NCBI RefSeq assembly: GCF_003051105.1
Contig: NZ_QAOO01000017.1
Location: 1 to 64,000, forward strand
Reading direction: 5' to 3'
From: Nitrosomonas nitrosa
GTDB lineage: Bacteria; Pseudomonadota; Gammaproteobacteria; Burkholderiales; Nitrosomonadaceae
DNA length: 64,000 nt
Under the pieces are notes generated by a model. The model did not search any database. It saw only the letters and a list, made by a program, of their open reading frames with translations, and had not been told where the DNA came from. Shown here piece by piece: positions 1 through 64,000 of the stretch. How positions within the stretch are numbered: the first letter of the stretch is position 1; every line of letters begins with the position of its first letter. A program made the position numbers and the translations under genes.

Positions 1-39
1 CCGCCTGTACGGCGACTCCGAGGGACCTACCCTCATCTC

Positions 40-303
40 TTGTGCAGCATAGCTGCACGAGGGAATTTCACCCCCTGTGCGCCTTCGTGGCACACTTTCA
101 TCGATGTGGAGGAAAGAAAAGCGCATCCCGCTGCATTCTGGTCGGCTATGATTATTCTAGTCACTGCATTCACCGTCACCAACTATGTAGAAAACAAAAT
201 CTATATAGTGGCCGCTTTTATTGGTGCGTATTTAGGCACATTCGGAACGGTCAGGTGGAAACAGAAAAAAGAGATATATCCAAGTTCCGATCAAGAACAA
301 TGA
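40..303 (+). CDS. Small membrane protein, probably partial
   Basis: An 87-residue reading that begins at a TTG. The frame is open back to base 1, so the true start may lie outside the window. Residues about 34-52 and 55-69 form two hydrophobic segments, the second glycine-rich (AFIGAYLGTFGT), followed by a basic tail (RWKQKKE). This is the layout of small two-helix inner-membrane proteins. The N-terminal 25 residues look less natural and cover a perfect hairpin (GTGCAGC-ATA-GCTGCAC, 42-58), which argues for an upstream start or a decayed 5' end. No function is assigned. A MITE-like repeat begins about 30 bp downstream of the stop. Confidence 0.35.
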   Translation: MCSIAARGNFTPCAPSWHTFIDVEERKAHPAAFWSAMIILVTAFTVTNYVENKIYIVAAFIGAYLGTFGTVRWKQKKEIYPSSDQEQ

Positions 304-330
304 AACCGTTAAATTCGCAAAAAAAAACTT

Positions 331-418
331 AAGAGTGCCTCTAAAAACCCTATTTCGTCACAAACATCATTGTTCACAAAAAATGTTTAAAACTCTGAAT
401 TTTTAGAGATACCCTTTA
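331..418. repeat. MITE-like repeat, copy 1 (short form)
   Basis: About 88 bp with imperfect terminal inverted repeats (AAGAGTGCCTCTAAAAA against AAGGGTATCTCTAAAAA on the other strand, 14 of 17 matching). The interior carries TTTCGTCACAA and TTGTTCACAAAAAATG. Both blocks recur in the longer copies at 23085-23232 and 59334-59521. It looks like an internally deleted member of a non-autonomous mobile repeat family. Confidence 0.65.
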
Positions 419-446
419 GTAGACAAATCATTGCTTACATTATTGG

Positions 447-1058
447 CTAACGATAAGTACCCATCTTTGGGGGAGAAACTAAATCCGTCTTTTTAAAAGA
501 GAACAAGAAAAGTACTGTGTAAGCGTTATAAAACGTGTTAGCAACGAACGGCAAAGATGATCCTATATACTGACCAGATGGCAATTCAAAAATATCCAAA
601 TGAAAATTCACGTACCCGGTCTGGTACTCTGCTTTATAGAAAGATAATTCAGGCAGAGAAATTGGAATGAGCGACCCTTGGACGGGTGGGATTCCAAAAA
701 AAGTATTCGCTAATTCTGTGCCTACCGAACCGACCACGATATTGATACGATGGGTAGTATTATCCGAACCATCCTGAACCGTATAGCCATGCTGCCCCAG
801 CCATCTCACCACGGCATCCCGCACAATATCCTTGTCTGCACTGATACCGGCAATGTCCAGTTTTACATTAGACCCTTGCGGAATAGGCAAAGGCGAATCA
901 GATTGCTTGGGAAGACTGCGCATTACCGCCTCACTGATCAGTAGTTGTTCAGTAGCGGATCTGGCTGAATTGGTTATTTTCTGCGTAGTTGAACAAGCCG
1001 TTAACAAACCGGTACAGACCACTCCCAAGCAAATCGCTTTCATCGCCTTCATCATCAT
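447..1058 (-). CDS. Predicted outer-membrane or periplasmic lipoprotein
   Basis: 203 residues. The N-terminus is a basic stretch, a hydrophobic core and the lipobox LTAC with Cys at about residue 22, so lipidation is predicted. The mature part starts STTQKITNSARSATEQLL, a pattern I associate with small uncharacterised lipoproteins of DUF6655 type; that assignment comes from memory and is tentative. Charged, conserved-looking text runs through residues 60-130, then a hydrophobic stretch lies near residues 170-185. Three near-consecutive Met codons open the ORF and the exact one used is unclear. It reads towards the repeat at 331-418 and has no obvious operon partner. Confidence 0.6.
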   Translation of the reverse strand: MMMKAMKAICLGVVCTGLLTACSTTQKITNSARSATEQLLISEAVMRSLPKQSDSPLPIPQGSNVKLDIAGISADKDIVRDAVVRWLGQHGYTVQDGSDNTTHRINIVVGSVGTELANTFFGIPPVQGSLIPISLPELSFYKAEYQTGYVNFHLDIFELPSGQYIGSSLPFVANTFYNAYTVLFLFSFKKTDLVSPPKMGTYR

Positions 1059-1163
1059 AAGTTATTACCCCCTGGATATTTTTATTGCCAATAAGATAGA
1101 TATTCTTTATTTTTCAATGATATATCTTCTACCCAAGAACAGGTCGCAGAAATACCCAATCGT

Positions 1164-1943
1164 TCAAGGACAACCCTTGCAACCACTTGTTTTTGCCAAG
1201 TTAAAGATAGCGTTATCAAGAATAGCTTCGCTCAGGTCAGCGTCAGTAAGATCAGCCCCGGTAAAATTGACACCTTGCAAATTCGCGCTGACAAGGGATG
1301 CACCCCGTAAATTAGCAGCGCGCATATTGGCTCCCATTAAGTTGGCACTGTCGAGTTTAGCGCCACTGAGCCGGGCATTGGTAAGGTCTGCACTGGTCAG
1401 CACAGATTCCGTCATATCCGCACCGCTCAAATCCGCATTATGCAGGATGGCCGCTCGCATGTTCGCGCCAACAAGCTGTGCATCGTTGAAGCGCGCTCCC
1501 CGGGCATTTGTCTTTACTAGCGAAGCTTGGTTTAATTTGGCTCCGCGTAATTGCGCACCCGATAAATTTGCTTCATTCAGATTGACTCCTGTCAAATTCG
1601 CTCCAGAAAGCACCGAACGGGTAAATTGAGAGTTCGCCAAATTTGCATTTTGCAGGTCAGCTCCATATAAATTCGCATCCGAACATAACGTACCTCGCCG
1701 AATACTGCACCCATCAATACTACGCATACCCTGTGCAATAGCTTCAGTGCCCATAAACAAAAGCAACACCAAACCGCTTTGAAAAAACTTGGTAAACAGC
1801 TGAAGTACAATGGATATACCACCCAAAATGAAAAGTATACTGAATGAAGGGGCTGGAATCGGGGTACTGCATGTTGTAGCTATGCGAGTACATACTACAT
1901 TTTCTGAGCTAAAGAATCGTTCAAAGATTTTTCTTCTGAGCAT
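1164..1943 (-). CDS. Pentapeptide-repeat protein, exported
   Basis: Up to 259 residues. From about residue 85 to 245 the protein is nearly continuous A(D/N)Lxx pentapeptides (ANLTG, ANLSG, ADLSG, ADLTN, ANLRG), which fold as a right-handed quadrilateral beta-helix. A hydrophobic stretch at about residues 52-68 followed by EAIAQ looks like the core and end of a signal peptide, so the true start is probably an internal non-ATG codon rather than the first Met. The C-terminus SGCKGCP has two Cys and may form a disulfide. The family is structural and the role cannot be inferred here. The gene stands alone. Confidence 0.75.
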   Translation of the reverse strand: MLRRKIFERFFSSENVVCTRIATTCSTPIPAPSFSILFILGGISIVLQLFTKFFQSGLVLLLFMGTEAIAQGMRSIDGCSIRRGTLCSDANLYGADLQNANLANSQFTRSVLSGANLTGVNLNEANLSGAQLRGAKLNQASLVKTNARGARFNDAQLVGANMRAAILHNADLSGADMTESVLTSADLTNARLSGAKLDSANLMGANMRAANLRGASLVSANLQGVNFTGADLTDADLSEAILDNAIFNLAKTSGCKGCP

Positions 1944-2170
1944 AATGATTTAACTTGGTTGGAAACGTATGATTAGATTGGTTTTCAGTAAAAGGTAATC
2001 CGCTAATCACCTCTGAGCGACTCGAGCCCCTCTCCGAGGGTGATTTTTCCCTAATACAGCGCGGATTAATATAGACCAGCTAATCGGTTATTTTTTAAGA
2101 TTTCTATGGAGTGCGCCTTCTAAAAGCCATGCAATACGAGTTTGACGAACAGATCCTGAATTGCGCCAGC

Positions 2171-2341
2171 TAGCAGGCTGTCCGAGAATAGACCGATTTA
2201 CTGTGGACGAGCCTGGTTGACCGGATTTTCCGATCCTTTTTGTTAAATAGAGCAACTATTCGTATTCGCCTCAAATGATCGAAAAATCCAACTCAACCAG
2301 ACTCACTCTCGCTACGATCGCTATTCTCGGACAGCCCCCTA
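2171..2341. mobile_element. MITE-like inverted-repeat element (GGCTGTCCGAGAATAG ends)
   Basis: A perfect 16-bp inverted repeat (GGCTGTCCGAGAATAG at 2176-2191, its complement at 2321-2336) extends outward to TAGnnGGCTG on both sides. Inside it, a second imperfect palindrome (GAGCCTGGTTGACCGGATTT... at 2209-2235 against its near-complement at 2278-2305) makes the whole 171 bp one long hairpin. There is no ORF. It fits a non-autonomous element or the joined ends of a deleted insertion sequence. The surrounding gene-free stretch 1944-2470 shows nothing else recognisable. Confidence 0.6.
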
Positions 2342-2470
2342 AATTTACACTTGTGCTTTCGATATGCGCACTCTACGATACGGTAGCTCCCAAATACTGG
2401 AAATACGCGCTTTGCCTTTCATTTAATCGGAATGTACCGAGGAACCTATAGGATGTCAAACAAACCCGAA

Positions 2471-2540
2471 AATAATCCTGGCGGGAAACTGCTGTTTAAT
2501 CCGGCAAATGCATTGAGAAGTTAGCGGCGCCAGGATTATT
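2471..2540. terminator. Large inverted repeat past the DUF2182 gene, terminator-like
   Basis: A perfect 13-bp inverted repeat (AATAATCCTGGCG at 2471-2483, CGCCAGGATTATT at 2528-2540) with a 44-nt loop, 40 bp beyond the stop codon of the minus-strand DUF2182 gene. Its position suits transcription termination or mRNA 3'-end protection. There is no clear U-run, and it could instead be a small repeat element. Confidence 0.45.
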
Positions 2541-2580
2541 ACTGTAATGATTAACAAGCTCTAAACAGCCAAAACGATTA

Positions 2581-3333
2581 CTATCCCATCAGGATTATCC
2601 CAAGTCCCCAGCCTATTAGCAGTATTCCTCCCATTCTACAAATTAGCTGACTTTTGCCAGGCGCCGTTTTTTCCAATGTAATGAGCAGGGTGATCAATGC
2701 CATACCGAGCAGATTCATCACGCCCACTGCAAACATGATCAACATCTGTGCCCAGCAACAACCGACACAAATACTGCCATGTTTGAGCCCCATAGAAAAC
2801 GCGCCATACGCCCCTTCTCGCCATTCAGTCAATATAAAACCCATCGGGGTTCGGCAGATTTGTAAAAAATCATTTTTCCAGGGTGTCAATTGATAGATGC
2901 CTGCGCCGATAAATATCGCTCCCGCCAGGCGCTCATTCTGATTCTCCATCATCGGGGATAGGAAGTGCAGTCCATGCAATTGCCATTGCAGCCATGTCAT
3001 CACCATGCTAAATACTAGCCATACCAGCAGATAAGCGAGAACAAACAACACATTCAGATGATGAGAAACTGGATAGCGTTGCCAACAAACTCTGGCAAAC
3101 ACCATAAACATCGGTACGGCTGACGGCAGCATCATGGCGGCCATCATCACCGCCCACATCATATAAACCATGCCAAAATCTATCCATTGCCAGGATGAAA
3201 TGTCTGCCGGCAGCATCCACATGTCCGACATCGGCCGCATAGTCATCTGCCAGTGCTGATAAAAAAGAAAAGCCCAGGCAACCATAACAGCTGTCAATAG
3301 AGACAACACAATCACGGATCGCATTTTAAGCAT
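2581..3333 (-). CDS. DUF2182 integral membrane protein, putative metal binding
   Basis: 250 residues with about six hydrophobic helices. The Met-rich segment MMWAVMMAAMMLPSAVPM at about residues 57-74 is typical of the DUF2182 family, which has been described as predicted metal-binding integral membrane proteins. A second conserved block is GLKHGSICVGCCWAQML near residues 183-199, with Cys and His. The gene is the last of four on the minus strand (5454 to 2581) and lies 100 bp after a DUF1326 gene, its usual partner. Biochemistry is unknown. The Met/Cys/His-rich membrane segments suggest soft-metal handling, which is inference. Confidence 0.85.
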   Translation of the reverse strand: MLKMRSVIVLSLLTAVMVAWAFLFYQHWQMTMRPMSDMWMLPADISSWQWIDFGMVYMMWAVMMAAMMLPSAVPMFMVFARVCWQRYPVSHHLNVLFVLAYLLVWLVFSMVMTWLQWQLHGLHFLSPMMENQNERLAGAIFIGAGIYQLTPWKNDFLQICRTPMGFILTEWREGAYGAFSMGLKHGSICVGCCWAQMLIMFAVGVMNLLGMALITLLITLEKTAPGKSQLICRMGGILLIGWGLGIILMG

Positions 3334-3433
3334 GATAAGCGACTAGTTACGCTTGCGCTCGGTGAGTAAACGCAATAGCAAGGAACAACTTGTTGACCAA
3401 AACAAACTCAATAGCTTCTTCTGCGCTATCGTG

Positions 3434-4042
3434 CTAGGGTTGATAGGTAAATGACGAGTAAAAGCCATTACGTTCAGTAAATTTCCAGGCTTTGTCGTAA
3501 TCCTGATACTGATAATTGCTGGAGCGCGCCACCACAGCGGGATGGCTGGTCACTACGCATAAGGGGGGATTATCAATCGTGGCATCACCCCCTTTGATAC
3601 CTTTAATGCCTTCAATTTCTGCCTGCGCAATGCCTGGAATAATGAGTTGCCGCTTATTATCCTGGATCTGGTAGTCGATCTTGACCTTCTTGGCACCTAA
3701 TACTTCGCTGACTAAACTCATCAACAGAGCAGGATGACCACCTTGTTGGCCACTAAATATTTGCATAATGGCTTCGAATTGCGCGTCGTCAGCTCGCTCA
3801 TCGACGTATAGGGCAGCTTGCCAGTTACCTTCTATCATCGTTCCTGGTGAATAACAGGCCAAAGCGACATTCAATCCATCCAACGATTGACCATCATAAT
3901 GACCCGATTCGATATGCCAAGCTACCAGCAACTTGCAATTGCCTTCCGAGGGAGGTTGCAGCCAGATACAAGGGCAGGAGGTTACACAGTTACAGGCTTC
4001 AAAATAACTGCCTTGCAACTGCCAGTTTGTTGTTTTATTCAT
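3434..4042 (-). CDS. DUF1326 domain protein
   Basis: 202 residues. The N-terminus contains the family hallmark YFEACNCVTSCPCIW (residues 13-27), a dense cysteine motif that could bind metal, followed by a beta-rich domain of the expected full length. There is no signal peptide, so it is probably cytoplasmic. It is the third gene of the operon, 21 bp after the SDR gene and 100 bp before DUF2182. DUF1326 and DUF2182 commonly sit together, which implies a joint function. That function is not established; metal handling is inference from the cysteines. Confidence 0.85.
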   Translation of the reverse strand: MNKTTNWQLQGSYFEACNCVTSCPCIWLQPPSEGNCKLLVAWHIESGHYDGQSLDGLNVALACYSPGTMIEGNWQAALYVDERADDAQFEAIMQIFSGQQGGHPALLMSLVSEVLGAKKVKIDYQIQDNKRQLIIPGIAQAEIEGIKGIKGGDATIDNPPLCVVTSHPAVVARSSNYQYQDYDKAWKFTERNGFYSSFTYQP

Positions 4043-4063
4043 GCTAGCTTCCTGAGTGTTATT

Positions 4064-4798
4064 TCAAAATGGTTCTTTAAAGGGACGCAAATCTAATTCA
4101 TGCGTCCACGCGCTTGGCTGCTGTTGATGAATGGCCCAATAAGTTTGGGCAATGGCTTCAGGTTGCAATAAACCTGTTTCACCTTTCGTTTTTACATATT
4201 CCGGGAATTGATTGCGCGCGCGTTCGCCGTCGATGACGCCATCGATGATGGTATGGACGACATGAATCCCGTGCGGGGAGAATTCTCTCGCCAGTCCCTG
4301 AGCTAAGGCTCTCAAAGCGGCTTTGGCAGATGCAAATGCCGTGAAAGGCGGTCTCGCTCTTAAGGAGGCGGTTGCGCCGGTGAAAAACAGTGTGCCATGC
4401 CCATGTGCTTGCATAATATTGAGGGTTTGCTTGGCAAACAAGAACGCGCCCAGACAATTTTGTCGCCATAACACAGCAAATGTTTTCGTTTCCGTTTCCA
4501 TAAAGGGGGCGGGGACGTTGCTATCCACATTATAGACGGCAATGTCGATAGCTTCGCCGCGTGTTCGGACGTGATCGAACAATCGGCGCACATCGTCTTC
4601 CACCGTGATATCGGCCACGACAGGAGTCACCGACCCGCCTGATGCCCGAATATGTTGCACAACCTTATCGAGCTTCTCTGCGCTGCGCCCAGCAATGAAA
4701 ACATGCAAGCCTTTTTCAGCAAAACAACTAGCAAGTGCCGCGCCGAGTCCGCGTACTGGGCCAACACCCGCTACGATGGCTGAAGCAGATTGATTCAT
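4064..4798 (-). CDS. Short-chain dehydrogenase/reductase (SDR)
   Basis: 244 residues, classical SDR length. The nucleotide-binding motif is GVGPVRGLGAALA at residues 11-23, with a probable NADP-type FIAGRSAEKL after beta-2. The usual catalytic YxxxK is altered: the expected position reads FTAFASAKAALRAL (about residues 152-165), with Phe in place of Tyr before the Lys. Either catalysis is changed or it resembles divergent SDRs that lack the Tyr. Its start overlaps the stop of the upstream methyltransferase by 4 bp (ATGA), so the two are translationally coupled in the sigma-54-type operon. Substrate unknown. Confidence 0.85.
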   Translation of the reverse strand: MNQSASAIVAGVGPVRGLGAALASCFAEKGLHVFIAGRSAEKLDKVVQHIRASGGSVTPVVADITVEDDVRRLFDHVRTRGEAIDIAVYNVDSNVPAPFMETETKTFAVLWRQNCLGAFLFAKQTLNIMQAHGHGTLFFTGATASLRARPPFTAFASAKAALRALAQGLAREFSPHGIHVVHTIIDGVIDGERARNQFPEYVKTKGETGLLQPEAIAQTYWAIHQQQPSAWTHELDLRPFKEPF

Positions 4799-5454
4799 CG
4801 TGCGATTCTGCCAAAAACCAAGGAAAAATTATTGCTGGGCATCTCGATTTGTTCCTTGAGTTCCAGACCATGATGGGCCGCGGCTTTCTTCAAGTCAGCT
4901 ATATCTTTGAGGCCCCATTCATCCACGCCCACGGAACGCAGGGTTTCATGGAATTCCCGATTGGAGTCTGAAGAAAATTCACCATGCACTTGGAAAGGGC
5001 CATAGATCAATAAAAACCCGTCATCCTTGAGTAAACGCTCAGCACATTTCATCATGCCATCCGCAATAGTGATGGGCGCCACTTGAAAGATATTGATACA
5101 GAATATCGCAGCAAATGACTTTTCCGGCCCTGGGTTAAACCAGGTTTCGGGATCCGTTAAATCTAAATGGACCGGGTCGGCTATATTATCATTTCCATGT
5201 TCATTGGTTACTTTCTTGATATGATCGAATACTTCGATATCTCGGTCAGATGGCTGGAAATGCAAATGGTTGAAATGGGGTGCGAAATAATTGATATGCA
5301 TCCCACTGCCACTGGCCATCTCCAGAACACGCTCAGGATCCTTGGGCAATTTTTCTTTCAAAACACCCAGTAAAGGCTCACGATTACGCGAACCCGCCCA
5401 AGCCACATACTCGCTTAGCGGGTGAGGATCTAAAGGGGGCATGGCTTGATTCAT
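4795..5454 (-). CDS. DUF938 SAM-dependent methyltransferase-like protein
   Basis: 219 residues and the first gene of the four-gene operon. The start of DUF938 proteins is present (SRNREPLLGVL), then the SAM-binding motif I VLEMASGSGMHINYFAP at about residues 43-59, an acidic post-motif (PSDRD) and AIFCINIFQVAP as motif IV. This is a Rossmann-fold class I methyltransferase fold; the substrate is unknown. A GGAGA ribosome-binding site precedes the ATG. The candidate sigma-54 promoter lies about 100 bp upstream. It overlaps the SDR gene by 4 bp. Confidence 0.85.
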   Translation of the reverse strand: MNQAMPPLDPHPLSEYVAWAGSRNREPLLGVLKEKLPKDPERVLEMASGSGMHINYFAPHFNHLHFQPSDRDIEVFDHIKKVTNEHGNDNIADPVHLDLTDPETWFNPGPEKSFAAIFCINIFQVAPITIADGMMKCAERLLKDDGFLLIYGPFQVHGEFSSDSNREFHETLRSVGVDEWGLKDIADLKKAAAHHGLELKEQIEMPSNNFSLVFGRIAR

Positions 5455-5552
5455 TTTCTAATCTCTCCTACTCATGAAGTTCATTGGTTGCCAGAATTTC
5501 TAGTAAATAGACGTGCTTATCTGCATAACTGTATAGTTACAATAAAGTTAAA

Positions 5553-5568
5553 AGCAAATATCATGCCA
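5553..5568 (-). promoter_or_regulatory. Sigma-54 (-24/-12) promoter for the 5454-2581 operon
   Basis: On the minus strand the sequence reads TGGCATGATATTTGCT. It matches the RpoN consensus TGGCAYRNNNNTTGCW at every defined position, with exactly 10 bases between the GG and GC elements. Transcription would start near 5542, giving a leader of about 88 nt before the methyltransferase ATG at 5454. A short palindrome (TAACT-GTAT-AGTTA, 5526-5539) lies just past the predicted start. The divergent gene encodes a sigma-54 enhancer-binding protein, which makes a chance match less likely. Confidence 0.75.
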
Positions 5569-5640
5569 CCGATCTAAAATTATTTCTTTCATAAACCACA
5601 GTGACTTAGCAAATAATCATTGCCAGATAAATGTAGCTGT

Positions 5641-5668
5641 GCTTCAATTTGTGAAGCTTTGCTTCACA
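5641..5668. promoter_or_regulatory. Candidate enhancer (UAS) for the divergent sigma-54 regulator
   Basis: Three alternating half-sites, GCTTCA (5641-5646), TGAAGC (5652-5657) and GCTTCA (5661-5666), form two overlapping palindromes. The better one is TGTGAAGC-TTT-GCTTCACA at 5650-5668, perfect over 8 bp arms. Its centre is about 117 bp upstream of the predicted sigma-54 start, the normal spacing for an activator site. It also lies 16-34 bp before the regulator's own ATG, so binding could repress that gene. The assignment rests on symmetry and position only. Confidence 0.55.
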
Positions 5669-5683
5669 CAACGCACACCGATC

Positions 5684-7252
5684 ATGAACAATAATCCTCT
5701 TTCTGAGCTCACACCGGTCTTTTTTCTGCAAACTTTTATTCTTGAGCTGATGCACGCCAGCGAGCAACAAGGGCAAAAGCATTGTGAACAGTTGATTGAG
5801 CATATCGCCAAAACTGCGGGATGCTTTTTCGAAGAGACTTATCGCGAAAATGCCCGCAAAAGCGAGCCGCTCGACATCGAGAGTTACATCGAACTCATAC
5901 TTGGCATCAAAAACAATATTGGCGGTAAATTTTCATTGGTGTCCAGCAACCAGGATTGCATTACAGTAACCAATTCCCGTTGTCCATTTGGCGAGCAAGT
6001 AACCCAATTTCCGGAATTATGCAGAATGACCTCCAGCGTATTTGGAGGCATTGCCGCCAGAAACTTCGGCTATGCCAAGGTAGAAATCAAAAAGAGTATA
6101 GCGCGTCTGGATGGCAAGTGTGATGTATGCATTTACACCAACCCTCATGCAGCAAAAGATCATGCGGGTATGGAATACACCGAAACAACCCCCGTCAGGG
6201 AAACGAAGGATATCAATGAACTGCATTGCCGTATAGAAACCAGCATGCAGCGGCTTTGGCACAAGCAAAGTAGTCAAATATCAAAAAAATATTTGCCGCC
6301 AGCCATCGTGGCAAAATCGCCTAAGATGCAACAGATTCTGCAGTCCATCGAGGTTATTGCACCCACCTTAGCAACCGTGTTAATCCAGGGCCAAACAGGG
6401 GTAGGTAAAGAGCTGATTGCCCGCGCCATTCATGCGATGAGCGATCGCAACCCGAAACCATTTATCGCTATTAACTGCGGTGCAATCCCTGAAAGTCTGA
6501 TTGAGAGTGCCTTGTTCGGACACGAAAAAGGCGCTTTTACTGGCGCTATAGAAGTGCACCAGGGCTATTTCGAACGCGCTGAAGGCGGCACCCTGTTTCT
6601 GGATGAAGTCGATTCATTATCACCAGCTGCGCAAACACGATTGCTGCGAGTGCTTCAGGAGGGCGAACTGGAAAGAGTGGGCGGCAGACAAACATTGTCT
6701 ATTGATGTACGAATCATCTCGGCAACGAATAAAAACCTAGAAAATCTGGTCAAACAGCATCTGTTTCGCAATGATCTTTATTACCGCATTAATGTCGTCC
6801 GCTTAAGCGTTCCTTCATTGTCTGAACGACCAGAGGATTTACCTTACTTAGTGCAATTGATCATTCAGCGTTTGAACAAGCGTTATAACAAGCGCATTGA
6901 AAGCGTCAGCAGAGAAGTCATGCAGAAAATCCACGCTTATCATTGGCCAGGCAACGTTCGTGAACTGGAGAATATCCTTGAACGCAGCATTCTGTTTGCC
7001 AACGGCGAAGTAATGACTGATCTCGATTTAGAACTTCCAATCAAGGCAGAAAGTATTGGTGAATGGAAAGATGCAAAAAAACACACTTTTGCCAGAATTG
7101 AGCAATCGTTACTTGAAACAGCCTTAAAGCAGCATCATGGAAATATAAAAAGCGTTTCTGATACGATGGGCATTACATCACGCGCGGTTTACGCCAAACT
7201 AAAAAAATACCAAATTAACTTGGCAGATTATCGCAAACCCAGCCAAAGATAA
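5684..7252 (+). CDS. Sigma-54-dependent enhancer-binding regulator with cysteine sensor domain
   Basis: 522 residues from the ATG at 5684. The frame also allows an upstream GTG at 5639, but that would place the palindromic operator inside the gene. Residues 80-155 resemble the small-molecule or iron-sulfur type domain called MetOD1/V4R-like, with four cysteines (C100 in CPFG, C113, C146, C149). The AAA+ domain follows: Walker A GQTGVGK at 236-242, sigma-54 contact loop GAFTGA at 283-288, Walker B TLFLDE at 303-308. A Fis-type helix-turn-helix ends the protein (GNIKSVSDTMGITSRAVYAKL). There is no receiver domain, so activation is probably direct sensing by the N-terminus. It is divergent from the operon it likely controls and convergent with rpoN. 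Confidence 0.9.
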   Translation: MNNNPLSELTPVFFLQTFILELMHASEQQGQKHCEQLIEHIAKTAGCFFEETYRENARKSEPLDIESYIELILGIKNNIGGKFSLVSSNQDCITVTNSRCPFGEQVTQFPELCRMTSSVFGGIAARNFGYAKVEIKKSIARLDGKCDVCIYTNPHAAKDHAGMEYTETTPVRETKDINELHCRIETSMQRLWHKQSSQISKKYLPPAIVAKSPKMQQILQSIEVIAPTLATVLIQGQTGVGKELIARAIHAMSDRNPKPFIAINCGAIPESLIESALFGHEKGAFTGAIEVHQGYFERAEGGTLFLDEVDSLSPAAQTRLLRVLQEGELERVGGRQTLSIDVRIISATNKNLENLVKQHLFRNDLYYRINVVRLSVPSLSERPEDLPYLVQLIIQRLNKRYNKRIESVSREVMQKIHAYHWPGNVRELENILERSILFANGEVMTDLDLELPIKAESIGEWKDAKKHTFARIEQSLLETALKQHHGNIKSVSDTMGITSRAVYAKLKKYQINLADYRKPSQR

Positions 7253-7375
7253 CAAAATGAATTAATCTAATCGCTCACTTGATAAAAAACCGCATGCAAA
7301 CTTTTCTTCACTAGAAGGCAAATTGCTCAATTTATAGCATTCTTGAACGATTAAGGCATTGCAACTGAAAATAGG

Positions 7376-8842
7376 TTAAACAGTTTTACGCAGATTAGCC
7401 GGTGGAATATGCATGGCTTCGCGGTATTTCGCAACGGTTCGACGTGCCACTATAATGCCCTGCCCCCCTAGAATTTCTGAAATACGGCTATCAGTCAGGG
7501 GTTTCTTTTGGTCCTCCTCCTGAATCATCTGCTTGATGAGGGTGCGAATGGCGATTGCGGAGCACGACCCTCCACTCTCGGTCGCAACGTGGCTACCAAA
7601 AAAATACTTGAGTTCTAGAATACCATGTGGGGTATACATAAACTTTTGCGTGGTTACCCTCGATACTGTTGATTCATGTAGATTCAAGTTTTCAGCAATC
7701 TCTCGCATGACGAGAGGACGCATAGCGACTGCTCCATGTTCAAAAAAGGCTTGTTGGCGCTCGACAATCGCATTGGATACACTTAGTATCGTTTCCGATC
7801 GCTGCTGAATGTTTTTAAGGAGCCATTTAGCCTCGTTAAGCTGTGTCATCAACATTTGTGCGGAATCATTCCGATCACGCTTCAATATATCCGCGTAGAG
7901 TTGATTGATACTGAGATGGGGAATCGAATCAGGATTAAGGCGAGCAACCCAAGCATCATCGACTTTAGTCACAACCACATCGGGGACGATGTAACGCGAA
8001 ACCGTTGAATTGAATGCATCCCCGGGTCTAGGATTGAGTTGGGTAATCAATTGCTGCACAGCCCGTAAACAATCATCATCGCAATGAAACAATTTCTTGA
8101 TCTGCCTAAAATCTTTCGAGGCAAGCGCATCGAGCGCTTGCTCTACCAACAAAATGGTCTCATCACGATAGAGCGTCTCCTCCGGAAGTGCTCGAAGCTG
8201 TAAAAGTAAACACTCTTGTAAATCGCGCGCACCCACTCCAGGTGGATCTAACTGTTGCAAATACGCGAGCGCTGCGTTCAAATCATCAAGCCGAAGCCCT
8301 AATTCTGCAGGTAGCATCTCCAGGAGTTCATGCAAATCTTGCTTAAGATAGCCATCCTCATCCAGGCTATCAATCAATATTTGTATAATTTTGCGATCAC
8401 GCTCATTAACCTGGCTCAAGCTGACCTGCATGGCAAGATGCTCGCGCAAACTTGGCGACATGATCGCCTGTTGAGAAGCATCCCACTCGTCGCCATGCCC
8501 TTCCCGTGTATTATAAAAAGTTTCGTGATCACCGAACCAATCAGCATTCTCCTCAGGAGAAGAGAATGACTCCAGTTCATTTCTTTCACTCGGCATCGTT
8601 TCTTCATACGATTCTGCTTGAGACGCGATCTCATCGGAAGCTATCGGCGCCATTGAATCTTTGTCATGAGTTTGCTCATAGCTCACGCTATCGCCCAATT
8701 CTAATAAAGGATTAGTTTGTACGATGCGTTCGATCTCTTGATTCAATTCAAGTGTAGACAGTTGCAACAATTTGATCGCCTGTTGCAACTGGGGTGTCAG
8801 CGTAAGACTAGGCGTTAACTTAAGCTGAAGAGTAGGCTTCAT
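7376..8842 (-). CDS. rpoN: RNA polymerase sigma-54 factor
   Basis: 488 residues, normal for RpoN. The glutamine- and leucine-rich region I is present (LTPQLQQAIKLLQLSTLELNQ cut short here; residues 15-35), an acidic region II follows, then the core-binding domain and the C-terminal RpoN box ARRTVAKYRE at about residues 466-475, which contacts the -24 element. It is the last gene of lptC-lptA-lptB-rpoN, 54 bp after lptB, a conserved order in proteobacteria. The genes that often follow rpoN (hpf, ptsN) are absent here; instead the enhancer-binding protein gene converges on it 123 bp away. Confidence 0.97.
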   Translation of the reverse strand: MKPTLQLKLTPSLTLTPQLQQAIKLLQLSTLELNQEIERIVQTNPLLELGDSVSYEQTHDKDSMAPIASDEIASQAESYEETMPSERNELESFSSPEENADWFGDHETFYNTREGHGDEWDASQQAIMSPSLREHLAMQVSLSQVNERDRKIIQILIDSLDEDGYLKQDLHELLEMLPAELGLRLDDLNAALAYLQQLDPPGVGARDLQECLLLQLRALPEETLYRDETILLVEQALDALASKDFRQIKKLFHCDDDCLRAVQQLITQLNPRPGDAFNSTVSRYIVPDVVVTKVDDAWVARLNPDSIPHLSINQLYADILKRDRNDSAQMLMTQLNEAKWLLKNIQQRSETILSVSNAIVERQQAFFEHGAVAMRPLVMREIAENLNLHESTVSRVTTQKFMYTPHGILELKYFFGSHVATESGGSCSAIAIRTLIKQMIQEEDQKKPLTDSRISEILGGQGIIVARRTVAKYREAMHIPPANLRKTV

Positions 8843-8896
8843 AATTCCCCAACAAGCGGGGGTGAATTATCTCGTACCATCAATCGTGTGTTCCGC

Positions 8897-9619
8897 TCAA
8901 AGCTTAAAATGTTCACCCAAATATACTTCCCTGACACGTTCGTTATCGATAATGTCATCGGGCTCTCCACTAGCAAGCACCGTACCTTCGCTAATGATAT
9001 AGGCGCGATCGCAGATCCCCAATGTTTCTCTTACATTATGATCAGTAATCAATACGCCGATCCCACGTTCTTTAAGAAAACCAATAACTTTCTGGATATC
9101 CATAACAGCGATCGGATCTACCCCGGCAAACGGCTCATCCAAGAGAATGAAACGTGGTTTAGAAGCTAATGCACGCGCAATTTCCACACGCCGTCGCTCT
9201 CCTCCCGATAAGCTGATCCCCAAGCTTTCCCGCAAGTGTCCGACATGTAAATCATGCAACAGATTATCGAGGTGCTGTTGAATTTCTGCGTCATCATAAT
9301 CCTGCAACTCCAGTACGGCCAAAATATTGTCTTCGACCGTCAGCCGCCTGAAAATCGACGCTTCCTGCGGCAGATAACTCAGGCCCAAGCGCGCGCGCGC
9401 ATGAATCGGCATCTTGGTTAAGCTGCGGTCATCCAAGGAGATATCGCCACCCCCTAACGGGATTAACCCCACCACCATGTAAAAGCAAGTGGTTTTGCCA
9501 GCCCCATTAGGACCCAGTAACCCTACCACCTCACCACTCTCGATAGAAAAGGATACATCTCGCACAACCGCCCTGGATTTGTAGCTTTTCATTAAGTGAT
9601 CTGCTCTCAGTATGCTCAT
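8897..9619 (-). CDS. lptB: LPS export ABC transporter ATP-binding protein LptB
   Basis: 240 residues. Walker [10 protein letters not shown] (about 36-44), ABC signature LSGGERRR (about 137-144), Walker B FILLDEP (about 157-163) and the switch His in LITDHNV. LptB powers extraction of lipopolysaccharide from the inner membrane with LptFG, and passes it to the LptC-LptA bridge. Its neighbours lptA and lptC upstream and rpoN downstream make the assignment secure. lptF and lptG are not in this window, as usual. Confidence 0.97.
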
Positions 9620-9657
9620 TTTTTGCGATTCAATTCTATTATCTACTTAACGGCAAA

Positions 9658-10215
9658 CTACTCTTGCGTGTTGACTGTTTCTGTTGATTTATTTTTAGGC
9701 TGTATGATCACGCGCACTCTATTACCAGACTCTTCCTTGATATCTTTTTCTTTACGACCACCTGTTACCTGGAAAAAATCGCGGATGATGTCATAAGAAA
9801 TATAGTCGCCATAGACTTCATCTACGCCACGCTTTAGCCGAGCCTTTCCAAACAACTCGATCTTGTCGGTTTTATCATTGTATTCCACGCGCTGACTCCA
9901 CCCTTCGATATACTCGTCCACGCCATCGCGTTTCTGTTTGAAACTAACCAGATCACCGTAAGCTGTCGCATACCTGAAACCTTTCAGATCCTCTTTCAGG
10001 ATAACTTTGTCTGCCCGAATGACGAGCGTTCCCTGCGTAAGAATGACATTTCCAGTAAAAATGCTTTGGCGGAAATTGTCTTTCCGCTTGTAGTCCTCGA
10101 CTGTTGCGCTATCCGCTTCCAAATGAATCGGTTTGTTGCGATCTGCTCGCTCAGCAAGAAGTAAACCTGAAAAAAACAGACTCCCAACTAATAAAACAAA
10201 AAAGAATGGATTCAT
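9658..10215 (-). CDS. lptA: Periplasmic LPS-binding protein LptA
   Basis: 185 residues. A signal peptide (residues 1-22, ending LLAERAD) precedes the OstA-like beta-jellyroll, which opens with KPIHLEADSATVEDYKR and shows the characteristic FTGNVILTQGTLVI and GDYISYD strands. LptA forms the periplasmic bridge carrying LPS from LptC to LptD. The C-terminal 20 residues are basic and polar (IIQPKNKS). It sits between lptC (43 bp upstream) and lptB (38 bp downstream) in one operon. Confidence 0.95.
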   Translation of the reverse strand: MNPFFFVLLVGSLFFSGLLLAERADRNKPIHLEADSATVEDYKRKDNFRQSIFTGNVILTQGTLVIRADKVILKEDLKGFRYATAYGDLVSFKQKRDGVDEYIEGWSQRVEYNDKTDKIELFGKARLKRGVDEVYGDYISYDIIRDFFQVTGGRKEKDIKEESGNRVRVIIQPKNKSTETVNTQE

Positions 10216-10258
10216 TTTGTTATGTCGTTATATTCATTATTGCAGATGAGCTAGCAGA

Positions 10259-10837
10259 TCAGCGCGTTTCCCGTTTTTTATCGTCACTGGCTTTCACTCT
10301 AGATTTCAGATTGATTTGTCCCGTACGATGATTCAATTCCATCCCTACCGCATTCACGATCGTATTTCGACGTATAACCGTTACCGGTTGATCGGTTTTG
10401 GCAATTTCGCTATCCGGCACCAAATGGAGGAACTGAGTCGCCATCGTTACTTTATCATCATCGGCTTCTTTCTCCCTTGATACAAAAACATTCCCGCTCA
10501 GAAAGATATCATGACTGCCATCAGTCATTTCAGCACGATCCGCGTTCACCCGCACCACGGGTTCATTAGGTTGAAAACTCACTAACGCTACTTGCTCAAA
10601 ATGCGTTTTGTCCCCTAGCGGAAAATGCGACATCGTCTCCGCGGAGAAGAAATGCCGAATCACTTTATGGTGGTCGATCTGGACACCTGAAAGATGTTCA
10701 ATGATATAGTCAGGTTGGTCATCCAAGCTGGGATCCTCACGCAATCTGGGCTGCTGGATTGCTTGATCCAGCCAGAATGTCAATAGCGCAAGTACGATCA
10801 AAAGAAGAACAGGACCGGGTAGTAGACGATGAATCAT
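10259..10837 (-). CDS. lptC: LPS export protein LptC
   Basis: 192 residues with a single N-terminal membrane anchor (residues 9-26), then a periplasmic LptC jellyroll: the pattern YIIEHLSGVQ, SAETMSHFPLGDKTHFEQ and DGSHDIFLSGNVFVSRE is typical. LptC anchors the periplasmic bridge to LptBFG. It is the first visible gene of the lpt-rpoN operon. The 297-bp gap up to the divergent nadA (10838-11134) must contain both promoters. I could not pick convincing -35/-10 pairs there. Confidence 0.93.
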   Translation of the reverse strand: MIHRLLPGPVLLLIVLALLTFWLDQAIQQPRLREDPSLDDQPDYIIEHLSGVQIDHHKVIRHFFSAETMSHFPLGDKTHFEQVALVSFQPNEPVVRVNADRAEMTDGSHDIFLSGNVFVSREKEADDDKVTMATQFLHLVPDSEIAKTDQPVTVIRRNTIVNAVGMELNHRTGQINLKSRVKASDDKKRETR

Positions 10838-11134
10838 CTTATATTATCGCTCTACAGAAAAACCAGAAAATCGCTTTAAAAAGGATCTCAATTTACAGCT
10901 CAAAATTCAAAAAGTAATGCAATGATTGCCATTCATTCATATCTAATCATTATAACAAAGCGAAACACATACTCAGGTGGCAACCGAGTAAGTTTTGTAT
11001 GATTCTCTCCAATATCCAGCAAGATCGCGCAGAAAATAATGCATATATTTTGCTCGTTCCCTCTCTTTAAACTTGAATCCCTGTCACAATATGATTATGG
11101 TAACGTATTTCTCAATTTAAATTTGTGAATCGTC

Positions 11135-12235
11135 ATGCATGCAAAAGCCATTGAATTTGAAAATTACGAACTGCTACAGGATGAAACCTGCGCGCAACGC
11201 ATTATCACTGCCAAAGAAAAATTAGGGAAGCATGCCGTCATCTTAGCGCATCATTATCAACGCGCCGATGTTTACTGTCATGCCGATTTAACTGGGGATT
11301 CCCTCAAGCTTTCGTATCTCGCTGCACAAACGGATGCGGATTATTTGGTTTTTTGTGGCGTGCATTTCATGGCTGAAGTTGCCGATATTCTCTCCGGCTC
11401 AGAACAAATTGCCATTCTTCCCGATCTGGCAGCCGGTTGTTCGATGGCCGATATGGCCAACCTTTCCAAAGTCGAGCGAGTCTGGCGTGAATTGGCCGAA
11501 ATCCTTGATCCCGAAGAAACGATCACGCCTGTGACCTATATCAATTCAAGCGCCGATCTGAAAGCCTTTTGTGGAGAGCACGGCGGCATTGTGTGTACTT
11601 CCAGCAATGCAGCCAAAATCTTGCAATGGTCCTTTGCACAACGCGAGAAAGTGCTGTTCTTCCCCGATCAGCATTTAGGACGTTGGAGCGGCCATCAACT
11701 CGGTTTTTCGATGGAAGAAATGCCGGTATGGGATTTCGATGAGCCAATGGGCGGTTTGAGCGAAGAACAAATTAGAAAAGCCAAAATTTTATTATGGAAG
11801 GGGCACTGTTCTGTTCATCAGATGTTCCAACCTCAACATATCATCCGATTCCGCAATCAACACCCTGACGGTTTGGTCATTTCACATCCAGAATGCAGTT
11901 TTGAAGTCTGCAAAGCTTCGGACTATGTCGGCTCGACTGAATATATCATCAATACCATCCGCGAAGCTGAACCGGGAACACGCTGGCTCGTGGGTACCGA
12001 ATTGAATCTGGTGGGACGCATCGCGGAGGAATTTAAGGCACAAGGAAAAATCATTCAATTTATGTCACCGATGGTATGTATGTGCTCGACCATGGCCCGA
12101 ATCGACCCCCAACATTTGGCATGGTCACTGGAAAACCTGGTCGCTGGCAATGTTGTCAACCAAATCAAAGTACCGACGCATGAAGCTAACCTTGCTAAAC
12201 TCACACTCGAAAGAATGCTTGCTGTTTCGAAATAG
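11135..12235 (+). CDS. nadA: Quinolinate synthase
   Basis: 366 residues. NadA condenses iminoaspartate with dihydroxyacetone phosphate to quinolinate in NAD synthesis, using a [4Fe-4S] cluster. Family motifs seen: ILAHHYQRADVYCHADLTGDS near residues 46-67 (split motif), VFCGVHFMAEVA with a cluster Cys, PEC in SHPECSFEV (about residue 253), and a C-terminal PMVCMCSTM segment carrying the last cluster Cys. Length suits the longer betaproteobacterial form. It is transcribed away from lptC. An EEP-family gene follows 63 bp later. Confidence 0.96.
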   Translation: MHAKAIEFENYELLQDETCAQRIITAKEKLGKHAVILAHHYQRADVYCHADLTGDSLKLSYLAAQTDADYLVFCGVHFMAEVADILSGSEQIAILPDLAAGCSMADMANLSKVERVWRELAEILDPEETITPVTYINSSADLKAFCGEHGGIVCTSSNAAKILQWSFAQREKVLFFPDQHLGRWSGHQLGFSMEEMPVWDFDEPMGGLSEEQIRKAKILLWKGHCSVHQMFQPQHIIRFRNQHPDGLVISHPECSFEVCKASDYVGSTEYIINTIREAEPGTRWLVGTELNLVGRIAEEFKAQGKIIQFMSPMVCMCSTMARIDPQHLAWSLENLVAGNVVNQIKVPTHEANLAKLTLERMLAVSK

Positions 12236-12298
12236 AGAGTGTGCTCAACCGCATTGAGCTACTTACTGAACAACGTGTATTTTGATAAAGGACAGCCC

Positions 12299-13051
12299 AT
12301 GATCGATAAACTGCATATCACCACCTATAACATTCATAAAGGCTTCTCCTATTTCAATCAACGCATGGTGTTGCATGACTTGCGCGAGCGCTTGCGAGCA
12401 CTGGATACGGATATCGTTTTTTTACAGGAAGTGGTCGGCGAACATACTCGGCATGCCTCTCGTTTCGAGAACTGGCCTACCAATTCTCAATACGAATTCT
12501 TGGCGGACTCGGTCTGGAACGATTTTGCTTATGGCAAAAACGCGGTATACGATGAAGGCCATCACGGAAACGCGATCCTCAGTCGCTATCCGATCACCAG
12601 TTGGGAAAACGAAGATATTTCATCTAACCGTTTTGAGAACCGCGGCCTGCTCCACTGCGAAATCAGTATCCCTGGCTGGGAGGAAAATCTACACTGCATT
12701 TGCGTCCACTTAGCATTGTTCAAGCGCGGCCAACACAAGCAACTCTGGGCAATGGAAAAACGCATCAAACAACTTGTCCCGGCTCATGCACCCCTTGTCA
12801 TTGCAGGAGATTTCAATGATTGGCATGGTACAGCCAGCCGCGTTCTCGTCAAGCACCTCGAATTGACCGAAGTATTCGAGCAAACTCACGGCAAAACAGC
12901 TCGCAGCTATCCGTCTATTTTTCCATTGTTACGCCTTGACAGGATCTATGTACGAGGCTTCCAAGTTAAAAATGCGCGCATCCATCAAAGCCGCGCATGG
13001 TCGAGAATCTCTGATCATACCGCGCTATCGGCGAATATCGTGCGTGCATGA
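12299..13051 (+). CDS. Endonuclease/exonuclease/phosphatase (EEP) family hydrolase
   Basis: About 250 residues from the ATG at 12299, which follows the ribosome-binding site AAAGGA; the frame is open further up but without family sequence. EEP motifs in order: TYNIHKGF (Asn ligand), FLQEV (Glu metal ligand), GHHGNAILSRYPI, CVHLALF, AGDFNDW (catalytic Asp/Asn) and SDHTALSANI (terminal His). No signal peptide. The stop overlaps the start of the phospholipase-D gene by 4 bp, so they are coupled. This pairing is common and suggests a phospholipid-related phosphodiesterase rather than DNA repair, which is inference. Confidence 0.88.
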   Translation: MIDKLHITTYNIHKGFSYFNQRMVLHDLRERLRALDTDIVFLQEVVGEHTRHASRFENWPTNSQYEFLADSVWNDFAYGKNAVYDEGHHGNAILSRYPITSWENEDISSNRFENRGLLHCEISIPGWEENLHCICVHLALFKRGQHKQLWAMEKRIKQLVPAHAPLVIAGDFNDWHGTASRVLVKHLELTEVFEQTHGKTARSYPSIFPLLRLDRIYVRGFQVKNARIHQSRAWSRISDHTALSANIVRA

Positions 13052-14217
13052 CCCTACCCAGCTTCATCAACGGCAACCGGATCACGCTCCTGCACAATGG
13101 CACTGAATATTTCCCCGTGCTAGAAGCCGCCATCGAGGCTGCCAAGCAGGAAATCCATCTTCAAACTTATATCTTCAAATATGATTCGACAGGCATCAAG
13201 ATCGCGAGCGCACTAAAGCGTGCCGCCCACCGAGGCGTCGCCGTCCATTTGCTGATAGACGGATTTGGCTCACTTGATTTTCCGGAAAAAGCCTTACAAG
13301 ATTTGCTTGCAGCCGGTGTTAGGGTATTGATATACCGCAAGGAAGTCTTCTCCTTCAAACTCCGACGCAACCGATTGCGTCGCATGCATCGCAAACTTGC
13401 CGTCATCGATGCCGGTATCGCTTTCATCGGCGGGATCAATATCATCGATGATCACGCCGAACTTGGCGAAGCCCCACCTCGCTTTGACCACGCCGTAAAA
13501 ATAGAGGGGCCATTGCTCGCAGCCATCCACAAGACAGCCAGACGGTTATGGATGCTGGTTGCTTGGGCACATTTCAAGAAACGCTGGACAGCTCATCTCG
13601 AGCTGAAGCCGATTGTCACACCCGTTGGCAATCAGCGGGCCGCATTCATCATACGCGACAATCTACGCCATCGCCGCGACATCGAGCGCGCATACCTCAC
13701 GGCGATTGCCACCGCTTACCGTGAAATTATCATCGCGAATGCCTATTTTCTCCCGGGAAGGCACTTTCGGCGCGCACTGATTAAAGCGGCCCGCCGTGGT
13801 GTATCCGTCGTCCTCTTGTTACAAGGACGAATCGAGTATCGGTTGCAACATTATGCGACACGCGCACTCTACGGGAACCTGCTCGATGCAGGTATCGTCA
13901 TTTACGAATATCAAAAAAGTTATCTTCATGCCAAAGTGGCCGTCATCGACCATTATTGGTCTACAGTCGGCTCTTCCAATATCGACCCGATCAGCCTGCT
14001 TCTCGCGCGTGAAGCCAATGTGGTGATTACCGATCATGCGTTCGCCCATGACCTCAAGGCCAGCCTGCAGCAAGCCATTGAAGACTCCAGGCCTGTATCG
14101 AGAAAACACTGGAGGACACAATCCTGGTTCGATCGATTGCTCAACTGGGTTAGCTATTACATCGTCCGGATATTGCAAGGTATCCTCGGTTACGGGCAAG
14201 AACGCACACGCGTCTGA
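13048..14217 (+). CDS. clsB: Cardiolipin synthase-like phospholipase D family protein
   Basis: 389 residues with two HKD motifs of the phospholipase D superfamily: HRKLAVIDAGIAFIGG at about residues 114-129 and HAKVAVIDHYWSTVGSSN at about 294-311. Length and layout match ClsB (YbhO), which makes cardiolipin from phosphatidylglycerol and a second phospholipid. There are no strong transmembrane helices, as in ClsB. It overlaps the EEP gene by 4 bp (ATGA). The C-terminal end has an amphipathic stretch (WVSYYIVRILQGILGY) that may touch the membrane. Confidence 0.88.
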   Translation: MTLPSFINGNRITLLHNGTEYFPVLEAAIEAAKQEIHLQTYIFKYDSTGIKIASALKRAAHRGVAVHLLIDGFGSLDFPEKALQDLLAAGVRVLIYRKEVFSFKLRRNRLRRMHRKLAVIDAGIAFIGGINIIDDHAELGEAPPRFDHAVKIEGPLLAAIHKTARRLWMLVAWAHFKKRWTAHLELKPIVTPVGNQRAAFIIRDNLRHRRDIERAYLTAIATAYREIIIANAYFLPGRHFRRALIKAARRGVSVVLLLQGRIEYRLQHYATRALYGNLLDAGIVIYEYQKSYLHAKVAVIDHYWSTVGSSNIDPISLLLAREANVVITDHAFAHDLKASLQQAIEDSRPVSRKHWRTQSWFDRLLNWVSYYIVRILQGILGYGQERTRV

Positions 14218-14293
14218 CAGGGCTCACTAGATCTTTGATAGATGGAAGCAACGTGGACAGCCATACCTAGCAACATAGTTGTTGGTTAATCAA

Positions 14294-15064
14294 CTATTCT
14301 TGAAGCGACACAGCAAGCTGATTCAAGGTATTGAAATCAATACGCCCAATAATAGGGAGCTTAAGGGCTATTGGGTCGGAAGCAATGCCGAAAGACAATC
14401 CCAGCAAATTGACTTCGAATCCCTCAACTTCACTAACGATCACACCCAACAACCCATACATCGACCACTGCCAACCGCTGCCACTCGGCGCAACGCTGGT
14501 CAAGCTATCTCCGAGATAATCCTTGCCTATTGCTGTTGGCGGCAAATCGAGCGCCAACTCGGGAACAGCGCGCGAAACCCAAGCGGTGAAAGTATTCGAA
14601 TTCGGCCCCGGCCAGACAGAATATTCTCTCGCATAGGGATAACTGTGTGCTGCCTTATCGATACGATCGATCAACAGATCCACACCGTCTCCCCGTTTCT
14701 CAGCCAACAACACAGGCATACTGCCGAACCAACGTCTATCGGGAGCTTGCTGATGAATAGCCACGACAGAGCCTCCTCGACGCAGATACCAGCCGATGAC
14801 TTCATAGACCGTATATGTTCTCGCCAGGGAAGGTTTAACAGCAATCCAGGTATGAATACCGAAATAGCCGCGCCAGCCATAAGCACGCGCGCCATAAACC
14901 TGAATAATCGGTTCTGGCGTCTGCTCAGGATCGGGTGCCAGCCCAACAGATTCGCGGCTTGCCGTCCGCCAACCGGCCTTGACATGCTCGGTAACGAAAT
15001 GAACCAACAAGGCTGATATAAAAGCAACGAATAACAGGTATTTAAAGGCAGTCGATAATTTCAT
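14294..15064 (-). CDS. DUF3750 family protein, membrane anchored
   Basis: 256 residues. A hydrophobic segment at residues 8-24 acts as signal anchor. The mature part shows the DUF3750 pattern: IQVYGARAYGWRGYFGIHTWIAVK (split; residues about 53-77), VYEVIGW, and a distal YPYAREYSVWPGPNSNTFTAWV with conserved Tyr, Trp and Pro-Gly-Pro-Asn. The pattern and the Cys/His placing recall papain-like (NlpC/P60-type) folds, though I see no clear catalytic Cys. Function unknown. It is divergent in content from its neighbours and probably monocistronic. Confidence 0.8.
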   Translation of the reverse strand: MKLSTAFKYLLFVAFISALLVHFVTEHVKAGWRTASRESVGLAPDPEQTPEPIIQVYGARAYGWRGYFGIHTWIAVKPSLARTYTVYEVIGWYLRRGGSVVAIHQQAPDRRWFGSMPVLLAEKRGDGVDLLIDRIDKAAHSYPYAREYSVWPGPNSNTFTAWVSRAVPELALDLPPTAIGKDYLGDSLTSVAPSGSGWQWSMYGLLGVIVSEVEGFEVNLLGLSFGIASDPIALKLPIIGRIDFNTLNQLAVSLQE

Positions 15065-15097
15065 CTAAACTTAAAAACGGCGCCAAATGTCACTGAA

Positions 15098-16000
15098 TCA
15101 ATCGAGGTGATCGGACGAAACGATCATGGACGTCCGCTGAACGAGGTTGGCTTGATAAGGATGCATGGATTTTTTGTAACGCGTTCTGATTTTTTCCACG
15201 TACTTGACAGTTTCTTGGTAGGGTGGGATGCCACGGTATTTTTCTACAGCCCCTTCCCCGGCATTATACGCGGCTGCCACCAATGCCACGTCGCCCTTAA
15301 AGAAGGCCAACAGCCAGCGCAAATAAGCCATGCCGCCTTTAATATTTTCTTCTGGATCGAATGGATTGCTTACCTGGAAGCGTTGTGCGGTTTCGGGAAT
15401 CAACTGCATCAGACCTTGGGCGTTTTTAGGTGAAACCGCTCTTGGATTAAACGCTGACTCAACGGAAATCACAGCCAATACTAACTTGGGATCAACCTGA
15501 TAATCAGGCGCCAGCTTGTGGACCAGGTTAGCAATTGCGCCATCGGTATAATAAATGGCAGCTTCTTCACTATCCTCTTCTTCGATCGCTGGCAGCAAAC
15601 AATCCGGTAAGCGTGAGGGCAACATCGCAGATGTGTATTGAATCATTTTTTGCGCGTGAACATGCCCTTCCCCGGCCGCCATCAGAAACAACTGTAGGGC
15701 AACACTATCATCTCGCTGCACACCCCGTCCGTTGGCATACATCCATCCCAGCGCATAAAGCGCATCGGGTGATCCCAACCTAGCCGCCCGGCAATAGAGC
15801 TCCGCCGCCTTTTCCCTGTCCATCGGCAAACCCTCGGCATGCTCATACTTAGCAGCAAGTATGACTAACTTATGAGGATCCTCTTCGTTGGCAATCATTG
15901 CCTCCGACAAGACATCCAGGAGACCGTCGTTCGCGAGTGTAGCGGTTGTACACAATATCAGGCTTGTCAGCACAATCAATTTTTGCATATAGAACTGCAT
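15098..16000 (-). CDS. Lytic transglycosylase with Sel1 repeats
   Basis: About 300 residues from the ATG at 16000 (an ATG at 15988 is equally possible); the frame extends further but residues upstream lack signal-peptide character. Signal peptide LIVLTSLILCTTATLAND, two Sel1 (TPR-like) repeats at about residues 45-115, then a C-terminal SLT domain: catalytic Glu in VISVESAFNPRAVS, AQGLMQLIP, and ALVAAAYNAGEGAV. It cleaves peptidoglycan to anhydromuropeptides in the periplasm. The Sel1 repeats suggest a protein partner. It lies 33 bp from the DUF3750 gene on the same strand. Confidence 0.9.
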   Translation of the reverse strand: MQFYMQKLIVLTSLILCTTATLANDGLLDVLSEAMIANEEDPHKLVILAAKYEHAEGLPMDREKAAELYCRAARLGSPDALYALGWMYANGRGVQRDDSVALQLFLMAAGEGHVHAQKMIQYTSAMLPSRLPDCLLPAIEEEDSEEAAIYYTDGAIANLVHKLAPDYQVDPKLVLAVISVESAFNPRAVSPKNAQGLMQLIPETAQRFQVSNPFDPEENIKGGMAYLRWLLAFFKGDVALVAAAYNAGEGAVEKYRGIPPYQETVKYVEKIRTRYKKSMHPYQANLVQRTSMIVSSDHLD

Positions 16001-16135
16001 TTTTTGAGTGATTAATAAATCATGCCATATTAAAAAGCGTTCCAATGTCCCATCCATTATAAACAATCTTGCTTGATCTGTGCATTCATCTCTCAGTCTG
16101 AATAACTCACTGCACAAAGACAACAAACAGCCAGG

Positions 16136-16444
16136 CTATTGCCCTTGTTCACCAGGATCGCTCGTATCACTTGGCCACGCACTAAAGGGAAAAGGCCGTT
16201 GTTCACTGTTGAAGGTCAGGAATGTGATGATCTGAAAAACATAAGCTGCCAGATTCTGGCTAAATTTAAGTAATTGACTATTCGTGCTGCCAGATAGCAC
16301 CATGGAAAAAAGCTGAAACAGCATCACCAGGATAATCAAGAATTTTGTCAGGCCATAGACAAAGACGAAAAATACCATATACAACACGCGCATCCATGTT
16401 TCAGTTTTTTGTAGCCGTTGCTTGATCTCTTCTTTCATTACCAC
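16136..16444 (-). CDS. DUF4389 membrane protein
   Basis: 102 residues. A basic N-terminus (KEEIKQRLQKTETWMRVLYM) leads into two hydrophobic helices at about residues 20-50, then GSTNSQLLKFSQNLAAYVFQIITFLTF and a C-terminal phrase FPFSAWP. The QNLAAYVFQI...PFPFSAWP pattern is the DUF4389 signature. Function unknown. It is transcribed before the transglycosylase gene, with 136 bp between. The gap 16445-16790 towards the divergent Nramp gene is 346 bp and holds no other gene that I see. Confidence 0.82.
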   Translation of the reverse strand: MVMKEEIKQRLQKTETWMRVLYMVFFVFVYGLTKFLIILVMLFQLFSMVLSGSTNSQLLKFSQNLAAYVFQIITFLTFNSEQRPFPFSAWPSDTSDPGEQGQ

Positions 16445-16790
16445 CCCCTTGCAGAAGTATCTACTCTACTCTTGTTTTCAGCCGCACGCGCGATATCAAT
16501 TTTATCATTGTGCGGATCATGCGCTTAATAGTAAAACTCAAACAGTGATCGTCAAGTGCATGCAATGGAAATACCCCGGTCAGAACTCACTCTATGTGTC
16601 ATTCTCATTCCCAATCTAATCCGATATCAGGCTCAATAATTTTTATTTGCATTTAAAGGAAACGGATAAAATTGTTCGGCCTGCGAAAATACCAGTAAAT
16701 TGCTTATGAGTGCGTACCGATAAATCAAAATGTCGCTCCGGCCGCATTTCGCGACTGCTTTTTAAATATTCAACAAGGAGAATGTCGTTA

Positions 16791-18038
16791 ATGTCATTAA
16801 AAGATAAACTTGGTCTGTTTGGGCCTGGGTTACTCTATGCGGGCGCTGCGGTAGGCGTTTCTCATTTGGTACAGAGCACACGGGCAGGTGCTGAATTTGG
16901 TTTCCAGCTCGTCGCCATCGTGCTGCTGGTCAATATGCTGAAATATCCTATTTTTGAAGCAGGCCCGCGCTATGCAGCCGCTACCGGCAGGACTCTGCTA
17001 GACGGTTACCGCAGTATCGGTGCCTGGGCAGTTTGGGTTTATGTGCTGTTAAGCTCATTTACCATGTTTATCGTTATGGGCGCCATCTCCATCGTAACAG
17101 CGGGCTTGTTCATGCAACTGACTGGAATAGATATTGAAATTCCGACCATGGCGATGCTGTTGCTGTTCCTATCCGTGCTCATTCTGGGTTTCGGGCACTA
17201 TTCCACCCTGGATCAGCTGATGAAACTCATCATTATTACACTGACAATTTCGACTTTATTCGCACTGATATTTTCGGTATTGGAACCCGTTGAAAAACAA
17301 GCTGCTTTCGAAAATACCTTTAATCTTTCAGATCATGCCCATATCCTCTTCCTGGTCGCTCTGATCGGATGGATGCCTGCTCCCGTCGATATCTCGATCT
17401 GGCATTCAATATGGTCTGTTTCCAAAAATAAGGAACAAGGGTATCGAATTCCACTGTCTCAGGCACTGCTCGATTTTAAAATAGGCTACTGGGGCACCAC
17501 CTTGCTGGCAGTTTGCTTCCTTGCGTTAGGCGCGCTGATTATGTATGGAACGCCCGAATCTCCAGCCCCCAACAGCACAGAATTCGCCAAGCAGTTCATT
17601 AATCTTTACACGATCAATTTAGGGCAATGGGCCTTTCCGTTCATTGCGCTGGCAGCCTTTACCACGATGTTCAGCACCTTACTGACCTGTCTCGACGCGT
17701 ATCCTCGAACATTACGAAGATCTACTGAAATCCTCATTACAAAATATCAAAGCAGCCGTTATCACAATGGCTTGTATTGGTTTTGGTTGCTCCTTACCGT
17801 TTCAGGCACTACGGTACTGTTGCACTTTTACCTTAGAGACATGCGCGCCATGGTCGATCTCGCAACGACTATTTCATTCATCTTGGCTCCAGTTCTGGCC
17901 ATATTGAATTACATTGCTTTGCATCATCCCCAGGTACCCGATGATGCGAAATTGTCAGGGGCGTTCAAGTATTTTTACCTCACTTCGACTGGTTTGTTGA
18001 TTGCGTTCAGCCTGCTGTTTTTGTTATACGGCACGTAA
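16791..18038 (+). CDS. Nramp-family divalent metal transporter
   Basis: About 415 residues from the ATG at 16791, placed 10 nt after AAGGAG; an ATG at 16782 is too close to that site. Eleven or so helices. The first helix carries GPGLLYAGAAVGVSHLVQSTRAGA. The canonical Nramp metal-binding DPGN motif is replaced (AAVGVSHLV), so this is a divergent Nramp-like protein and its ions may differ from Mn/Fe. The second signature helix reads IGWMPAPVDISIWHSIW, in place of the usual MPHNxxLHS. H+ or Na+ coupling cannot be judged. It stands alone and no Fur or MntR box was recognised upstream. Confidence 0.75.
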   Translation: MSLKDKLGLFGPGLLYAGAAVGVSHLVQSTRAGAEFGFQLVAIVLLVNMLKYPIFEAGPRYAAATGRTLLDGYRSIGAWAVWVYVLLSSFTMFIVMGAISIVTAGLFMQLTGIDIEIPTMAMLLLFLSVLILGFGHYSTLDQLMKLIIITLTISTLFALIFSVLEPVEKQAAFENTFNLSDHAHILFLVALIGWMPAPVDISIWHSIWSVSKNKEQGYRIPLSQALLDFKIGYWGTTLLAVCFLALGALIMYGTPESPAPNSTEFAKQFINLYTINLGQWAFPFIALAAFTTMFSTLLTCLDAYPRTLRRSTEILITKYQSSRYHNGLYWFWLLLTVSGTTVLLHFYLRDMRAMVDLATTISFILAPVLAILNYIALHHPQVPDDAKLSGAFKYFYLTSTGLLIAFSLLFLLYGT

Positions 18039-18087
18039 CTGCCCCCCCCCATCAGCAGCCGATAATCAAAAAATGAGAAAACAACGG

Positions 18088-18513
18088 TCAATAGCCAAAT
18101 ACTCTATTCAGCTCCTGACGCAAGGATGCTCCTGTCTGGGGCGTATAAAGCGTCTGCAGATTTTCACCATTTGCGGAATAAAATACCAAAGCAACGGGCT
18201 GAAAACCATTCCGGTCTGCAAATGCTTTGCCAGACGGCGTTTGAATATCGGCCACGATGAGCTCCAAGCGACCGGCATATTCATCTCTGATTTCATTCAT
18301 GGCAGCCATCGTATCCGCGCTTTGCAGAATATTGCTATCATGAACCAACAGCAAGGCGTTGGTGCCCTTTCCAATCAATGAGGTATCTTCTGAGAAACCG
18401 CGCGGAAGAAGTGATACCGCTATCGTTGCAAACGCCAACACAAAGGCGAGCGTAACCAATCTTGGCCAGATGCTACGTTTGCTATTCGCGTCTTTCAAAT
18501 TTCGTTTTTGCAT
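18088..18513 (-). CDS. Membrane-anchored thioredoxin-fold-like protein without CXXC
   Basis: 141 residues. One N-terminal transmembrane helix (about residues 18-37), then a domain with an N-terminal strand NALLLVHDSN, a helix with AAMNEIRDEYAGRLELIVADIQ and the cis-Pro-like FQPVALVFYSANGE. This is the beta-alpha-beta order of thioredoxins, yet the active-site CXXC is missing (HDSNILQS at that position). It could be a structural or partner-binding relative. Its start faces the macrodomain gene across 166 bp. Function unknown. Confidence 0.6.
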   Translation of the reverse strand: MQKRNLKDANSKRSIWPRLVTLAFVLAFATIAVSLLPRGFSEDTSLIGKGTNALLLVHDSNILQSADTMAAMNEIRDEYAGRLELIVADIQTPSGKAFADRNGFQPVALVFYSANGENLQTLYTPQTGASLRQELNRVFGY

Positions 18514-18679
18514 TATTTATCCTCATGAAGGGTTATTTTCAGGTGAAAGTGTATCAAACATAGCATTGCCTTTCCCCAGATTTGCAATTTACTTCGGCGA
18601 CCCTGGAGGCACGAAAAATCTGCAAAAAGCCTCTACAATATAAATGAAAGCTCAATTCTAGCAGAGGAGGCAATCATCG

Positions 18680-19240
18680 ATGTCGAAGCGTAAATTTCAT
18701 GGAGCAATCATCGAATGCGCCCAAGGCGACATCGCTGATCAGCCAGACATGGAAGCCATTGTCAACGCGGCCAATGCTTCGCTTAAGAGCGGTGGCGGCG
18801 TGGCTGGCGCAATCCATCGTGCTGCGGGTCCTGCGCTCGAACAGGAATGCCGCAAACTCGCACCGCTCTTCCCAGGCCAGGCCGTTATAAGCAGCGCGCA
18901 TCACTTGCCAAATCGCTACGTTATTCATTGTCTCGGACCCATCTACAGAGTAGACGAGCCTTCCGAACAGTTATTGGCCTTGTGTTATCGCAATGCACTG
19001 CAACTGGCCGAGGATAACGGCATTCAATCCATCGCTTTTCCCGCGATCTCGACCGGTGTTTTTGGCTACCCACCCACAGCCGCCGCAAAAATCGCTTGCA
19101 TGACCGTTTTGGACGTACTCCCACATCTCGCCACCGTTCACCATGTACGCTTTGTGTTGTTCAACCTCGATGACCTTCGGATATACGAGCAAACCCTCGA
19201 TGAATCAATAAAAAATAAAACAGAGAGCACCGACTCTTGA
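18680..19240 (+). CDS. Macrodomain protein, likely O-acetyl-ADP-ribose deacetylase
   Basis: 186 residues. Macrodomain motifs are clear: QGDIADQ, IVNAANASLKSGGGVAGAIH (the Asn-Ala-Ala-Asn loop; residues about 30-49), AVISSAHHLP, VIHCLGPIY and SIAFPAISTGVFGYPPTAAAKI (loop 2). The family binds ADP-ribose and often hydrolyses O-acetyl-ADP-ribose or ADP-ribosyl-protein esters. No fused domain. A GCAGAGGAGGCA ribosome-binding site precedes the ATG. The last 15 residues are charged and low-complexity (KNKTESTDS). Confidence 0.92.
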   Translation: MSKRKFHGAIIECAQGDIADQPDMEAIVNAANASLKSGGGVAGAIHRAAGPALEQECRKLAPLFPGQAVISSAHHLPNRYVIHCLGPIYRVDEPSEQLLALCYRNALQLAEDNGIQSIAFPAISTGVFGYPPTAAAKIACMTVLDVLPHLATVHHVRFVLFNLDDLRIYEQTLDESIKNKTESTDS

Positions 19241-19412
19241 ATGGAACAGGCCAATTGGCGCTATCATGACAGAAATAAAATACGTTTTGAAGCAACCAGG
19301 TAATTTGCTTTAGCGAGTTTGATTTAAATTGCAAAATCACTATACTTGTTTGGCATAACAAGCAACATGTCATCTATTGCAGTATCCGCTTGACGCAAAA
19401 GGGAGAATCAAA

Positions 19413-20864
19413 TTGCAATTGTTTGCTTATAACCAGGTAGGGCGCCCCGACGAATTAGTCATTTGGGTCGGCGTCATGGGCGTACTCGATCCACCCTCCG
19501 TAACTTTTAAAATTGCGGGGGTAGATCACGTAAAGCCAAAGAACTCGACAGGATCTTTTGAGCTTCTGGGCGATGGTCAGCAATCAAATCATCGCGCTAT
19601 TTTTATATTTGACTGGCCCGCCACATCCGAACGCTTTCCAGTTGAAATCACTTGTGGTGACAAAACGGTGTATTTGACCAGCAAACGCCCGCCGTTGCAG
19701 CTACCCACCTCGGGAGAAGCGAGTTTCAATCTATTGCTATCCTCCTGCTACTACCAGCCAAACGATAAAACGCAGCAAAATTTCGCCTGGCTCGTCAAGC
19801 AAATCAAACCCGTACCGGATTTCACACTGCTGGCAGGAGACCAGGTCTATCTCGATTTACCTTCGCTGCAAAATCTACCCAAAGACAAAACAGCCCTCGC
19901 ACAAACTCTCGGCAAGAAATACCAGATGAACTGGTTTTCCTCGCAACTATCACAACCTGGCTTGGCAGATATACTTGCTCATGGCCCGGTGTTATGCATC
20001 CCCGATGATCACGAGTACTGGAATAATTATCCTTATTTTCAGGCCCAGCTCACTAACACACACTCTGAAAAAGATCGGAATAATTGGCGTAATGCGGCGA
20101 TGCTGTTATACCAGCGTTACCAAATGGCCCCCATCCAGAAGAACGGTTTTTTCCGCCAGGACATAGAACCACTTAGCATGTTATTCATCGATGGCCGCAG
20201 CGCGCGCGATGACAAAGATAATCTCATGTTCACCCAAGCGACTATCGATGCAATCAAGCAATGGGCAACCGATCTGCTGAATAGGAAAGCTGCTAATTTG
20301 GCGGCGGTTGGCTTATTAAGCTCCGGCCAAGCACTATTGGTCGAAAAACCAAGCTTCTTGAGCAGTCGGCTCGCAGATATGGAAATGGCTAACTTCCAGG
20401 ATTTCAAGATCGTGGAAGCAGCGTTGACTCAATTGATTCAAGCAGGCGTACCCGTGATTTACATCACGGGTGATGTACACTGGGGACGGATCATCGAAGG
20501 CAGGAATAAGAATGGCCAAGTGATGCTCTACGAAGTCATTGCCTCTCCTTCTCGCTTAATCGACACCATCGGCAAAGACCAGAAAAGTTATGTGGAAAAC
20601 AAAATTCAAACTACTCGTGGCAACGTCAGGCCATTTCCCTATCACTCTGATCCCCCCGAGCAGGTTCCCGACATCAAGCTGGCAAATCTGGATTTTGCCA
20701 TCAAGCACAGGCAGACTGGCGATCATGTCGCATTACTGCGTTTTAACCATATCCCAGGTGGTGTCACATTGGCGGTAGACTACTACTGTACTGATCCAGA
20801 CGAAAATAAACGCACCCTTTATACCCAAACGATAGCACCCATCAAAATCACGAGCCTAAATTAA
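19413..20864 (+). CDS. PhoD-like metallophosphatase
   Basis: About 483 residues from a TTG at 19413, seven bases after GGGAG; the frame can be read from a TTG at 19377, which lacks such a site. Metal-binding motifs of calcineurin-like PhoD phosphatases: LLSSCYY, LLAGDQVYLD (Asp ligands), CIPDDHEYWNNYP (DDHE) and YITGDVHWGRI (GDVH). An N-terminal beta-rich domain of about 110 residues precedes. There is no signal peptide, so it would act in the cytoplasm unless exported otherwise, unlike classical Tat-exported PhoD. It lies 24 bp from the next gene and is probably cotranscribed. Confidence 0.83.
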   Translation: MQLFAYNQVGRPDELVIWVGVMGVLDPPSVTFKIAGVDHVKPKNSTGSFELLGDGQQSNHRAIFIFDWPATSERFPVEITCGDKTVYLTSKRPPLQLPTSGEASFNLLLSSCYYQPNDKTQQNFAWLVKQIKPVPDFTLLAGDQVYLDLPSLQNLPKDKTALAQTLGKKYQMNWFSSQLSQPGLADILAHGPVLCIPDDHEYWNNYPYFQAQLTNTHSEKDRNNWRNAAMLLYQRYQMAPIQKNGFFRQDIEPLSMLFIDGRSARDDKDNLMFTQATIDAIKQWATDLLNRKAANLAAVGLLSSGQALLVEKPSFLSSRLADMEMANFQDFKIVEAALTQLIQAGVPVIYITGDVHWGRIIEGRNKNGQVMLYEVIASPSRLIDTIGKDQKSYVENKIQTTRGNVRPFPYHSDPPEQVPDIKLANLDFAIKHRQTGDHVALLRFNHIPGGVTLAVDYYCTDPDENKRTLYTQTIAPIKITSLN

Positions 20865-20888
20865 TTTTCAAGACATGAGGGAAAGAAT

Positions 20889-21656
20889 ATGATCAGACAA
20901 ACTCTTTCGGCAGGCAGCAGCGATCACCAAAATCTTCGGGAGCTGCCACGCCCGAAGCGGGAATCCAATAAGGGCTGGCTACAACGCGCCTATGCTGATT
21001 TTACAATCCGTAACAAGAATCAGTGGAGCTTTATCGTGCTGGCAGGCGGAAAAGACATCACAGCCTTCCGTATCCGTGTCGCGCAATCCCACTTAAGAAG
21101 CGATATGCTACCCTCTTATTGGTCAGACTGCGCATTGCTAAAAGTAATTTCGAGTGATTTAACTGACGCGAGTATTTTCAATTTACCCTTGTTGCAGCCG
21201 TCGACCGCAAGCTACGCGCCAGCCCGCAATGGCCTGGTAGAACTGCCCTTGAGTAAAATACCCAATCAAAAGGATTTTCCCAATTTAGCGCTTTTGGCGA
21301 TCCCGGTTACGCAAAACGATATTCACGCGGCGCTGGATACTTACCAAAAATCCCGCGTCGCATACGATGCCGTGGAAAACATCTTACCTTGGTTGGCTTT
21401 TGTCTGGGGAGCGGGTAGCGCAACCAATCCGCTGATGCAGCAAATCGGTTTTCCTTCCGCGGTAATGCTCAACCAACTGTTCAGCGCTCAAGGATTTGAT
21501 TTGGCACCTGGAATCAACAGGAATCTCTCAACGCCCGAGGCTTTCTGGAGCGGGATAAAACACTGGCAAGATTATTACAGCAAAACACAACAAAATGGAC
21601 TGCTTCCCCAAGCACGTTATGTCATTGATCATCGTTACGATATCGACGAAGGTTGA
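20889..21656 (+). CDS. Conserved-looking hypothetical protein downstream of PhoD-like gene
   Basis: 255 residues and not recognised. A good ribosome-binding site (GAGGGAAAG) precedes the ATG. There is no signal peptide or membrane helix. The N-terminus is polar and basic (about residues 10-35), then soluble alternating beta and alpha text follows (WSFIVLAGGKDITAFRIRVA, split). The C-terminal half is helical with aromatic residues (ILPWLAFVWGAG, WSGIKHWQDYYSKT). The close 24-bp spacing after the phosphatase gene suggests a shared role, which remains unknown. Confidence 0.6.
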   Translation: MIRQTLSAGSSDHQNLRELPRPKRESNKGWLQRAYADFTIRNKNQWSFIVLAGGKDITAFRIRVAQSHLRSDMLPSYWSDCALLKVISSDLTDASIFNLPLLQPSTASYAPARNGLVELPLSKIPNQKDFPNLALLAIPVTQNDIHAALDTYQKSRVAYDAVENILPWLAFVWGAGSATNPLMQQIGFPSAVMLNQLFSAQGFDLAPGINRNLSTPEAFWSGIKHWQDYYSKTQQNGLLPQARYVIDHRYDIDEG

Positions 21657-21698
21657 GAGATCGTTTTCTGTAAGAAAATAGATGCATTAGGTACTGAG

Positions 21699-21756
21699 GG
21701 GAGGATTGCGATACTGCGGCACTAAAGAGTGTAGCCGCACTTGTTGCCAACCTCCC
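21699..21756. terminator. Bidirectional terminator between convergent genes
   Basis: Nested stems GGGAGG (21699-21704) with CCTCCC (21751-21756) and, inside, TGCGGC (21715-21720) with GCCGCA (21734-21739). It lies between the ends of the plus-strand hypothetical gene and the minus-strand carboxypeptidase gene, where a shared terminator is expected. An outer CTGAG/CTCAG pair reaches into the last codons of the carboxypeptidase gene. Confidence 0.5.
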
Positions 21757-21765
21757 AATCAGTTC

Positions 21766-23019
21766 TCAGCTCTGCGATAGCCGAACAACCAAGCAATCCA
21801 TCCCTTGCCGGACTAGGTTCTGACAAGCTGAGCGCGCTTGGCTCTCTTGCAGTCCGAATAATTGGGCTCGATATAGCCTGCGGTTACTGATTTCCACTTC
21901 ACTCACCACTATCTCGCCTGACACCCAGCGGGTAGCTGCTTCGGCTTGTGCCTGAGCCCGGTCAGGTGCAGAATATGAACCGATCTGCACCCCCCAGTTA
22001 TTATTGCTGTTGCTTGCCGGGGTAACCTCGCGCTCCATGGTCCAGTCCTTGGGTTGAGCAGACACTCGCATCAAAGCGGGAGCAGCCTCGTTTTCCAGGA
22101 TTCTGGCAGCAGGCTTGGATACAGGAACGGTCGTACTGACCCGCATGGCCGCAACGGCTGCAGCAGAGTTTGTATTGTCAACGTTACGAGCGAGCGAGGT
22201 TGCTGCAGTGCGAGTAAAACTACGATTCAGCAATTGGGCTACTTGCTGATCCCGGGAAGCGGCAGATTGTCCGCCCATGACCACCGCAATCACGCGGCGA
22301 TCGCCTCGTTTGGCAGAAGTTGCCACATTGAATCCGGAAGCTCGAATGAAACCGGTTTTCAGCCCATCGACCCCATGCGTATTGCTCACCATACGATTAT
22401 GGCTGTTGTAGGTTACACCTTTGTAACGAAATGATCTCGTTGAGAAATAGTGGTAATGTTGAGGAAAATCCTTCATCAATCTCATGGAGAGCATCGCCAT
22501 GTCCCTAGCGGTGGTTTTCTGCTCGCTATTAGGCAAACCGGATGCATTGCGGAAAGTGGTGGTGCGCATTCCTAGACGGCGAGCTTTGTCGGTCATCATG
22601 CGCGCGAAACCCGCTTCGGTTCCACCCAGCGTTTCAGCTACCACCACCGCCACATCGTTGGCCGAGCGCACGATCAAAGCAGGAATTGCATCCCGCACGC
22701 TCAGGGTATCGCCAGCACGCAATCTGATATTGGTCTGCGGCATGGCTGCAGCATGGGGTGACACCCGCATGCGGGTATCCAAGGCCACTTTACGTTGTTC
22801 CAGTGCTTCAAATAGCATGTACAGCGTCATCATTTTTACCAATGAAGCCGGGTAACGGCTAGCATCGGCTTGGGATTCGTGCAGGACTTCGCCCGTATCC
22901 GCATCGATCACAATTGCGGCATGACGGGAATTCGCCTGCGCCGGGCTTACCATAGAAAAAAGCAGCAGTATGGCAAGAACAAGAAATCCTTCTCTCCCTG
23001 CACGTTCAAAAACAAACAT
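21766..23019 (-). CDS. D-alanyl-D-alanine carboxypeptidase (PBP5/6 type) with SPOR domain
   Basis: About 417 residues from the ATG at 23019; the first ATG, 24 bases upstream, adds residues before the signal peptide. Signal peptide to about residue 30, then the S11 peptidase triad motifs: SLVKMM (SxxK), RSANDV (SxN) and KTGF (KTG). It removes the terminal D-Ala of peptidoglycan stem peptides. The C-terminal 75 residues are a SPOR domain (WGVQIGSYSAPDRAQAQAEA...) that binds denuded glycan at the septum. No C-terminal amphipathic anchor of E. coli PBP5 type is seen; the SPOR domain replaces it. An Ala/Thr-rich linker separates the domains. Confidence 0.92.
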   Translation of the reverse strand: MFVFERAGREGFLVLAILLLFSMVSPAQANSRHAAIVIDADTGEVLHESQADASRYPASLVKMMTLYMLFEALEQRKVALDTRMRVSPHAAAMPQTNIRLRAGDTLSVRDAIPALIVRSANDVAVVVAETLGGTEAGFARMMTDKARRLGMRTTTFRNASGLPNSEQKTTARDMAMLSMRLMKDFPQHYHYFSTRSFRYKGVTYNSHNRMVSNTHGVDGLKTGFIRASGFNVATSAKRGDRRVIAVVMGGQSAASRDQQVAQLLNRSFTRTAATSLARNVDNTNSAAAVAAMRVSTTVPVSKPAARILENEAAPALMRVSAQPKDWTMEREVTPASNSNNNWGVQIGSYSAPDRAQAQAEAATRWVSGEIVVSEVEISNRRLYRAQLFGLQESQARSACQNLVRQGMDCLVVRLSQS

Positions 23020-23084
23020 GGAATCTATCCTCTCTGCAATCAATGCAAATCAAAGTGCCTATCAATCGGAGCACCTTCACGTAG

Positions 23085-23232
23085 AAGGTAACGCTAAAAA
23101 TCCCTACTTCGTCACAACAATACAGCGTCGTTCACAAAAACCGCTTCCTTACTATTCATTATGGGTTGCGTTAACATTTTTTGTTCTCGCCTCGTCTTGT
23201 TTAGAACGCTGAATTTTTAGAGGTACCCATAA
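23085..23232. repeat. MITE-like repeat, copy 2
   Basis: About 148 bp. The ends AAGGTAACGCTAAAAAT and ATTTTTAGAGGTACCCA are inverted copies of one another with few mismatches. The interior shares TTCGTCACAA, CGTTCACAAAAA, CATTTTTTGTTCT and CGTCTTG with copy 3 (59334-59521), and a shortened version with copy 1 (331-418). It lies 66 bp upstream of the carboxypeptidase start and could affect its transcription. Confidence 0.7.
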
Positions 23233-23782
23233 GATGCTCTCTTCAAAAATCGACGTGTATTTCGCTCAGCCTGAGCTCACCGCGAGCAGTAATCATTTGA
23301 TAGGTATTCGCTTGCTCGCCAGCGCTATCGCACACAGTAAAATCCTGCGGCAATACAGTATAAAAATTAACGCAACCCGTTGTTGCTACAAAAACATGCT
23401 TGTTTATACCGTTATTTTTAGCATTGCCCTTGTCAGTCAACCCACCATTACACTCGCTAAAAACAATAAATACACTTAAAGTATTTTCACAGAACAATCA
23501 TCTAATGACAATGATATTCTATAATTTTTCCTGTTTCCTAAATGAAGAAATTGGCCAGCCGACTCGTAACCGTCCGTAAACAAAACAACAAATAAGCAGC
23601 CGGCTTTCATGCAACCTTGAGAACCCGTCATAACCAGAGGGGATTACTTCGCATCACCCCGCATTTGTAACCCCAGCAGGAATTAGGTAGCATAAAAAAC
23701 TATCAATAGATTTCCTTCCCTGCTATGCACACACCACTTGAACGTATTCAAGCCCAAGTTGCCACGTCTCATCTTGAAAAAA
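23233..23782. other. Gene-free stretch before the isoaspartyl peptidase gene
   Basis: About 550 bp. A short frame (23234-23479, plus) ends with a signal-peptide-like run (MLVYTVIFSIALVSQPTITLA), but it has no ribosome-binding site and stops soon after; I do not call it a gene. A G/C-rich hairpin (AGGGGATTACTTCGCATCACCCC, about 23638-23660; written here in two halves AGGGGATTAC and GCATCACCCC) lies upstream of the peptidase gene. No known riboswitch is recognised. Confidence 0.4.
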
Positions 23783-24799
23783 ATGACCTCCAATACACTC
23801 ATGACTAATACTCCATCGATCAGACTACTCATTCACGGGGGCGCAGGTGCCATCCAACGCAGCAGACTACCTCCAGAACGCACACAAGCTTATACCCAAG
23901 CGCTGACAGAATCTCTGCAGATGGGCTATGCAATACTCGCCGGGGGGGGTAGTAGCGTGGATGCCGTGGTGGCAGCCATCACGGTTATGGAAGATTCGCC
24001 TCTGTTCAATGCGGGTAGAGGTTCGGTATTCAGTCATGCAGGCCGCAACGAACTGGAAGCATCGATTATGGAAGGAGCAACTCGACAAGCAGGGGCCGTG
24101 GCAGCGGTCACCACGATCCGCAATCCAATCCGTGCAGCGCACGCCGTCATGACGAAAAGCACCCATGTGATGCTGATGGGCGAAGGCGCCGAAAACTTCG
24201 CGGCCGAACAAGCACTGGAAATTGTCGACTCCGCCTATTTTTTTACTCAGCACCGTTGGAATCAATTGCAAAAAGCGATCGCAGAAGAACGCGTGCTGCG
24301 CGATCATGATGCAGCGCCAGAAGCCTCCCTGCCAGTCAACGATGGAAAACACGGAACAGTCGGCGCTGTCGCGCTCGATTGTCATGGCAATCTCGCTGCC
24401 GGGACCTCGACTGGCGGATTGACGAATAAACGTTTTGGGCGCGTGGGCGATTCACCTATCATTGGCGCCGGTACTTACGCGGACAATCGCTCGGTTGCCG
24501 TATCCGCAACAGGTACCGGTGAAATGTTCATCCGCGCTGCAGCCGCATTCAGCACTGCAGCCCAAGTTCGACTGCTGCATACCCCACTTGCCGAAGCAGC
24601 CGACAACACCTTGTCTGAAATCGCCGCCATTGGTGGAGACGGCGGCTTGATTGTATTGGATGCACAGGGTAATTATGCGATGCGCTTCAACACCAGCGGA
24701 ATGTACCGCGGCACCATCGGTAATGATGGCATTGCGCGGGTAGCCATTTTTTCGGAGGACGAAGTACCTGCCGCATCTTTTTCTACTTCTACCCTCTGA
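23783..24799 (+). CDS. iaaA: Isoaspartyl peptidase / plant-type L-asparaginase
   Basis: About 338 residues from the ATG at 23783; an ATG at 23801 is an alternative and the longer TTG start (23738) adds non-family text. Ntn-hydrolase motifs: LLIHGGAGAIQ, GGGSSVDAVVAAITVMEDSPLFNAGRGSVF (split), then the autocleavage site KHGTVGAVALD with the catalytic Thr that becomes the N-terminus of the beta subunit, and GTSTGGLTNKRFGRVGDSPI. It cleaves isoaspartyl dipeptides and asparagine. No signal peptide is visible. The NUDIX gene starts 77 bp downstream. Confidence 0.93.
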   Translation: MTSNTLMTNTPSIRLLIHGGAGAIQRSRLPPERTQAYTQALTESLQMGYAILAGGGSSVDAVVAAITVMEDSPLFNAGRGSVFSHAGRNELEASIMEGATRQAGAVAAVTTIRNPIRAAHAVMTKSTHVMLMGEGAENFAAEQALEIVDSAYFFTQHRWNQLQKAIAEERVLRDHDAAPEASLPVNDGKHGTVGAVALDCHGNLAAGTSTGGLTNKRFGRVGDSPIIGAGTYADNRSVAVSATGTGEMFIRAAAAFSTAAQVRLLHTPLAEAADNTLSEIAAIGGDGGLIVLDAQGNYAMRFNTSGMYRGTIGNDGIARVAIFSEDEVPAASFSTSTL

Positions 24800-24876
24800 C
24801 ACCGCCCCCACCGGCCTGACGCCAGGTTGGCGGAACATGCGCAAAGCACCCACTCAATATTCGGCGAAGGCGACAG

Positions 24877-25365
24877 ATGGGTATTCATAGCGCTGGCATC
24901 CTACTGTACCGCCCCATCGGGGGCAGGCTGCAAGTCATGCTGGTTCACCCAGGCGGCCCTTACTGGGCAAACAAGGATGATGGTGCTTGGTCTATCCCAA
25001 AAGGAATTTGCCAGCGCGATGAAGCACCACTCGCCGCCGCCAAGCGGGAGTTCCAAGAAGAAACAGGGCAGAAAATCGAAGGCACGTTCATCGATCTAGG
25101 AGAAGCAAAACAGCCGAGCGGAAGAACTATCCACGCATGGGCCTTGGCTCACCATTTCGACACATCCAGGATCGCAAGCAATCTATTTCCCCTGGAATGG
25201 CCACCCAAAAGCGGCACAATTCAACCTAGATTCCTCGGTTGGACGGGGCCGGAGTGTGCGGTTTTAGGGGTGCAGGACAAGGCGCAACGACGCGGAATAG
25301 TCACTCTATTCCAAGGAGTTACAACGCAGCCATGCGTCCATAAAATCGCGCAATCCGCATCGTAG
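24877..25365 (+). CDS. NUDIX hydrolase with altered C-terminus
   Basis: 162 residues. The Nudix box G-x5-E-x7-REUxEExGU is complete (GICQRDEAPLAAAKREFQEETGQ in two overlapping halves; residues about 44-66), preceded by LLYRPIGGRLQVMLVHPGGPYWANKD and WSIPKG. After about residue 115 the usual family ending (FPEVDRAEWF...) is not found; instead IQPRFLGWTGPECAV and a run unlike the family appear. Fragments of the expected sense lie in other frames, so one or more small indels probably scrambled the last 45 codons. The catalytic part is intact, but activity is uncertain. Confidence 0.75.
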   Translation: MGIHSAGILLYRPIGGRLQVMLVHPGGPYWANKDDGAWSIPKGICQRDEAPLAAAKREFQEETGQKIEGTFIDLGEAKQPSGRTIHAWALAHHFDTSRIASNLFPLEWPPKSGTIQPRFLGWTGPECAVLGVQDKAQRRGIVTLFQGVTTQPCVHKIAQSAS

Positions 25366-25593
25366 CGTTGGCAACCCAAAAGGTGAAGGCGAAAATTGTT
25401 GCAAAGCTAGAATATTCATAATGTTAGCGCTATAATTAGCAATCAACTGAATAAAGAATCTAGGTTCAACACTTTCCTGAAGTCGATAGCGCACAATGGT
25501 TTGAAGTGCAGACAGCCAGGCAGAAAATGGTAAAAGGGCAACAAGTATTTCTTGAAAGACTAATGGAAAAGATTGGGGAATAAGTTATCCAGG

Positions 25594-25775
25594 TTAGGTA
25601 ACGCTAATCTTTTGCTTGGTATAACCTGACTGAATAACTTGACTCAACATCTGAAAGTGTTTGTCGAGCGAAAATAGTGCGCAGTGGTTTTCCCTTACAT
25701 TTTGAGACATGATGAGATCGGAAATAGCGATTTCATTACTTTTGCTTGACGCTGCAACCCTACGAACAGTAACAG
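25594..25775 (-). pseudogene. PIN-domain (VapC-like) toxin remnant
   Basis: The last 55-60 codons of a PIN-domain protein. The stretch NEIAISDLIMSQNVRENHC followed by ALFSLDKHFQMLSQ matches the C-terminal half of PIN nucleases, where an Asp in the ISD position and the DKHF segment complete the metal site. The N-terminal half, with the first two acidic residues, is absent: the frame runs directly into the IS-end-like repeat at 25776-25886. No antitoxin gene is nearby. The stretch 25366-25593 holds no gene I can see. Confidence 0.5.
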
Positions 25776-25886
25776 AGAACCACGTTTTCAAATAATTTCC
25801 GATTATGTCGGTCTCTGGTCCATGGTTATCCGCAGTCATGTTCCACACAGAAAAATGGGGTTTGTCCACGGATTTCTACCATGATG
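25776..25886. repeat. IS-end-like dispersed repeat, copy A
   Basis: About 110 bp that align with 36582-36681: AACCACGTTTTCAA, TGTCGGTC[TC]CTGGTC, GTTATC[CA]GCAGTCATGTT and CACACAGAAAAAT are shared, and copy A has about 14 extra bases after the first block. The sequence resembles the terminal region of an insertion sequence, but no transposase is left. It abuts the truncated PIN gene, so the insertion or its deletion probably caused the truncation. Confidence 0.6.
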
Positions 25887-25903
25887 ATGTCTACAAGAGG
25901 CAA

Positions 25904-27820
25904 TCAGAAATAATAATTGACGGAAAAAATGCCTTCATGGTTGTGATCGAAGCGGTTGAGTTCCAGTCTGACATCGAGATTTTGCGATAAGGCATATCGG
26001 CTTTCGAAGTGCGTCGTGAAAAAACGTTTGCGCTCACCCACGATGAAAACGTGATAGCTTCCGGCGATTTTGACCCTCAGGTTTTCGGAAATGTCATAGT
26101 AGGCACCTGCTTCCAGATCGCCGCCCAGACGGTAATCCCGCTGTAGATGACCGGACAATTCGGCTTTGAGGTCGATAAATGAAAATAACAGCAAAGGTGA
26201 GAAAAAATCGGGACGGTAAGAAAGCCCTCTTCCATAAAAGGCTTTTAATGAATTGCAATAATGGCAATCCCGGTCTCTGAGCGTATCGATCTCCAAACTA
26301 CCACGCCATGAAGTCTTGCCAAACAAAGGGTCGTACGGATTGAGTGAAGTGATCGAGAGAATATTGGCCCGGTCCAGCCTGACCCGTTCAGACTCAAAGT
26401 AATAACGGAGTTTGAAGTCTAAAAAAATAATCTCCGAGTGCTTGTCATAGCCCACATCCTTCGCCATCAAATCATGATATGCCGGACGGTAAGCCAGCTC
26501 CAGGAACGGTTCTCGATCGTTATGCCCAACGCCAAGGCGCACACGGTCAGTGCCGTGACCGAGGTGCGGCGGGCTGGAAAAAAGCGTGACCTCCTCATTC
26601 TGATCACTGGCCACACGCAAGCGGCTTCGGGCGGATAGGAGGGAGCGGGGAATTTTCACTTCTTGATCGCTTACTTGTTGCATGCTCTGGTACTGAAGGT
26701 AGTCCATATAGGCATCCAACAACAGCGCCTGGGTGCGCGTGGAAAGACTAGTGAAGCGGGCGCTTTCAATGGTCACTTCCCCTTTGATGATGGCGTGCAG
26801 GAGCTGCCTTTCCCCGCTGTCCATGCGGGCGCGATGATGGTTCATCTGATTGAGAACGGCTGGGCGGTAAACGATCTGTTTGACCAGTTGATCCTGCGCC
26901 ATGACCACCTTGACCGTATCGGCCGGAATCACGCTGAAAAAAAATTCGTCTTTCAAGCGCAAATCTGGATTGGCGATCTCTAAAAGCGAGAGTACGTGGT
27001 AGGAGCAGTTTTCCTGAAAATAATAATAATCGAAGTAAGTGCCACCCAGCTCCCACAAGTGCAGCAGCATCATGTGCAACTGATCTTCGGTAAACTTGAG
27101 TTCATACTCCCATAGATCGCGGCTTTCCCAATTATTGTATTCCTGCACTTTGGTGTAATAGGGAAAAATCGCAAAGCGGCCTTCAAATGAACCGATCAAC
27201 CCTTTCAGCGCATACAGAAAGGCGTTTTCGGTATCGGGGATCGCGGCGTAGTTTACGCCGTAATTGATGAGATTGTTGTCGCCGCCTGTCCTGCGGCTAT
27301 CGATGCGCATCAGGGTATGACCGAACATCGAAGCGGGATTGTTCAGGAAATAGGAGGCGAACACCAATGTGACGCCAACGGGGTCGAGAATTTCCAGCCA
27401 GCGACCCAAGCGGTCGCATTCTTGGATTTGCAAACGGGCGGGGTCGAACGCGAGTTGTTCGTTTAGCCATTTGAAACGCGCAGGGAAGTTACATTGCGGG
27501 TGTTCCTCGCCGTTGGCAATTTCAGCCAGCGGAACGAAAAAGCTGGCCAACGTGGCTGCCAATTCCGATTCCGGATCAGTTTTGCCAGCGGGGGAATTGA
27601 AAAACGCCATACCATCGGCTTCGCTCTCCATACCGCCAAAACGCTTTTTGTTATATTTCAGGAGTAAATGCCAGCTACGCTGATCACTGAGTTTTTGCGT
27701 GCGCGCTTGTTGTTGCAGCTCCGCTAGATACCGCGCGGCATTATTGTCTTGGGAATGGGAGACAGCAGGAAACCAAATAAACGAGAAAAACAAGCTGACG
27801 GCAAGGAATGCAAATGGCAA
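25904..27820 (-). CDS. DUF4105 (Lnb N-terminal periplasmic domain) protein
   Basis: 638 residues. Signal peptide to about residue 23 (ending VSHSQ). The DUF4105 core at about residues 110-290 includes LGRWLEILDP, VTLVFASYFLNNPASMFGHTLMRI and YYYFQENCSYHVLSLLEIA; the conserved His in FGHT and Cys in ENCSY suggest a papain-like (NlpC/P60-related) catalytic site. Lnb proteins with this domain include lipoprotein acylation enzymes, so an envelope lipid role is possible but unproven. The C-terminal 250 residues are beta-rich with alternating residues and end YALSQNLDVRLELNRFDHN...SVNYYF, like an outer-membrane barrel. DUF3015 lies upstream on the same strand. Confidence 0.85.
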   Translation of the reverse strand: MPFAFLAVSLFFSFIWFPAVSHSQDNNAARYLAELQQQARTQKLSDQRSWHLLLKYNKKRFGGMESEADGMAFFNSPAGKTDPESELAATLASFFVPLAEIANGEEHPQCNFPARFKWLNEQLAFDPARLQIQECDRLGRWLEILDPVGVTLVFASYFLNNPASMFGHTLMRIDSRRTGGDNNLINYGVNYAAIPDTENAFLYALKGLIGSFEGRFAIFPYYTKVQEYNNWESRDLWEYELKFTEDQLHMMLLHLWELGGTYFDYYYFQENCSYHVLSLLEIANPDLRLKDEFFFSVIPADTVKVVMAQDQLVKQIVYRPAVLNQMNHHRARMDSGERQLLHAIIKGEVTIESARFTSLSTRTQALLLDAYMDYLQYQSMQQVSDQEVKIPRSLLSARSRLRVASDQNEEVTLFSSPPHLGHGTDRVRLGVGHNDREPFLELAYRPAYHDLMAKDVGYDKHSEIIFLDFKLRYYFESERVRLDRANILSITSLNPYDPLFGKTSWRGSLEIDTLRDRDCHYCNSLKAFYGRGLSYRPDFFSPLLLFSFIDLKAELSGHLQRDYRLGGDLEAGAYYDISENLRVKIAGSYHVFIVGERKRFFTTHFESRYALSQNLDVRLELNRFDHNHEGIFSVNYYF

Positions 27821-27839
27821 GGGACAGTAACGAATAGAT

Positions 27840-27871
27840 GCACGGATACAGGGGTTAGCCTATATCCGTGC
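27840..27871. terminator. Hairpin between DUF3015 and DUF4105 genes
   Basis: A 9-bp perfect stem, GCACGGATA (27840-27848) with TATCCGTGC (27863-27871). It lies just past the stop of the DUF3015 gene and before the DUF4105 start on the minus strand. There is no U-run, so it may attenuate or process the transcript rather than terminate it. Confidence 0.4.
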
Positions 27872-27881
27872 GCACGTTGGA

Positions 27882-28391
27882 TTAATTCAGTGCGGATAAA
27901 TGGATATTGCAGGATTTTGCCAGTTTAGGATGTTGAGACAGTTGATTCTCAAGCTGCGCCAGCAATTCGTTCGAAGTGGTTTGATCGTTTGTCACTAGAT
28001 GATCGAATTTTTCCTGGGTCATCGCGCCAAATTCCCCATGTGTTTCCGCAGGGCATTGGTACAAGCTTGCCAGGGTAGCCAGGTTCTCACCTTTTCCTTG
28101 CGCCATTTCTTTGATCAAGCTGGTGTAGTTTTCTTGCGCAAATATTTCTCGTTCCTTGCTCAAATTTAGCAAGCCATGGTCGCCACAATTCGATGTGCCG
28201 GAAGTGATGCCGAATGTTTGCGAGCCAAAAGTACCATTGGTGGTGGCCGCAAAAATCTGTTGCGCACCTGGCTTCGATCCGATGACCATGGAACCCAGTC
28301 CACAGCCTGCTGCCCCATATCCGGCAGCAAAACTAGAAACAGGGAGGTAAAGTAGAGAAGCTGCGATTGCAATCAAATGACGTCGTTTCAT
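27882..28391 (-). CDS. DUF3015 periplasmic protein
   Basis: 169 residues. Signal peptide MKRRHLIAIAASLLYLPVSSFA, then the family opening GYGAAGCGLGSMVIGS and QIFAATTNGTFGSQTFGITSGTSNCG, which place two Cys that probably form a disulfide. Further on are NYTSLIKEMAQGKGENLATLA and a final Cys (AKSCNIH). DUF3015 genes often neighbour DUF4105 genes, as here (62 bp apart), suggesting one envelope function that is not yet known. The 288 bp upstream (28392-28679) show no gene. Confidence 0.88.
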   Translation of the reverse strand: MKRRHLIAIAASLLYLPVSSFAAGYGAAGCGLGSMVIGSKPGAQQIFAATTNGTFGSQTFGITSGTSNCGDHGLLNLSKEREIFAQENYTSLIKEMAQGKGENLATLASLYQCPAETHGEFGAMTQEKFDHLVTNDQTTSNELLAQLENQLSQHPKLAKSCNIHLSALN

Positions 28392-28679
28392 ATTATTCTC
28401 TCCATATAAAAGGTTGTTTCCGCTTCAAACCAGGTGAACGCTTCGATCATGCTCAATTGGTCTCAGTGAGTTTCAAAGCGTATAGCTTTCTGTCATAAAA
28501 CTTCAAGAATGCGATCTAGGAAAAATGAGCAACCTTTTTCGTTAGAACAGGCCAGAATCTACTGAAACTTCTGTAGGTTGTCAAACATAACACAATTGAT
28601 TTCAGAGAGCAGCAAAGGGTGCAGCAATGATGGTTAGGTAATTTTATGTCATAACAGCCGGCATCGACAGGATACAAAC

Positions 28680-29540
28680 CTAAGGATGCACCAATTTTTC
28701 CAGGAAAGTGATGAACTTGGCACGGTATTGACGATCGTGGCGCCAGAATACATCCGTGTGGGCGCCTTCTGGAATTCGCCAAAAGGCTTTGGGCTCGGCC
28801 AGTTTATCGAAAATAATTTCGCCCAGTTCGGGTTCCACCACCATATCCTTTTGCCCATGGATGACCAGAACAGGAATGGGCGAAATCGCAGCCAAATCTT
28901 GCGGTGCCCAACGATCGCTGAATAATAGGTAACTCAGGGGTTGCAGCGGCCATGTGAGCCAGGTATGCGCGAGTTTTACCCTGGCGATTTTCTGAAAAGA
29001 ATCAAAAGTACTGTCGGCAACCACCAGTTTCAAGTTGAGTTCGGATTTTTTATCGATTGCCGTCCGCAGCGCAACGATTCCCCCCATACTTTGGCCGTAA
29101 ATGATCACAGGCCCGCCGGGGGATTTATTTTTTGCCACCCAGTCGACCGCTGCGTGGCCAGACTCGACACAACTTCTGGGCGTGGGTTTGCCTTCGGATA
29201 GGCCATAACCTGGAAAATCGAAAATGAAAAGATTGTAGCCTTCATCGGTAATCCAGGCTAACTGCAGGTAATGAGAGGTCAAATTTTCGGCATTACCGTG
29301 AAAAAATACAATGGTCGCCTTTGCAGGGGCTTTTTTAGCAGGAAACCACCAGCCATGCAGCTTTCGTTGAGCGGCATCGGTAAAGAAAATATCTTCTGGT
29401 GCGTATCCCACCACCTTCGGATCATAGTAAAGACGTTTCTTGTCCGGGTAATAGAAAAGACTCGAACAACCGCTGAGCATGAGGATACTTAGGATAGCCA
29501 AAATCAAAAACCACGTGAGTTTTGTGCGCATCATTTTCAT
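28680..29540 (-). CDS. Alpha/beta hydrolase, lipoprotein-type
   Basis: About 286 residues from the ATG at 29540; the frame is open 156 bases further but without signal-peptide character. A lipobox (LMLSGC) follows the hydrophobic core, so it is probably lipid-anchored in the envelope. Hydrolase motifs: VFFHGNAENLTSHY (oxyanion loop HGN), FDFPGYGLSEGKP, nucleophile elbow YGQSMGG, acid in VIHGQKDMVVE and catalytic His in EGAHTDVFW. This layout matches the ABHD13/BEM46-like hydrolases. The substrate is unknown; an esterase or thioesterase on lipids or proteins is plausible. Confidence 0.88.
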   Translation of the reverse strand: MKMMRTKLTWFLILAILSILMLSGCSSLFYYPDKKRLYYDPKVVGYAPEDIFFTDAAQRKLHGWWFPAKKAPAKATIVFFHGNAENLTSHYLQLAWITDEGYNLFIFDFPGYGLSEGKPTPRSCVESGHAAVDWVAKNKSPGGPVIIYGQSMGGIVALRTAIDKKSELNLKLVVADSTFDSFQKIARVKLAHTWLTWPLQPLSYLLFSDRWAPQDLAAISPIPVLVIHGQKDMVVEPELGEIIFDKLAEPKAFWRIPEGAHTDVFWRHDRQYRAKFITFLEKLVHP

Positions 29541-29721
29541 GAGGATAATCGCAAGCTGCATGACACCATCGAATTGAGCGTTAATTGGGGCTAATTGAGC
29601 CTGACAGTATAACCCATTGAAGAGGCCAACTTTTTTCACTTGAGCAAATGCATCGCACCTGGCGGCACTATGATGCGTACATGCACCAAAGTACAATGTA
29701 CCTCGGTACGATAGGCACAGA

Positions 29722-30384
29722 ATGCTTCATTGGACACAATGCGATCAGTGTTGTAACCAATGGAGGGTGTCGCCAATGCGTTCTGAATCAATTCATGCTT
29801 ATGGGGCAGATCTGCGAGGTTGGTTAGGGTCCGAGAATTTGAGTGCGCCAATCAACGCGGCTTTGAGCATAACACAGCCTGGCAACAACAAGCCCAGCGA
29901 AACGTCGATCTCGGGTTTCCCGCGCTTGAATGTTTATGGGGACATTGCCTATCCGGTCGAGCTGACTGCAAATGCAGATTATGGCCTTGCATTGGGTTCT
30001 CTGGGCCACACCGGAACTTCGTTTTCAGGCAATGCCACGCCGACCGCAGTTTCCCTTGGTTTCAATAAAGTCAATGGGCTGGCAGCCAATTTTTCCGAAT
30101 TACCCGGTGCATTCCCAGGAGGAATGGATGGATTGTTTGCGTTATCGCGCAGTTTCGGCATTGTGGCACTAAGCGCGACCCATTTTCCCAGCTTGCCTCA
30201 TGCGGACAGAGGCGAACCCTTCGCTCACCATCGCTACGATCACTACTTGACTATGCTGCTGGCGGTCACTTTGGCCGATAGCTCTTTTCTTGCCGCGCTG
30301 ATTCCCGAACCCGAGATGCTGGGGCATGTGGGGCTCGGCTTGCTCGGTTTTCTGGGTATCAGACGGAGCGGTGATGTGCGGTAA
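29722..30384 (+). CDS. PEP-CTERM-like protein, possibly decayed
   Basis: 220 residues. The C-terminus IPEPEMLGHVGLGLLGFLGIRRS has the three parts of a PEP-CTERM sorting signal: a Pro-Glu-Pro, a short hydrophobic helix and a basic tail. An exosortase would cut this tag and anchor or release the protein. The body is glycine- and serine-rich, as in the family (LALGSLGHTGTSFSGNATP, FGIVALSATHF). There is no recognisable signal peptide at the present start (residues 1-40 read poorly), and the hydrophobic core is short, so the 5' part may be lost or frameshifted. No exosortase gene is in the window. Confidence 0.45.
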   Translation: MLHWTQCDQCCNQWRVSPMRSESIHAYGADLRGWLGSENLSAPINAALSITQPGNNKPSETSISGFPRLNVYGDIAYPVELTANADYGLALGSLGHTGTSFSGNATPTAVSLGFNKVNGLAANFSELPGAFPGGMDGLFALSRSFGIVALSATHFPSLPHADRGEPFAHHRYDHYLTMLLAVTLADSSFLAALIPEPEMLGHVGLGLLGFLGIRRSGDVR

Positions 30385-30458
30385 GCAGCCATAATAGATA
30401 CCGTCTAAAGCTGAAATGACGTGGACTGATGATATCCCTCGACCATCAATGGCACAAT

Positions 30459-30935
30459 TTAAAACGGAATATCGTCTTCCAAGTCGTCGAAACCGGTGCC
30501 GGTCTTGGGTTTATTTGGGCTGCCGGGTTTATCGCTAAATTGTGTACTGTTGTTGTAATCGTTGTCCCTGTCAGGGGATTCGAAGTCGCCGCTGCTTGCG
30601 GCCGAGCGGCTGCCTAACATTTGCATGCGATCAGCGATGATTTCAGTGGTGTAGCGCTCGATATTGGATTTGTCGGTCCATTTGCGCGTCTGCAGACGGC
30701 CTTCGATGTAGACCTGTGAACCTTTTTTCAGATATTCGCCGGCGATCTCGGCTTGCTTGCCAAACATCACCACACGGTGCCATTCGGTTCGTTCCTGCTT
30801 CTCGCCACCCTTGTCTTTCCAGGTGTCGGTCGTAGCGATACTGAGACTAGCCATGGCGTCACCACTCGGCATGTAGCGGACTTCGGGGTCTCGCCCCAGG
30901 TTCCCGACTAGAATAACTTTATTGACTGATGCCAT
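30459..30935 (-). CDS. ssb: Single-stranded DNA-binding protein
   Basis: 158 residues. The OB-fold occupies residues 1-110 ([21 protein letters not shown], written with the start [39 protein letters not shown]), followed by a Ser/Asn/Gly-rich disordered linker and the acidic tip DLEDDIPF that recruits repair and replication partners. SSB protects single-stranded DNA as a tetramer. The start codon follows the MFS stop codon directly (30936), with no gap, and uvrA lies beyond, the arrangement seen in many proteobacteria. Confidence 0.96.
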
Positions 30936-32321
30936 TTATGCGTTCCCCTTTAATAATTGGACGACTTTTTCTTCATCAAATCCTTTGAGATCGACTTTCA
31001 GATAGGCCACTTGTTCATTGGCCAGTACCAGCGCTTCGTAAACGCCCGGGAGTGATGCCAGTTCACGCGACAAGCCGCTGGCGCGGTTCGCATCCATCTC
31101 TTCGACATGATACATTTTGGAACGTACGGCGGCAGGCGCTTTCATGGTGGCAGCGAGATACAGCCAGACCAACAAGAGCAGTGCGCAGAATGCGGCGATT
31201 GCATAGATACCATAGTGCTGAAAGAAATAACCCCCCGCACTGGCACCGACGAACGCACCTAAAAACTGAGTACTGCTATACACGCCGATCGCCGTGCCTT
31301 TAGCGCCTACCGGCGCAATTTTGGAGATGAGTGACGGGAGACTGGCTTCCAGCAAATTGAAAGCGGTAAAAAATATCAGCAAAGCGCCCGCCATACCCCA
31401 TAGCGATTGTTGTGTTACCGCTAGTAGAATCTGGCCGACCAGCAGCAGCGCGACTGCGGCAACGAATACCGGTTTGAGTTTGGCTTTTTTTTCACCGTAG
31501 ATGATGGCCGGTACCATCAGGATGACCGAGAGCACCATCACGGGGAGGTACATTTGCCAATGCTGCGCTGCTGCCAGCCCCGCATCGCGCAAGGATAACG
31601 GCACGATCAGCCAAAGCGCCATCAATACCGCATGCAGCGCAAAAATACCGTAATTCAGGCGTAATAACTCCGGATTGCTCAGTACGCTGGAGAATCGCCC
31701 CGTGGAGACTTCCGCATCGGAATGAAAACGGCTGATGATAGGATCCGGGATGATTCTGTTGACCACAACGATAGCGGCAATCGCCAAAAGTCCGGTCATG
31801 ATGAAGATGCCGGGTACTCCGATCCATTGGTTTAACAGCGGCGCCAACATCATGGAAAGAAGAAACATGGCGCCGATGGTCATGCCGATCATGGCCATGG
31901 CCTTGGTGCGGTGTTCTTCGCGTGTCAGATCGGCGGCAAGCGCCATGACCGCCGCGGAGATCGCGCCGGTGCCCTGGATGACGCGGCCTGCGATCACCCA
32001 ATAAATATCGATCGCGGTGGCTGCCATGAAGCTGCCGATGGCAAATAGCACCAGCCCCATATAGATGACGGGTTTGCGTCCGAGACGGTCGGATATCCAA
32101 CCAAACGGGATTTGAAAAATAGCCTGGGTGAGCCCATAGGCACCCAGCGCAATCCCTACCAGCGTGAAGTTGTCTCCACCAGGGAGATCTTCAGCAAACA
32201 GCGCGAAAACGGGCAAAATGATGAACAGGCCGAACATGCGCAGGCCATACACACCGGCTAAGCCAATAGAGGCGCGCATTTCCACGGGAGACATTTTTTC
32301 AGGAGTTGATATTGCAGACAT
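30936..32321 (-). CDS. YajR-like MFS transporter with C-terminal YAM domain
   Basis: 461 residues. Twelve hydrophobic helices (about residues 15-395). The A-motif between helices 2 and 3 is [13 protein letters not shown]. Residues about 405-461 form a ferredoxin-like tail ([40 protein letters not shown], split), matching the YAM domain of E. coli YajR, which sets this protein apart from ordinary drug exporters. The substrate is unknown. It is read upstream of ssb with no gap, and its start faces uvrA across 66 bp, so both promoters must overlap there. Confidence 0.9.
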
Positions 32322-32387
32322 GAATCAGATTGTGTGAAAACTGGAAAATTGGGTATATTAGCAGGTTGACCCATACTTAGGTAGCTG

Positions 32388-35240
32388 ATGGAACTGATTA
32401 AAATTCGTGGGGCGCGTACCCACAATCTCAAAAATATCAATCTTGATTTGCCACGCAACAAGCTGATCGTGATCACGGGCTTATCCGGTTCGGGCAAATC
32501 ATCGCTCGCTTTTGACACACTTTATGCGGAAGGACAACGGCGCTACGTCGAATCGCTCTCGGCTTATGCACGGCAATTTTTACAGTTGATGGAGAAGCCG
32601 GATGTCGATCTGATCGAAGGGCTTTCGCCTGCCATTGCCATCGAGCAGAAAGCGACATCGCATAACCCCCGCTCGACGGTGGGCACCGTCACTGAAATCC
32701 ATGATTATTTACGTTTGCTGTTTGCCCGTGTGGGTGATCCGCAATGCCCCGAGCACGGCATTATTCTGACGGCGCAAAGCGTCGCGCAAATGGTGGATCA
32801 TGTGCTGCAATTGCCGGAAGGCACCCGCCTGATGATCCTCGCGCCGAGCGTGGTGGGGCGTAAAGGCGAACAGCAGGATTTATTCGACGAACTGCGTGCG
32901 CAAGGTTTCGTGCGAGTGCGGCTCGATGGTGAGACGTACGAAATCGACGATCTGCCAAAATTGGAAAAAAACAAGAAACACACCATCGAAGTGGTCGTCG
33001 ACCGGCTGAAGGTATCGGCCGATGCCAAACAGCGCTTGGCCGAATCGTTTGAAACCGCACTGCGCCATGCCGATGGCCGGGCATTGGCGGTCGAGATGGA
33101 TACAGGGCAGGAGCATCTGTTTTCCGCCAAATTCAGTTGTCCGGTGTGCAACTACGCTTTGTCCGAATTGGAACCACGCTTATTTTCATTCAACAATCCA
33201 GTGGGTGCCTGCGCTAAGTGCGATGGACTCGGGCAAATTACTTTTTTCGATCCGGAGCGAATCGTCGCTTTTCCCCACTTGTCGCTCGCCTCGGGCGCGA
33301 TCAAGCATTGGGATCGGCGCAATCAGTTTTACTTCCAGATGCTGATGGCGCTTGCCCAGCACTATGATTTCGACTTGGAAGCCCCCTTCCAGCAGTTGGA
33401 TGAGAAAATCCAGCAGATTATTTTGTACGGCTCTGGCAAGGAAAAAATCAAGTTCTCATATCTGAACGAAACGGGCCGATCTGCTCAACAAACGTACCCG
33501 TTTGAAGGCGTGATTCCCAATTTGACACGCCGTTATAAGGAAACCGATTCGCAGGCGGTGCGCGAAGAATTGGCAAAATTCATCAACTCGCGTACTTGCC
33601 CTGATTGCGAAGGGACGCGGCTATGCCGCGAAGCGCGTCATGTGCATGTCGCTGGAAAAACCATCTACGAAATCAGTGCATGGCCGCTCAAACAGGCCAA
33701 GTTGTTTTTCGATCGGATGACGCTGGCAGGCCACAAGCAAGCAATCGCTGAGCGCATTATCAAAGAAATCGCCAGCCGGCTGCAATTTCTCAACAATGTT
33801 GGGCTGGATTATTTATCGCTCGATCGCTCTGCGGATACCTTGTCGGGCGGAGAATCACAGCGTATCCGTCTGGCCAGCCAGATTGGCTCTGGTCTGACAG
33901 GGGTAATGTATGTGCTGGATGAACCGTCGATCGGCTTGCACCAGCGCGACAATGGTCGCCTGCTGGAAACACTCCAGCATTTGCGTAATCTCGGCAATAG
34001 CGTGATCGTGGTCGAACATGATCAGGACGCCATTCAACTGGCTGATCATGTGGTGGATATGGGACCGGGCGCAGGTGAACATGGCGGTTGTGTCATTGCT
34101 CAAGGGACGCCGGCCGAAATTCAAAAAAATGCCGATTCGCTGACGGGGCGTTATCTTTCCGGGCAATTGTCAATTCAGGTACCGACTACCCGTACCCCGC
34201 CTAATCCTGAGCGCACGTTGAAAATCACCGGTGCGTCCGGCAACAATCTGAAAAAGGTCGATCTCAATCTTCCGGTGGGGTTGCTGGTCTGTGTGACTGG
34301 CGTATCGGGTTCAGGTAAATCCACGCTGATCAATGACACGCTGTATTGTGCGGTAGCGCGTCATCTTTATGGCAGCAGTGCGGAGCCTGCGCCATATCTG
34401 GCGCTGGATGGGATGGCTTTTTTCGACAAAGTGATCAATATGGATCAAACGCCGATCGGCCGCACGCCGCGTTCCAATCCGGCGACCTATACCGGGCTGT
34501 TCACTCCGATCCGCGAGTTGTTCGCGGGTGTTCCGCAGGCACGGGAACGGGGTTACAGTCCCGGACGATTTTCCTTCAATGTCAAAGGCGGCCGCTGCGA
34601 AGCCTGTCAGGGCGATGGTGTCATCAAGGTGGAAATGCATTTCTTGCCGGATATTTACGTTTCCTGTGATGTGTGTCATGGCAAACGTTATAACCGGGAA
34701 ACGCTGGAAATTCAGTACAAAGGCAAAAACATCAACGAAATCCTGCAGATGACAGTGGAAAATGCTTTTGCCTTTTTCGATTCGGTGCCGGTCGTCGCGC
34801 GTAAGCTGCAAACCTTGCTCGACGTGGGGCTCGGCTACATCACATTGGGACAATCGGCCACGACGCTGTCCGGCGGCGAAGCACAACGTGTAAAGCTATC
34901 GCTGGAACTGTCCAAGCGGGATACCGGCCGTACGCTTTATATCCTCGACGAACCCACCACTGGCCTCCATTTTCAGGATATCGATTTGCTGCTGAAGGTA
35001 TTGCACCGGCTGCGCGATCATGGCAATACCGTGGTCGTCATCGAGCATAACCTCGATGTGATCAAAACCGCCGATTGGATTATCGATCTCGGCCCCGAAG
35101 GCGGAGATGGTGGTGGCCAAATCATCGCTGAAGGCACGCCGGAAAGCATCGCAGCAAATCCAGCCAGCGTCACTGGTCAATATTTACGGCCCATGCTCGA
35201 CGCAGCTAGCGGCCAGGCGAGTACAGAGGCAAGCGCGTGA
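32388..35240 (+). CDS. uvrA: Excinuclease ABC subunit UvrA
   Basis: 950 residues, normal UvrA length. Two ABC ATPase halves: first Walker [17 protein letters not shown] and [16 protein letters not shown]; second Walker [17 protein letters not shown] and [18 protein letters not shown]. Two zinc modules with CxxC pairs (CPVCNY/CAKCDG, and [18 protein letters not shown]). The damage-recognition step of nucleotide excision repair uses UvrA2 with UvrB. No SOS box (CTGT-N8-ACAG) was seen in the 66-bp gap upstream. It overlaps the glycerate kinase gene by 4 bp. Confidence 0.97.
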
Positions 35241-36508
35241 ATCCACGCGAACTACTGCGCAATAGTTTTCAGGTTGCGCTCGCTGCTGCCGACCCCTTGC
35301 AGATCGTTCCCTCTCATTTACCGAAACCACCCAAAGGCAAAACGTTGGTGGTCGGTGCAGGCAAAGCGGCTGCCGCCATGGCACACGCGGTCGAAACGCA
35401 TTGGCCGCCGGATGCGCAGCTTTCGGGCATAGTCATCACGCGCTACGGTCACAGCCTGCCTACTGACAAAATTGAAGTCATCGAAGCAGGCCATCCTTTA
35501 CCCGATCAGCACGGCGAACTCGCCACCCGCACCATGCTGGAAAAGGTGCAAACGCTCAACACCGACGATCTATTGCTGGGTTTGTTTAGTGGCGGCGGTT
35601 CGAGTTTATTGTCGCTGCCGATTGCGGGTGTCCCGATGGAGGCACTCAAGGATATTAGCCGGCAACTGCTATTGAGCGGCGCTTCGATCCAGGAAATCAA
35701 TACGGTGCGCAAGCATCTCTCTGCTGTGCTCGGTGGCCGACTGGCTGCCGCCTGCCGCGCGCCGATTCATTGCCTGATCATTTCCGACGTGACGGGCGAT
35801 GATCCAACCCATATCGCTTCCGGTCCCTGTGCGCCGGATCCGACGACATATGCCGACGTGCTTGTTCTGCTCAAGCAACATGCAATCAAGGTTGCTCCCA
35901 ACGTGCTGGCGATCCTGCAGGAAAAAAGCCAGCACACGGAAGATGAAACACCCAAACCGGGCGACGCGGTTTTCAGGAATGTACAAAATCACGTCATTGC
36001 CACTGCGCGCCAGTCACTGACGGCTGCTGATCATTTTTTTCGCACATACAACATCACCCCATTGGTGCTAGGCGATACCGTGACGGGTGAAGCGCGTGAA
36101 GTCGCCAAAGTGTACGCGGCATTGGCAAGAGAAATCCACCGCTATGGTCAACCGTTTAAACCGCCCGTTGCGTTGATCTCTGGTGGCGAAACGACGGTCT
36201 CGGTCAAAGGCCGAGGCCGGGGAGGACGTAACAGCGAATTTTTGTTGTCGCTTACAGTCGCATTGGATGGTCTTGAAGGTATTTATGCACTCGCTTGTGA
36301 TACTGATGGCATCGACGGCACAGAACATAATGCCGGGGCGATCATGGCTCCCGATACGCTAACGCGCGCCCAACAACTCGGTCTCAATCCTGCGGCCTTA
36401 CTCAATGACAACGACGGTTATACCTTTTTTGAACAACTCAATGATTTAGTCATCACCGGCCCCACACGCACCAATGTGAATGACTATCGTGCAATTTTGG
36501 TTTTGTAG
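35237..36508 (+). CDS. ttuD: Glycerate 2-kinase (MOFRL family)
   Basis: 423 residues. The GckA/TtuD signature is complete: [12 protein letters not shown] (about 36-47), [54 protein letters not shown] and the C-terminal MOFRL block [11 protein letters not shown] and CDTDGIDGT. It phosphorylates D-glycerate to 2-phosphoglycerate, a step in glyoxylate and serine-cycle pathways. The start ATG overlaps the uvrA stop by 4 bp, so it is translationally coupled to a repair gene, an unexpected pairing. The gene symbol follows E. coli-type naming and could equally be gckA. Confidence 0.93.
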
Positions 36509-36581
36509 TAAATATGATTAACAATCAATATCTTGCTAGCAATACGATAAAGTGGTTTTGACATAACAGTATAAGGGAGCA

Positions 36582-36681
36582 AACCACGTTTTCAATTTTG
36601 TCGGTCCCTGGTCTATAGTTATCAGCAGTCATGTTTCACACAGAAAAATAGGGTCTGTCGCTAGATTTTCTGGACATGATC
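36582..36681. repeat. IS-end-like dispersed repeat, copy B
   Basis: About 100 bp aligned to copy A at 25776-25886: AACCACGTTTTCAA, TGTCGGTCCCTGGTC, TCAGCAGTCATGTTTCACA and CACAGAAAAATAGGG correspond. It fills the gap between the convergent glycerate kinase and YchJ genes. No transposase is left. Immediately upstream, TTTTGACATAACAG (36557-36570) may be part of the same element end. Confidence 0.6.
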
Positions 36682-36710
36682 GCAATTGATGGAATGATAA
36701 GCTTTCACCG

Positions 36711-37100
36711 TCAGAGGATTTCCCCCTCCACATACAGCCACCGCCCAGCCTTGCGCACAAAGCGGCTGATTTCATGCAGTCGGTGAGCACGGCCATTAAC
36801 TTTATAGCGTGCAATGAATTCAACGACGGCCTGATCCGGTACAGGGGAGTCATGGCGCTTCACTTCAAGGCCCAACCATTTGCTACGCGGCCCATTGTCC
36901 AATCCAAGCGAGGCCGGCCGGGTGGTGGCACACCAAGTGGCTAATAGATAGTCTTCACGGTCAAGTGTATAGGCCGTGTAACGGGAGCGCATCAACGCTT
37001 CTGCTGTGGGCGCGGTTTCTTCTTTATCCAGATAGCGGCTGCAGCAGTCGATATATTTTTTATCGCTACCACAAGGGCAGCGCATTATGCTTCCATTCAT
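36711..37100 (-). CDS. ychJ: YchJ-family SEC-C motif protein (UPF0225)
   Basis: About 129 residues from the ATG at 37100 (ATG at 37085 is the alternative). The zinc-binding SEC-C-like motif opens the protein: CPCGSDKKYIDCC, followed by the conserved APTAEALMRSRYTAY and WLGLEVKRHDSP, and VEFIARYK (NTF2-like domain). The family is uncharacterised. The first frame start at 37178 would overlap the divergent cytochrome gene and lacks the family start, so I chose the later ATG. Confidence 0.88.
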   Translation of the reverse strand: MNGSIMRCPCGSDKKYIDCCSRYLDKEETAPTAEALMRSRYTAYTLDREDYLLATWCATTRPASLGLDNGPRSKWLGLEVKRHDSPVPDQAVVEFIARYKVNGRAHRLHEISRFVRKAGRWLYVEGEIL

Positions 37101-37158
37101 ACTCAAATCCAGGATAAATGGGTTACTATAAAAAAACTTATCAGAAAGGCAAGTCAAC

Positions 37159-38049
37159 ATGTTGAGAAGCTTAAGCAAAATTCATTTTTTGAGCGTCATC
37201 GCTGCCGCGTTGTGCGCCATACTGAGCCCATTCAATCCCGCTTTTGCAGCGAATCCCATGAAGGATGCGCTAATTGAATTCAAGCGCGAGGGACAAGTGA
37301 TCAGCTCTCACAGTCTTGAGGCACTCGGCAAGATGGCCCAAGCCCGGCCGCTTAAAATTTTTGAGTCACATGAGAAAAGAACACGCACTTACCAGGTTTA
37401 TTCCGCCCGTGCGCTGTTCGATCAGATTTTTGGCAAAACATGGCGTTTAGCGGATGAACTCGTCTTTTTTTGCGCAGATGGTTATCAACCGAGCATTCCG
37501 GTAGCCAAATTTCTTGCGTATGATGCCTATTTCGCGTTTGCGAGTGCGGATGACATACCGTTCACGTTGGTAAACAAGCTGCAAAACAACGAGGCTGTCA
37601 CACTAGGCCCGTTGTACCTCGTCTGGGACAATCTGGCAGCACGCACGTTGCTCGATGACGGGGCATCCGACATGCCCTATCAAGTGACCGGTGTCGAGCT
37701 CACCTCGTTCGCGGCACGTTTTCCGCATCTTTATCCACCCGCCGATGCTTCGCTATCCGCTCAACGCGGATTCCAGCATTTCCGCAAATATTGTCTTGCG
37801 TGCCATACGATCAACGGACAAGGCGGTGGCAAAGCGCCTGAGCTCAACTACCCGGTCAGCGTGACCGAATACATCGAGCCCCAATACCTTAAGCGCTGGA
37901 TCGATCGCCCCGAGAGCATCCGCTACAACACGACCATGCCGGCACTGGGCATAGAAACGCCACGGCGTGCCGAGGTTATCGAAGAAATCATTGCTTATCT
38001 GGAAGCGATGAGCAAGCTGAAACGATCCCCTGCTGCAGTCTCCAATTGA
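37159..38049 (+). CDS. Exported c-type cytochrome with sulfite-oxidase-like N-terminal domain
   Basis: 296 residues. Signal peptide to about residue 31 (ending AFAAN). Residues 35-180 carry phrases (VYSARALFDQIFG, ELVFFCADGYQPSI, LGPLYLVWDN) that resemble the molybdopterin-binding fold of sulfite-oxidase-like proteins, but the usual Cys cofactor ligand is not obvious; FFCADG may be the remaining site. The C-terminal 100 residues hold one haem site CLACHT near residue 213 and a distal Met (TMPALG) as likely axial ligand. It is exported and probably takes part in periplasmic electron transfer. It is read towards a cluster of further cytochrome genes. Confidence 0.75.
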   Translation: MLRSLSKIHFLSVIAAALCAILSPFNPAFAANPMKDALIEFKREGQVISSHSLEALGKMAQARPLKIFESHEKRTRTYQVYSARALFDQIFGKTWRLADELVFFCADGYQPSIPVAKFLAYDAYFAFASADDIPFTLVNKLQNNEAVTLGPLYLVWDNLAARTLLDDGASDMPYQVTGVELTSFAARFPHLYPPADASLSAQRGFQHFRKYCLACHTINGQGGGKAPELNYPVSVTEYIEPQYLKRWIDRPESIRYNTTMPALGIETPRRAEVIEEIIAYLEAMSKLKRSPAAVSN

Positions 38050-38102
38050 TTTTATGCGTGTAATTTATACAACTGTTCTTTATCTACTCAGAAGCAACGC
38101 AT

Positions 38103-38477
38103 TCAATCGAACTTAGCCGATTCCATCCTGTGCTGAATATTCAGCGCAAGCTGCTTCGCGAGATTGAAGTCTATCTGATGTGTAACGATAATGGTGGCGA
38201 AGCTCTTTTTGTCACCCGTTCTGCGGCAATGGACAGCAAGGTTGTATTGGCTGTTAACGAGCGCAACATCATCTGCGCGTTGGATAATCGATCCCGTCAC
38301 CTCAGCTGCAATAGCCCGATAGGCCCGATTCAGACATTCGTTTTTAGTGTTGCTCAGGGGCAAAAGCGAATAAAACAGCGAGGGCGAAGCACTCTTCACC
38401 CCACTCACGGACATAAGCAAAAAAATTGCGCCAAAGAACAACAAAAATCGCTTTAAGCTAACTAGGGGTACCAGCAT
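38103..38477 (-). CDS. Small exported hypothetical protein
   Basis: About 124 residues from the ATG at 38477, chosen because GAGGAA lies seven bases before it; the longer frame to 38558 has no such site. A signal peptide is likely (RFLLFFGAIFLLMSVSGVKSA). Two Cys (ECLNRAYRAI, CRRTGDKK) may pair. The middle has beta text (SQYNLAVHCRRTGD, ATIIVTHQI). Not recognised. It converges on the cytochrome gene that ends at 38049. Confidence 0.5.
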   Translation of the reverse strand: MLVPLVSLKRFLLFFGAIFLLMSVSGVKSASPSLFYSLLPLSNTKNECLNRAYRAIAAEVTGSIIQRADDVALVNSQYNLAVHCRRTGDKKSFATIIVTHQIDFNLAKQLALNIQHRMESAKFD

Positions 38478-38535
38478 AATGTTTCCTCGACAAAGACAGA
38501 TTAGCAGATTAGCAGCTTCCGACAACCACGTGGAT

Positions 38536-38556
38536 GGGCTGCCACCTCGGCAGCCC
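38536..38556. terminator. Strong hairpin between two minus-strand genes
   Basis: GGGCTGCC (38536-38543) pairs with GGCAGCCC (38549-38556) through a 5-base loop. It lies past the end of the SPW-like gene (38629) on the minus strand and upstream of the small exported protein gene. No T-run follows, so termination is plausible rather than proven. Confidence 0.4.
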
Positions 38557-38628
38557 AATTATGCAGTAATCCTGCTGTCCGTGAACGTAATTTTATCGAG
38601 TGATCGCTTGGTGCAAAAAGCGCATACC

Positions 38629-38988
38629 TTAGCTTTTACGTTGAGTGGCGCGATAGTCAGTCAACAAACCTACCACGATGATAATCAATCCCATGCCCAT
38701 ATAAAAATTACGCGCCATCGGCTCATCGGCGAAACCCAGCACAAAGGGAACGGCCACAAGCGTAGGCCCGACTATACGCTCGATCCAGCCATGTACGGTA
38801 AAGGGAATGAGCTTGATCAGCCCAAAGGGGAAATCGGAAGTCAGGGTGACCGCAAGGTGCACCATTGCCAATCCATAGGCCAGCAAGGCGGGTACTTCGC
38901 TCAAGCCGAACAATACCGGTGCCAGCAAAAATAGGATAACTGTCAAAAAATCCAGATAGCCATGTTGTCGCGGGGAAATGATTTGCAT
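38629..38988 (-). CDS. SPW-repeat-like small membrane protein
   Basis: About 119 residues from the ATG at 38988, eight bases after AAGGAG; the longer frame is not supported. Four hydrophobic helices: LTVILFLLAPVLFGL, LLAYGLAMVHLAVTL, IERIVGPTLVAVPFVLGF, GLIIIVVGLLTDY. The spacing is that of DUF/SPW-type small inner-membrane proteins. There is no known function. It stands between two convergent-divergent blocks, alone with its own promoter. Confidence 0.6.
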   Translation of the reverse strand: MQIISPRQHGYLDFLTVILFLLAPVLFGLSEVPALLAYGLAMVHLAVTLTSDFPFGLIKLIPFTVHGWIERIVGPTLVAVPFVLGFADEPMARNFYMGMGLIIIVVGLLTDYRATQRKS

Positions 38989-39143
38989 AGTGATGCTCCT
39001 TTCGTAGGCGTTGATAACGCTCACCACTTTAAACAACACCCCGGTCTACGTCTGTTAGCTAGCAAACAGTGCGCAGAAAATCAACCACTCCGACATTCAT
39101 ACAAGCTCATGCCGCTATGCAAAGCACGATGCTTCTCAACAGG

Positions 39144-40424
39144 TTAATGACGGCTTCCTCTACTTTGTCCCACATCGACCGGCGTCACCAGGCTGCCGCG
39201 ATTACCCCACGCATTTCTGATGAAGGAGACCAGTTGGGCTACTTCTTCGTCACGGATGATCTGCTGAAAAGGCGGCATGCCGTAGGGTTGCGGATTGGCT
39301 GCGGTCGTGGGCGGATAACCTCCATTCAATACGATACGAATGACATTGGTAGGGATCGCCATCGTCACGCTGCGATTGCCAGCCAGCGCAGGGTAAATAC
39401 CAGGCGCACCTTGCCCCGACGCACCATGACAATCCTGGCAGTGTTTTTCATACAGCTTCTCGCCTTGCGCCAAGTATTTGCGGACACCCTCCGGCATTTC
39501 TGGATAGCGCACTTCAGGCGGCGCATCGCTTTCAGGCAGCGATTTCAAATAAACGGCCATCGCACGGGCATCCTCTGGCGTCAAATACTGCAAGCTTTGC
39601 CTGACCACCGTACCCATCGGCCCTGACATCATGGCGCGTTGGGTCACGCCTACGGTGAGCAGCTCGACGATTTCCTCGATCGACCAATCCATACTGCCTG
39701 CCTCCTGGCGGGTAGTCAGCGAGGGCGCATACCAGTTGGAGTCCATGATTTGTCCCTCGCTCGCATGCTCATCTTGGCTTGCCCCCAGCACATTTCTGGC
39801 CGTGTGGCAGGCATTGCAATGCCCCAATCCTTGCACTAAATAAGCCCCCCGGTTCCATTCTTCACTTTTGGTGCTATCCGGTTCATAAATACCCTGCTTG
39901 AAAAAAAGCGCACGCCAGACATACAAGAGGGGACGGTAGTTATAGGGAAAACGAATTTCATGCGGCGGGTTGCTTTGGGATACCGCCGGGATCGATCGCA
40001 GGTAGGCAAAAATAAGATCGGCGTCTTCACGTGTCACCTTGGTGTAGTCGGTATAGGGAAAAGCCGGATAAAGTAGCCGTCCGTCGCGGGATTTTCCTTC
40101 GTGCATCGCTCTCCAGAAGTCTTCTTGACTCCAGCGACCAATTCCCGTTTCGTCATCTGGCGTGATGTTAGGTGTTACGAAAGTTCCAAACGATGTCGTC
40201 AACCTGAGTCCGCCGGCAAAGGGCTGTCCGCCTTTGGTAGTATGGCAACCCAGGCAATTTCCGACACGCGCCAAATATTCGCCGCGCGCGAGCTGCTGCA
40301 CAGCGGTACTTTCCGTCGCAGCATGAATTTCCATGACACCGACCATCAGGAGTGCGATCAATCCGTAGCCAGTCCCTGAAAAAACCCTTTTTATCGTTGC
40401 AACCAACATCAGAGCAGTTTTCAT
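39144..40424 (-). CDS. Tri-haem cytochrome c (alcohol dehydrogenase cytochrome subunit type)
   Basis: About 426 residues from the ATG at 40424, which overlaps the upstream cytochrome gene's stop by 4 bp. A signal peptide is followed by three haem-binding sites: CLGCHTT (near residue 56), CNACHT (near residue 204) and CQDCHG (near residue 340). The order and the phrases GEYLARVGNCLGCHTTKGG, FVTPNITPD and EKLYEKHCQDCHG match the cytochrome subunit of membrane alcohol or aldehyde dehydrogenases. No dehydrogenase gene is adjacent, so its electron donor is open. Confidence 0.85.
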   Translation of the reverse strand: MKTALMLVATIKRVFSGTGYGLIALLMVGVMEIHAATESTAVQQLARGEYLARVGNCLGCHTTKGGQPFAGGLRLTTSFGTFVTPNITPDDETGIGRWSQEDFWRAMHEGKSRDGRLLYPAFPYTDYTKVTREDADLIFAYLRSIPAVSQSNPPHEIRFPYNYRPLLYVWRALFFKQGIYEPDSTKSEEWNRGAYLVQGLGHCNACHTARNVLGASQDEHASEGQIMDSNWYAPSLTTRQEAGSMDWSIEEIVELLTVGVTQRAMMSGPMGTVVRQSLQYLTPEDARAMAVYLKSLPESDAPPEVRYPEMPEGVRKYLAQGEKLYEKHCQDCHGASGQGAPGIYPALAGNRSVTMAIPTNVIRIVLNGGYPPTTAANPQPYGMPPFQQIIRDEEVAQLVSFIRNAWGNRGSLVTPVDVGQSRGSRH

Positions 40425-41137
40425 CGGCTGTCTCCATTCTCCAGAGCGAGATTCGCGCACCGTTGCGCCATCTCGGCAGGAAGGGCGTTGGCGGGTTCTC
40501 CTGAAGCAGGTTGAGCAGCCAGCCATTTTGCAAGCGCGTTGATTTCTTCGTAGGTCAATTGCTTGGCGATATCCGCCATACAATTCGCGATCTTCCCGCG
40601 GATCAGTCCGCCGCTATGCCAACCGCCCAATTGTGCAGCCAAATAAGTGCTATGCAAACCCAGCAATCCAGGTACAAAGGGCTCGGTACCCATCAGATCT
40701 TGACCATGACACGCGCTGCATGCGGGCACCTCTCGTTCGGGATCACCCGAATAAACCAATTTCTCGGCCAGCGCCGCTTGTGCAGGCGGGATCACGATGG
40801 ATTCAGGTGGAGGATAAGGTATCTCGAGCCCAGCAAAATACTGCGCTATCTCGCGCAAATACGTATCGGACATGTTCTCCAGCAAAATGGCCATCGGTTG
40901 GTAGTAGCGGCGCCCATCCCTGAAATGCCGCAGCTGGTTATAAAGATAACCCTCCAATTTGCCTGCAATGCGCGGATAATAAGCGTCTCTGCTCGCCTTA
41001 TCTTCCTCGCCATGACAAATGGTACAGGCTTTGACGCGCTCTGCCAGCGTGTTGGGAACGTCGACGGGCTGCGGTGCTTCTGCAGCTTCCGCAAAACAAG
41101 TGAAAAGAAATAGTCCAGTTAGAATAAAATATTTCAT
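40421..41137 (-). CDS. Di-haem cytochrome c4-like protein
   Basis: About 238 residues from the ATG at 41137; upstream in-frame Met codons overlap the divergent DUF3293 gene. Signal peptide FILTGLFLFTCFAEAAEA. Two haem sites, CTICHG and CSACHG, each followed by the c4-like second half (PRIAGKLEGYLYNQL, PGLLGLHSTYLAAQL). Met and His residues near AILLENM and CMADIAKQLT supply axial ligands. C4 cytochromes pass electrons to terminal oxidases. The stop overlaps the tri-haem gene start by 4 bp, so both are coexpressed. Confidence 0.88.
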   Translation of the reverse strand: MKYFILTGLFLFTCFAEAAEAPQPVDVPNTLAERVKACTICHGEEDKASRDAYYPRIAGKLEGYLYNQLRHFRDGRRYYQPMAILLENMSDTYLREIAQYFAGLEIPYPPPESIVIPPAQAALAEKLVYSGDPEREVPACSACHGQDLMGTEPFVPGLLGLHSTYLAAQLGGWHSGGLIRGKIANCMADIAKQLTYEEINALAKWLAAQPASGEPANALPAEMAQRCANLALENGDSR

Positions 41138-41165
41138 GTTGTTATTTTTGTGATGAGGAAACGCC

Positions 41166-41654
41166 ATGCCCGACTCATTCCAGGAAGACATCTTTCGACA
41201 CGGCTTTGTTATTTTGCATGAAAGTTTAAAGCAAACCGCTATTCCGGCCAAACTGATCCAAAGCTACCTTGCTACCCTTTACCAGGCAGACATCGATACA
41301 GACAAGATGACGTTACGAATTGGCGAACATTGCGAGTCCTTGTCTCACCTCCTGTCCACAAAGGCAGTGCAGTGCGCGCTGTATATTACGGCTTGCAATC
41401 CCCGCAGCCGACCTCGCCCGCAGCAAATAAACGAGTTGGCTAATCATCGCTTATACAGTTGCCTCTTCCGCTACACCGATAATATTTTTATCGGAAGAAG
41501 TTTGGATCCTGCCGAAAAATGGCCAGCCGAACCCAGCTTTCTTGCCCTAGGCATCGACTTGGTCACCGCCAAGATTCTGGGTCGCCACTTCGACCAGAAC
41601 GCGCTCGTGTGGATTAATGACGATGCCATTCCCAGGCTAGTACTGTTACGTTGA
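41166..41654 (+). CDS. DUF3293 domain protein
   Basis: 162 residues. An ATG at 41166 preceded by GAGGAA. Family landmarks: TLRIGEHCESLSHLL, ALYITACNPRSRPRPQQINE, and WPAEPSFLALGIDL, FDQNALVWINDDAIPRLVLL. The combination of a central ITAxNP and a terminal QNAxVW is the DUF3293 pattern. It is a small soluble protein of unknown function. It is divergent from the cytochrome operon with 28 bp between the starts. Confidence 0.82.
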   Translation: MPDSFQEDIFRHGFVILHESLKQTAIPAKLIQSYLATLYQADIDTDKMTLRIGEHCESLSHLLSTKAVQCALYITACNPRSRPRPQQINELANHRLYSCLFRYTDNIFIGRSLDPAEKWPAEPSFLALGIDLVTAKILGRHFDQNALVWINDDAIPRLVLLR

Positions 41655-41678
41655 CCGCGCTACTGAAAAAGCCAATCC

Positions 41679-43514
41679 TCATCCTTCGCGCACGATTGCC
41701 TGCTTGAGCGTCTCGATTTGTGGCTGGTTGAGCGTTTCGGTCTTGAGCAATTCCTCGGCAGTTTTATCCAATAACGCACGGTTCCTGCGAAGTATGCCTA
41801 CCGCCCGTTCGAGCGCCTGATCAACCAATGATCGCACCGCGGTATCGATTTTGTTGGCGGTTTCCTCGCTGTAGTCGCGGCTTTGCGGCACCGGAAACCC
41901 CTGTTGCAAAAACGCGGAGCGTTCGCGGTCGTAGGCCACATGACCCAACGCATCACTCATGCCATAGCGCAACACCATGGCACGGGCAATATCGGTCGCA
42001 CGCACCAGATCATCCGACGCGCCGGTTGACACTTCATTGAACACCACTTGTTCGGCTGCCCGTCCGCCCAGTAGCACCGCCATTTTATTCTCCAGTTCTA
42101 CCCGTGTCATCAGAAAACGATCCTCGGTCGGCCGCTGAATGGTATAACCCAATGCACCCACGCCTCGTGGAATGATCGACACTTTGTGCACCTCATCGGT
42201 CCCGGGCAATGCCAACGCGACCATGGCATGCCCCAGTTCGTGAAAAGCGACCACGCGGCGTTCATTGGGATTGAGTAAGCGGTTGCGCTTCTCGAGACCG
42301 GCCACAATCCGTTCGATCGCATTATTGAAATCGTCCATCGTCACGGCAGAGGCTTTACGCCGGGTAGCCAACAGCGCCGCTTCATTGACCAAATTAGCCA
42401 GATCAGCGCCGGTAAAGCCTGGCGTGAGTGCCGCAATTTGCTCCGGCTTGACATCGGTATTCAACTTCACTTTTTTCAAATGGACCGCCAGAATCTGCTC
42501 ACGTCCCACTTTATCGGGCCGATCGACCAACACCTGCCGGTCGAAGCGCCCCGCGCGCAGCAATGCGGCATCGAGAATTTCAGGGCGGTTGGTCGCTGCC
42601 AGCAAGACGATACCACTTGCAGGATCGAAACCATCGAGCTCCGCCAGCAACTGATTGAGCGTTTGTTCTTTTTCATCGTGTCCACCCAAGCCGTAGGCGC
42701 CTCGCGCGCGCCCCAATGAATCAAGCTCATCGATGAAAATAATCGCAGGCGCCATTTGACGAGCCTGCTCGAACAGATCACGCACCCGAGCGGCCCCCAC
42801 ACCAACGAACATCTCGACAAATTCCGACCCTGATATCGAGAAGAACGGCACACCTGCCTCACCTGCCACCGCTCTTGCCAGCAAGGTTTTACCGGTTCCG
42901 GGTGGGCCAACCAGCAAGATGCCCTTGGGCACCCGTCCCCCCAGGCTGCTGTAATCCGCTGGATTCTTTAGAAAATTAATGATTTCGAGCAGCTCTTCCT
43001 TCGCCTCATCGACACCCGCCACATCGGCAAACGTGACTTTGGTTTCCTTCTCGACATACACCTTGGCGCGGCTCTTGCCAATCGACATCAACCCTCCGCT
43101 CATGCTACCGCTCATGCGGCGGATAATGAACAACCAGATTCCGATGAACACGGCCATGGGCACGATCCAGGACAGCAAATCACGCAACCAGGTGCTCTTC
43201 ACGACCCCCGTATAGGTCACGTTATGCTTATCAAAAATCTCTGCCAGCTCGGGCTCGACCCGGGTTGTGACAAATTCCTTAAACCCTTCCGAACTTGCTT
43301 CTTTAAGCGTGCCGTAAATATGGTTCTCCGTAATCGCCACCTCAGCCACGCGCCCTTGCTCGAGCAGCGTTTGGAAACGGCTATAGGGAATGGGTTCAAT
43401 ACGAGTATATTGGTTGTACAGATTCTGCAAAAACATCATGCCTAGAATGGCAATGACGATATACCAAAAATTGAACTGCACTTTCTTGTCCATTACATTG
43501 CTATCCATCAGCAT
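41679..43514 (-). CDS. ftsH: ATP-dependent zinc metalloprotease FtsH
   Basis: 611 residues. Two N-terminal transmembrane segments (about 15-33 and 110-128) flank a periplasmic FtsH_ext domain. AAA+ motifs: Walker A GPPGTGKT, Walker [13 protein letters not shown], second region of homology and arginine finger ([20 protein letters not shown]). The zinc site is HELGH, where most FtsH have HEAGH, plus a downstream Asp in the ASDDL segment. It degrades misfolded membrane proteins and regulators. The absence of rlmE (ftsJ) suggests a second FtsH copy rather than the canonical one. No sigma-32 promoter was recognised. Confidence 0.95.
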
Positions 43515-43799
43515 TCACCTTCTTTATTGGAAAACGTTTCATTGTCGCAAGAATCGACCAGACGAGACAGATCGGATTATGATCATGCCCACTATCTATG
43601 ATCTCAGTCTGTCAGAATCAATCCCATTCAGTCTAAAAATAAACTATTTTTGGATGATTGCATGTAACAGAGCGCGAATTGGCAGAAGACGGTCATAGTC
43701 AAGCAATAGCAAATGGAAAGCGCTCCTTTGTGCACCGCTATTATGCTGCCACAAGCAGAAAATAAGTACAAAGAACAGCTTCTATGTTGTGATGCTATA

Positions 43800-44064
43800 G
43801 GGAGCAGCGGTAGTTTTTTTAATGTAAATGATGCAGCGATAATGGCTACTTGACCAGGCGCGAGCCCAATACGCCATGTTATCAATCGATTCTCCATCTC
43901 CATCAAATCGCTTTTGGCAACTCACTGAGTTTTCATTGCCTCAGCAAAAACGCGGCTTGCTGTGCTTTGATAATAGCGATTGCTCGTTCGCGGTGAACGC
44001 CAGATTTTTCAAGTCTCTCGACTAATTTGTGTGTGTCAAACGTATCGTTTGTCTTATCGCTATC
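43800..44064 (-). pseudogene. Decayed DUF1640-like coiled-coil/TM protein, copy 1
   Basis: The first half, NDTFDTHKLVERLEKSG, then HRERAIAIIKAQQ, is the usual N-terminus of DUF1640/CCDC90-type proteins and ends at a stop after FLLRQ. The second half lies in another frame: KSDLMEMENRLITWRIG, then LAPGQVAIIAASFTLKKLP, i.e. the coiled coil and the C-terminal membrane helix. A 1-2 base deletion near 43915 separates them. Coordinates are approximate. The rest of the gap 43515-44203 has no gene. Confidence 0.6.
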
Positions 44065-44203
44065 CTATCCAATAGGAATCAACATATTCATTGTGCACAG
44101 TAAACAAACCTTTTTCCATTATCTGGAATGGTAACTCCCCGCTTCATCGCTTGTGTCCGACCTGCTACACAGAAAATTATGCCTGCTTGGTAATACGACA
44201 AAA

Positions 44204-44995
44204 TCAATTCAGATGATCAAATTTTAACGTACCGCCCTGATTGAGGAATTCCAGATCCAGCTCCCCGCTCGGTGTGCTTGGTATGCCCGCTTTCGCATGG
44301 GCTTGCGCCAAATCACCGAGGCGGGGCAAATGCTGTATGGATAAAAGCTGGCAATAGGCAGCTTGCAGTGCACCGATATCGCGCAGCTCAACAAAAGCGT
44401 CGCCAGTCAGCGTATTTAGCACTGCTTCGTCGACACGATACAAACCAGCGATTTGCTGCTCATTGGCACTGTGTTGGACTTTGATCGTCCAAGGCTGGAT
44501 CAGATCATATTTCTGCAAGGCGGCACAGATACGTTTGGTTGCCTCGCGGGCAGTTGCCACCCGCTTCAGAAATTCGAGGACATCGAGAACGGATTTAGCC
44601 GGGTTGCCTTCATCATCAAAAAAACGCTCGCCGTCAGGATCATCAGTGATGACACCGCTACCTTCATTGATGCACAACACTTGCTTGCCATCGCTCGTAT
44701 TCGCTAACAAAAAAGGGTAGCCCCGATACGCTGCAGGAATATAGCTAGCCAGCCAGCTCCCATCCTTGGCCACCAAAAGATTTTTTCCCGCCGCAAGCCC
44801 CTGCACCGCCACCATGACGAAACTCGACTCAACCGCTACAAAACCAATCGGCAACGCCATGACTGCCTTGTACAACTCAGCCGCCACAATAGGAACAACC
44901 GCGTCATTTGCAGCAAAATCGTAGTGACGGTAAGGCCGCCAGCGCTGCAGCGCATGGCGGCTTTTTGATAAGGGTTGAATTGCATTCTCAGTCAT
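44204..44995 (-). CDS. SapC family protein
   Basis: 263 residues. SapC landmarks are present: WRPYRHYDFAAND, VPIVAAELYKAVMALPIGFVA, WLASYIPAAYRGYPFLLA, LCINEGSGVI and RFFDDEGNPAKSVLDVLEFL. There is no signal peptide. SapC proteins are linked to S-layer or surface protein export in some proteobacteria, though mechanisms are unclear. A methyltransferase with regulatory domain lies 291 bp upstream on the same strand; the two genes often occur together. The 291-bp gap has no other gene. Confidence 0.85.
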   Translation of the reverse strand: MTENAIQPLSKSRHALQRWRPYRHYDFAANDAVVPIVAAELYKAVMALPIGFVAVESSFVMVAVQGLAAGKNLLVAKDGSWLASYIPAAYRGYPFLLANTSDGKQVLCINEGSGVITDDPDGERFFDDEGNPAKSVLDVLEFLKRVATAREATKRICAALQKYDLIQPWTIKVQHSANEQQIAGLYRVDEAVLNTLTGDAFVELRDIGALQAAYCQLLSIQHLPRLGDLAQAHAKAGIPSTPSGELDLEFLNQGGTLKFDHLN

Positions 44996-45286
44996 ATCAA
45001 CGAATCAAGGTAAGTAGTTAGCAAAACATTCAATTGAGCCCAATGATATCACTCAACTGGCGTACTATCGCGCTGTTTACTCGTTTTTTTTGGAATCGTA
45101 TCTGGCACGATAGCCTGTGGACAGGGTGGCAAATGCACCTAGATCGGCCATCCGGTGCAAAATGTATACTCCGCCTACCACACCTTATCTCACCCCTGCC
45201 AAGGCTTCCCTGAGAGGAGCCGTTTTTAAACATCCGGACAGAATAAGCGGAATATCACTTACCCTACTTCCGGTTACAACACCCAA

Positions 45287-46822
45287 TCAAATAACCTGCA
45301 ACGCCTTCAGCATCGGCAAGCGTTTTTCAGCAAATTCGCTGGCCTGCCGGCTAAGCTCGGCCAGGCTTTCACCCTCGGATTCAATGACTTTTCCTTCCTT
45401 CGTCAGTCTTTGATTCAATATAGCCAAATGCTGCCATGCGAATTGCGCCCAGTCGCCTGGTGTTTTCTTACCCTGATGGCGAGCCAGTAAGAAGAGCTGC
45501 TGGAAACGATTGACAGAAACGCCCCCTCCCGTGAGCGGGCTGGCAAGATAAGCGAAATCGTTGCTGCCACGGCACTTGTTCATCAAATGAAGGTTGAGCT
45601 TATCCGTGCTACGCTTCGCTTTTGACGCCGAAACCTCTTCCTGCACCAGCGTGACATCCCCCTTGCCGATCAAAATCATCATTGCTTGCAAAACTTGCGA
45701 AAATACGATGTTCTTACTCTGAACTGCCTGCTCGATCTGTCCCAATGTGCGCGGCTTGTAATCAGCCAGCAAATCGAGAATCGGCACATAGACACCCACA
45801 TTCAACGTCGCTTCACCTAACGAACCGGTCACTTTTAGCTCGACCGCTTCGCGTGAGCTGCTCAACACTACGCGCTGAGCGCGTAATTGTTCTCCCCGCT
45901 CAATCAGATCAGTACGCCGCGCTCCCTTTATCCAATAATCCCGCCTGAATTGGGTATTACACATAAAATCGCGCGTCATTTCCCGGAAAACCGGATCAGG
46001 AATAGTGCGTAGGAATTGCTGCTGACTTTCCGAAAGATTCACCGCATCGACATGGTCCGTATAATGTGCAGAACAGGCAAAACTCAGCTTGGCTGCCGCC
46101 AGCCAATCATGCATCCGTGTGAAGGACATCGGATGCCAGTCGCGGTTAAAGTATTCATGCGCTAAATAATTACGGTTCTGCTCTTTCATTTTCTTGATGC
46201 GTTCGGCCACCTGCGGGTTCACCCGACTGTAGAGCGGGTTGGTAGCCAATAGGCGGTCTGCGAAATCGAGCGCTGCATCGATGCGGCTGATAATTCCTTG
46301 ACCGCTTGCTCCCATCACCTCCGCATATTCCGTAAGCAGATCACGCATCGGCAGCATCGATGCCCAACCAGGTTGTGTGTTATAACTGATATAAAGCACG
46401 CCCCCGACTTTCAGTTTGCGGCGGACGAAATCGACGACGATGGACCGGTTCTCATCGGAAATCCAGCTCCAAATGCCATGCAGCCCGATGTAATCAAACT
46501 CGGGCAGATCGGAACGGTGAGCAAAATCGGCAAAAGCCTCGTCGTAAAGCTGCGCCCCCGAACCCGCTACTGCCGCGAGTTCACGGGCAAAATGGGCTTG
46601 GGCGGGATTGAAGTCAGTACCGTACCAATGCCCCGTGGAAGCTGCCGCATGGATACCGATGCTCATACCCTGACCAAAACCCAGCTCACAAGCTGTTTCT
46701 ACCTTTGGAAAAACCAAACCCGCTGCCAGAAAAGGCAAGCTGAGACGCAATGGATTGAGCTCCGCATAGTACCCATAGGTGTAGCCAACATCGGCCATAT
46801 AACCGGCCGTCCAATCTGTCAT
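45287..46822 (-). CDS. Methyltransferase with C-terminal regulatory domain (PF10119 type)
   Basis: About 511 residues from the ATG at 46822, preferred over an ATG 15 bases upstream. The N-terminal 200 residues are a class I SAM-dependent methyltransferase: YTYGYYAELNPLRLSL, motif I TACELGFGQGMSIGIHAA, GTDFNPAQ, and YIGLHGIWSWISDENR. Residues about 215-300 form the methyltransferase regulatory domain, then a winged-helix-like region and a helical C-terminus follow. The target is unknown. The pairing with SapC suggests a surface-protein or glycan modifier, which is inference. Confidence 0.85.
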   Translation of the reverse strand: MTDWTAGYMADVGYTYGYYAELNPLRLSLPFLAAGLVFPKVETACELGFGQGMSIGIHAAASTGHWYGTDFNPAQAHFARELAAVAGSGAQLYDEAFADFAHRSDLPEFDYIGLHGIWSWISDENRSIVVDFVRRKLKVGGVLYISYNTQPGWASMLPMRDLLTEYAEVMGASGQGIISRIDAALDFADRLLATNPLYSRVNPQVAERIKKMKEQNRNYLAHEYFNRDWHPMSFTRMHDWLAAAKLSFACSAHYTDHVDAVNLSESQQQFLRTIPDPVFREMTRDFMCNTQFRRDYWIKGARRTDLIERGEQLRAQRVVLSSSREAVELKVTGSLGEATLNVGVYVPILDLLADYKPRTLGQIEQAVQSKNIVFSQVLQAMMILIGKGDVTLVQEEVSASKAKRSTDKLNLHLMNKCRGSNDFAYLASPLTGGGVSVNRFQQLFLLARHQGKKTPGDWAQFAWQHLAILNQRLTKEGKVIESEGESLAELSRQASEFAEKRLPMLKALQVI

Positions 46823-47271
46823 AAAACCCTCTTTCAAAAATAGTGGTCAATCGTTTTTTTAATGCATATTATCCTCATTGCAGCTTAGTTCTGGAATGAA
46901 GTTCAAACTTTTCCGACCCAATTATTCCTCGACCGGCCTATTATAACGAGCATCCAGACATCACCGCTCAAGCCACGTGGGCTGAGTACTGCCTTTCTAC
47001 TCATCATTTTGGAAGATTTATGGAGGTCGCTGGAATCTGCCGTGCATGAATGAGCTCCGTCATGAGGGAAGTACTGCAGGGGTTCATCGTGCTTTAGTTT
47101 CTGAGAGCAGATATCCTTACCGACAAGCACTCGAGCGTCTGGAACCGTTATCCTCATGCATTATTGCTATCTTTACCAGGGTTGTAGGGCAATAAACAAG
47201 TCGCGCTACGCGATCTTCTTGATTTTTTTTGCAGTACCATACTCGTTGTTTATTGCACTTGCACGGACTAG
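46823..47271. other. Gene-free stretch of about 450 bp
   Basis: No supported gene. A minus-strand frame of 84 codons (46903-47157) has no ribosome-binding site or recognisable protein sense. A short inverted repeat, GCAATAAACAA near 47189-47199 with TTGTTTATTGC near 47246-47256, encloses a polyT run and could be a terminator or promoter element. It adjoins a decayed gene, so old rearrangement is likely. Confidence 0.35.
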
Positions 47272-47446
47272 GATTTAATTGCGGCAACAACCAGACCACC
47301 GATAGCAAGTGTCATCGCAAACGACCAGATCATAAAACGATTGATACGTGTTGATCAGCGCCTCGAAATGCTTATCTATCTGCTCAAACCGTTCCCCCAT
47401 CTGCTTGAATCTCTCGAACTTCAGCCCGCGTTGATGCTTTAATTCC
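47272..47446 (-). pseudogene. Decayed DUF1640-like coiled-coil/TM protein, copy 2
   Basis: Three frames must be joined to read a continuous protein: STRAEVREIQAD, then MGERFEQIDKHFEALIN, then INRFMIWSFAMTLAIGG followed by LVVAAIKS and a TAG stop. This is the coiled coil plus C-terminal membrane helix of the DUF1640-like group, related in layout to the remnant at 43800-44064. At least two indels are needed. The remaining gap up to 47549 has no gene. Confidence 0.6.
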
Positions 47447-47549
47447 TATTGTTTTCAGACAAAAACATAGCATACTAAACGATACAAAACCGCCCCAGCA
47501 AATTTCTCCCGTTCAGCTTCAGATAGGAAGCGAAGTGGTGAAATAAACT

Positions 47550-48506
47550 TTACGCAGAGTTCACCGTTATTCTTGCCAGGCAATGGTTGGCTTCGGTCAC
47601 TTTGTTGATCGCCCAGGTTCTTCGCTCGTTTGAGCGGTGCCAGCGCGCCGCACGGTATTGCTGGCAATGACGCAATGCCAAATCACGTCCTTGCGCCGGG
47701 TTGCCTGCAACATCTAATGCGAAATCCGGAAAACAATGAGTCAGAAGCTGAAACAAATCACTGCTCAGCAAAGGTGCGTCCAGCGCGATTTCACTGGGCC
47801 GGAATTCGCCGTGCTGTGTAAGGGCGATCATGTAGTTGGTCACCGATTGAAACCGCACATTCCCCCCTGGTACGACGGTAATGATTGGAAAATAGGGCGC
47901 CAATGCCGGCACGATGTGATTGGGAAAAATGTGCGCCTGCCAGTAGCGTGCCGCCACTCGGGCGAAATGGCCATAATCTTCAAGAGGAACGAATCGCGCT
48001 TGCTCCAAAGGTAGAATCTCGACCTTGGGCTTGGTGCTGACCACGGTATCATTGGATACATCGACATAGAGCGTGCCGAGCAGAAACGCATTTTGAAAAT
48101 ACTCACCGCGCAAATCGCCCCACACCTGCCGCATGCTCCCACCATGACGCAGAAACGCGATCAAAGCCGTATAACCTTCTGCCGAAGCACCGTCTAGTCC
48201 GGAAAGACCATTTTGTTCCAGATACTGCTGCACCGCTTTAGAGATTTCAAGACACTGACCAAGCGGATAGGGTTTGCCCCATTTGCTAGGCTGAGCACGG
48301 CTCAATTCAGGATCAAGGATGTTGCGCACAGTGAGAAAAAATGCCTCCAAATTAGCAAGCGCAGGCGTCAGGAATTGATGGGTCAATACCTGTTCGCTTT
48401 GCCAATCGGGTACACGCGGTTCATTTGGCAGAAGTGGTCTGCAACCAGTCATCAGTAGTAAAGGGAAAAAGATGGTGAAGGTTAAGTGGTTAAGTATGAC
48501 GGGCAC
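47550..48506 (-). CDS. Hypothetical lipoprotein
   Basis: 318 residues. A signal peptide ending in the lipobox LMTGC (Cys about residue 22) predicts lipidation. The body is mixed alpha/beta with a Trp/Tyr-rich centre (GHFARVAARYWQAHIFPNHIVPALAPYFPIITVVPGG, split here). The C-terminal segment is basic with several His and Cys (REALRHCQQY-like; CLARITV). I do not recognise a family. The start ATG lies in a GC-poor region and no ribosome-binding site is obvious. Operon partners are not apparent. Confidence 0.6.
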   Translation of the reverse strand: MPVILNHLTFTIFFPLLLMTGCRPLLPNEPRVPDWQSEQVLTHQFLTPALANLEAFFLTVRNILDPELSRAQPSKWGKPYPLGQCLEISKAVQQYLEQNGLSGLDGASAEGYTALIAFLRHGGSMRQVWGDLRGEYFQNAFLLGTLYVDVSNDTVVSTKPKVEILPLEQARFVPLEDYGHFARVAARYWQAHIFPNHIVPALAPYFPIITVVPGGNVRFQSVTNYMIALTQHGEFRPSEIALDAPLLSSDLFQLLTHCFPDFALDVAGNPAQGRDLALRHCQQYRAARWHRSNERRTWAINKVTEANHCLARITVNSA

Positions 48507-48981
48507 ATATAAAGGTGCGCCTGAAGTTAAAAAAAATGCTTTAGCACCGGTTTTTCATAGCAGCTTCAGATCTACTACCAAGTGGTAAAGTAAATGAGCG
48601 AAACGCATTGTCCGAGGATTATTGCCTTACGCGAGTTTAACGGTGTTTATATCACGCTACCTTAACACCCTATCGCATCCATAAGTAACCCAAGCCATAA
48701 AGCCCGCAAAACCCGTCTACATCATTCCAAATGGCAAACTATTCAGTATTTCCAATGCTCCCACAATCACATCTTAATCTGTTTGTAATTCCATACATCC
48801 AAAGAGGTAAAGCGATGCTGGGTTCTCCCCCTTAAACGGCATCGCATATGCCAAACCCAGAATTTTAGCAAATCAAAAAGCGGGGAAATTATGAATATAA
48901 CATGAGTTGGGATTGATTTGGCGAAGCAGGTATTTCAGATACTTGGTATAGACAGGACGAAAAAAGTACCGATCCTGAGAC

Positions 48982-49203
48982 AATCTGTGAAGCCGTTAAC
49001 CGACCGATGTTGGCGGGACAGAAAGGACTGCGTCTGTCATTGGCAGGCACCCATGGCAAGTTGCCGCTTCTGTCTTCCCCTGGCCGCAAAGATGCAGCTT
49101 GCCGTCAGCGCCGCCAATCATCGTGGCTAATCGCATGTATCTGTTGATTAACCGCTACGACCGCTTGCGTCAGTCCAGTGGTGCTTTGGAACATCAGAAA
49201 TAA
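48982..49203 (+). pseudogene. hipA-like toxin kinase remnant
   Basis: One frame reads NRPMLAGQKGLRLSLAGTHGKLPLL, which fits the HipA motif LSLAGAQDKL/V (residues split for length: RPMLAGQKG and LRLSLAGTHGKLP). A second frame, from 49127, reads NRMYLLINRYDRLRQSSGAL, the HipA segment before the HQEDFCQALG block. The middle has indels and no ATP-binding site survives. It is a fragment of a HipA-type serine/threonine kinase toxin. The flanks 48507-48981 and 49204-49399 hold no gene. Confidence 0.5.
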
Positions 49204-49399
49204 TTATTACGGAAATAACATCACTCAGCACAGACTGACAACCCTCATATTAGCATTTGATTACGCTCGTTCTTTCCAAAAAATACTCGATTTGATGATT
49301 TCAAAGTGTCTAGCAACACGACATCATCACTGGCAAGATATAAACTTGAGAAAGTTATTGTCGTAACAACAAGTAGTCACAATCCAAGGAGAGATATCA

Positions 49400-51025
49400 A
49401 TGGCTCGCAGTCCACTGTTTCGTTCATTGCTCAGCATGCTTTCTCAGGTGCAATTCCCTAGTAAACCCAACCAAGCCCTCATAAACTTTAAGCAATCAAG
49501 ACGTAAATTCATTGTTCGCGGGGCCACGCTGATCGGAAGTACAGCGTTAATTCAACCCACTATGTCATGGGCACTTGCAGGTGGAATCAGTAAACAACGG
49601 CCGTCTGATCTTGATATTGCAGTTGTCGGTGCAGGTTTGGCTGGATTGAGTTGTGCTTATGAATTGAAAAAAAATGGTATCGCCGCTCAAATTTTCGAGG
49701 CTTCCTCACGTAGTGGGGGACGTTGCTATTCGATGGGACCTGGTTTTCCAGGACCGGTAGACTTCGCTGGACAGACAATCGAACGTGGCGGTGAATTGAT
49801 TGATACAGGGCATAAGGCAATGATTGGCTACGCGCGCGAGTTCGGTCTGACGCTGGAAGACGTTGGCAAGCAGCCAGGCGAAATCGCCTATTATTTTGAT
49901 GGCCAGCATTATCATGAAAGTGCGATCGTTGAGGAGTTTCGCGCTTTTTTCAAACAGATGAACAATGATTTGCGATCGATTGGCGCACCGACAGCAAGCA
50001 GCCATACCGAACTCGACCGTGCGTTTGATATGATGTCGCTGGCTGAGTATTTGGATTCGCGGGGTGCAGGCCCGTTGTTGAGAAAAGTGCTGGACGTCGC
50101 TTACAACATCGAATTCGGTCTGGAAACCAGTGAACAAAGCGCACTGAACTTGTTGCTTTTCATGCATGCCGATCGCCGCTCACGCTTTCAACCTTTCGGT
50201 GTCTTCAGCGACGAGCGATATCATGTGGTCGAGGGAAATCAGGCCATCGTCACTGGACTGGAAAATGCACTCACCTACCCGATCGAATTTGAGCATCGCT
50301 TGATACATCTATCACGATTGAGCGATGGACGCATTGAACTGACATTCGATTGTGACGGTATTTCCAAGGTTACGCGACATGACGCTGTTGTTCTGACCCT
50401 TCCTTTTTCAGTCATGCGCGATGGTCAAGTAGAATTTGATACCAATCTGCAATTACCCCCATGGAAACGCTATGCCATCGAAAATTTACGCTATGGGACC
50501 AATAGCAAAATGATGATTGCTTTCAATGGCAGACCGTGGCAACAACATGGCAGTAACGGCGCATCGTATAGTAATCTCCCCAATCATCAAACGACATGGG
50601 AAACACAACCTACCTTTGCGACCGAGACACATGGAATATTGACCGATTATTCTGGGGGCTTGCGTGGCGCCACACTCAATCCGGCCGATCCGCAATTTGC
50701 AGCTGAGCGCTTTCTCGGCGATCTTGAAAAAATTTATCCAGGAACAATGTCGATGGCCAGACGAACAGCGGACAATCAATGGGTAGTTCATCTAGAACAC
50801 TGGCCCTCTAACCCTTTTTCTAAAGGCAGTTATGTATGCAATCACCCTGGCTACTTCACGACTATTGCCGATAATGAAGCGAAGACCATTGATAATATCT
50901 ATTTCGCTGGCGAGCATACGAGCTCATTCTATGAGTGGCAAGGTTTCATGGAAGGCGCCGTCCTATCCGGGAAACGCGTTGCGAAAGAAATTGTCACCGC
51001 AAGTGGAAAACAAAGATTACTTTGA
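49400..51025 (+). CDS. Tat-exported flavin monoamine oxidase family protein
   Basis: 541 residues. A twin-arginine motif SRRKF (residues 34-38), a hydrophobic stretch (GATLIGSTALIQPT) and cleavage after WALAG predict Tat export with bound FAD. The dinucleotide motif GAGLAGLSCAYEL is at residues 76-88, followed by EASSRSGGRC. The C-terminal FAD-contact motif IYFAGEHTSSFYEWQGFMEGAVLSG is present (residues about 500-524). It probably oxidises amines in the periplasm. A good ribosome-binding site (AAGGAGAG) lies before the ATG. Confidence 0.9.
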   Translation: MARSPLFRSLLSMLSQVQFPSKPNQALINFKQSRRKFIVRGATLIGSTALIQPTMSWALAGGISKQRPSDLDIAVVGAGLAGLSCAYELKKNGIAAQIFEASSRSGGRCYSMGPGFPGPVDFAGQTIERGGELIDTGHKAMIGYAREFGLTLEDVGKQPGEIAYYFDGQHYHESAIVEEFRAFFKQMNNDLRSIGAPTASSHTELDRAFDMMSLAEYLDSRGAGPLLRKVLDVAYNIEFGLETSEQSALNLLLFMHADRRSRFQPFGVFSDERYHVVEGNQAIVTGLENALTYPIEFEHRLIHLSRLSDGRIELTFDCDGISKVTRHDAVVLTLPFSVMRDGQVEFDTNLQLPPWKRYAIENLRYGTNSKMMIAFNGRPWQQHGSNGASYSNLPNHQTTWETQPTFATETHGILTDYSGGLRGATLNPADPQFAAERFLGDLEKIYPGTMSMARRTADNQWVVHLEHWPSNPFSKGSYVCNHPGYFTTIADNEAKTIDNIYFAGEHTSSFYEWQGFMEGAVLSGKRVAKEIVTASGKQRLL

Positions 51026-51239
51026 CGGTGCAGCCCCGCAAATAACATCATTCCATTCGCTCACTATCACTTACTTTGTGATACTGCCGCGGCTGAAAAA
51101 AAACAGGACCTTCTCGATAACAGCCACATAGCCACCATTTTGGCTATACTATCACCCTGTTGAGTTGAGGGAAGCACGATGGTGCTGCGAGCAACCCTTC
51201 GCTGGGAATGCACGACTGACGAGCAAATAGGGGGTACAA

Positions 51240-52292
51240 ATGAGCAAACCTGCCACAAGCTGTTCGAACTATATTAAATTCTCATGGTTTTTGCTTATAC
51301 AGATACTGTTATCACCTATTAGCGGTCAAACAGCCTCCACGCTTACCGTTAAAAACATCATCGCATTACTTGAGCTTGATCAGGATCAGATCGCTAATCT
51401 TGAACAAGGTAAAATCATTGCCTTCGAAGTCAAAGAAAGTTCTCCCAAAGAATTGGCGGGAGGGCTAGCAATATACCTACCATCGCCCCCCGCAAAGCTT
51501 GTGACTTTCTTCAAAAAAGGAGACATGGCGACGATCGATCCAGATGTTTCAGCCTTTGGCGAAATTTCGCCAAAATCCGGCAAAGAGGCTTTCAAAGGAT
51601 TTGTTTTTACACCACAGCAGCATGATGAAGTTCAGCATTTGCTCAACACTGAACCAGGTGATCAATTTAATTTGTCATCAGAAGAAATCCACGGTTTTGC
51701 TGCACTCAGGGAACAATTGACGAACAGCAACAAAGTGTCTTCCGTTTCGAAAGTTTCGCAACACTACCAACACATCTTATGGAATCGCTGGAATGCCTAT
51801 CGAAACAAGGGACTGGCCGGTATCGTACCTTATGCACGTGAAGAGACAGAATCCAGCCCTGCCGAAGAGTTACGCAGCGCAGCAGTTAATAGCCAATTAC
51901 TGGCGCTTTTTTCCCCGGCTTTGCAACAAGCTTGGCTCAACTATCCCAGCCAGCTCCCGAAAGGGGCAGAGGAACGTTTTTTTTGGCTTAACCGCCAAGT
52001 CAATGATCGGCCTACCGCTATACTGAGTCATCGTATTTTGCTGGCTTCCGATGCTTCCTCGGTCATTATTACCAGACAGTTCTTTGTAGGCCATTCCTAC
52101 AACTCCAGCCATCTCATTGTGGGCTGCTTACCTTATCGTGAGGGTGCTATCGTTTTCTATACACACCGAACGTATACTGATCAGGTCACGGGCCTTGGTA
52201 ATAATTTAAAACGCAGCATCGGCCGTGAGCAAATGAAGAAACAAATGGTCAAAAATTTAAAAGGATTGCGTTCGGCGGTGAAACGTTTATAG
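51240..52292 (+). CDS. Exported hypothetical protein
   Basis: 350 residues. A signal peptide of about 31 residues (FSWFLLIQILLSPISGQTA) predicts periplasmic location. The body has beta-rich blocks (IIAFEVKESSPKELAGGLAIYLPSP, split) and the C-terminal half resembles a ligand-binding or START-like domain (SSVIITRQFFVGHSYNSSHLI) with the ending GAIVFYTHRTYTDQVTGLG. No family name is certain. It lies 122 bp before the HtrA-type protease gene on the same strand, so it may be cotranscribed. Confidence 0.6.
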   Translation: MSKPATSCSNYIKFSWFLLIQILLSPISGQTASTLTVKNIIALLELDQDQIANLEQGKIIAFEVKESSPKELAGGLAIYLPSPPAKLVTFFKKGDMATIDPDVSAFGEISPKSGKEAFKGFVFTPQQHDEVQHLLNTEPGDQFNLSSEEIHGFAALREQLTNSNKVSSVSKVSQHYQHILWNRWNAYRNKGLAGIVPYAREETESSPAEELRSAAVNSQLLALFSPALQQAWLNYPSQLPKGAEERFFWLNRQVNDRPTAILSHRILLASDASSVIITRQFFVGHSYNSSHLIVGCLPYREGAIVFYTHRTYTDQVTGLGNNLKRSIGREQMKKQMVKNLKGLRSAVKRL

Positions 52293-52413
52293 GCGTGACT
52301 GCGCACGAGAGTTTATGTGTGAGTCTCTGAATCACGAATAAAAGAGCCAAAAAGTCATTTTTAATTTCCATTAGATACGATCAATAAGATATACAACAGG
52401 AAACACTAACATC

Positions 52414-53883
52414 ATGAAAAAAAACTTATTCATTACGTTATTGTGGATAGTATGTCTAATCACCGCGTCCACTCATGCCAGTGATGACGCGATTGATAAT
52501 CTGCGGCAAACGGGCAAGGCATTTGCCTCAGTGGCACGTGCAGTATCCCCATCTGTCGTGTATATCCAAGTTGAAGGAAAAACATCCAGCGGAAGCTCAC
52601 CGTTTTCCTCACCCTTCAAAGATGAGTGGCCGTTTAGCGACGATTTTTTCAGGCATTTTTTTGGTGACCGCCTACCGGGAATACCGCGTATGCCGCCTTC
52701 TGGCAAGCCACGAGAAGAGCGCCGTATCATCGGTCAGGGATCTGGCTTTGTTTTTACAACCAAGGACAAATTACTGTCCGATAAAGCTTATATCCTCACG
52801 AATAACCATGTAGTCGAAAATGCGGATAAGATTCGAGTACGGTTCCAGAATGGGCGTGAATTTGAAGCCAAGATTACCGGCCGAGATCCCCAATCTGATA
52901 TAGCAGTCATCGAGGTAGAAGCAAGTGATTTGCCTGCATTACCGCTCGCAGATTCATCAGAATTGGAAGTTGGCGAGTGGGTCGTCGCAATTGGAAATCC
53001 ATTTGGCCTCAGCCATACCCTAACGGTCGGTGTCGTTAGCGCCAAGGGGCGAACCAGTATCGGCATCAATGACTACGAAGATTTCATCCAAACCGATGCT
53101 GCCATCAATCCTGGCAATTCAGGCGGGCCCTTAGTCAATTTGGACGGTGAAGTCGTCGGTATCAATACGGCCATCTTTAGCCGAAGCGGGGGTTATATGG
53201 GCGTTGGGTTTGCCATCCCCAGCAATCTAGCCAAGGCGATTGCCAATCAGTTAATTGAGAAAGGTGAAGTAACACGGGGTTACTTGGGTATCGTGATTCA
53301 ACAATTGACATCCGATCTGGCTGAATCTTTTGGAATCGATTCACTGCAAGGCGTACTCGTCAGTGATGTCAGCAAGCAATCACCAGCGGAAAAAGCGGGG
53401 TTGCGTCAAGGCGACATTATTGAACGTTTCCAAGGCGACCCCGTGAAAGATGTCGGTAATTTTCGTAACCGCGTAGCGCTGACTGCTCCTGGAAGCAAAA
53501 TAGAGCTCACCATTCTGCGAGATGGCAAACGAAAAACCGTTGAAGTCACTATCGGAAAACTCGCCAAGGGCCAACACCTCACAGAAGCAACCTCAGAACG
53601 CGCGGAAGATATCGGACTGACCGTACAGACCTTGACACCCCAGTTGGCGGAACAGTTTGATGCAACTGTTGGAGAAGGTGTCATCGTTACAGAAGTCAGG
53701 CCAGGTTCCGTTGCCGCCATGGCTGGGATCAGACAGGGCACAATCATTCTCCAGGTTGACCGCAAACAGGTGAATAGTGTTGACGCCTTTCAGCAAGCCA
53801 TTAAGGAAAGTATTAGGAACAAACGCTTGCTATTGCTTGTCCGGGAAGGTGGCATTCAACGCTTCGTTGTACTGAACTGGTAG
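52414..53883 (+). CDS. DegQ/HtrA-family periplasmic serine protease
   Basis: 489 residues. Signal peptide to about residue 22 (ITASTHA). The trypsin-like triad is complete: His in ILTNNHVVENA, Asp in DIAVIEVE, Ser in GNSGGPLVN. Two PDZ domains follow (TRGYLGIVIQQLT with GVLVSDVSKQSPAEKAGL, and GLTVQTLTPQLA with GVIVTEVRPGSVAAMAG). Such proteases refold or degrade damaged envelope proteins. The Ser/Phe-rich insert at residues 50-90 (HFFGDRLPGIPRMPPSGKP) is the usual LA loop. The symbol degP or degQ cannot be decided by sequence alone. Confidence 0.94.
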   Translation: MKKNLFITLLWIVCLITASTHASDDAIDNLRQTGKAFASVARAVSPSVVYIQVEGKTSSGSSPFSSPFKDEWPFSDDFFRHFFGDRLPGIPRMPPSGKPREERRIIGQGSGFVFTTKDKLLSDKAYILTNNHVVENADKIRVRFQNGREFEAKITGRDPQSDIAVIEVEASDLPALPLADSSELEVGEWVVAIGNPFGLSHTLTVGVVSAKGRTSIGINDYEDFIQTDAAINPGNSGGPLVNLDGEVVGINTAIFSRSGGYMGVGFAIPSNLAKAIANQLIEKGEVTRGYLGIVIQQLTSDLAESFGIDSLQGVLVSDVSKQSPAEKAGLRQGDIIERFQGDPVKDVGNFRNRVALTAPGSKIELTILRDGKRKTVEVTIGKLAKGQHLTEATSERAEDIGLTVQTLTPQLAEQFDATVGEGVIVTEVRPGSVAAMAGIRQGTIILQVDRKQVNSVDAFQQAIKESIRNKRLLLLVREGGIQRFVVLNW

Positions 53884-53911
53884 TCAATACAGCCATACAG
53901 GGCGTTCTACC

Positions 53912-53946
53912 GAGAGCTTGTGAGCCTCGCTTTTCAACAAGCTCTC
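53912..53946. terminator. Hairpin between protease and S10 peptidase genes
   Basis: GAGAGCTTGT (53912-53921) pairs perfectly with ACAAGCTCTC (53937-53946) through a 15-base loop, followed by ATTTAAG. It begins 29 bp past the protease stop and ends 38 bp before the next start, so it may separate the two units. The U-run is weak. Confidence 0.5.
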
Positions 53947-53984
53947 ATTTAAGCGAAAAATATTCATTCATCAGGAGAGTTGAT

Positions 53985-55583
53985 TTGAATCGGCACATGC
54001 TATGTACTCTGGTCTCAATTTGTATCGGCCTGACACAAGTGACGAGCGTATGGAGCGCGCACGAAGAAAGAGAGAATCAAGCACGCGCCAGATCTGCGAG
54101 CAAACTGGGCATACTTGATGAGTTCAATCGCTCCATTACTTCGCATACTTTAAAGATAGGCGAAACTGAATTGAAGTATACGGCCACCGCCACATCGATC
54201 ACGGTCAATGACAAACAATCTAGACCTATGGGCCAAATCTTCTACGTTGCGTATACGGCCAAACCTCAGGACGGACAATCACGGCCGCTCACCTTCGTAT
54301 TCAATGGAGGGCCGGGGGCGGCATCTGCCTATCTGCACCTTGGCGCACTTGGGCCACGGCGTGTTGTATTTAATGCAGATGGGAGCGTGCCTCCCATGCC
54401 CGCCCGGATCGCAGATAATGCGAAAAGCTGGCTGGCATTTACCGATCTAGTATTTGTCGACCCTGTTGGAACAGGTTATAGCCGCGAAATCAAGCAGGGT
54501 AAAAAAGGAAATCAGGGCAAAGAAGCAAACCAGAATTCATGGCATTCCAAGAATGCGCCTTTGTCATCGAAAGTCTGGGGTGTTGAAGAGGATACCCAGT
54601 CCCTTTCCCACTTCATTCGCGCCTATCTCACCAAAGAGAATCGCTGGCTATCACCGATTTATCTTGTTGGCGAAAGCTACGGCGGATTCCGCGTCGCGCG
54701 ACTATCTAAACGTTTGCAGACCAATTTCAATATCGCACCCAGTGGGTTGATTCTTATCTCACCCGTGCTTGATTTCAGTTTTATCTGGGGAAATGAACGA
54801 AGCCTCTGGCCATGGGTAGCCCTATTGCCAAGCTACGCGGCCGTTGCAGCCCACCATGAACGCAGTGATCAAATCCATTACAAGGCAGATAATCCCCGTG
54901 CCTCCCTTGGGGAAGTAGAGCGCATCGCCTTATCTGATTTTCTAAGCGGGTTGGCGACAGGCACATTCTCGGGTAACTGGCTCGATCAAACCAGTAGATT
55001 GACCAGCCTTGACAATGACACCTTACGACGCTGGGTGGGGCGCGTTCCACCCGCCCGTTTTACCAAGGTTTTACTAGCTGACCGGCACCGTGTATTGAGT
55101 CTGTATGATGGATCGATTGTGTCGATAGATCCAGAACCCGCATCACATTTGCTCACAGGCCGCGATTTATATCTTGATCGTCTCAATGTGCCAATGACGA
55201 CAGCGTTTAACAGTTACATCCAGGAACAGCTGCATTTTAGGACCGACCTGCCTTACTTATTATTAAATAATGACGTTTTCGACTCGTGGAACTGGCGCTC
55301 CGGGATTCGGGGCCGGCAAGGTTTTGTCGAAGCAGCTTCAGATCTTAAACAAGCCATGAGCTTGCATCCTGATATGCGCGTACTCATCATGCACGGTGTA
55401 TTTGATCTCGTGACACCTTACTATGCTTCTGAAATCATCATCAAACAAATGGCGCTTGATCCGCAAATAAGCAAAAACGTTCAGCTTAAAGTTTATCACG
55501 GCGGGCACATGCCCTATCTGCAGGAGCGTACATTTCATCACATGTATGAGGATACCGCGCGTTTTTACAAATCACTACCTTAA
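53985..55583 (+). CDS. S10 family serine carboxypeptidase
   Basis: 532 residues from a TTG, six bases after AGGAGA; an ATG four codons later is the alternative. Signal peptide to about residue 24. S10 motifs: FNGGPGAASAYLHLG (oxyanion region), FVDPVGTGYSR, nucleophile GESYGGFRVA, Asp in HGVFDLVTPYY, and His in VYHGGHMPYLQ. It trims C-terminal residues from peptides in the periplasm or outside. Bacterial S10 enzymes are fewer than eukaryotic ones. A charged insert (QGKKGNQGKEANQNSWHSK) lies between the first motifs. Confidence 0.92.
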   Translation: MNRHMLCTLVSICIGLTQVTSVWSAHEERENQARARSASKLGILDEFNRSITSHTLKIGETELKYTATATSITVNDKQSRPMGQIFYVAYTAKPQDGQSRPLTFVFNGGPGAASAYLHLGALGPRRVVFNADGSVPPMPARIADNAKSWLAFTDLVFVDPVGTGYSREIKQGKKGNQGKEANQNSWHSKNAPLSSKVWGVEEDTQSLSHFIRAYLTKENRWLSPIYLVGESYGGFRVARLSKRLQTNFNIAPSGLILISPVLDFSFIWGNERSLWPWVALLPSYAAVAAHHERSDQIHYKADNPRASLGEVERIALSDFLSGLATGTFSGNWLDQTSRLTSLDNDTLRRWVGRVPPARFTKVLLADRHRVLSLYDGSIVSIDPEPASHLLTGRDLYLDRLNVPMTTAFNSYIQEQLHFRTDLPYLLLNNDVFDSWNWRSGIRGRQGFVEAASDLKQAMSLHPDMRVLIMHGVFDLVTPYYASEIIIKQMALDPQISKNVQLKVYHGGHMPYLQERTFHHMYEDTARFYKSLP

Positions 55584-55604
55584 CGGTGACCACCATAAAG
55601 CTTG

Positions 55605-55757
55605 TCATAATGTAGGCGTCCCTGTATACCCTTTAATCAGTGCGGCATAAATAGCCTGATTCAGGATGGCTTGGAAGAAACTTCCTTCATCGGGATAAAA
55701 AGTACTTGCTGCCCCATTTAAGCCAGGCTGATCCGCTGATGTTCGGATAATCTCCAT
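55605..55757 (-). CDS. Short hypothetical ORF (50 codons)
   Basis: Fifty residues (MEIIRTSADQPGLNG..., ending IKGYTGTPTL) starting at the ATG at 55757, 13 bp past the stop of the next gene upstream (55771). The text reads as natural protein (ILNQAIYAALIKGYTG), but there is no ribosome-binding site. It may be a small gene or the detached C-terminal end of the neighbouring decayed protein. Confidence 0.3.
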   Translation of the reverse strand: MEIIRTSADQPGLNGAASTFYPDEGSFFQAILNQAIYAALIKGYTGTPTL

Positions 55758-55770
55758 GCATAACGTTGCG

Positions 55771-56232
55771 CTACTTTTTTACGGAAATGCCTTGTGCCGC
55801 TGCTGACCAAACGATGTGCCCCGCGATTTGAGGGATACAATAATTAGCCCAATCTTCAGGCAAGATATAAGAAAGTGGCGCTGCCTCCATCTGAAGCAAT
55901 AACTGCCAATTTGAACCGATACGTTTAACAGGAAACGCCAGTGTCATGCAAAGGTTGTTCTTTTCCGTCGCAAGCCTAATCCATTCCAGTCTATCGGTTC
56001 CACTAGCCGAGTAGGTGCCCAGCGCCCAACACATTCTGGCCAGATCCAAATCACCCGGATTCTGTGCTTGCGCGTTTTCAACGATTTTCTGTGCATCGGC
56101 TACCCGATCGATCATCGCCGGCAAAATGGTGCTTTGTGCCCAATCGAACTCTCTTCTCATCCAGGTAGCGTCGTTGGATATTTTTGTAAGAATTGGGATA
56201 AAAACTTCGCAGTCACCAATGCGAAGGGGCAA
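55771..56232 (-). CDS. Hypothetical protein, possibly a fragment of a larger gene
   Basis: 153 residues from a TTG. The frame is open further upstream and reads sensibly (SLLGQNLTDALPLRIGD), so the annotated start is arbitrary. Beyond that, another frame carries a caspase-like GHG phrase (56241-56363). Together they look like one old gene broken by a frameshift. The visible part is soluble, alpha-helical, Trp-rich (WAQSTILPAMIDRVADA, CWALGTYSASG). Function unknown. It lies in a decayed zone with no clear promoter. Confidence 0.4.
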   Translation of the reverse strand: MPLRIGDCEVFIPILTKISNDATWMRREFDWAQSTILPAMIDRVADAQKIVENAQAQNPGDLDLARMCWALGTYSASGTDRLEWIRLATEKNNLCMTLAFPVKRIGSNWQLLLQMEAAPLSYILPEDWANYCIPQIAGHIVWSAAAQGISVKK

Positions 56233-56240
56233 CGCGTCTG

Positions 56241-56363
56241 TTAGGTTCTGACCCAGCAGCGATGTGAATCGTCTTCCATGTAAACGTGGTAACCGTGTCC
56301 GGATAAATAAAAATTGAGGCGATCAGCGCTTACCAGCTGCTTGATCATCGCCTGTGTAGCCAT
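56241..56363 (-). pseudogene. Caspase-like domain fragment (tentative)
   Basis: A 40-codon frame that begins ATQAMIKQLVSADRLNFYLSGHGY (written here as ATQAMIKQLVS and ADRLNFYLSGHGY). The hydrophobic strand ending in SGHG is the His-side motif of the caspase/metacaspase fold. No catalytic Cys segment is present. The stop codon lies 9 bp before the TTG of the next gene's frame, which seems to continue the protein. The rest of the gap 56364-56598 has no gene. Confidence 0.3.
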
Positions 56364-56598
56364 GTTTACGGTGATAGATGTGGCTTATAATCTGTAAAAC
56401 GAAGTATCGATAAAAATTTTAACGACCACCGCCCAACCCAACGATTGGCGTGTTCAGTTGATTTTTTCGCAGTCTTTTAGATCGTACCGATTGTCTTGTC
56501 CATTAAGATAAGGATTGGCATGCAATACGCAATAACCCTATAATTAATCGTATTATGATCTCATCATGTTGATAATACAGATAACCGCATAATTCCGG

Positions 56599-57762
56599 AT
56601 GAACAGAATTCTTTCGTCACTGCTGTCGTATAGTCTGCTAATGAGTCTGATTGGCGCTCTTACCCTTCTGAGCGGATGCCAGTCATTTATGACCAAACTA
56701 TCAGCAGATTCGCCTGCGCCAGCAACCCTTTCACTGCCTATTCCAATCGCCAGTCACGAATTTAGCTTTGACCCAGCCCGCGAAGATGTCGTCGGTACGC
56801 TACAAGTCATTACTGTCCGTGATGAAGATACCCTTTCCGATATCGCACGGCGTTTCAATCTTGGCTACGAAGAAATCGTAAGTGCCAATCCTGGTGTCGA
56901 TCCTTGGTTTCCGAAAGCAGGCACCGAAATCATCATTCCTACCCAGTTCGTATTACCAGATGCACCCCGGACAGGTATCGTCGTCAACCTCGCGGCGATG
57001 CGGCTGTATTATTTCCCGAAAGCCAAAGCCGGCGAACTGCAGAAAGTGATTACACACCCACTCGGTATCGGACGCGTAGAATGGAAAACACCGGAAGGCA
57101 CGACCCGCATTACCGCCAAACAGGAAAATCCCCCTTGGATACCAACACCTTCTATTCGTAAAGAATACGCAAAAAATGGCAATCCCCTGCCTGCCATCGT
57201 CCCTCCTGGGCCAGACAATCCGATGGGTACTCATGTACTGAGACTCGCATGGCCGAGCTATGCCATTCATGGCACCGACAAACCCCCGAGTATTGGTTTG
57301 CGCGGCAGCCATGGCTGCTTGCGCATGTATCCCGAAGACATCGCGCATATCTACACCGAGGTTTCGGTTGGAACGCCGGTGCGTGTGGTCAATCAACCCC
57401 GATTGTTGGGTTGGCGAGGACAGACACTTTATTTACAGGCTTATCCTATTCTGGAAGACGATAAGCGCGATCACAACAAGCTGTTCAAGAAATCGCTTGC
57501 CACCACCCTCCGTTCAACCCCCAAAGCAAAGCTCGATGCACGCCCCCAAGCCACGATCAACCCGATTCTGCTAGAAGAGGTGATCCAGAACCCGCGCGCA
57601 CTCGCCGTCCCGATCACTTACCAGCATCTCACGCTGCAAGCTTATCTTGATCATGCTACACGTGTGCAGAATACCCTACCGCTCAACGCTACTTGGGATG
57701 GCGATATGAGCAAGCAACTCACGGTAACCGAGGTGCTCGAGATGGCGGAAAATGAGCCTTAG
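56599..57762 (+). CDS. L,D-transpeptidase (YkuD) lipoprotein with LysM domain
   Basis: 387 residues. Lipobox LLSGC near residue 27 predicts lipidation. A LysM domain (VRDEDTLSDIARRFNLGYEEIVSANPGVDPW, split) occupies residues 74-110 and binds glycan. The YkuD catalytic domain carries HGTDKPPSIG and the active-site motif SHGCLRM (Cys about residue 239). It forms 3-3 crosslinks or attaches lipoprotein to peptidoglycan. A C-terminal extension of about 120 residues is basic and not recognised; it may be a spacer or partner-binding part. Confidence 0.93.
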   Translation: MNRILSSLLSYSLLMSLIGALTLLSGCQSFMTKLSADSPAPATLSLPIPIASHEFSFDPAREDVVGTLQVITVRDEDTLSDIARRFNLGYEEIVSANPGVDPWFPKAGTEIIIPTQFVLPDAPRTGIVVNLAAMRLYYFPKAKAGELQKVITHPLGIGRVEWKTPEGTTRITAKQENPPWIPTPSIRKEYAKNGNPLPAIVPPGPDNPMGTHVLRLAWPSYAIHGTDKPPSIGLRGSHGCLRMYPEDIAHIYTEVSVGTPVRVVNQPRLLGWRGQTLYLQAYPILEDDKRDHNKLFKKSLATTLRSTPKAKLDARPQATINPILLEEVIQNPRALAVPITYQHLTLQAYLDHATRVQNTLPLNATWDGDMSKQLTVTEVLEMAENEP

Positions 57763-57844
57763 TCATCATCATTGAGACGGATGCCTCGTTTCGGTGACCG
57801 TGTACACTGTTTTTTGCTTGGGAAAAGCGTTCTCCGCCACAAAA

Positions 57845-58444
57845 CTAATCAATTGGCCTGAGTATTTCCGCCACACGAATTCTTAGAGCAGGAATGAGCT
57901 CCTGCTCAAACCACGGGTTACGTTTGAACCATCGGTTATTACGTGGGCTTGGATGTGGAAGCGGTACAACCGTCGGCCAGCTCTTCCGCCAATCCCGCAC
58001 AGTCTCGGTTAGCGACAGACCGGTACCGCCACTTTGTTGGGATAGATGATAAGCCTGTGCATACCGCCCGATTACTAGCATGAGCTTGATATTTTGCAGA
58101 TAGGACAGCAATACTCCCCGCCATGCTTCGGCACATTCGGACCGTGGCGGCAAATCGCCTGATTGACCTGCACCGGGATAACAAAATCCCATAGGCAGGA
58201 TAGCCACGCACCTGTCATCATAAAAGGTGCCGCGCGAGATACCCATCCACGTGCGCAGCCTGTCACCGCTTGGGTCGTTGAATGGAATACCCGTTTCGTG
58301 AACCTTCTTACCAGGGGCTTGCCCTGCGACCAAAATGCGGGCTGATTGGTGGAGCTGGAAGACAGGACGCGGGCCGAGCGGTAAATGACCTGCACACAAT
58401 GTACAAGCACGTACTTTATTGATCAGCGAGGCTAAAGCAGTCAT
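57845..58444 (-). CDS. Uracil-DNA glycosylase family protein
   Basis: About 199 residues from the ATG at 58444; the frame runs 42 bases further. A CxxC pair (ACTLCAGHLPLGPRP) suggests the Fe-S cluster of family 4/5-type glycosylases, then the catalytic-loop motif AGQAPGKKVHETGIPFNDPSGDRL, RTFYDDRCVAILPMGFCYPG and the C-terminal HPSPRNNRWFKRNPWFE. These motifs characterise the UDG-like superfamily of bacteria. It removes uracil from DNA. It converges on the transpeptidase gene. Confidence 0.85.
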   Translation of the reverse strand: MTALASLINKVRACTLCAGHLPLGPRPVFQLHQSARILVAGQAPGKKVHETGIPFNDPSGDRLRTWMGISRGTFYDDRCVAILPMGFCYPGAGQSGDLPPRSECAEAWRGVLLSYLQNIKLMLVIGRYAQAYHLSQQSGGTGLSLTETVRDWRKSWPTVVPLPHPSPRNNRWFKRNPWFEQELIPALRIRVAEILRPID

Positions 58445-58563
58445 GAAATACAATCTAATGGTCTGCACGTCAGTACGTAAGCGCATTCAGCCACGGTTGC
58501 CCCATCAGCGCTATCCATAGCCACGATTCGCTGTCATGATTCAACAATTGTTGATTGCTATCA

Positions 58564-59085
58564 TTAACGAAATGGCTGTGCAAGCTCGCATCGTTCACTC
58601 ACCCACTGGCCGATGGTATCGGCATGGCTATTGATCGGCGCACCTTGAACAACGCCATCAAATTCTGTTCGTCCCGTAAAACTTTCCGGATTGGTGAACG
58701 TTCCCTCGGCATAGCCGTTTCCTTTAAATTGGGGGTTATCGCATGTGAGTGCTATCTGATAGCGATTCCCAGTACGTGCCGCATCTTTAACCGTACAACC
58801 GGACTGATTATCGTAAAAATAGGTAGGCACGTCCTGCTTGGCCATTTCCGGGGTAATACAAACTTGAGAAGTCGCTGCTCCATTGTGAATTTGTGGCATT
58901 TCCAGGCCATATTGCTTGACTAGCCGATTGAGCTGTTCCATTTGTTCCGCAGGGATATGGGGTACCAACGCCAATAAGTCAGACCGGGTCTTGACCTCCC
59001 ACAGTCCTGGGCGAACAATATTTTCCGCCCAGCAAGTCGCAGACAGAACGCCAAGCAGTAAGAAAAAGAATACATTCTTGCGCAT
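58564..59085 (-). CDS. DUF3617 periplasmic protein
   Basis: 173 residues. A cleavable signal peptide FFFLLLGVLSATCWAEN leads to the DUF3617 opening IVRPGLWEVKTRSDLLAL and the pair of Cys in SQVCITPEMAK and QSGCTVKDAA. The core ends FTGRTEFDGVVQG. The family is common in betaproteobacteria and has unknown function. It lies downstream of a REP-like element and a MITE copy on the minus strand. Confidence 0.85.
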   Translation of the reverse strand: MRKNVFFFLLLGVLSATCWAENIVRPGLWEVKTRSDLLALVPHIPAEQMEQLNRLVKQYGLEMPQIHNGAATSQVCITPEMAKQDVPTYFYDNQSGCTVKDAARTGNRYQIALTCDNPQFKGNGYAEGTFTNPESFTGRTEFDGVVQGAPINSHADTIGQWVSERCELAQPFR

Positions 59086-59119
59086 GATAATTCCTCAAAA
59101 CGTCAGATATTATATGCTT

Positions 59120-59203
59120 CGCACCTCAAAATTCGATTTTTATCATCCCTCATCCAACCTTCTCCCAGCGGGAGAAGGTATAGTTGCCGAATTTTGAAGT
59201 GCG
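59120..59203. repeat. REP-like nested palindromic element
   Basis: Outer arms CGCACCTCAAAATTCG (59120-59135) and CGAATTTTGAAGTGCG (59188-59203) match at 15 of 16 positions. Inside, ACCTTCTCCC-AGC-GGGAGAAGGT (59157-59179) is a perfect 10-bp hairpin. The phrase CCCTCATCCAACCTTCTCCC resembles repeat palindromes seen in many proteobacteria, so this is probably a REP/MITE unit. It lies upstream of DUF3617. Confidence 0.65.
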
Positions 59204-59333
59204 ATGAGTATACCTGACCATTGAACCGGAATACCAGCACTGATAATTTCCTCATTCGCTTGGCATGGCATTCATTTAGTTCAATATTATGCCTGGATTC
59301 AGCAATCAATCCGTGCGTCGACTGGCAATACAT

Positions 59334-59521
59334 TTAAGGGCACCGCTAAAAATCCATATTTGCGAGCATCCGCCTCGCGGATTGCCTGCTTACCCCGTTT
59401 CGTCACAATACGTCGTTGTTCACAAAAAATGTTCCCTTACCTATCAATCATATGCTGCGTCAACATTTTTTGTTCTTGCCACGTCTTGATTATAACTCTG
59501 AATTTTTAGAGATGCCCTTAA
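59334..59521. repeat. MITE-like repeat, copy 3 (longest form)
   Basis: About 188 bp with the cleanest ends: TTAAGGGCACCGCTAAAAAT at the left and ATTTTTAGAGATGCCCTTAA at the right, 18 of 20 positions complementary. The interior shares TTTCGTCACAA, GTTGTTCACAAAAAATG and CATTTTTTGTTCT with copies 1 and 2. Its right end supplies the stop codon (59518-59520) of the lipoprotein gene that follows on the minus strand. Confidence 0.75.
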
Positions 59522-60144
59522 GGATCATTCCCCTTCTGCAACTGAACAAACGTCCATTGGATCAATTGCTCTGCTAACTTATCGGCTGCGATACCAAAAG
59601 CTTCCACGACATGGAGAATCTGCATATCCTGCAGTGGTTGCTCGATCTTGAAGGTGCGGTTAGCCTCTATACGGCGGCTGGTAGGGTTGACGATACGCGC
59701 ATTGAGTTCGATTACTACGCGGGGTGTGCTCCTATCCTCCAAGTAAAAACGGCGTAGATCGCCCCCCAGGTGCATATCGGCATGCAAGGCATGCTCATCG
59801 GTACTGATGCTCGCCAAGCCACCGTAACGGGCAAAAGCAGTCGCGAAGTGCTCACGCAACAAAGCGGGTGGAGGATCACTCCAGCGCACCCCCTTGTAGC
59901 TGCTGAGTTGTTCGCCCTCCGCATTGACGATAATACGTGGACTGCTAAGCGCAAACCCGGTGTAAGGTGTATTAATTCGTAGAGAAAGCGGCAGGTAAGG
60001 CTGTTGCGCTTCCTGCACAAGACGGGTTTCGGGGAGCTGATAAACCTTGAGCGCATCGGTCGTGGGCAATCCTGTACAAGCTATCAGCCCCATTACGCCG
60101 GTTATCAAGCAGGTAATACGAATAATGTACCGCGCGAGATTCAT
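59518..60144 (-). CDS. ABC-type transport auxiliary lipoprotein (PqiC-like)
   Basis: 208 residues. Lipobox LIAC (Cys about 23) anchors it to the outer membrane. The body has the ABC-transport auxiliary component pattern: VYQLPETRLV, YLPLSLRINTPYTGFALSSPRIIV (split), and EHFATAFARYGGLASIS, with a final helix ADKLAEQLIQWTFVQLQ. It is the last gene of an Mla/Pqi-type operon and overlaps the MCE gene by 4 bp. Its stop codon lies in the end of a mobile repeat, so the original C-terminus may have been longer or different. Confidence 0.85.
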   Translation of the reverse strand: MNLARYIIRITCLITGVMGLIACTGLPTTDALKVYQLPETRLVQEAQQPYLPLSLRINTPYTGFALSSPRIIVNAEGEQLSSYKGVRWSDPPPALLREHFATAFARYGGLASISTDEHALHADMHLGGDLRRFYLEDRSTPRVVIELNARIVNPTSRRIEANRTFKIEQPLQDMQILHVVEAFGIAADKLAEQLIQWTFVQLQKGNDP

Positions 60145-61061
60145 GGTTCGAATTCCTCAAAAGCATCCCGGCCTAGTAAAAAACGGGCCGGATTTTCTCC
60201 CAAACTACGCGTGACCGCACGGAGTGCCTTGAGACTGCCGCGTAATTCATTGATGGCTGGTTCCAGTTGCCCCAGACCTTGCATGCCACTGGCAAAAGCT
60301 TCGCTGTTATTGGCTAACAAGGTTTCCAAGACTGCGCTGGTGCGCGCGATGGAAGCCAGCGTCTGCTCCGCGCTCTCCAACGTGCGACTGCCTCGCTCGT
60401 TAATCAGGTGATTGGTATTGCTCATCAGCGCACCCACCTGCTGGCTAGCACGGGTCAACTCACCAATCAATTTGCTCAATTCATTCCCTTGGCTGGCGAG
60501 ACTGCCTACTGTTTGCTCGATCGAGGCGAGAGTCTGACTAATCCGCTTGGTATTTTCATTGGAGAGCAATGCCCGAGCATCGACGACCAATTGATTGATA
60601 TTGGTCATCAAATCCTCACCATTAGCCAGCAAGCTGGAAATAGGAGAAGGGGTAGCATAGATACGCGGGGGCTCACCTTCCTCGCTGTGTAACGGGGGAC
60701 TTTGCGGATCATCACCTGGGCGCAATTCAATGATCGAATTACCGGTAATGCCGGTAAAAGACAATCTGGCCCGGGTATCTTTCCTGACCGGCGTGCCAAC
60801 ATCCAGTCGAATGCGTGCCAACACCTGGCGGGGATCTTCCGGATCGAGAGTCAGTTCGACAATGTCGCCAACCGGAATACCACTATACTTTACTGCACTG
60901 CCACGCGACAGGCCGGTCACCGCTTCGCGGAAAACAACGGTGTAGTAGTGATATTCCTTACTGGTGCTGGCACTGCTGATCCAGATAGAGAACACTACCG
61001 CAGCAACACCGACCAGCAGCGTGAATAAACCGATCAGAACATGATGGGCGCGAGTTTCCAT
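60141..61061 (-). CDS. MlaD/MCE-domain protein
   Basis: About 306 residues from the ATG at 61061, two bases after the ATPase stop; the longer frame is not supported. One membrane anchor (VLIGLFTLLVGVAAVVFSIW, residues about 7-26), then the MCE domain: YTVVFREAVTGLSRGSAVKYSGIPVGDIVEL, the usual RGSAVxYxGIxVG, and ATLSFTGITGNSIIEL-like ending. The rest is a long helical coil (NEDLMTNINQLV and repeats). MCE hexamers form a periplasmic tunnel for lipids. The symbol mlaD is approximate because the helix tail is longer than in E. coli MlaD. Confidence 0.9.
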   Translation of the reverse strand: METRAHHVLIGLFTLLVGVAAVVFSIWISSASTSKEYHYYTVVFREAVTGLSRGSAVKYSGIPVGDIVELTLDPEDPRQVLARIRLDVGTPVRKDTRARLSFTGITGNSIIELRPGDDPQSPPLHSEEGEPPRIYATPSPISSLLANGEDLMTNINQLVVDARALLSNENTKRISQTLASIEQTVGSLASQGNELSKLIGELTRASQQVGALMSNTNHLINERGSRTLESAEQTLASIARTSAVLETLLANNSEAFASGMQGLGQLEPAINELRGSLKALRAVTRSLGENPARFLLGRDAFEEFEP

Positions 61062-61063
61062 AG

Positions 61064-61873
61064 TTAGATAGACTCCATTGGGTGATCGAATCCAGCAGCA
61101 GCCAATACGGCACGTCCGCGTGGACCATGAAAGTACTCTTGTATCCAAGGATGGTCAGCGGCCGCGACGCGCTCTAACGTATCAGCAATCCAAACACGCT
61201 TTTCTAACAATACCGCAATCCGGTCACAAATGGCATAGAGACTATCCATGTCATGGGTAACCAAAAAAACGCTGAGACCGAGCGCGTCACGCAATGTCAT
61301 AATGAGTTGGTCAAAGTCAGCAGCGCCGATTGGATCAAGCCCCGCGGTAGGTTCATCCAAAAACAGAATATCCGGGTCAAGCGCCAATGCGCGTGCCAAC
61401 GCGGCACGTTTGATCATGCCACCGGATAGTTCAGACGGATACTTGCCGCCAGCACCACGTGGTAATCCGGTCAACGCAAGCTTTACCTCCGCCAAATGCT
61501 CTGCATCATTGCGTTCTAGACCAATGTGCTCAATCAGTGGTAACGCAATGTTTTCGGTCACGGTTAGCGAAGAAAACAAAGCGCCACGCTGAAAAAGAAT
61601 ACCGAAACGCTGCTCGAGCTGCGAACGTCTTTTGGAATCAAGGGCAAGCAGATTTTCTCCAAAAACTTCAACGCTGCCCGCATTGGGACGACGCAGACCA
61701 ACGATGGAGCGCAGCAGCACCGATTTGCCGGAACCGGAGCCACCGATGACCCCTAATATTTCACCACGGTAAATATCGAGATCCAGTTTGTCGTGTATAA
61801 GCTGGGAACCGAAGCGGTTGACGAGACCACGCACTTGTATCAGTGGCGGTTGTGTTTTTATCGTGTTCACCAA
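61064..61873 (-). CDS. MlaF-type ABC transporter ATP-binding protein
   Basis: 269 residues. Walker A GGSGSGKSV (about 39-47), signature ELSGGMIKRAAL (about 147-158), Walker B ILFLDEPTAGLDP and the switch His in VTHDMDSL. The phrases RGEILGVIGGSGSGKS and IKRAALARALALDPD are those of MlaF ATPases, which power lipid movement between membranes. It overlaps the permease gene by 7 bp and is followed by the MCE gene after two bases, giving a compact operon. Confidence 0.92.
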   Translation of the reverse strand: MVNTIKTQPPLIQVRGLVNRFGSQLIHDKLDLDIYRGEILGVIGGSGSGKSVLLRSIVGLRRPNAGSVEVFGENLLALDSKRRSQLEQRFGILFQRGALFSSLTVTENIALPLIEHIGLERNDAEHLAEVKLALTGLPRGAGGKYPSELSGGMIKRAALARALALDPDILFLDEPTAGLDPIGAADFDQLIMTLRDALGLSVFLVTHDMDSLYAICDRIAVLLEKRVWIADTLERVAAADHPWIQEYFHGPRGRAVLAAAGFDHPMESI

Positions 61874-63018
61874 CCCATCTCCATGTAGAACAGCGCTACA
61901 AGTGCATCGACCAAAATCACGACAAAAATAGATTGTACGACGCTCGAAGTCGTATGCCTGCCTACCGATTCAGTGCTGCCGCTCACTTTGAAACCCTCCA
62001 TACAGCCGATGATCGCGATCAAGAACGCGAACAGCGGCGCCTTGGCCATACCTAGGTAAAAATGCAGCACGTCGACGTTTTGCTGCAAGATACTGAGAAA
62101 CATAGTAGGCGAAATATCCAGTTTCAGCGCACAAACCAACGCGCCACCAAGCATGCCAGACATCATGGCAACAAAGGTCAGCAACGGCAAGGAAATCAGC
62201 ATAGCCAGCACACGAGGTATAACCAAAATATCCAACGGATTGAGACCCAGCGAACGAATTGCATCGATTTCCTCGTTAGCTTTCATCGATCCGATCTGCG
62301 CAGTAAATGCGCTTGCCGTCCGGCCCGCCATCAGAATCGCGGTCAGCAGCACACCAAATTCCCGCAAAAAGGAAAAAGCGATCAAATCGACGGTATAAAT
62401 CGTCGCACCAAAATCGCTCAGTACAGTGGCACCGAGAAAAGCAATCACGGCACCGATCATAAAAGTAAGCAAGGCGACGATTGGCACGGCGTTCAATGCG
62501 ATTTGCTCAATCTGAACGACGATAGAGGTAATGCGCCAATTGCGTGGTTTCACCAGATTGATGGCGAGACCGCCGAGGGTCAAACCGATGAACCCTAGTA
62601 AATTAGTGAGGTGTTTCCAGACAGTTACCGCCGCCTGTCCTGTATGCTCCAGCAGTTCGAACAAGGCACCGTGACGGGTTTCAGTAGGTTGCCCCTCGTC
62701 GGCAAGGCTATTGGCAATGCGTGTGAGCAATGTGCGACGCTCTTTGGCCATGGAAATATGCCGGTCGACAATCTGCAACAGCAAATCGTGGCCAAGCAAT
62801 TCTGCCAGCAATTGCCCGCCAGCAGTATCCAGTTTGTCCAATTGGCTGAGATTAGCCTCATGGAAGCTGCTACCCGTCTTTTTCAGAATGGCAATCAAAC
62901 GCCGTAATTCTGCATAATGGGAGAGTGTCCAATCACCTTGAATGATCAAACAAGTAGGATCATTCGGAGAAGGGTTGATAAAAGGATTATCAGGAAAGGC
63001 TGGCATGATAGACGACAT
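61867..63018 (-). CDS. MlaE-type permease fused to an N-terminal STAS domain
   Basis: 383 residues. The first 120 residues are a STAS domain (LIIQGDWTLSHYAELRRLIA, then the Ser/Asp-containing LSQLDKLDTAGGQLLAEL), i.e. the MlaB function fused to the permease. The MlaE permease follows with five to six helices and the signature NAVPIVALLTFMIGAVIAFLGA and GRTASAFTAQIGSMKANEEIDAIRSLGLNPLDILVIPRVLA (split). It moves phospholipid or sterol-like lipid with the ATPase. First gene of the operon that ends at 59518. Confidence 0.92.
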   Translation of the reverse strand: MSSIMPAFPDNPFINPSPNDPTCLIIQGDWTLSHYAELRRLIAILKKTGSSFHEANLSQLDKLDTAGGQLLAELLGHDLLLQIVDRHISMAKERRTLLTRIANSLADEGQPTETRHGALFELLEHTGQAAVTVWKHLTNLLGFIGLTLGGLAINLVKPRNWRITSIVVQIEQIALNAVPIVALLTFMIGAVIAFLGATVLSDFGATIYTVDLIAFSFLREFGVLLTAILMAGRTASAFTAQIGSMKANEEIDAIRSLGLNPLDILVIPRVLAMLISLPLLTFVAMMSGMLGGALVCALKLDISPTMFLSILQQNVDVLHFYLGMAKAPLFAFLIAIIGCMEGFKVSGSTESVGRHTTSSVVQSIFVVILVDALVALFYMEMGW

Positions 63019-63163
63019 TTGGAATACGCCACTACCCTATCGGTAAGGCCATGCAACGCTCCACTTAATGATCTAGGAAAAACCCGCTTTTGGATATTTC
63101 CGAGCGATGAATCATGCAAGGTATCGAGAATCAAATAGATTGTCAAACTTAACGATGATTATA

Positions 63164-63208
63164 GCTCTACATGCTCTACATGCTCTACATGCTCTACATG
63201 CTCTACAT
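63164..63208. repeat. Tandem repeat, five exact copies of GCTCTACAT
   Basis: The 9-bp unit GCTCTACAT occurs five times without mismatch, between the divergent mla operon and the acidic-repeat protein gene. A plus-strand frame through it would read Ala-Leu-His repeats, but no such gene is supported. Slippage could change the copy number and thus promoter spacing. Confidence 0.9.
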
Positions 63209-63391
63209 AAATTGTCGACAAGAAAAAATATTGAAGATATCACAGCGACAAAACATTCAGCATTCATTCAGGGTTTACTCGATAACATGAAAATTAAAGA
63301 AATTAAAATCTATTCATAGTCCGTTACCTAAACATGATGTGTAACCCAATGATGAAGCGTGTATAACCATGGACACCCAAGTGAGGCTAGC

Positions 63392-64000
63392 ATGAAGAAA
63401 ATCAGACTAATTTGCATGATTATCGCCTTGGCCGGGTGCTTGTCGGCAGGGCCAATATGGTCTGCCGATGGTGAGGGAGGAGGCGACTTTGGGGGCGACT
63501 TCGATGGCGGTGGTGATTTTGGAGGCGATTTCGATAGCAGTGGCGATTTCGGAGGAGATTTCGATTACGGAGGTGATTTCTCGGGTGATTTTGATAGTGA
63601 CTATGGTGGCGATTTTGGTGGTGATTTCGATCAGGGTAGCGAATTTGATCAAGGCGGAGAGTTTGACCAAGGCAGTGACTTTGAACAAGACTTTGACCAA
63701 CAGGACTATTTTGGCCAAGAAGAATTTGATCAGGACGGCAGCGAATATGGCAGCGTCGATCCAAATGAAGCGTTTGACCAAGACAACCGTTTTGATCAAC
63801 AGCAAGATTTCGAATTTGCGGATGATTCTGATCAAGCAGGTGATTTCGATCAAAATGATGACTTTGATCAGGCAGATAATTTCGACCCGCAAAACGACGC
63901 TTCATTGGAGAGTAACGCTGATCCAGTTATCGAATCAGCGCCTGAAGAAGTATTGACTCAAGATGAGGATCCAGCACAGGAAGATCAATCAACTGGGATG
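63392..64000 (+). CDS. Exported, highly acidic Gly-Asp-Phe repeat protein (partial)
   Basis: At least 203 codons; the frame is open through the window end, so the 3' end is missing. An ATG at 63392 follows GTGAGG. Residues 1-24 form a signal peptide; LAGC at residues 13-16 looks like a lipobox, while a Sec site after WSA is the alternative. From residue 26 to about 70 the protein repeats GDFGGDFD-like units. From 70 to about 170 this changes to (E/D)FDQ units (SEFDQGG, EFDQGSDFEQ, NRFDQQ). The composition is extreme: mostly Asp, Gly, Phe, Gln and Glu with hardly any Lys or Arg. It looks disordered, surface-exposed and possibly cation binding. Confidence 0.7.
   Translation, partial: MKKIRLICMIIALAGCLSAGPIWSADGEGGGDFGGDFDGGGDFGGDFDSSGDFGGDFDYGGDFSGDFDSDYGGDFGGDFDQGSEFDQGGEFDQGSDFEQDFDQQDYFGQEEFDQDGSEYGSVDPNEAFDQDNRFDQQQDFEFADDSDQAGDFDQNDDFDQADNFDPQNDASLESNADPVIESAPEEVLTQDEDPAQEDQSTGM

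Follow-up and report, generated by a model that had tools for sequence, protein, structure and literature searches.

The Nitrosomonas window, the whole stretch of 64,000 nucleotides analysed here, carries a regulatory module in which a -24/-12 site and two activator sites lie between a four-gene operon and a divergently oriented sigma-54 activator gene (Table 1). From sequence comparison, this architecture is near certain. We propose that the activator is a one-component regulator for CS2/COS-type sulfur chemistry, and that the DUF938 operon is a branch of the system seen with copper monooxygenases; on the evidence below, this reading is probably correct.

Table 1. Coordinates of the module and of the neighbouring rpoN gene in the window
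Feature	Position	Strand	Remark
DUF2182, now PpoB2; Met-/Cys-rich membrane protein, copper-chaperone family	2581-3333	-	PF09948, E 8.2e-64
DUF1326 protein	3434-4042	-	PF07040, E 8e-59
SDR (short-chain dehydrogenase/reductase)	4064-4798	-	PF00106, E 1.3e-30; 4-bp overlap with DUF938 stop
DUF938, SAM-methyltransferase-like, operon gene 1	4795-5454	-	PF06080, E 8e-58
-24/-12 sigma-54 promoter TGGCATGATATTTGCT	5568-5553	-	Predicted by sequence; GG-N10-GC; site conserved among relatives
Activator site 2 (predicted), TGAAG-N5-CTACA on minus strand	5632-5646	.	20 bp from site 1
Activator site 1 (predicted), palindrome TGTGAAGC-TTT-GCTTCACA	5650-5668, core 5652-5666	.	Paired sites in 78/78 unique regions
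Sigma-54 enhancer-binding activator, 522 aa	5684..7252	+	Pfam Sigma54_activat, AAA_lid_14, HTH_8, MetOD1
rpoN	7376-8842	-	Convergent with activator, 123 bp away

The promoter sequence has its sole exact copy in the 3.42 Mb genome at this position, and the transcript would start near 5543. The sigma-54 promoter consensus is TGGCACG-N4-TTGCW, and the site differs from it once, with T for C at position 6, a less conserved base. The earlier note on this DNA had described a minus-strand promoter with exact GG-to-GC spacing, which is what we see; its further statement, that the RpoN consensus is matched at all defined bases, stands for the TGGCAY form only and fails at position 6. Scored with a hand-entered weight matrix, the window promoter reaches 17.4. 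When such regions were dinucleotide-shuffled 3120 times, a score of 14 was attained in 0.1% of the shuffles and a score of 17 in none; a site of at least 9 falls inside the interval of 104-118 nt from the activator start in 0.45% of the shuffles. Both activator sites are TGAAG-N5-CTTCA-like, with cores 20 bp apart and centres about 116 and 96 bp upstream of the predicted start, the former in line with the 117 bp estimated before. The paired pattern, with three mismatches or fewer, occurs once in the whole genome, which fits the earlier picture of a self-contained module, and the observed pair quality is reached by 0 of the 3120 shuffles. The target is thus preceded by repeated sites and by a -24/-12 promoter, as expected for a sigma-54 activator, and from these patterns we infer sigma-54 dependence and DNA binding.

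Across 78 unique activator-target intergenic regions, the promoter is always found at a distance of 104-118 nt from the start of the activator, and the paired sites are always present. Locus L201, with 224 bp of upstream sequence, has the paired sites and no promoter match of at least 9; a length rule excludes it from this count. Within the genus, promoter and paired sites occur in all three genomes with an adjacent activator. In 24 of 26 same-genus relatives the DUF938 operon has no activator beside it, and none of these 24 operons scores 14 or more or carries paired sites. Promoter, palindromes, divergent activator and operon had been put forward as one module, and their joint conservation, together with the absence of both DNA elements from the 24 activator-less operons, bears this out. 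Promoter and palindrome are missing from 24 of 26 related operons, which is in part the outcome that the earlier note had named as refuting; but the neighbouring activator is absent from the same 24, and we read this as uncoupling. Two weaker matches were set aside: TGGTATACTATTTGCA at -50 of L042 (score 12.7), which overlaps a TATACT element recurring in activator-less operons, and a match at -100 of L049 (score 11.7), judged by eye to lie inside an upstream reading frame. The L042 genome gave no sensor match.

Activators of this kind are not confined to a single operon. Across 85 same-genus genomes, all 28 full-length CS2-hydrolase-like (CS2H) genes adjoin an activator, and the same-genus activator genomes without CS2H are exactly the three with the DUF938 operon beside the activator. 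Of 80 wider activator loci, which partly overlap the 85 genomes, 48 begin with DUF938, mostly methanotrophs by record title, and 27 with CS2H; in Methylobacter KS41 (a MAG), a single run CS2H-DUF938-betaCA-SDR-DUF1326-PpoB2 joins both cargoes. Carriers in culture include Nitrosomonas oligotropha Nm75, Methylobacter luteus, Methylobacter tundripaludum and Methylotuvimicrobium buryatense. Distant activators (42-65% identity) all lie within 2.7 kb of CS2H (9 of 12) or a beta-carbonic-anhydrase (beta-CA) gene (3 of 12); each has a -24/-12-like site, and most have either weak paired sites or none. In a sample of 398 genomes from the phylum, G000 and G066 were the only matches at 1e-36. The family's common partner is thus a CS2H gene, which provides a functional context for the DUF938 operon that the earlier note missed. 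A cargo swap confined to Nitrosomonas was rejected, because the DUF938 arrangement is common in methanotrophs at the wider loci; we favour instead an ancestral combined operon that was later split or trimmed.

PDB entries 3ten and 3teo are structures of the CS2 hydrolase of Acidianus. The best PDB match of CS2H is 3ten (E 9.5e-53 over 187 aa), with carbonic anhydrases at 2.2e-23, and FFGT is present in 64 of 64 rows, repeats included; this is the "Phe-Phe" motif named for CS2 hydrolase in PMC6382920. The partner gene of the relatives, absent from the window, therefore has both the homology and the Phe-Phe motif of CS2 hydrolases, and it may be set beside the CS2 hydrolase 3ten/3teo and the COS hydrolase 3vqj; unlike those systems, the window is missing the hydrolase gene. 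The enzyme activities of the module and partner genes, CS2H included, are putative assignments by homology. As a separate observation, neither CS2H (E 1e-10) nor a beta-CA-type gene (E 1e-15) was found in G000, G003 and G004, which is odd for a CS2/COS response and counts against such a reading.

The activator itself probably starts at ATG 5684; the listed start, GTG 5639, is disfavoured because the palindrome would then fall inside the gene. Its AAA+ domain (PF00158 Sigma54_activat, E 6.2e-70, with GAFTGA in the translation) and C-terminal Fis-type HTH (PF02954, E 1.5e-8) agree with the first description of the divergent gene as a sigma-54 enhancer-binding protein, just as Pfam matches for all four genes agree with that of a DUF938-SDR-DUF1326-DUF2182 operon. 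The sensor is N-terminal (about residues 1-170), with Cys100, Cys113 and Cys146 invariant in 65 aligned rows and Cys149 conserved in at least 90%. A sensor model of moderate confidence (pLDDT 71.7) gave Foldseek matches to Bet3/TRAPP (2.6e-5), DmpR (2.6e-3) and MopR (3.3e-3), so that a Bet3/V4R-like fold with four conserved cysteines is predicted; the sensor profile matched nothing among PDB sequences at E 10. A full-length AlphaFold model of the activator, made without an alignment, was useless (pLDDT 36.2). The phenol-responsive DmpR/CapR, MopR, PoxR and PheR likewise combine a one-component sensor, AAA+ and Fis HTH, and DmpR-type activators also have adjacent target genes with a -24/-12 promoter. 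DmpR and MopR have the next-closest predicted sensor fold after Bet3, and the window sensor cysteines could bind zinc, the DmpR-type zinc site being three Cys and one Glu. Unlike that group, the window activator matches neither V4R nor XylR_N in Pfam at E 0.01, with MetOD1 instead, and the targets of its family are CS2H/beta-CA or DUF938 operons rather than phenol oxidation genes. A phenol-anchoring His and Trp are described for phenol-responsive activators in PMC10715001.

Considering that the family's common target is a CS2H-like or other beta-carbonic-anhydrase-fold gene, we infer the inducer: the most likely signal is CS2, COS or another small sulfur compound related to them. In the proposed switch, the activator would bind as an oligomer at the two same-face sites, 20 bp apart and about 96 and 116 bp upstream; the Bet3/V4R-like sensor would meet the signal, the AAA+ ring would open the sigma-54 polymerase at the -24/-12 promoter, switching on the DUF938-SDR-DUF1326-PpoB2 operon. 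Oxidizers of ammonia or methane would often have this extra operon (methyltransferase, reductase, Cys-rich DUF1326 and copper-chaperone-like PpoB2) under the same promoter, and it may deal with what follows for cells with a copper monooxygenase, for example in copper handling or in sulfide/thiol chemistry; in the window genome, where no hydrolase gene was found, the extra operon alone would remain. Because most same-genus relatives (24 of 26) have the operon uncoupled, its role could well be independent of the signal. A fuller version, possible and still doubtful, is that this is a sigma-54 CS2/COS regulon built on a new four-cysteine Bet3/V4R-like sensor, and that in bacteria with copper monooxygenases it includes the operon, which would protect or repair AMO/pMMO, by copper supply or product clearance, under sulfur-gas attack.

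Alternatively, the signal could be the state of the copper monooxygenase, namely copper shortage or surplus, an AMO/pMMO product or an inhibitor other than CS2/COS, with PpoB2 and DUF1326 as the main output and the hydrolases secondary. DUF1326 and PpoB2 do conserve Cys/Met/His sets, including seven Cys of DUF1326 that 97% or more of 48 aligned copies retain. In PMC2855505, the PpoB2 of Marinomonas is a copper-transfer protein for tyrosinase; it (COG5486) shares the Pfam family PF09948 with the last gene of our operon, whose partners, unlike those in Marinomonas, are DUF1326, SDR and DUF938, with no tyrosinase. Moreover, the two distant activator genomes with PF02461 are G236, whose cargo holds DUF938, and G349, whose cargo holds SDR-DUF1326-PpoB2, against 0 of the 10 others. 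PF02461 was found in 11 of 13 named-record genomes and in 8 of 16 further module genomes. That it was not found in the other 8 is a point against the CS2/COS reading with its copper-monooxygenase branch, but these 8 are MAGs or bins by title. However, all 10 distant activators from genomes lacking PF02461 have CS2H or beta-CA nearby, and the ancestral signal should thus not need AMO or pMMO. We consider a copper-state signal unlikely. The idea that the activator always accompanies copper monooxygenases was rejected, PF02461 being missing in 10 of 12 distant activator genomes.

The CS2/COS reading also has to be weighed against a response to low CO2 or bicarbonate, in which the beta-CA-fold genes would be true carbonic anhydrases. 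Nitrosomonas are autotrophs, the beta-CA Pfam and zinc motifs are conserved in these genes, and the beta-CA-type gene has its best match in carbonic anhydrases, with ordinary beta-CAs nearer to it than COS or CS2 hydrolase; but CS2H, with its conserved Phe-Phe, matches the Acidianus CS2 hydrolase far better than it matches carbonic anhydrases by the E values above, and the window operon has no CA gene, which makes this response improbable. Regulator capture, in which a rearrangement put a CS2-hydrolase regulator and its promoter before an unrelated operon with no shared function, would suit a window activator that nests in a clade of mostly CS2H-linked activators, and an operon that stands without an adjacent activator in 24 of 26 same-genus relatives; yet at those 48 of the 80 wider loci the same operon start, DUF938, follows the same promoter, and Methylobacter KS41 carries the two cargoes in a single run, leaving capture only a slim chance. 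One match of this kind alone is weak evidence, but chance as the origin of the -24/-12 site and palindromes is refuted, with negligible probability left: all 78 unique regions keep the elements in both sequence and position, and the 24 controls have neither.

The adjacency of rpoN is incidental. The earlier note gave it weight; within the flanks examined, no rpoN is near the module at the 26 same-genus operon loci or the 80 activator loci, and a functional role for the adjacency was rejected on this ground.

In the open-licence papers searched we found no regulator of CS2/COS hydrolases, no paper describing this regulon among the matches listed, and, in what was searched, none of the words DUF938, DUF1326 and DUF2182. 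MmoR/sMMO in methanotrophs is likewise sigma-54-linked regulation in a methane oxidizer, with different target genes; rpoN and mmoR appear in a table row and a reference title, respectively, of a methane-oxidizer paper (PMC10992012). If true, the gas switch would matter for the way in which nitrifiers and methanotrophs withstand natural inhibitors and for the soil COS sink, and it would make a ready biosensor for such gases. DUF938, DUF1326 and DUF2182/PpoB2, families whose function is thin or unknown, gain a shared regulatory context with CS2-hydrolase-like enzymes.

The earlier note placed a sigma-54 promoter, paired palindromes, a four-gene operon and a divergent enhancer-binding gene (the activator) side by side in the window; all were confirmed in place, and the architecture of the module is near certain (see the table below). 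The window is part of contig 17 of a 3.42-Mb genome (G000), in which the exact promoter string occurs as a single copy; the paired site likewise has a single match when up to 3 mismatches are allowed. In the same genome, seven sigma-54 activator domains match strongly (at E 1.5e-58 or better); thus, the window activator is one of several such regulators. Its best candidate start is the ATG at 5684, 15 bases past the palindrome. A description of this regulon was not found in the open-licence literature searched.

Features of the module and its surroundings in the window
Feature	Position	Strand	Remark
Pentapeptide-repeat protein	1164-1943	-	past the operon end
Operon DUF938-SDR-DUF1326-PpoB2 (DUF2182)		-
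-24/-12 promoter	5553..5568	-
AT-rich block	5596-5608		between activator sites and promoter; IHF-site-like in many relatives, weak-looking in the window
Paired sites	5632..5646 and 5650..5668
Activator	5684..7252	+	N-terminal sensor with Cys100, 113, 146 and 149

DUF1326 was found in 27 of 85 same-genus genomes, and the operon was compared with all 26 relatives of the window that carry it. The order DUF938, SDR, DUF1326 is kept in 26/26 (DUF1326 is cut at a contig end in L054), and PpoB2 comes next in 25, although the L032 copy is incomplete at a contig end; in L054 its place is past the contig end. The activator adjoins the operon in two relatives, L030 and L031, where the promoter, counted from the start of DUF938, is at -111 and -112 (-114 in the window) and the palindrome is also present. 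The 24 other operons, which have no adjacent activator, contain neither paired sites (best, 7 mismatches) nor a promoter match of 14 or more on our weight matrix; two of them, L042 and L049, reach 11. A whole-genome search gave no sensor match in 18 of these 24 genomes, a close activator elsewhere in five (G038, G039, G054, G066 and G076) and a remote one in G011. In 13 of these 24 operons (L029, L032-L054), TATAC[TC] occurs within 160 bp of the start, vs 6% in shuffles; this excess suggests, and does no more than suggest, that an ordinary promoter took over.

For the statistics on the region between activator and target, 109 regions with a length of at least 250 bp were used, 78 of them unique; L201 (224 bp) and two remote same-genus loci were left out. 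The best site in the 78 unique regions scores at least 9 in 78, at least 11 in 77, at least 14 in 71 and at least 17 in 47, always at 104-118 nt from the activator start; among 3120 shuffles, 5.9% reach 9 (0.45% if the site must fall at 104-118) and 0.1% reach 14. Paired sites are present with 0-5 mismatches of 20 in 78/78, the best shuffles having 6 (13/3120). These figures are descriptions and not exact probabilities, because related sequences are not independent. Conserved positions are concentrated in the promoter, in the paired sites and in an AT-rich block that contains TTG; in 77 of 78 regions, the IHF-like block shows 0-2 mismatches over 9 positions (best of both strands, without a shuffle control).

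Within the genus, the usual partner of the activator is a different gene. The 209-aa sensor is present in 29 of 85 genomes, with one more weak match, a fragment, in G036. At the 31 loci surveyed together with the window, the divergent gene encodes a 217-aa protein (CS2H), except in the window, L030, L031, L124, L125 and L126. The best solved relative of CS2H is the CS2 hydrolase 3ten (E 9.5e-53), followed at 7e-17 by the COS hydrolase 3vqj; FFGT is kept in 64/64 rows and the CMDER motif in 64, with rows repeated between sets. COS and CS2 hydrolases form clade D of the beta-carbonic anhydrases (beta-CA) in a source whose part consulted does not name Nitrosomonas or methanotrophs (PMC13098186). 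All 28 full-length CS2H copies in the genus, in 26 genomes, lie beside an activator of this family; the same search gave two fragments and one 33% match in G052, which is of the beta-CA type (82% identity to the beta-CA-type gene). Three genomes, G000, G003 and G004, have the activator but not CS2H, and the beta-CA-type gene was not found in them at E 1e-15 either. The link of the activator to CS2-hydrolase-like genes is strong; what can be said of the inducer and of the operon's task is inferred.

In L120, a 415-aa transposase-like frame lies between promoter and CS2H, 291-1538 bp before the activator start, and the L105-L110 leader (promoter to CS2H) carries, by eye, a MITE-like insert flanked by the inverted repeat AACAGGCCGTTGAAAAACT / AGTTTTTCAACGGCCTGTT in several genomes. 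Nitrosomonas supralitoralis has a second, diverged activator copy (L124/L187) whose sensor shows 75% identity; opposite it, in the position of CS2H, is a MEDS-domain (DcmR sensory) protein, and both the promoter and the paired sites are retained.

In a wider scan with one genome per species, the best 80 of 200 sensor relatives were used; records very near the window's may be missing. By title, these 80 are Nitrosomonas, Nitrosospira, Nitrosovibrio, methanotrophs (Methylobacter, Methylovulum, Methylomonas, Methylomicrobium, Methylotuvimicrobium, and MAGs of Methylococcaceae or Methylococcales) and a few MAGs whose names are vague or odd; the set is not independent of the same-genus set, because many Nitrosomonas genomes are common to both. 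Of these best 80, 79 carry a -24/-12-like site at a distance of 104-118 nt from the start of the activator; the exception, L201, has no such site scoring 9 or more. DUF938 is the promoter-proximal gene in 48, CS2H in 27 (including KS41), beta-CA in one and MEDS in one; L177 (SDR fragment only), L186 and L201 have no first-gene call. A beta-CA-type gene directly follows DUF938 in 20 of the 48; in L162, a second DUF938 and then a beta-CA-type gene lie on the same strand ~5.0 kb upstream of the activator. The Methylobacter MAG KS41 (L151) carries CS2H, DUF938, beta-CA, SDR, DUF1326 and PpoB2 in a single run, whose shared transcript is not certain because the CS2H-DUF938 gap is ~690 bases.

When 369 genomes of the class were searched with a sensor profile, 32 had matches at 1e-20, and 14 of these, including G000 and G066, have an activator-length open frame. 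The 12 others share 42-65% identity (G349 being the same Methylotuvimicrobium locus as L206) and lie within 2.7 kb of CS2H (9/12) or beta-CA (3/12), and in 12/12 a -24/-12-like site (scores 11.8-17.4, without a shuffle control) precedes that partner gene; for most of them, the paired sites were weak or went undetected. The remote same-genus activators L125 and L126 have CS2H downstream and sites scoring 17.1 and 18.9. Among 398 genomes sampled from the phylum, sensor matches at 1e-36 occurred only in G000 and G066. The rest of the 32 hold shorter stand-alone sensor-domain frames (~110-245 codons, some with stops). Six stand-alone proteins of ~170-210 aa (L251, L253, L254, L256, L257 and L258) were looked at by eye; several adjoin PAS-like signalling proteins, and one is near an rsx/rnf-like cluster.

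The copper monooxygenase family amoA/pmoA (PF02461) has members in G000, G003 and G004 and in 8 of 16 further genomes. Of the 13 named-record genomes in the ammonia/methane-oxidizer set, 11 carry it, whereas G471 and G474 gave no match. Among the distant-activator genomes, PF02461 occurs in G236, whose cargo holds DUF938, and G349, whose cargo holds SDR-DUF1326-PpoB2, and is absent from the 10 others. DUF938 relatives of at least 50% identity in the class sample are confined to G000, G066 and G236, with five more genomes at 36-40%. From this distribution, the activator-CS2H pair extends beyond genomes with copper monooxygenases, and DUF938-type cargo is seen mainly with them, a claim limited by MAG gaps and short of proof.

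How did the window's arrangement arise? In a 70-row DUF938+SDR tree, all 27 Nitrosomonas rows form a single clade (100/99), with the window, L031, L030 and activator-less L029 on one side (100/99) and 23 activator-less rows on the other (99/93). The 88-row activator tree, built by a quick method with SH-aLRT only and long-branch warnings, and with loci lacking assigned cargo put in the DUF938 label group by default, places the window, L030 and L031 within a 24-row clade (99); its other members are the MEDS-linked activator and 20 activators of ammonia oxidizers that are linked to CS2H, and KS41 falls just outside. Activator and operon might have been joined a second time. The simplest history is exchange of a KS41-like operon, then splitting or trimming: an ancestral combined operon would have passed between methanotrophs and ammonia oxidizers and later been split, so that most Nitrosomonas carriers retained CS2H beside the activator, and in the window's group it would have been trimmed, with loss of the hydrolases.

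A sensor domain model built from 65 aligned rows (pLDDT 71.7, pTM 0.67) matched TRAPP/Bet3 first in Foldseek (2.6e-5), then DmpR (2.6e-3), MopR (3.3e-3) and H-NOX (4.4e-3). The activator is therefore predicted to work like a V4R-type one-component activator, but no V4R or XylR_N Pfam match was obtained at E 0.01. Cys100, 113 and 146 are invariant in the 65 rows and Cys149 is kept in at least 90%; MopR-type sensors are described as having His and Trp as phenol anchors and a zinc site of three Cys and one Glu (PMC10715001). For two of the cargo proteins, DUF938 and DUF1326, the PDB contained no sequence relative at E 0.001; sets of Cys, Met and His are kept in DUF1326 (48 rows) and PpoB2 (47 rows).
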